The notes below the pieces were generated by a model, which made no database searches, was not told the DNA's origin, and saw only the letters and a program-made list of their open reading frames with translations. A program made the translations under genes and the position numbers. 20,475 bases of DNA. It comes from a virus. Where the stretch lies: the IMG/VR virus record IMGVR_UViG_3300021961_000797, positions 1-20,475 of that record, one strand, 5' to 3'. This document shows positions 1 through 20,475 of this stretch, in pieces; position 1 is the stretch's first letter, and each line of letters starts with the position of its first letter.

Positions 1-1839
1 TTTTGTTTCTGCTCTCTGTAATGACGCTGTAGCGCCACCAGTAGTAAGTGTACCAGCGGCCATTGCTGTTTTCGCAAAATCAACATCTCCTTCAAGAAGA
101 ATCATTGCTGGAACATTTTTGCCGCTATTATCTACGCCTTCATCAATAAATATAATGTTATTTAGAGATTTTAATTTTCCACCAGTAACAGTAGTGCCTG
201 CTAAATCTTGAGTTACATAGTTTTTTATTGCATCACCAGTCTTAATTGGCGTTGATTGATGAACAACACTAAATCCACCAACAACAAATAGACTTCTTTC
301 AGAAATAATTTTCTGCCCTTGTGTTAAAGTAGTTGTCCCAGGTATAGACCGCCCTCTACTATGTATATTTAGTAAACTATCTCCATAACCAGAAGGTTGA
401 GTTCCACCCGCCTCTGCAATATATCCAGCACCAATCATAAGTTTGTTGTTTAAATATGTAGAGTTTATAGGAGATGATACAATTTGGTTATTAACCACCT
501 GGTTCCATGATGCTTGATTATAAGAAGATGTAGAAGCACGACTACTGGTATTTCCAGTATTAATAAAATCTTTGTAGTCTTTATATTTAACATCAAAAGC
601 ATTGAGGTATTTCCCCCTCATATAAGCCTTTGCTAACTCTCTTTGCTCATCTGTAAGTGTAATTTTTCCATTACCCTGTGTTTGCAACACAAGAGGGTCA
701 TATGTAAAGTTTAATGCATCTCCATTAATGTCATAATACTGAGCTATTTTTTGAATATTACCTTCAGAATCTGTCCAAGAGAAAAACCTATTCTCATCTG
801 AATTAACTTCATCTAAAAAACGAGGTCCTTTATAGTCTGGTTGCCAATCAGCCTTAGCTCCGACATAATCATGTAAGATGGCTGTCATCTGCTCATCTGT
901 AAATGTTTTTAATTCTTTCTCAACCTCACCAATCATATCAGCAAAGTTTTGAGGAGCCAATGTGTAGCCATAAACCATAGTTCCAGAATCAAATTGACCT
1001 ATCTGATTGTATGGCATATCCGTAATTTGGCCAGTTTGTCGGTCTACATAGCTAAAACGATTCCCTATATTTTTCATAAAATTACCAACCCTCTTTGATG
1101 CATCCACCGTTTCTATCTTTTTAAGTGATGGATTTAGAAACTCATCCATTGGCATAGAAAAAGTTTTGGTTTCCGTGATAGGAAGCCCTGTGTTTGGGTC
1201 AAACATTGGATTACCGTTTTGGTCAACAGATTGCACCTCCTTAAATTTAGTGACGTGCATTACGTTATTTATTCTGTTGTATTGTAATCCCTCTTCGGCT
1301 GGGCGATTTACCATCACTGGAGCCCCAGTATTATCAACCTTTACACTCCCATCTGGGTTATAGGCGTATGTTTTAAATATTTCTTTTCTTAAATTAGGGT
1401 CATTATGCCAAATTGCATTTTGATAATCAATTGATATAGAACTATAATCTCCTTTTTCGACTCCATCAAGAACTCTCTGTATGTTTTCATCATGCACCTT
1501 AGAGCTATTAACCATCATCATGTTATCAGTCTCTAGTCTAGATGCTATTGCCGATACTTCTGATAATGACATTCTATTCTCTCTATTAGCTTGGTGGGAT
1601 TCAGCCAAAATTCTAGCATTATCTCTAGCTGCATGTTGAATCAGTTTATCATGCTGGGTAATACTAGTCGCCGTAATCTTTTGAGCAATTTCTGAGAGTT
1701 GAGCAGCTTGCTCATTTCTTCTTTTTTCTATCTCTAAAGTTGTAGCAGCTATTTGTGCAGAACCCTGTAAAAGCATCTTCCCAAGCTCATCGAAACCTCC
1801 TAATATTGGCTGTGTAACTGTACCTCCGTAATATGGCAT
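1..1839 (-). CDS. Probable internal/ejected virion protein, partial (C-terminus outside window)
   Basis: The frame opens at an ATG at 1839 and reads without a stop for 613 codons to base 1, so the C-terminus lies outside. The protein begins MPYYGGTVTQPILGGFDELG. Residues about 15-110 are Ala, Glu, Gln and Arg rich and should form long helices or a coiled coil. The rest is mixed alpha/beta, with a Ser/Asn/Gln-rich stretch near residues 430-455. I see no signal peptide, membrane span or catalytic motif. It is the last gene read here, 12 bases after another helical protein and downstream of the tail stabilisation genes. That is where podovirus-type phages often place proteins packed in the head and ejected into the host. 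Role rests on position and helical character only; a tail-associated structural protein is possible. The open frame and start are secure. Confidence 0.6.
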   Translation of the reverse strand, partial: MPYYGGTVTQPILGGFDELGKMLLQGSAQIAATTLEIEKRRNEQAAQLSEIAQKITATSITQHDKLIQHAARDNARILAESHQANRENRMSLSEVSAIASRLETDNMMMVNSSKVHDENIQRVLDGVEKGDYSSISIDYQNAIWHNDPNLRKEIFKTYAYNPDGSVKVDNTGAPVMVNRPAEEGLQYNRINNVMHVTKFKEVQSVDQNGNPMFDPNTGLPITETKTFSMPMDEFLNPSLKKIETVDASKRVGNFMKNIGNRFSYVDRQTGQITDMPYNQIGQFDSGTMVYGYTLAPQNFADMIGEVEKELKTFTDEQMTAILHDYVGAKADWQPDYKGPRFLDEVNSDENRFFSWTDSEGNIQKIAQYYDINGDALNFTYDPLVLQTQGNGKITLTDEQRELAKAYMRGKYLNAFDVKYKDYKDFINTGNTSSRASTSSYNQASWNQVVNNQIVSSPINSTYLNNKLMIGAGYIAEAGGTQPSGYGDSLLNIHSRGRSIPGTTTLTQGQKIISERSLFVVGGFSVVHQSTPIKTGDAIKNYVTQDLAGTTVTGGKLKSLNNIIFIDEGVDNSGKNVPAMILLEGDVDFAKTAMAAGTLTTGGATASLQRAETK

Positions 1840-1851
1840 ATCTAAATATTT

Positions 1852-2409
1852 TTAACCCGTTTTATCACTAAATGCATGCGTGGTTACTCCTTTGGTTGAT
1901 AAAGCCTGGTCTCTAGCAATTCCTCCACTAAGTGCCAGGCTGCCTAAGTCTTTAAAAGCGCTAGATTGCATTTGCATTCCTGCCATTTTTTGCTGCTTCA
2001 ACGAAGATAATTCCTCCATTTTTCTAGCCTCAACGATATCTCTTAATCGCTTCTCTTCCTCAACCTTCATTGCATCTACTTGAAATTCTTTCTCCATTTG
2101 AGAAGCAGTTGTTTTCATTGACATTTCACCAAATTGACCAAGGCCACTTTGCATCATAGCCATTGCTGAAGCAGCATCCATTCCTTGAGCAACATCAGTT
2201 ACTCCAGCAAGCATTTTTCCTTCTGAAATTCTAGCTTGTCTTTCTGCTTCAAGAGATGGCTTTAAGTTCTCTGCCAAATTAGTTAGCTCTTGATGTCTGA
2301 ACTGAGCTAGTTTAGCGTCAGCTTCTTTTTTAAGCTTTGCTCCTTGGAAAAACTGAGCGCCAGCGCCCAAAGCCCCAATTCCCATTCCTATTGCGGTTAA
2401 TAAAGCCAT
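1852..2409 (-). CDS. Small helical protein with Gly/Ala-rich hydrophobic N-terminus, probable internal virion protein
   Basis: This is a 185-residue protein with an ATG start at 2409. Residues 3-22 are hydrophobic with regularly spaced glycines (LLTAIGMGIGALGAGAQFF), resembling a glycine-zipper membrane segment. Residues 25-150 are rich in Lys, Glu, Gln, Met and Ala and predict as long helices or a coiled coil. The tail (about 150-185) is Gly/Ser rich. A short membrane-active N-terminus plus helical body is the layout of small podovirus core proteins such as T7 gp14, which help form a channel across the host envelope. No sequence match to gp14 is claimed. It sits between the tail stabilisation genes and the larger helical protein, which supports an ejection role. 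A TAnnTTTG box lies about 25 bases upstream of the start. Confidence 0.6.
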   Translation of the reverse strand: MALLTAIGMGIGALGAGAQFFQGAKLKKEADAKLAQFRHQELTNLAENLKPSLEAERQARISEGKMLAGVTDVAQGMDAASAMAMMQSGLGQFGEMSMKTTASQMEKEFQVDAMKVEEEKRLRDIVEARKMEELSSLKQQKMAGMQMQSSAFKDLGSLALSGGIARDQALSTKGVTTHAFSDKTG

Positions 2410-2433
2410 TTATTGTAGTTTTTTATAATTATA

Positions 2434-2441
2434 CAAATATA
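2434..2441 (-). promoter_or_regulatory. Candidate Bacteroidetes-type -7 box (TATATTTG)
   Basis: Read on the minus strand, this 38-base spacer contains TATATTTG, an exact match to the Bacteroidetes -7 consensus TAnnTTTG, followed by TATAATTATAAAA and the ATG at 2409. I see no good -33 TTG at 17-23 bases upstream, so the case rests on the -7 box and its location. The 11 bases TATATTTGTAT also occur in the spacer at 19810-19820. Confidence 0.3.
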
Positions 2442-2447
2442 CAAATT

Positions 2448-3227
2448 TTACATGTAACTCTTGAACACCTCTGCATTAGAACCATAGAGTTCAACAAAAC
2501 CAGTCTGATTATTGAATAAAGTTATTTTAGCATGATATCCACGAAGTCCATATGACTCTGACTCAGAATTTTTAACTATATAGCAAAAATCACCAACAGA
2601 AGGTAAAGTAGCTGTAGAATCTACGGTTATTTCTTGTCCAGAAAAAGAATCTACAATACCAATTAAAGCGGTCGCTCCACCTGATAATTGAACCCATAAT
2701 TCATCTCCACCTTGTCCATCAACATTATTAGCTGATACTTGATTCGGAATATTTACGCTAAATCCATATACATTAGCGCTATTTGCAGTTTGCAACTCTC
2801 CAATACCCAAAACAGAAAGTTTATTATAGTTGTTTTTGTCAGAACTATTTCTTCTTATATAAGAATATCTTATTCCTTCCTTATCCTCAAACTTTAAATT
2901 TGTTGAACTACCTATAGAGCCAAATTCCAAATCAGAAGACAAAGTTGCCCACCATCCATCAGAATTTGTTTCCAGTCCAATGGTTTTAAATAATTTGATA
3001 TCAGACGGACTTTGGTTTGAAGAATAAGTTATACTACATCCATATGTTGTTCCATAAAAATTTGTTCTAGTATTATTTTCATCATGAACATACAGCTCAC
3101 CCCCTTTAAAGGTGTAAAACCTATTCCCCAGACGCTCCATCCACTCTGGGACATACGAATGAAATGAAGTCCACGCATTGTAGACCTCATCAAAAGTTAT
3201 TGTTTTTTGTCCTACTGGTAATGCCAT
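2448..3227 (-). CDS. Detached C-terminal module of the tail stabilisation/muzzle-type protein
   Basis: This is a 259-residue protein with an ATG at 3227, one base after the stop of the giant tail gene and in a different frame. Residues 9-46 (TITFDE, then WTSFHSYVPEWM, then NRFYTFKGGELY) and the end (RGYHAKITLFN, then VELYGSNAEVFKS) match what I recall as the conserved C-terminal module of large stabilisation proteins in crAss-like and marine phages. There it is normally fused to the propeller-bearing N-terminal part. Residues 55-85 (NFYG, then IKLFKTIGLE) belong to the same module. The fold is probably all-beta, at the tip of the short tail. The TAATATG junction suggests translational coupling to the upstream gene. 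The family assignment is from memory of motifs, not a search. Confidence 0.65.
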   Translation of the reverse strand: MALPVGQKTITFDEVYNAWTSFHSYVPEWMERLGNRFYTFKGGELYVHDENNTRTNFYGTTYGCSITYSSNQSPSDIKLFKTIGLETNSDGWWATLSSDLEFGSIGSSTNLKFEDKEGIRYSYIRRNSSDKNNYNKLSVLGIGELQTANSANVYGFSVNIPNQVSANNVDGQGGDELWVQLSGGATALIGIVDSFSGQEITVDSTATLPSVGDFCYIVKNSESESYGLRGYHAKITLFNNQTGFVELYGSNAEVFKSYM

Positions 3228-3228
3228 A

Positions 3229-6200
3229 TTAATCGTCTAATATTACTGGCCAGGTTTGCCCACTTGGAGTAAATCCTAGCGTGTTAAGTGAATCTGTGAT
3301 ATGATACAAGTAATAATACTGCCATTGGTCAAATCTGTCTGTTGTAGAGCCTGGCTTAAATGGAGCTGGAGTTGTGCCTTGAGCCGCTCCTGGGCCATCC
3401 TCTATATTATATTTGTAATGTAGAATATGGTTGCTTCCACCAGATATACTAGCTAAATTCTGCGTAGACTGAGTATAGCCTGGAGTTGTTCCAGTTTCCA
3501 TAGCTGCCATAAAATCTTGGAAGCCTTGATACCCAGCAACATTCATAAACACCCCTCTATAGAATCCTGAGTTACTTCCGTTTAACGCTTGAACAGATGA
3601 TTTTAAACTGGCTATATCAGAAACGGCAAGTGTGTTTGGCGAAGATGGTAATGATTGACCTTGTCCAACAGCATAAGGGCTAGCTTCGTCTTGGAAAGAC
3701 AATACAATTACGTTAGACGCATCACTCGGATAGTTGCCGTTATTTACGAAATCACTATTCATAATCATTCTCATCGAACGCTCAGTTGCATCAGTCACAA
3801 TAGTAACTTTATCGTCATACTCATCACTTCCATTTGTTGCTGGGTCTGTATTACCTTGGCTTTCAGTTAATCCAGTAGCATATAAATCTTGAAGCACAGA
3901 TTTCAATGAATCTCCAACCATAGTTTGAAGTGGAATATACGTTCCAGTCATTGAGCCAGTGGAATCAAAAACTAAGTAAATATAAGTGTCGACAGAAATA
4001 GCTAATGCTTCTGTAGTCACTGTTGCTTCTGCTGTACAAGTTCCTCCCCTGTCAACAATATATGTAAATGAATCATTTAGCGGCTGGCCAGATGTATGGG
4101 TGTATGTAATGGTGTCATTCGCATTAACAACAGCTGTCCCGTAAGAAGGAGGTGTCCCTATTGTTATTGTGTATGGAGATGGGAAAGTATCGTTTGCAAC
4201 AACATCAATTACAACACTACCTCCCTCTTCAATTCCTGTTACAGAATCATCTACAAGAATTGGAAGCTCATCAATATAATTATATACAATATATAATTTC
4301 TGGCTTGTGTTTTCTCTGTTGAAGGTAAATGATATTGTACTCTCTTCCTCTGTAGACGTTGTGGTTGTTGTAATTATTGGGTATGCAGCCTGGTCAACAA
4401 TATCTTGCACACTCATTCCAGTTGCCCCAGAAACCAAATAACCCAAGCTATTACAAGGGCCGAATGTTCCTGTGTGATTGCCAAGTTGTTTTAAAGAAGA
4501 TACTGTAACGATATCCCCATTAGCTGGTATAACATCAGAACCTACAATTCCTGTAACAGTTTCATATCTAGTTAACTCATCAGCCTCAAATATATCTAAG
4601 TCTGAATTGTAAATATTCCCATTATCGCCATCATGTTTATATCTATTTACTATTGTTTCTCCTGCCTCTCCAGCATCATTAACAACAATAAGAACAATAT
4701 CCATAGTTTCAGGGACTGGGCAAATATGCGTTATACTTACATTCGCTGTTGTAGCTGGAGATATGGTTACGTCTGCAATGTTTGTAACATCTAAATCTTC
4801 TTGAGTTACTGGGAATGTTATACTTCCAGTACCAGTAAGACCTGTATTGTTATATGTATTTCCATTATAAACAACAACGATATCTATAGCCCCAGATGTT
4901 GTGTAGGAAATAGTAGCTGTTCCAGGATAGGAACCAACATTTAAGTCGTATGAGAATGGAGCTCCTAATTGTCTTGTAAATGACGAAGCACAATTCAATA
5001 CCAAAGGAGCTTGTGGTCTTTGCTCATCGCCCATTGTTAGCACATACTGATTGTATTTAGGGTCAAACCCCCCTATATTGTAGCTGCCTTTATTTCCATA
5101 AAGCTCCCTTTTAAAGAAAGACTTCATTCCATATGACGATATCGGTGTCAATCCATCGCCCCCAAGCCTTAGTACGGTTCCTCTATTTGCGTCAGTAAAG
5201 TACATGCTCCCCTCATAGTGGCCAAAAGACTCTGGGTGTACGGATATTCCATACTCGCCAGTAAAAGGAACGTCTTGCCCAAGAACTTGTTCTATTTGAG
5301 ACAAGCTTCCGCTTCCATCTGGGCTAGTCAATATGTTTTTCCCGTAAAGAACTTTTGAAACCCTATCCTCTTGGAATACAATTAAATCAGACTCTCTGGC
5401 AAAAATCTTTTGAATAGAGCCATATTTTATATCCATGTATTTTGTTATGCCTCTACTAGCATTAAACTCATTAAGAGTATTGTACCCTGTATTTTCGTTA
5501 AAAGCCCCGCTATAGATAAGTTTGTTTTTATCTTCTCTTCTTTCATATCCTTCTATTATAGCAATATTTGGCCTAGACTTTATATCATAAATAGGCTTAA
5601 ATCTATCATCCTTAATCCTAATGCTTTCAACCCCGTTCCCAAAGCTAAAACAATTACCAAATCCCAAGTCACAAATAGCTGGAACAGAAGCCGTCTGGTT
5701 TTGAGTGTTTCCTTGATGGTATCCAGAGTCATTTATAAAAAATGTTTCTTCTGTTTCATAATAAACATCATCATCAACATCAATAGCCTCTGTCTCAAAA
5801 ACCAAAAGACCGCTTATTAAAACAAGGTCTATTGTTGTTGTTAACCAACTTTTTTCGGTATTAGAAGTCCGTTCGTTTGTAATCACTCTCATTACAGTTC
5901 TGCCGGTTGAATCAGATGGATTTTTAAATATTATAAACCTAAAGTGTTTACTTGGGTTTGTTGACGGAATTATAAATTCTATAGCATCACTATCTCCAGA
6001 ATACGATAATGGGTTACTCTGGAATGGAGTTTCATTTTCAAGCCATTGAGCAAAAGCATTATTAACACCTCCTGTTGCTCCGCTTGTGTAACTCCCATTT
6101 ACAGTATATTTTTTATTAAAAAAGAAGTTTGGACCACCGGCGTCAGATTCTTCGTACTTTAAATCTATGCTAATCTGAGAGCCAGTGCCCAGTTCTTGGT

Positions 6201-8475
6201 CTATATAAGTTGAAGTATTGTTATCATATACTTGTAAAAGCCCCTTTGTACTATCCCCAGTGCTATAAAACCCTAAATCAATTCCAGGAATCCAATGTGC
6301 ATTATAACCAGAATATATGTATTTAATTTTACTTCTGTAGTGATATGTTATAAAATTGTCTTCATTAAAGTCCATTGTAAAGTTCAACGGACGTATTTTC
6401 ATGTAAGTCCCAGATTTTTCTAAAATATCATTGCCATCAAGCCATCCTTTTTCTCCAGTAGCCTCGTCTGCTGCATTTTTAGTAGTCACCTCTAGAACTT
6501 TAGTTTTTACTTCCTGGTCTAAAGGCCCATTATCGTCAGACTTTACAATTAAAGTTTGCCCAGCTTCTACTTTGCCTAAATTAGCTCCCTGCAATAAAAC
6601 CCATCGATACAGCCCATCTTCATAAAATATAGTCGCATATACATTATAGTGATGCCCTTTATTTACTTTTACAAAAAACTTGTATCGGTCAGCCCAATAT
6701 GGGGCTTTGTGATTTACAGCTACCTGAAGCTTGTTTATGTTTACACTTTTATCCGCAGAAACAAATACTTCATTTGAAGTTTCTCCAATAGATTCTTTCG
6801 GTAATAAAATACTAGAATACCTTCCATATTCATCTAGATAAACCAATCCAACTTCATAACTACGCAAAGACTTACAAGAAACATTACTAGAGTCTTCTCT
6901 AATAGCCATTACAGAGGCAGTTGTGAATTTAAACTGTTCTACTTCATCCGTAAAATCTATATCATTAGGGTCTGCTGGAGTATTATCTACTTGATGCGTT
7001 ATGGTTGGAGCTAAAAGCGTAAAGGAAGTTGCTGTACTAGCGTCTAATGAAAATTGACCATATGTAACATCTACTGTGTCTGGCGGGCTAGTTGTTGTTA
7101 CAACAGCGCCAAAGCTACCACTCAAACTTGTTAAAAAGTCTAAAAACTCTTGAGAGGCAACCATATCTGTAACGGAAGCATAGTCCTGAGATAAGATAAA
7201 AGCGTTTTCTAAATTAGCGTCTCCATTGAAATATGTATTTGGCTCTGTTCCTACCTCGTCAGACTCCAAAACAATAACAGCGGTTAAAGTACTTCCCTGT
7301 GTTAAATCTATATCTGTAAAATCGAAAGTAATTTTAGTGTCGTTTGCAGATAATGTGTCATCTAAATTATCACCTTCTTGTGAAGTGGAAATTAAAGAAA
7401 CATTGTAATCTATTCTGATTTTTTGATTACCACCTTCTTCTTCAACTAAATCATATTGAGAAGTAGTATTCCCGTAAACAATTCTGTCATTTATAAAGTC
7501 TTGAGCTTTTGCCGTCAACGGGATATCATCAAAAATCCTAAAAACCTCATCTTGAGGGAGTGTTTTGTATATTTTTTTATTAGCAAACTCGTAAGTCTGT
7601 GTCGAGTTGTCCGGCACACTACTTTCTTCTTTATTTATATTGTCAACGATATAAATAGTCGGGTCTGTAGGATATTTAAATAATAACTGAACATCTGTAA
7701 CTCTATGGTCTCCAGAGCTATATGATATTCTATAGCCATTAAAAACATTTTCCATACCATCATTCTCCATAGAAGTCCAGTTAATGGCAAATTGTTTTGG
7801 GCTAAATTTAAAATAAGTAAATGAAGACGAGGCAGAATAACCCCCATCTAAATAACGATATCGATATGCAAATGCAAAAAAGTTTTCTTTTACTGCGTTT
7901 TCTGTAGGAGTTCCTGTATTAAATGGAGTGACTGTAGGGGCTGTTTGTGGCGCTTTTTTATATAAACAGATATCGTCTTCGAAGAAATTGTTTATTCCAT
8001 ACGTTTTTCCTCGTTCAATATCCACCATTCTAGGTTGATTCAACCCGTCTGTAAACAAAAGTAACTTTGTTTTTTTTGATGTATTATAAACGACATTTAC
8101 CCCTGTAATCTTATAATCTTTACTAAAATTTAATACCTGACTTCCAGAAGCTCTTTCGTCTGCAAGAACAGTTGAGGTAATATCGTTTTCTACATCATAT
8201 TCAAATATATATGAGTACCCCAGGTCATTTACAACAAACCAATAAATTTTTTCTTCTGCCTCATCCGACACAGAGCCTATACATTCTGGATTATTAGATA
8301 ATCCTAGCTCAGTTAGCCTTACATTTCCTCTTTCGTTTTCAAGAGCCCCAGCATCAGACCCAGCTGTGTTTAACACACGAACATTCAAGGCGTTGGTATA
8401 TTCGCCATTTGGAACAAGACGCTCATCAACGTCTTTGTTCATTTTACCAGTATTAAATAAATTTTGAATCTTCAT
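3229..8475 (-). CDS. Giant tail stabilisation/muzzle-type protein with Ig-like, Big_9 and VWA-like C-terminal domains
   Basis: This is a 1748-residue protein with an ATG start at 8475. The N-terminus (residues 11-51: KMNKDVDERLVPNGEY, then DAGALENERGN) is the signature I associate with large tail stabilisation proteins of podovirus-type phages (P22 gp10-like, crAss 'muzzle'). Residues about 1060-1145 (YFTDANRGTVLRLGGDGLTP, then GFDPKYNQYVL) look like propeller blades. From about 1150 the protein departs from that layout. It has Ig-like beta segments to about 1350, a Thr-rich linker near 1365-1375, and a Big_9/cadherin-like domain at about 1405-1490 (EEGGSVVIDVVANDTF, then NDSFTYIVDRGG). A von Willebrand A-like domain follows from about 1497 to the end, with a MIDAS-type DSTGSM starting at D1504 and a strand-plus-Asp VIVLSFQDE (D1596). 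The usual C-terminal module is encoded by the next gene. It is likely an adhesive, metal-dependent tail-tip component; the binding role is inferred. Confidence 0.75.
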   Translation of the reverse strand: MKIQNLFNTGKMNKDVDERLVPNGEYTNALNVRVLNTAGSDAGALENERGNVRLTELGLSNNPECIGSVSDEAEEKIYWFVVNDLGYSYIFEYDVENDITSTVLADERASGSQVLNFSKDYKITGVNVVYNTSKKTKLLLFTDGLNQPRMVDIERGKTYGINNFFEDDICLYKKAPQTAPTVTPFNTGTPTENAVKENFFAFAYRYRYLDGGYSASSSFTYFKFSPKQFAINWTSMENDGMENVFNGYRISYSSGDHRVTDVQLLFKYPTDPTIYIVDNINKEESSVPDNSTQTYEFANKKIYKTLPQDEVFRIFDDIPLTAKAQDFINDRIVYGNTTSQYDLVEEEGGNQKIRIDYNVSLISTSQEGDNLDDTLSANDTKITFDFTDIDLTQGSTLTAVIVLESDEVGTEPNTYFNGDANLENAFILSQDYASVTDMVASQEFLDFLTSLSGSFGAVVTTTSPPDTVDVTYGQFSLDASTATSFTLLAPTITHQVDNTPADPNDIDFTDEVEQFKFTTASVMAIREDSSNVSCKSLRSYEVGLVYLDEYGRYSSILLPKESIGETSNEVFVSADKSVNINKLQVAVNHKAPYWADRYKFFVKVNKGHHYNVYATIFYEDGLYRWVLLQGANLGKVEAGQTLIVKSDDNGPLDQEVKTKVLEVTTKNAADEATGEKGWLDGNDILEKSGTYMKIRPLNFTMDFNEDNFITYHYRSKIKYIYSGYNAHWIPGIDLGFYSTGDSTKGLLQVYDNNTSTYIDQELGTGSQISIDLKYEESDAGGPNFFFNKKYTVNGSYTSGATGGVNNAFAQWLENETPFQSNPLSYSGDSDAIEFIIPSTNPSKHFRFIIFKNPSDSTGRTVMRVITNERTSNTEKSWLTTTIDLVLISGLLVFETEAIDVDDDVYYETEETFFINDSGYHQGNTQNQTASVPAICDLGFGNCFSFGNGVESIRIKDDRFKPIYDIKSRPNIAIIEGYERREDKNKLIYSGAFNENTGYNTLNEFNASRGITKYMDIKYGSIQKIFARESDLIVFQEDRVSKVLYGKNILTSPDGSGSLSQIEQVLGQDVPFTGEYGISVHPESFGHYEGSMYFTDANRGTVLRLGGDGLTPISSYGMKSFFKRELYGNKGSYNIGGFDPKYNQYVLTMGDEQRPQAPLVLNCASSFTRQLGAPFSYDLNVGSYPGTATISYTTSGAIDIVVVYNGNTYNNTGLTGTGSITFPVTQEDLDVTNIADVTISPATTANVSITHICPVPETMDIVLIVVNDAGEAGETIVNRYKHDGDNGNIYNSDLDIFEADELTRYETVTGIVGSDVIPANGDIVTVSSLKQLGNHTGTFGPCNSLGYLVSGATGMSVQDIVDQAAYPIITTTTTSTEEESTISFTFNRENTSQKLYIVYNYIDELPILVDDSVTGIEEGGSVVIDVVANDTFPSPYTITIGTPPSYGTAVVNANDTITYTHTSGQPLNDSFTYIVDRGGTCTAEATVTTEALAISVDTYIYLVFDSTGSMTGTYIPLQTMVGDSLKSVLQDLYATGLTESQGNTDPATNGSDEYDDKVTIVTDATERSMRMIMNSDFVNNGNYPSDASNVIVLSFQDEASPYAVGQGQSLPSSPNTLAVSDIASLKSSVQALNGSNSGFYRGVFMNVAGYQGFQDFMAAMETGTTPGYTQSTQNLASISGGSNHILHYKYNIEDGPGAAQGTTPAPFKPGSTTDRFDQWQYYYLYHITDSLNTLGFTPSGQTWPVILDD

Positions 8476-8476
8476 A

Positions 8477-9364
8477 TTACTTAATCCACTTGTCTCTTCC
8501 TCGTAAAATTTGAGTAAGTTCGCCTAGGTTAATAGAATTTAATCGAATCTTTGTGTTTCTTAATGACGCAGAAGCCTGTTTTTGGGCTCTACGAACAATA
8601 TATTCTTGAACTCCGAATTTTTGTTTCAAAATGCTAGAAACTAAATAATCATACATGAAGTTCTCTGCTAATTTATGAACTTTTATCTCATCATCAGCCA
8701 ATCCATACATACCATCAGAAACATATTCTATAACAATGTTTTTCCCGGACAAGTCGGAACTAAATAATATAAATCCTTGATTTTTATCTATAACATAGCT
8801 TCCATTGTGGTTTGAACTTGCAGTGTCCATTCCAAATCTTTTCCCTAATAAATTAGTATCTGGAGCAATAGCGCCTGTATCTGGTTGGCTTCTCCAATTT
8901 GTTTCAATAACAGGAGTACCAGTAAGTGCATTATCATTATTATCCATCAAGATATTCTTTTGAGCAGAGTTGTCTTGAAGGTAACTAGTTGGAGTGGCTG
9001 TGTTATAGTTTTGTCTTATTTGATGTGTTAGACCATCGTCTCCTACAAAAGATATTTTTACAGGGCTAACAAAATCGTGTGGTAAATGCATTTTTAAATT
9101 GTCTGGCAATTCAGCTTCAAATCCACGAATTTCCCTTAAAGCATCGTAATGAATTTCCTGAAGGCCGCGTTTTGCATGAAACACAACTTCATTTCTGTCA
9201 GCTTTATTAATAACCTTATCATCACCAACATAAGTCAATAAAAAGTTATTTATAATATCATGCAAAAGCAAATACTGGTAAGTACCCCAGTTTTCCCAAG
9301 TAGGATTATTACCATTATTTTGATAGTATTCTCTTTGGTCTATATGTGTTCCGATAATTGGCAT
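8477..9364 (-). CDS. Tail tubular/ring-type connector protein
   Basis: This is a 295-residue protein. The N-terminal third carries YQYLLLHDIINNFLLTYVGD (about 29-48), then FHAKRGLQEIHYDALREI (about 62-79) and LPHDFVSPVKISF. The C-terminal part has FSSDLSGKNIVIEYVSDGMY, KLAENFMYDYL and a basic end (RNTKIRLNSINLGEL, then LRGRDKWIK). I recognise these as typical of tail-tubular or ring proteins beneath the portal in crAss-like and related short-tailed phages, where they extend the DNA channel. There are no membrane spans or enzyme motifs. The stop of the preceding gene is three bases upstream (TAACCTATG), and the giant tail gene starts one base after this stop (TAATATG), so all three are probably co-translated. 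The exact ring position is not resolved. Confidence 0.7.
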   Translation of the reverse strand: MPIIGTHIDQREYYQNNGNNPTWENWGTYQYLLLHDIINNFLLTYVGDDKVINKADRNEVVFHAKRGLQEIHYDALREIRGFEAELPDNLKMHLPHDFVSPVKISFVGDDGLTHQIRQNYNTATPTSYLQDNSAQKNILMDNNDNALTGTPVIETNWRSQPDTGAIAPDTNLLGKRFGMDTASSNHNGSYVIDKNQGFILFSSDLSGKNIVIEYVSDGMYGLADDEIKVHKLAENFMYDYLVSSILKQKFGVQEYIVRRAQKQASASLRNTKIRLNSINLGELTQILRGRDKWIK

Positions 9365-9367
9365 AGG

Positions 9368-10138
9368 TTATGAATTTTCTTTAGTATACTCAAGTTGTTC
9401 TTGTTGAGATGCGACTTGTACAATATCAGCCTCCCTAATACTTAATCCAGCATATTTACAAATCTTGATAATCAATTCCGTCTCATCTTCCTCAGATATT
9501 TCAAAATTAACAGAGCTATCAGCGTTGTATACTGGGTCTGAACTTAAAGTTACATAGCCCCAATGCGGGTCTGCTGGCTTTCTAATGTAATTAGCAATAA
9601 TAGGGCTGTCGTTTTTAGCATTAGGATTGCCTTGTATGCTCAATGGTCTTACATAAATATTATCTCCTCTCCTAACATAAACTGGGTAGAAAACAGACGG
9701 TCTTGTCAAATTGCTGTTCACAATCATATCAAATTTGTGTGCAGAAATCGGCTGAACAATTCTTCCTCCAGACATAGTGGTATCTGTTCCAAACCCGCCC
9801 AAATATGTTACATTTATTAATTTGTATAAGTTTTCTGGAAGCTCAAAATAATCTTTCTCCTCCCCAACACTAGATGGGCTTACATCAATATATGATAATT
9901 TAATATCTGTGTAAAATTTATCAATTTTATTTTCAATATGTTTTACTGTATCTCCGTAATTCTGTCCCTTTTTGCGCATATTTTGCATGGCAACAGCCTT
10001 TGCGTAGTCATTAAAATATGACTCAAATATCTCAAGCTGCGCTAGTTTTGCAAAATAATCAAACTCAGATGGAGACACATATCCTCTGTTATCCTTGTTC
10101 AGCAAAAACATAACAGTATTTCTTACGCTATTTATCAT
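9368..10138 (-). CDS. Head-tail connector/ring-type structural protein
   Basis: This is a 256-residue protein beginning MINSVRNTVMFLLNKDNRGY. The N-terminal helical part includes NRGYVSPSEFDYFAKLAQLE (about 17-36) and FESYFNDYAKAV. A central beta region follows, with DYFELPENLYKLINVTYLGG and YVRRGDNIYVRPL. The acidic C-terminal helix is EISEEDETELIIKICKYAGL. This helix, sheet, helix layout with an acidic C-terminal helix is what I recall for adaptor/ring proteins of podovirus-type phages, analogous in role to T7 gp11. It is the first gene after the strong terminator at 10163-10190 and lies 16 bases past a TAnnTTTG box, so it may start a tail transcript. Function is inferred from motif recall and gene order. 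Confidence 0.6.
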   Translation of the reverse strand: MINSVRNTVMFLLNKDNRGYVSPSEFDYFAKLAQLEIFESYFNDYAKAVAMQNMRKKGQNYGDTVKHIENKIDKFYTDIKLSYIDVSPSSVGEEKDYFELPENLYKLINVTYLGGFGTDTTMSGGRIVQPISAHKFDMIVNSNLTRPSVFYPVYVRRGDNIYVRPLSIQGNPNAKNDSPIIANYIRKPADPHWGYVTLSSDPVYNADSSVNFEISEEDETELIIKICKYAGLSIREADIVQVASQQEQLEYTKENS

Positions 10139-10153
10139 AGGATATATTTTTTA

Positions 10154-10182
10154 CAAAAGTACAAAAAAAAAGAGGTCGCAAA
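10154..10182 (-). promoter_or_regulatory. Candidate Bacteroidetes-type promoter for the tail genes
   Basis: On the minus strand this reads TTTG (10182-10179), 17 bases, then TACTTTTG (10161-10154). That fits the Bacteroidetes/Flavobacterium promoter form TTG, 17-23 bases, TAnnTTTG. The ATG at 10138 follows 15 bases later. The -33 element sits inside the terminator hairpin and the spacer is the terminator's T-tract. It is the best of the four promoter candidates, but the match could still be chance in AT-rich DNA. Confidence 0.45.
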
Positions 10183-10190
10183 TTGCGACC
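10163..10190 (-). terminator. Strong Rho-independent terminator after the gene at 10221-10991
   Basis: On the minus strand GGTCGCA and TGCGACC form a 7-bp GC-rich stem (10190-10174) with a three-base loop. After CTC the sequence runs into nine T residues (10171-10163). It lies 31 bases past the stop codon of the upstream gene and is well placed to end its transcript. Confidence 0.8.
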
Positions 10191-10220
10191 CCATCTCCTT
10201 TCACGGTGTATACAATGTAA

Positions 10221-10991
10221 TTACAATTTGTTTGTAACGTTCTGTAAAACATCAAGCCCTTCGTCTGTTTTAAAGAACATAGCTAATGCGCTATATACGT
10301 TCTCTCCAAATGGAGCGACCATGACTTTTTTGTTTCTATCATCAGCCCAAACAACTGTTCTGTTGTCTCCTTTTATATATAAAACTCCAAGCTCTACGGC
10401 TCTTACAGCTAAATTACGCAGCTTTAGGTTTTCGTCATTACATAAATTCATGAATTCACCTGGATTCTTTTTAGCCCAAATAATCATATCTCTACGCAAT
10501 TCGGAAGATGTTAATGAAGAAACACCGCTCTTCATTACAACACGAGCAATAGCCTCTAAATCGTTGATATCCATGTCTTTAGCTGCTATCTGAGCATCTA
10601 ATTCAGAATAAATATCTTGCACCTCCTTGCTTGCGTTTTTCTCCTTGTCAAGCTCAGAAAAAGCCTTGTTAAATTCTGGATGAATCATTAAGAACTTTTG
10701 AAGATTTACATTCCAAGAAGGAACAATTAATTTCCCATTTTGAAATATAATTGGTTCTAAAGTGACCACACCATCTTGCTCGTCAACAAACGGGCTTAAT
10801 TGGTTTGTAGCGTATCGTAACGCTCTGTTGAGTTTTCCGTCAAAATATGTGAGGGGTTTCCTGCCAGTGTGTTTTACAGGAATCATGTATCTGATAGGTG
10901 TTTTACCTGTTAAAATAAAAACTCTATCCTTAATTTCTAGGTCTGGAAATACTGAATTGTATCCAAACGATTTTACAGTTTTAGTTGCCAT
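10221..10991 (-). CDS. Unassigned head-associated protein following the major capsid gene
   Basis: This is a 256-residue soluble-looking protein starting MATKTVKSFGYNSVFPDLEI. The first 100 residues are beta-rich, with TGKTPIRYMIPVKHTGRKPL, RYATNQLSPFVDEQDGVV and FLMIHPEF. Residues about 115-200 are charged and helical (EVQDIYSELDAQIAAKDMDI, then LRRDMIIWAKKNPGEFMNLC). The last 50 residues return to beta strands and end in a helix. I recall similar proteins near capsid genes in marine phages but know no assigned function. It directly follows the capsid gene and is bracketed by two terminators, so it may be transcribed at its own level. A head decoration, head completion or assembly role is plausible. 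No catalytic motif is visible. Confidence 0.6.
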   Translation of the reverse strand: MATKTVKSFGYNSVFPDLEIKDRVFILTGKTPIRYMIPVKHTGRKPLTYFDGKLNRALRYATNQLSPFVDEQDGVVTLEPIIFQNGKLIVPSWNVNLQKFLMIHPEFNKAFSELDKEKNASKEVQDIYSELDAQIAAKDMDINDLEAIARVVMKSGVSSLTSSELRRDMIIWAKKNPGEFMNLCNDENLKLRNLAVRAVELGVLYIKGDNRTVVWADDRNKKVMVAPFGENVYSALAMFFKTDEGLDVLQNVTNKL

Positions 10992-11016
10992 TTTATTAAA
11001 AATTTAATTAGATTAT

Positions 11017-11049
11017 AAAAAAAGAAGATTGAGGGGCGCTAGGCCCCTC
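11017..11049 (-). terminator. Rho-independent terminator after the major capsid gene
   Basis: On the minus strand GAGGGGC, a five-base loop and GCCCCTC form a 7-bp stem (11049-11031), about 17 bases after the capsid stop codon. AATCTTC then leads to seven T residues (11023-11017). The T-tract is offset by seven bases from the stem, so termination is probably partial, letting some transcripts continue into the next gene. Confidence 0.65.
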
Positions 11050-11066
11050 TTTCCTCTAATAGATGA

Positions 11067-12470
11067 TTATTGCATCAAGATGAAGTTGTTAACTCCCATA
11101 GTACAAAGCGCACGCTCTGACAAGAAGTGAACTTCCATTTTGTCATCACCACTAGTCATAGCTCCTCCAGCAGAACCAACAACCCAAGACTTGTATTTTC
11201 TGTCTTCAGTTGGAGACACTCGGTAACGAACATGCAAGAATGGTCTCTTAGCGTTCTCACCAAGAATTTGGTCGTACACTGTAGTAGTACCAGCAGGAAC
11301 AACAATACCATCAACACCACCAATGTTACCACGAGTAGTAGCATCGTTTAGGTATTTCCAGTCAGACTTATAGAAGTCGTATCCAATACGGAAACCAGTG
11401 AATCCAAGATTCAACGCCATATCCTCATCGTTGTCAAACAAACCGTAAGAAGCTGTAGAAGCTCCAGAGTTGTTTTGAGCGGCCAATACTTTATCAATAT
11501 CAAAAGATGTTGAACGATTAGCGAAGATTACGTTTTCTTGAATAGCTCCTTCTTTATCTAGAACTTTAGCTAATTGCTCAAGGTCATCACGGTCAGTAAT
11601 TGTTCCAGAAGAAACGTTACCGTTATTTTCTACTTCATAGAAAAGACCTTTGGTTCCTTTGTATCCAGCAGTAGCGGCAGCAGAACCAGAAGCAGCAGGC
11701 TCACCTTCAATCATAGAAGTCTCTAGGTAATCCTCGAAACGTAGACGAGTTTCACTTTCAGACTTTAAATACCAAAGGTATCCAGCAGCTCCATTCTCAG
11801 TAGTTACTTCAACCCATCCAACGTGAGCCATCTCAGAACCAGATACTTCGTACTTGTCTTTGATGATGATTGGATTGTTTTCTTTAGCTTCAAAGTCAGC
11901 CTCTAAAGAGCCTACCATTCCAGCAGTTCCTTTTTTGAATTCAGAACCGTAAACAAAAATAGTTACAGCATCATTGTCGTTAAAAGGACCAATTCCGTCA
12001 GCAGCACTAACTGAATCTAAAAGGTTTAAACTAGCAAAAGTAGCAACTTCTATAGAGTCGGCTCCAGAAGCAGTAGTTACAAGAGCTTTAGCTTGAACAC
12101 CAGCAGCAGTTGAAATAACGATTGTTTGGTTTGCACGGAAGCTGTGTCCAGTCAATCCATCAATAGTAACTCCATCAGCGCCAATAGCTCCAGAAGCTTG
12201 TACATGTAAACGTCCTTGCTCACTCCACTTGATTAAATCAGAAGAAGAAGGAATTTCAGCTCCTACCATACGCAAGAAAGAAGCTACAGAACGATTTCCG
12301 TAACGCTCAAATTCTTGCTCATATAAATCAGGTAGATATTGTTGAGCAAAGTTATAATCTGCATTGGTCAAGTAATTTGTGTTTTGCAAATTCTTGCCAG
12401 GGGCAGGGGTCAATGAAGTAGAACCGCCAATTACGCCAGTTCCAGTTCCAAAACTTAATTGTTGTGCCAT
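11067..12470 (-). CDS. Major capsid protein
   Basis: This is a 467-residue protein with an ATG at 12470 behind an A/T-rich leader and no Shine-Dalgarno. The N-terminal part has YLPDLYEQEFERYGNRSVAS (45-64), FLRMVGAEIPSSSDLIKWSE and QGRLH (to about 89), typical of HK97-fold capsid proteins in marine and Bacteroidetes phages. Residues about 90-174 are Gly/Ala/Ser/Thr-rich beta sequence that reads as an insertion before YGSEFKKGTAGMVGSLEADF. Later blocks are ESETRLRFEDYLETSMIEGE, the GFRIGYDFYKSDW strand, FLHVRYRVSP and the terminus GVNNFILMQ. It sits after portal and scaffold-like genes, the standard head order. The gene looks less AT-rich than its neighbours, consistent with high expression. 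It ends at a hairpin terminator. Identification rests on recalled motifs and gene order. Confidence 0.8.
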   Translation of the reverse strand: MAQQLSFGTGTGVIGGSTSLTPAPGKNLQNTNYLTNADYNFAQQYLPDLYEQEFERYGNRSVASFLRMVGAEIPSSSDLIKWSEQGRLHVQASGAIGADGVTIDGLTGHSFRANQTIVISTAAGVQAKALVTTASGADSIEVATFASLNLLDSVSAADGIGPFNDNDAVTIFVYGSEFKKGTAGMVGSLEADFEAKENNPIIIKDKYEVSGSEMAHVGWVEVTTENGAAGYLWYLKSESETRLRFEDYLETSMIEGEPAASGSAAATAGYKGTKGLFYEVENNGNVSSGTITDRDDLEQLAKVLDKEGAIQENVIFANRSTSFDIDKVLAAQNNSGASTASYGLFDNDEDMALNLGFTGFRIGYDFYKSDWKYLNDATTRGNIGGVDGIVVPAGTTTVYDQILGENAKRPFLHVRYRVSPTEDRKYKSWVVGSAGGAMTSGDDKMEVHFLSERALCTMGVNNFILMQ

Positions 12471-12491
12471 TTTTAAAAAATTTTAAAGGTT

Positions 12492-13709
12492 TTAATTATT
12501 TTTTCTAATTTTAAGTCTAGAACCAAATGAAGAGCCGTCATTAACTACTCTAAATTTAGCTCCAGGTTTTGACGAATCAACATTAGCACGCACATCCATT
12601 TTTATATTTTTACCATCCTTAACCACTTCATTCACCGCATCTGCCTTGCCTTGCTCATAAAAGAACTTAGCATATGCTTCAGGGTTCGTAGCCATGTTTA
12701 AGGCTTTATGATACTTCTGTGCATCTTTTAGAACACCATTGTCGTCTAAAAACGATTGAATAAAATTGTTTAGGTTTAATTGTTTATTTACAATCTCATT
12801 CTTGTCTTTAGGCTTATAGGTTAATGTTTTTTCACCGACTTTAAAATCAAAACCTTTGAATTCGTCATTAAAAAACTTAGAGGTTTTTTCCTCAAAGACA
12901 AGTCTTTGTTTCTGCATAACCTCTTGCTCTTTAGCCTTTTCGTCATTATATTGCTTGTAAAACTCAACAGCGTTTTTGGCGTCTTCAGGTAAACTCTCCG
13001 TACTTGACTCAAGTGGAGCTTTGTATTTTTCCTTCATTTGCTCAAAATACTGCTTCGCTTTATGAAGCTCTTGTTTCTTCTCAAGATTTTTCCTTTTGAC
13101 CTCTTTATCCGTATGGATATCTTCGTCAATGTTAAATTTATCCTCTATTAAATAATCAATATCGGAATCATCAAGCTCTGGATTTGATTGTTTGTAGTAC
13201 TCTCGTAACAAAGCTGTTTCTTCATAATTAGACACATCTTCATTTGCTTTAACGAAATCTTTCAAGCCTCGCTTGGTTTCGTTCTTGTACTGCAAATACT
13301 TCTCTACCTCCTCTGGAAGCTCTTGAGTTTTTTTATCCTTATTTAAAAGAACGCTTTCTAAATCTTCAAGCCCCATACTATACTTATTAGTAAGGAACTC
13401 AGCGATTATTTCTTCTTTAGAGATGTTGGCTACCCTCTTTTGGTTTCCTTCATCCACTTTTTGCAATTCCACTTCGGCTTCTTGTTCGCCTTTTTGGCCT
13501 TGCTCGCTAGAGCGTAACACGCTTTCATCTGTGCCTTGTTCTTGAACGGCATCTCCAGCTTCTTTATTAATATCTTGTTGAACTTCCGAGTTTGGCGTGT
13601 TTTCACTTCCGACTTCGGCAGTTTCTTCTTTAACATCTTTAGCCTCTTTTTTCACAGGAGGCTTTGACAAGTCGACTTTAAAGTCAACTTCTTGATTTTC
13701 ATTACTCAT
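12492..13709 (-). CDS. Putative capsid scaffolding protein
   Basis: This is a 405-residue, extremely charged protein. Residues 1-90 are Glu/Gln/Asn rich and probably disordered. Residues about 95-300 are Lys/Glu-rich helix or coiled coil (YLQYKNETKRGLKDF, KEVKRKNLEKKQELHKA, YFEQMKEKYKAPLE). The end is basic (SSFGSRLKIRKNN). An acidic, elongated helical protein with a basic C-terminal tip, between portal and major capsid genes, is the usual profile of a scaffold whose tip contacts the capsid protein. I see no serine-protease motif, so a fused maturation protease is unlikely. Sequence families of scaffolds are poorly conserved, so the call rests on composition and place. It is separated from the portal gene by 44 bases containing a TAnnTTTG box. 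Confidence 0.65.
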   Translation of the reverse strand: MSNENQEVDFKVDLSKPPVKKEAKDVKEETAEVGSENTPNSEVQQDINKEAGDAVQEQGTDESVLRSSEQGQKGEQEAEVELQKVDEGNQKRVANISKEEIIAEFLTNKYSMGLEDLESVLLNKDKKTQELPEEVEKYLQYKNETKRGLKDFVKANEDVSNYEETALLREYYKQSNPELDDSDIDYLIEDKFNIDEDIHTDKEVKRKNLEKKQELHKAKQYFEQMKEKYKAPLESSTESLPEDAKNAVEFYKQYNDEKAKEQEVMQKQRLVFEEKTSKFFNDEFKGFDFKVGEKTLTYKPKDKNEIVNKQLNLNNFIQSFLDDNGVLKDAQKYHKALNMATNPEAYAKFFYEQGKADAVNEVVKDGKNIKMDVRANVDSSKPGAKFRVVNDGSSFGSRLKIRKNN

Positions 13710-13735
13710 AATAGATTAAATTAAAATTTATACTG

Positions 13736-13743
13736 CAAAGCTA
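13736..13743 (-). promoter_or_regulatory. Candidate -7 box (TAGCTTTG) before the scaffold-like gene
   Basis: The 44-base spacer between portal and scaffold-like genes reads TAGCTTTG on the minus strand, an exact TAnnTTTG, 26 bases before the ATG at 13709. A run of nine T residues lies just upstream. No -33 TTG is found at the usual spacing, so this is only suggestive. Confidence 0.3.
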
Positions 13744-13753
13744 TAAAAAAAAA

Positions 13754-16195
13754 CTACTGTTTTTGTTGGCCCATGATTCCCTGAAGATTCGCTAATATTT
13801 CATCAGCAGAGCCATCTTGAGAGAAGTTAGTTGGAGGTAGGTTTTCTTTTCTTTGTCTTATTAGTTTGCTTTGTTGTGTTGCTTGCTTGTCAGTTCTCTT
13901 GTCTTTTCTATCCTCTTTGTACTTTTCTTTATTTGTAACCATATCAGAGTCAAGCTGTTTCAGCTGCATCTCGTACTGATACTTAATCTTCATGAGTTCT
14001 GCATCAATCTCTTTTTTAGCTTGCATCTGTTGTAAATCTAGTTGAGCTTTCATCTGAAGAATTTGAGACTCCATTTGGTTTTTCATTTGCTCCTCCTGAA
14101 GTCTAGCTTGAGAAGCTGCTTGAGAAGATTGAATATTAGAGTCAGTTTGCATTTTAGTCGCTTGCTGCTGCATCTCCATATCTTCTTTCTGCTTTCTTCT
14201 TTTTCTAATTTTCAATAAAGAATTAGCTAGTGTGTGATTTTTTACAGAACGCACATCAATGGCATCGTCTAAATCAATCTTACCAGCCTGAATTGATTGC
14301 TGAATATTCTGCTCAAGCATTTGTTTTTCTTCTTCGTCTGGCTCTATTTCTATGAAAATACCAAAATCATGAAGGTGTAGTCCTACAATCTCTTCTAGAA
14401 TCCCCATATTGTTTTTGCTAATCATTTTAGCAAAATCCTCATAAAAATCAGAGTACATCATAATATCAGAAACCCTGTAACATATCGCTTCAGCAAGTCT
14501 TTTAGTAATAAAAATACCAGACTGAACAACATGTCTTGTAGCGGTATTACTGTTGAGAGCGGCAAGTTTCTGTAATCCAACCAATGAATATTGGTCTGGA
14601 GTACTTCCATCTCTAGATTCGTTAATACCCGTTACAGCTCTAATCATGTTTAGCTGATAATTATACATATTTATCAGACTAGCTATTTTAGCATTAGAGC
14701 CACTACTTGTTAGCTCTTGAATAGGGACTTTAGCATTATTAAATTCTCCATCTTCTGTATAGCTTCTACCAATAACACTACCAGTTTGGAAATACATGGA
14801 TAAAGCCTCAGATGGATTATATGACGCTCCATTACCCAAATCAACACTATTTAGTCCATCGGCATCAATAAATACTCCGTCTGGAATCATTTTTGAAACC
14901 ACTTGTTGTAGTTTTAAGTGTGTAAGTTGGATTTGGTCAGCAAAAGGAATCATTCTTTTTACAAGAGAATCAATGTTGCCTTTTGACATTTTTATCGCTG
15001 ACACAATATACGGAGGCAGTGCTTTTTGAAAAGCCGATTTAGGCCTAACCATATTTTCCATTACTCCCCACTTAATCAAATGATTAGTTCCTAAAACAAG
15101 AACTCCATCATACCAAACATCAATACGTCTAGAAACTTTTTGGAACCTAGCTTGTTCTGTTTTTGGTGGATTAAATGAATTGTCTTTTTTTAATGGTTTT
15201 TGTCCGCCATTTTCGTTTTGCTTTACCTTATATACAATTTCCTTATCCGTCTTATAGCAGAAGTAAAGCAAGGAAACATTAGACTTATCTAGTCCACTTT
15301 GGCTTTGTAGATTTTGTGTACTCCTATATCCATCAAATCTACTCGCAAGTTTAGATATTTCTTCTATTTCTTCCTGAGTTAGATTTGGATTAATCTTTTT
15401 TATCTCTGTAACATGCACTGATTTTACTTCTCCAAAGTAGTAACAGTCCCTAAAGCTAGGGTCTTCTGTTGGAGAGTACACGAAATTAACAGGGTCGACA
15501 TACTCTATACGAACACCATCGTGAACATCAAAAGAATGTTTTATGGCAGCAATACCAAGAACAACATTGTCTTCGTCTACGCGCCTTTTGATTTCATCAT
15601 ATTCATTCAGCTCCAGAATAGTCTTTATTGCAGTTTCTTCTGCAACCTCAACAGCTTGCTTGTATCTTAAATCCATGTAAAGATTAAGCTCTTCTTCCGT
15701 ATCTGGAATCATTTCTTCTGGAAAGTTAAATGCATTAACTCCAGTTTCTTGCTTCACATAAGTTAGCATGTCTTTTGCCAACATATCGGTTTCAAGCTCG
15801 TTTCTGAACCGCTCCCTGCGAAGCGCAGACAAATCATCTACAGCTTCAACGTTTACATCGAGCAATCTGTTTTGAATTCCATTGACAACAACATCAACAA
15901 ATTTTGGTATAATGGGAACTGGAGTCCAATCTAAGTTTAGATAAGACAAATCTCCATTTACGGCAAGTTCGTTTTTATATTTTTCTACAGGCTGTTCGCC
16001 TCTAGCATAGAGTCTTCTGTTTAAAAACTCAGAACGGATTTCTCCATAAAGGCTACTTCCATAATCTCTAGAAAACCATTCAGACTCAATAGCCTGACCT
16101 ACACGAAGCCCATACTCATAGGTATCTTTTTCTATGTCAGGTACAAATTGATTAGGGAAACCACTACCTGAGTTGAATCTTGGCTTATTTATCAT
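13754..16195 (-). CDS. Portal protein
   Basis: This is an 813-residue protein starting ATG at 16195, two bases after the terminase stop (TAAGCATG). The N-terminal half has the portal clip/wing layout: LRVGQAIESEWFSRDYG, WTPVPIIPKFVDVVVNGIQN and RIEYVDPVNFVYSPTEDPSF. The block TGINESRDGSTPDQ (T522 onward) followed by LVGLQKLAALNSNTATRHV is one I recall as conserved in crAss-like and related podovirus portals. From about residue 655 to 780 the chain is almost pure Gln/Met/Lys/Glu helix (MEMQQQATKMQTD, LQMKAQLDLQQMQAKK), expected for an extended barrel or crown helix inside the head. Twelve copies would form the DNA gate between capsid and tail and dock the terminase. Length fits the roughly 800-residue portals of that group. 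Confidence 0.85.
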   Translation of the reverse strand: MINKPRFNSGSGFPNQFVPDIEKDTYEYGLRVGQAIESEWFSRDYGSSLYGEIRSEFLNRRLYARGEQPVEKYKNELAVNGDLSYLNLDWTPVPIIPKFVDVVVNGIQNRLLDVNVEAVDDLSALRRERFRNELETDMLAKDMLTYVKQETGVNAFNFPEEMIPDTEEELNLYMDLRYKQAVEVAEETAIKTILELNEYDEIKRRVDEDNVVLGIAAIKHSFDVHDGVRIEYVDPVNFVYSPTEDPSFRDCYYFGEVKSVHVTEIKKINPNLTQEEIEEISKLASRFDGYRSTQNLQSQSGLDKSNVSLLYFCYKTDKEIVYKVKQNENGGQKPLKKDNSFNPPKTEQARFQKVSRRIDVWYDGVLVLGTNHLIKWGVMENMVRPKSAFQKALPPYIVSAIKMSKGNIDSLVKRMIPFADQIQLTHLKLQQVVSKMIPDGVFIDADGLNSVDLGNGASYNPSEALSMYFQTGSVIGRSYTEDGEFNNAKVPIQELTSSGSNAKIASLINMYNYQLNMIRAVTGINESRDGSTPDQYSLVGLQKLAALNSNTATRHVVQSGIFITKRLAEAICYRVSDIMMYSDFYEDFAKMISKNNMGILEEIVGLHLHDFGIFIEIEPDEEEKQMLEQNIQQSIQAGKIDLDDAIDVRSVKNHTLANSLLKIRKRRKQKEDMEMQQQATKMQTDSNIQSSQAASQARLQEEQMKNQMESQILQMKAQLDLQQMQAKKEIDAELMKIKYQYEMQLKQLDSDMVTNKEKYKEDRKDKRTDKQATQQSKLIRQRKENLPPTNFSQDGSADEILANLQGIMGQQKQ

Positions 16196-16197
16196 GC

Positions 16198-18378
16198 TTA
16201 CTTAATAATTTCGCTAACAAAACCTTTGTTACTATATTTCGCAAAGTTAAGATTTATTTGATTATGTTTTTCAGAAGGTATATTCTTCGTTGATTGATTA
16301 GCCATAATAGCAAACCCAGAACTTACAGTTGCATCATACTTTGTACGATTGTTTATGTCGTAGTTAGCCCAATCAAGCAATGTTCTGTTAAAAAACATAT
16401 TCCCACAGGTTCCAAAGTCAATATTTCCTTGGTCAGTAATAACTCCTACATGATTTTGAATATATGCTTCTATATACTCGGCATGTACTGAAATTACAGA
16501 TGATGAAGATGGAATACCACCTAGCTCTCTTTCAGCTTTTGATAATATATTTTTATGCTTATCTGGCCTATTTAAAGAAAAAGCTCTATAGCCTCTTTCT
16601 TTTAAATAATATAAAAGACGAGGTTTGTTATTCTCTAAAAGAATAGGCATGCCATAGAAATGTAACGCCATCAAAACATCTTCATAAAAAATCTCTGCTG
16701 TCTGAGGTCTAGAAATATATTCAAGAAAAAACATATTTGTCGGAGCATCTTGCATATGGAATTTAGTCATTCCATGAACAGAACCTTTAGAGCCTCCACC
16801 TCCTACCACCCCAGATATATCATACGAGTCACCTCCGAACGACCCAATATGAGCATTTCCTGGATATTTTCTTCCGTTTTTTATTTCAACATTATTCATT
16901 AATTCCCTTGAAGGAATCCAGGACAGAAAAAATCTCCCCTTACTCTCTGGGGTAAATAAAACCTCAGTATCTCTTTGTCCGTTTTTCCAATGAAAATTCC
17001 CCCTAGAAATAGTTGATTTTACAGCAAAAGAATCATTATAATCTATTTGCTCATATATCCGTGTTAAATTAAATATTGTGTTTTTGGATTCATCACGAAA
17101 TGCATGAGACTCTGTTCTTGGAAACTGACGATAAAATTCATTAAGGGCATCTGGGTCGTTTTTAAGACTGTCAACTTCATTTTGCCAGTATTCTATTGCG
17201 CTTTGGTGAATGTAATCACCGTTAATACTGACTATTTGTGATTCTGGTGTTTCTATGACAGGTTGACCATACATATCAATAAAGCCCTCCATGTTCCATT
17301 CCATTGGGATAAACAGATTATACATTCCGCTTTTTGTTTGCCCATTAGAGTTTCTTGTGGTTGGGTCCGAATCGTGGTATAGTTTTTTAAAGTTTTCTCC
17401 GCCTTTGTCTAGCGCATTTGACGTAGAGCCCATCATACACTTACCAATAACCCTACTACCCAACCGCAAACAAGTTTTTGTTACACGCCAGTTATTTAGA
17501 ATATTATCTGGCCTCTCCCATTTACCGCTTTCATCATGCACAAGCAAAGCTAACTTTTCCCCATCATAACTGTTATCCCCTGTATTCTTCCAGTCAATCG
17601 TGGTGTCCAAGCCCTGCAAGTCGCTAGTGATACTTGTATTTGATATTGACTTCCTTGTAAGTTTAGAAGCTGGAACTCGATAAGCAAGCTCCGACTTCGG
17701 TCTATCCATACCATCTTGTATAGGCTTAAAAAAGAATGGGTAGTTGACCGAGATAGGAACAACTTTGTCTGTAAACATTTTTTTAGCATCACTACCTGTT
17801 TTTGATAGGATGCCAAATCTTGAGTCTGATGTTATTGTTGCCTGATTTACTATTTCGGCAGAAGACATGAAAGAAAATCCAGAACGTCTGTTTTTTAAAT
17901 AACACATACCGTAGCATCTATGGTCTGCCTTGCATGCTTCCCAAAAAATAAAAAACACTCTATTGGATTCTCTATACTCTGGCATTCCTACATCAATCTT
18001 TGTCCATTGCAGATACATATAGTGTGTGCCAGTTATGTACACAGGTTTTCCGTTATTCATAAACCAAAAACCATTTTCCCTCTTATCAAACTCATTTTCA
18101 ATATAAGGAACCCAAGTTTCCTTGAATTCTTTATTCATTTCATTCCATTGAAATATAGTTTGTAAAGGCTTTAATGCTTTTGGGTATTCAGAAGCTTCCC
18201 AGTACTGGTCTTTCTTATCAGAAGAACGCTTATATACCTCTTTTGGTTTTTTAGGAAGAGCTATGTTGAGGTTATTTATCTGAACAACATCGCCTATTGT
18301 TCCGTCTTTAGATATGACAATTAAATCCAGGTCTTCATTATAACCATACTTAAATGATTTTTTAGCATTATTAGCCAT
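16198..18378 (-). CDS. terL: Terminase large subunit
   Basis: This is the ATP-driven DNA packaging motor and headful nuclease, 726 residues from the ATG at 18378. In order it has: a beta start (NEDLDLIVISKDGTIGDVVQ); PVYITGTHYMYLQW; a deviant Walker A region KNRRSGFS (162-169); Walker B LALLVHDE (276-283); and the coupling motif GSTSNALDKGG (317-327). The nuclease acids are GGDSYD (D517, D520), LLENN (E582) and YDATVSSG (D682). The frame stays open to a TTG at 18447, adding 23 residues and overlapping the upstream gene. I prefer ATG 18378 because it follows GAAAAGGTGTTA and because homologues as I recall them begin near this point. The classical GK[ST] is absent, so ATP binding probably uses the arginine-rich variant. 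The portal gene follows after two bases. Confidence 0.88.
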   Translation of the reverse strand: MANNAKKSFKYGYNEDLDLIVISKDGTIGDVVQINNLNIALPKKPKEVYKRSSDKKDQYWEASEYPKALKPLQTIFQWNEMNKEFKETWVPYIENEFDKRENGFWFMNNGKPVYITGTHYMYLQWTKIDVGMPEYRESNRVFFIFWEACKADHRCYGMCYLKNRRSGFSFMSSAEIVNQATITSDSRFGILSKTGSDAKKMFTDKVVPISVNYPFFFKPIQDGMDRPKSELAYRVPASKLTRKSISNTSITSDLQGLDTTIDWKNTGDNSYDGEKLALLVHDESGKWERPDNILNNWRVTKTCLRLGSRVIGKCMMGSTSNALDKGGENFKKLYHDSDPTTRNSNGQTKSGMYNLFIPMEWNMEGFIDMYGQPVIETPESQIVSINGDYIHQSAIEYWQNEVDSLKNDPDALNEFYRQFPRTESHAFRDESKNTIFNLTRIYEQIDYNDSFAVKSTISRGNFHWKNGQRDTEVLFTPESKGRFFLSWIPSRELMNNVEIKNGRKYPGNAHIGSFGGDSYDISGVVGGGGSKGSVHGMTKFHMQDAPTNMFFLEYISRPQTAEIFYEDVLMALHFYGMPILLENNKPRLLYYLKERGYRAFSLNRPDKHKNILSKAERELGGIPSSSSVISVHAEYIEAYIQNHVGVITDQGNIDFGTCGNMFFNRTLLDWANYDINNRTKYDATVSSGFAIMANQSTKNIPSEKHNQINLNFAKYSNKGFVSEIIK

Positions 18379-18424
18379 TAACACCTTTTCAGGTATAAAG
18401 TCTTTTAATACAACGCACAAATCA

Positions 18425-18703
18425 TTATTTAGACCTTCTTTCTGCAAATCCTCCTGTTAAGTTTTTCTTTTCTTCTTCTGGGTTTTCTAGCATATTTTTT
18501 TCATTCTCAATCCTATTAAGTATCTCAAAAGCGTCAAATATTGCTAGCTTTTTTGTGGCTGCTGCATTTTTTAATCTATCAGCAGCTAATTCATCGTCAG
18601 GGTCTGGCTTAATTATTTCTTCTTCAGCAACTTTAATTAATTGCTTTACAGCCTCGTGTCCAGCTTGAATAATTCTTTCTTTTATTTCTTTTACTGAATT
18701 CAT
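18425..18703 (-). CDS. Small helical protein upstream of terL, possible terminase small subunit
   Basis: This is a 92-residue protein from the ATG at 18703, which follows the leader TTAAATTAAATAAA. The frame extends to a TTG at 18727, but that would overlap the preceding stop and lacks a leader. The sequence is almost all helix: a first helix (KEIKERIIQAGHEAVKQLIK), an acidic turn (KPDPDDELAADR), a second helix (LKNAAATKKLAIFDAFEILN), then a charged region ending GGFAERRSK. Short helical proteins just upstream of terL are often the small terminase subunit, which recognises phage DNA and forms a ring. No helix-turn-helix can be identified with certainty, so the function is inferred from position and size. 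Confidence 0.55.
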   Translation of the reverse strand: MNSVKEIKERIIQAGHEAVKQLIKVAEEEIIKPDPDDELAADRLKNAAATKKLAIFDAFEILNRIENEKNMLENPEEEKKNLTGGFAERRSK

Positions 18704-18708
18704 TTTAT

Positions 18709-19269
18709 TTAATTTAAAACAGCGCAAATATCTAGCGTTCTCATTCTATAAAGCTTTTTATCGTCTATAGTAAATTCGTATTCGCTGTTTTTAGTGAAAT
18801 TTATTTTACTTCCCTCTTCAACACCCATATTTTTGAGTGTCTGATTCCCATATACTAGGACACCAGTATTGTCTTCAAGCCCTTCTTCATAAAGATACGA
18901 ATTTTCCTTTTGTATTGGCTCAATAAAACAATACTCCCCTACAGAATTCCATCTTTCACCATTGTGATATAAATAAAACTGCCCTTCATCAATAAAATAA
19001 AGTCCGTCTTTAAAATAATTAGGTGATTTTTTAGGCCTCCCTTTCATATCATAATATATCCTGAATATATTGTGGTGTACAATAATAATATCACCGACAG
19101 ATATTGTCCCTTTGTATCTGCCAGGGATATGAGTAATTCGCCCAAGGCGATTCACATGTTTATGATTTTCTAAAGTGGAGTTTACTATAATTTTTTTGCC
19201 TGCAATTTCCACTTCATTTTCATACTCGTCACCAACTGGCTGTATGATGAAGTAATATGGAGAATTCAT
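18709..19269 (-). CDS. GroES-like co-chaperonin with two tandem barrels
   Basis: This is a 186-residue protein from the ATG at 19269, two bases after the previous stop codon. Two halves share one pattern. Half 1 (about 5-101): YYFIIQPVG, then AGKKIIVN, LGRITHIPG, ISVGDIIIVHHNIFR, and DGLYFIDEGQFYLY. Half 2 (about 111-186): GEYCFIEPIQ, then TGVLVYGN, VEEGSKINFTKNSEYEFTID, and KKLYRMRTLDICAVLN. The end closely resembles the GroES C-terminus, where a GD..Vlf....G.e..vdg..Y.vmre.DIlAVi pattern closes the barrel. AGKKIIV and EDNTGVLV are candidate mobile-loop equivalents. Phage co-chaperonins such as T4 gp31 let host GroEL fold the capsid protein; placement next to the packaging and head genes fits that role. 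GroES homology is my own pattern reading, and the duplicated layout recalls plant Cpn20. Confidence 0.65.
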   Translation of the reverse strand: MNSPYYFIIQPVGDEYENEVEIAGKKIIVNSTLENHKHVNRLGRITHIPGRYKGTISVGDIIIVHHNIFRIYYDMKGRPKKSPNYFKDGLYFIDEGQFYLYHNGERWNSVGEYCFIEPIQKENSYLYEEGLEDNTGVLVYGNQTLKNMGVEEGSKINFTKNSEYEFTIDDKKLYRMRTLDICAVLN

Positions 19270-19270
19270 G

Positions 19271-19495
19271 CTAAAAATGAATATTATACTCTATAGAAAC
19301 AGGTATATTTTTATTAAATTCTTTCCAAAGAAAAACCTCATTATCTTTTTCAATATATATTAAAAAAGATTCTTTTTCTTTGTTAAAATCAATGAGATGA
19401 ATAACATAGCTTCCATTAAGGACATCTTGTCCTAAAATGTAATGCATCGCACTTCCTTTATAGTCTGCCCCTATGGATATTTTACGAATTTCCAT
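19271..19495 (-). CDS. Small conserved-type phage protein of unknown function
   Basis: This is a 74-residue protein beginning MEIRKISIGADYKGSAMHYI. It alternates strands and turns (LGQDVLNGSYVIHLIDF, ESFLIYIEKDNEVFLWKEFN) and ends PVSIEYNIHF, suggesting a compact all-beta fold. I recall short proteins with the same start and end in Bacteroidetes and marine phages, always without assigned function. Its ATG at 19495 lies inside the end of the upstream gene (14-base overlap, different frame), and the next gene starts one base after its stop. That indicates translational coupling in a small-gene cluster just before the packaging genes. Confidence 0.6.
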   Translation of the reverse strand: MEIRKISIGADYKGSAMHYILGQDVLNGSYVIHLIDFNKEKESFLIYIEKDNEVFLWKEFNKNIPVSIEYNIHF

Positions 19496-19760
19496 TATTA
19501 TCAGAGGCTAAAGTAAGCTCGCCAGTTTCCAAATTTATGCTCCCCTTGCCATGTTCTTTTTCAAGCTCAATCATAATGGATTGTAAGCTTTCCCCAAGTT
19601 CATGCAATCTATGCAAGGCTAAATGCTTTTGGGCCTCTAGAGCGCCAATTTCGAGCTGAAGGTTTGATTGATTTGTTCTTATCTGACGAATTTGATTAAG
19701 AATTTTTTCGTCAATTTGAACCGTTGCTTGGACAGAAATGTCCTTTACTGATTTTGCCAT
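19482..19760 (-). CDS. Small coiled-coil phage protein of unknown function
   Basis: This is a 92-residue protein, MAKSVKDISVQATVQIDEKI at the start. Residues about 18-68 form one continuous amphipathic helix (QIRQIRTNQSNLQLEIGALE, then AQKHLALHRLHELGESLQSI), likely a coiled coil. The end has KGSINLETGEL, a short beta-hairpin tail I have seen in other small phage proteins of this type. No DNA-binding or catalytic motif is visible. It begins after a 70-base AT-rich spacer with a promoter-like box, so it may be the first gene of the transcript that includes the co-chaperonin-like, terminase and portal genes. Confidence 0.55.
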   Translation of the reverse strand: MAKSVKDISVQATVQIDEKILNQIRQIRTNQSNLQLEIGALEAQKHLALHRLHELGESLQSIMIELEKEHGKGSINLETGELTLASDNNGNS

Positions 19761-19800
19761 TTTTTAATTTAAATTAATTTTTTTTAACTATTATTTTATA

Positions 19801-19819
19801 ATATTTGCAATACAAATAT
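19801..19819. repeat. Short inverted repeat in the spacer before 19760
   Basis: ATATTTG, five bases (CAATA), CAAATAT: a perfect 7-bp inverted repeat in an otherwise simple AT-rich spacer. It overlaps the TATATTTG box, so it could be an operator-like site. It is too AT-rich, and lacks a T-tract, to be a convincing terminator. Confidence 0.35.
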
Positions 19820-19820
19820 A
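19813..19820 (-). promoter_or_regulatory. Candidate -7 box (TATATTTG) in the 70-base spacer
   Basis: On the minus strand the spacer reads TATATTTGTATTGC, with an exact TAnnTTTG at 19820-19813. A TTG lies 15 bases upstream, inside the end of the previous gene, shorter than the reported 17-23 spacing. The ATG at 19760 is 52 bases downstream. The same 11-base core recurs at 2431-2441. Confidence 0.35.
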
Positions 19821-19830
19821 CGAATTAATC

Positions 19831-20154
19831 TTAAGCAATGGTTATGGTCATAGATTTAGGGGTAATTAAGTCTTCAATCTGTAAAGCAATGTTAGCTTCA
19901 ATAGACGCAACTTGCTCATCGCCCATAGTTGCTTTTGTCCAAGCTACTACTTCTTCATTAGTAAGTTCATCAAATGGTATGAAGTCAGTAATACCACTAG
20001 TATCTAAAACCTGAGTTCCAATATTGGTTGCGCTGACATTAGCATCTTCATCTTTACCTGTTACTATCCAGTGTACGTTATACACAACATCTGTGTAATC
20101 TCCATCTGTAGGGTAAACGTCTACAGTTTTGCAATTCCAATCGTAAGTAATCAT
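19831..20154 (-). CDS. Small conserved-type phage protein of unknown function
   Basis: This is a 107-residue protein starting MITYDWNCKTVDVYPTDGDY. It has a beta-rich first half (VVYNVHWIVTGKDEDANVSA) and a helical second half (FDELTNEEVVAWTKATMGDE, then VASIEANIALQIEDLITPKS). This layout (a Trp-centred strand, then an F-x-E-LTxEEVxxW helix) is one I recall from short uncharacterised proteins in many marine and cyanobacterial phages, often near tail genes. The acidic character and lack of membrane or enzyme motifs fit a structural accessory or assembly protein, but no role is assigned. It starts 22 bases after the upstream structural gene. Confidence 0.55.
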   Translation of the reverse strand: MITYDWNCKTVDVYPTDGDYTDVVYNVHWIVTGKDEDANVSATNIGTQVLDTSGITDFIPFDELTNEEVVAWTKATMGDEQVASIEANIALQIEDLITPKSMTITIA

Positions 20155-20176
20155 AGTTTATTTTTTTATTTATTGT

Positions 20177-20475
20177 TTATATACAGTTTGTTATAGCTGT
20201 TACTTTTCCACTTGCTCCGGTTGTATAAGCTATTGATGTTGATCCGCTAGTTGCTTTTCTATTTCCAGCGCCTATTGTTACTGTTCCCGCTGCGTTAGTG
20301 TAAACAAAATCATTTACAGCAGGCAACGCTCCAGTTCCATTATGATAGTAAGTTGTAATTACTGTTCCATTTTTACAAGCTCCATTACCAGTGTTGTAAG
20401 ATGTAAAGTCTGAAGAAAAAGCAGTTGGGCCAGCGCTAGCTCCATAAAAATCATTCATTGAAATAGTGCCACTTG
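20177..20475 (-). CDS. C-terminal end of a probable phage structural protein (runs off right edge)
   Basis: An ATG at 20458 gives 93 residues, but the frame stays open to the window edge: five codons upstream read SGTIS, giving SGTISMNDFYGASAG. An 'IS-x-x-DFYGA' stretch preceded by SG is, as I recall, an internal motif in phage tail and adhesin-like proteins, so the true start is probably beyond the window. The rest is Gly/Thr/Ser/Ala rich beta sequence with few charges (NDFVYTNAAGTVTIGAG, then TTGASGKVTAITNC), typical of tail fibre or spike ends. It ends NCI followed by TAA. A short standalone protein starting at 20458 remains possible. Confidence 0.55.
   Translation of the reverse strand, partial: SGTISMNDFYGASAGPTAFSSDFTSYNTGNGACKNGTVITTYYHNGTGALPAVNDFVYTNAAGTVTIGAGNRKATSGSTSIAYTTGASGKVTAITNCI

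Follow-up and report, generated by a model that had tools for sequence, protein, structure and literature searches.

The window analyzed here is a 20,475-nucleotide stretch of viral DNA (IMG/VR record IMGVR_UViG_3300021961_000797, positions 1 to 20,475), in which a minus-strand gene for a 1748-residue tail protein is followed directly by a short gene for a 259-residue protein (Table 1). The sole Pfam domain found in the longer protein is Big_9 (PF17963), which scores above the cut-off (E 1.5e-11), and in a structural model of residues 1185–1748 this region resembles cadherin and Ig domains (Z up to ~8.5). This bears out the Big_9 part of the first-pass annotation, made from the sequence alone, which had proposed a Big_9-like domain followed by a VWA-like domain with a MIDAS motif at the end of a tail protein, and which had correctly placed the stretch upstream of the motif (EEGGSVVIDV from residue 1416, NDSFTY from residue 1467). 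At the other end of the window, upstream of the terminase gene, positions 19831–20154 encode a small DUF7936 protein (E 5.9e-24) of no known function.

Table 1. Features of the tail-protein locus, in positions of the window.
Feature	Position	Strand	Length or basis
Tail protein ORF	8475..3229	minus	1748 aa
N-terminal conserved part of split muzzle, residues 1-1148	5032..8475	minus	BLASTP, phrog_14478, phi13:2 identity
C-terminal cassette (1149-1748): beta-rich domain(s), Big_9, VWA, stop	3229..5031	minus	~600 residues
Big_9/cadherin-like domain, residues 1404-1487	4015..4266	minus	PF17963 and model matches
Predicted VWA-type domain, residues 1496-1748	3232..3990	minus	AlphaFold2, VIA-align
MIDAS-like motif D1504-S-T1506-G-S1508, end of first predicted strand	3952..3966	minus	
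Invariant E1565, candidate third-loop metal ligand, just past predicted strand	3781..3783	minus	
Invariant D1596 in F-Q-D-E motif, end of predicted strand (model residues 93-100)	3688..3690	minus	
Split point: gene 1 stop and gene 2 ATG one base apart (TAATATG)	3225..3231	minus	
Separate gene for muzzle C-terminal part, crAss_MUZ_C	2448..3227	minus	259 aa

Relatives of the tail protein are found among the structural proteins of Elemovirus and of Cellulophaga phages (Pachyviridae). Its N-terminal part matches phrog_14478 (E 7e-282) and is 35% identical to a structural protein of Cellulophaga phage phi13:2. A search of the muzzle sequence against the PDB gave no match. By BLASTP, residues 2–1148 align in two pieces with residues 3–1240 of the Elemovirus muzzle (29–40% identity), and the product of the next gene aligns with residues 1252–1492 of the same protein (35% identity, E 6e-33) and contains crAss_MUZ_C (PF25729, residues 53–127, E 2.7e-9). 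In Elemovirus both parts lie in a single chain with crAss_MUZ_C near its end, and this unsplit muzzle has no counterpart of the cassette formed by residues 1149–1748. Since the alignment ends at Elemovirus residue 1240 and resumes at 1252 in the neighboring gene, the muzzle has here been split into two genes and the cassette added at the break. The podovirus-type tail position proposed earlier is therefore that of a crAss-like muzzle, by homology and by the adjoining crAss_MUZ_C gene, and the carrier is a marine relative of the gut crAssphages, probably with a host among the Bacteroidota.

Residues 1496–1748 are predicted to adopt a VWA-type fold of the integrin I domain superfamily. The AlphaFold2 model of this region (17-sequence alignment, pLDDT 83.9, pTM 0.84) consists of strands alternating with helices, and the motifs at 1504–1508, 1565, and 1596 directly follow predicted strands. 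When the model was compared with known structures using VIA-align, 28 PDB chains were found at Z ≥8 and the top-ranked rows were almost all VWA or I domains, the best being integrin beta-I domains (that of beta3 at Z 10.5, rmsd 2.9 Å over 153 residues). The VWA-like fold read from the sequence in the first-pass annotation thus held up in the model. In a second AlphaFold2 model, that of residues 1185–1748, the VWA part matches inter-alpha-inhibitor (Z 8.2) and the SpaC pilus adhesin (Z 6.7). Foldseek gave weak matches in the PDB, the best being the CD11b A-domain (E 0.023), with none below E 0.02; legumain and other Rossmann-type matches (E 0.03 and above) were dropped as generic. Among predicted viral proteins it returned two unnamed entries and a protein of Virus NIOZ-UU157 (E 6.6e-8) called ‘VWFA domain-containing protein’, a name indicating that single members of the family had already been annotated. 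A CobT-like or other non-structural phage VWA protein was ruled out, as the domain forms the end of a structural protein.

Comparison of profiles linked the module to flavobacterial VWA domains (E 5.8e-5, probability 66%) over only 44 columns around the first motif, with a control comparison against MUZ_C giving a probability of 0.1%. The VWA models of Pfam and NCBIfam did not match any of 33 family members at E up to 1, the listing for PF00092 did not pick up the module in eight genomes known to hold it, and nothing usable for the domain came out of searches in Pfam, NCBIfam, or PHROGs. Sequence searches of the PDB with the single domain, the domain profile, the muzzle, and the cassette likewise gave nothing significant. 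The family is overlooked by current profile databases.

The candidate metal site lies where the first-pass annotation had read it, with DSTGSM beginning at D1504 and SFQDE at residue 1593, and its conservation was assessed in 64 sequences with mutual identity below 90%. D1504, G1507, S1508, E1565, D1596, E1597, and D1620 are each present in 64 of 64 relatives, and position 1506 is Ser in 60 and Thr in the other four. Part of the invariance of DxSxS and FQD was selected for, because the two locus scans used the patterns FDxSGS and FQD, while E1565 and D1620 stood in no pattern of those scans. Conservation of the site across these sequences is far beyond what chance would give. The third MIDAS loop supplies a Thr in most VWA domains; here the invariant residue is a Glu, E1565, which we take to resemble the acidic third-loop residue of integrin beta-I domains (E220 in beta3). 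A divalent metal is probably held via D1504, T/S1506, S1508, E1565, and D1596. It could be argued that the domain is instead a decayed Rossmann-like domain that has kept its fold and binds no metal, in that a Thr in the third loop is only loosely kept (position 1567 is Thr in 51 of the 64 relatives, and Thr or Ser in 55) and the domain is invisible to Pfam. However, copies from phages, injection systems, and lipoproteins have diverged to ~30% identity and D1504, S1508, E1565, and D1596 are invariant in all of them, which a decayed domain would not be expected to retain, and we regard decay as very improbable.

The break in the muzzle is not peculiar to this phage. Small gaps or overlaps separate the two muzzle genes in most VWA-bearing relatives, and where the sequence extends far enough past a VWA muzzle, the MUZ_C gene is nearly always the next one. 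A survey of the 80 closest MUZ_C loci, a sample that favors close relatives and has proportions other than those of the whole order, showed the halves as separate genes in 73 and fused in one. VWA ends 16 of the 73 split muzzles and many other extensions end the remaining 57, in which additional ORFs often precede MUZ_C. Exchange of muzzle end domains and insertion of ORFs are thus concentrated at the split point. The earlier suspicion that the module is no standard part of muzzles also proved correct, as none of 87 GenBank phage records with a related muzzle contains it.

One explanation of this arrangement is structural, with the VWA module clamping the two muzzle halves together, or anchoring fibers or neighboring subunits, and having no contact with the host. 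VWA domains often mediate protein–protein contacts within assemblies, and the module does sit exactly at the break between the halves with MUZ_C directly behind it. Against this, the 57 split muzzles that lack VWA indicate that the module is not required to join the halves, and it is also found in lipoproteins and in injection-system clusters that have no muzzle (see below). We therefore think a structural role unlikely.

In viruses, the module was confirmed in 107 stretches of IMG/VR, 80 of which were kept. The carriers are muzzles, either long and with Big_9 or shorter and lacking it, and Thr-Pro-rich proteins, on contigs of up to 340 kb. In one phage that has terminase and tape-measure-like genes, the module lies among the tail genes. 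Searches of 50,697 GenBank phage records with queries taken from the window, from a Thr-Pro-rich protein of a phage, and from a short muzzle did not find the module, the only match being a chance one at E 10. One viral contig of 339,794 bases (L077 and L086) has two copies of the module in different proteins, one of them close to the gene for a family B DNA polymerase. A 2503-residue muzzle with a VWA end (L020, 1329–8837) has a stretch before the VWA domain that is unlike the usual Big_9, and a contig of a VWA-muzzle phage (L105) is binned as an epsilonproteobacterial genome, probably in error. At another locus (L085, 6641–11617) a 1659-residue protein with cadherin and SprB repeats adjoins the VWA protein. 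SprB repeats are known in flavobacterial gliding adhesins.

The last of these neighbors fits the proposal that the module adheres to a target other than the receptor, such as a polysaccharide of algae or particles or some secondary surface, and so keeps the phage near its hosts. Adhesins commonly contain Big_9 and cadherin-like domains, and the flavobacterial hosts are often found attached to particles. The position of the module at the tail tip rather than on the capsid favors receptor recognition, and adhesion to a non-receptor target is a doubtful alternative.

The module is also present in bacteria, where it is C-terminal in putative lipoproteins of Salegentibacter, Gillisia, Salinimicrobium, and others, and in proteins of ~1050 residues in Chryseobacterium, Flavobacterium, Dokdonia, and Aquimarina. 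Those ~1050-residue proteins that were examined follow Baseplate_J-type genes and give a weak match to PKD, and in five genomes the module is ~12–15 kb from tail-tube genes. Both the baseplate neighbors and this distance are what an extracellular contractile injection system (eCIS) would be expected to show, and the module protein lies beside baseplate genes, where fiber genes are expected. In five flavobacterial contractile-injection clusters (L107, L118, L109, L110, and L115) the module is in the long baseplate-adjacent protein (VWA at ~8001–8600). In L107 and L118 the next protein resembles it at the N-terminus and has no VWA end. Downstream of the cluster in L118 is a gene (13202–14509) for a PKD protein with a terminal Hint (intein-like) domain. 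A 451-kb flavobacterial contig (L111, 3693–9308) contains a split muzzle that has both Big_9 and VWA, possibly that of an integrated crAss-like prophage.

The module is rare in bacteria, as it was found in only one of 395 sampled genomes of the same phylum besides the query genome. An unrooted tree of the module groups its copies by carrier. The muzzle label requires at least two changes on this tree, with the muzzle of the flavobacterial contig and the short muzzles standing apart from the main group of 27 rows, and the module has thus probably joined muzzles more than once. The first-pass annotation had suggested acquisition from a host adhesin, and such an origin is possible because flavobacterial lipoproteins carry the module, with the unrooted tree giving no direction.

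We consider it most likely, with moderate confidence, that the region is an exchangeable, metal-dependent receptor-binding tip on a crAss-like muzzle, with its heads at the tail end. According to this proposal, the muzzle chain is interrupted at a single loop and continues in a second gene, and the end thereby created on the first half bears an Ig/cadherin-like stalk tipped by the VWA-type domain. If the muzzle is hexameric, by analogy with that of phi-crAss001, the tail end would carry about six VWA heads. Through a divalent metal, each of them would bind a ligand on the host surface, and ligand binding would position the muzzle before the gate opens. From the computed results (fold, motif conservation, muzzle homology, the split, the exchange of ends, and the recurrence of the module in other tail-region proteins, injection-system clusters, and lipoproteins) we infer exposure, the hexamer, the metal, the ligand, and triggering. 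The tip reading is based on the VWA fold, the conserved site, the identity and splitting of the muzzle, its variable ends, and the presence of the module on injection-system proteins and lipoproteins and among the tail genes of another phage. It also draws on the VWA fibers of eCIS (PMC12923769), the fimbrial adhesin Mfa5 (PMC7835359), and the cell contact proposed for the crass domain (PMC10172136). Counting against the receptor-binding tip are the failure of VWA family models to match, the 44-column extent of the profile link, the weak Foldseek matches, the Glu that replaces the canonical MIDAS Thr, and the lack of any GenBank phage isolate with the module; the phage also probably has further fibers besides the cassette. 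A broader proposal, which we hold to be improbable, is that a beta-I-like VWA family with an acidic MIDAS is a common surface-recognition currency of Bacteroidota, their phages, and injection systems, and that on the muzzle it would work as an integrin head does, with metal-dependent ligand binding pulling on the split muzzle and so opening the gate.

These results bear on host choice in crAss-like phages by pinpointing the muzzle split site as the place where end domains are swapped, and they name a definite domain and residues that are open to expression and testing. The family, missed by profile databases, is common to phage tails, injection-system clusters, and host lipoproteins, and its presence on a phage tail, on injection machines, and on surface lipoproteins suggests an interchangeable metal-dependent part for cell recognition.

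The closest comparison is with the crAss_MUZ_C muzzle of phi-crAss001 (gp44), the likeness being that two neighboring genes here align to one Elemovirus muzzle. The phi-crAss001 muzzle is hexameric, and according to a published proposal its distal crass domain makes contact with the cell and so initiates the opening of the gate (PMC10172136). While gp44 has IG and crass domains and no reported VWA domain, the muzzle here is split and carries a 600-residue extension ending in Big_9-VWA. A muzzle-like protein of Cellulophaga phage phi13:2 (Pachyviridae) has the same split, and Big_9 at the same place, but ends in another domain of ~150 residues instead of VWA. No report of a VWA muzzle was found in literature searches that combined crAss-like phages or phage tails with von Willebrand or MIDAS. 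The likeness to integrin beta-I lies in the fold, the D-x-S-x-S motif, the Asp after the fourth strand, and the candidate acidic third-loop residue. Compared with VWA and I domains, however, the module has long insertions and little sequence separating its second strand from its fourth, and it is only 12–13% identical to the best VWA/I structures. Among Bacteroidota surface adhesins, the Porphyromonas gingivalis fimbrial tip protein Mfa5 combines VWA, MIDAS, and Ig-like domains (PMC7835359). It differs in that its MIDAS is of the classical type, containing Thr224, and in its large ARM2 insertion (PMC7835359), and no sequence match between Mfa5 and the module was found. In the eCIS fiber group eBAP4 of a 2026 catalog of fiber domains, PKD and VWA domains are associated (PMC12923769), and the flavobacterial proteins described here similarly combine a PKD-like domain with the module and adjoin baseplate genes. 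This likeness is by domain types only, since the catalog was built on Pfam domains (PMC12923769) and Pfam misses the module family. VWA domains on adhesins and eCIS fibers are thus already known, and the VWA domain of the muzzle extends that kind.
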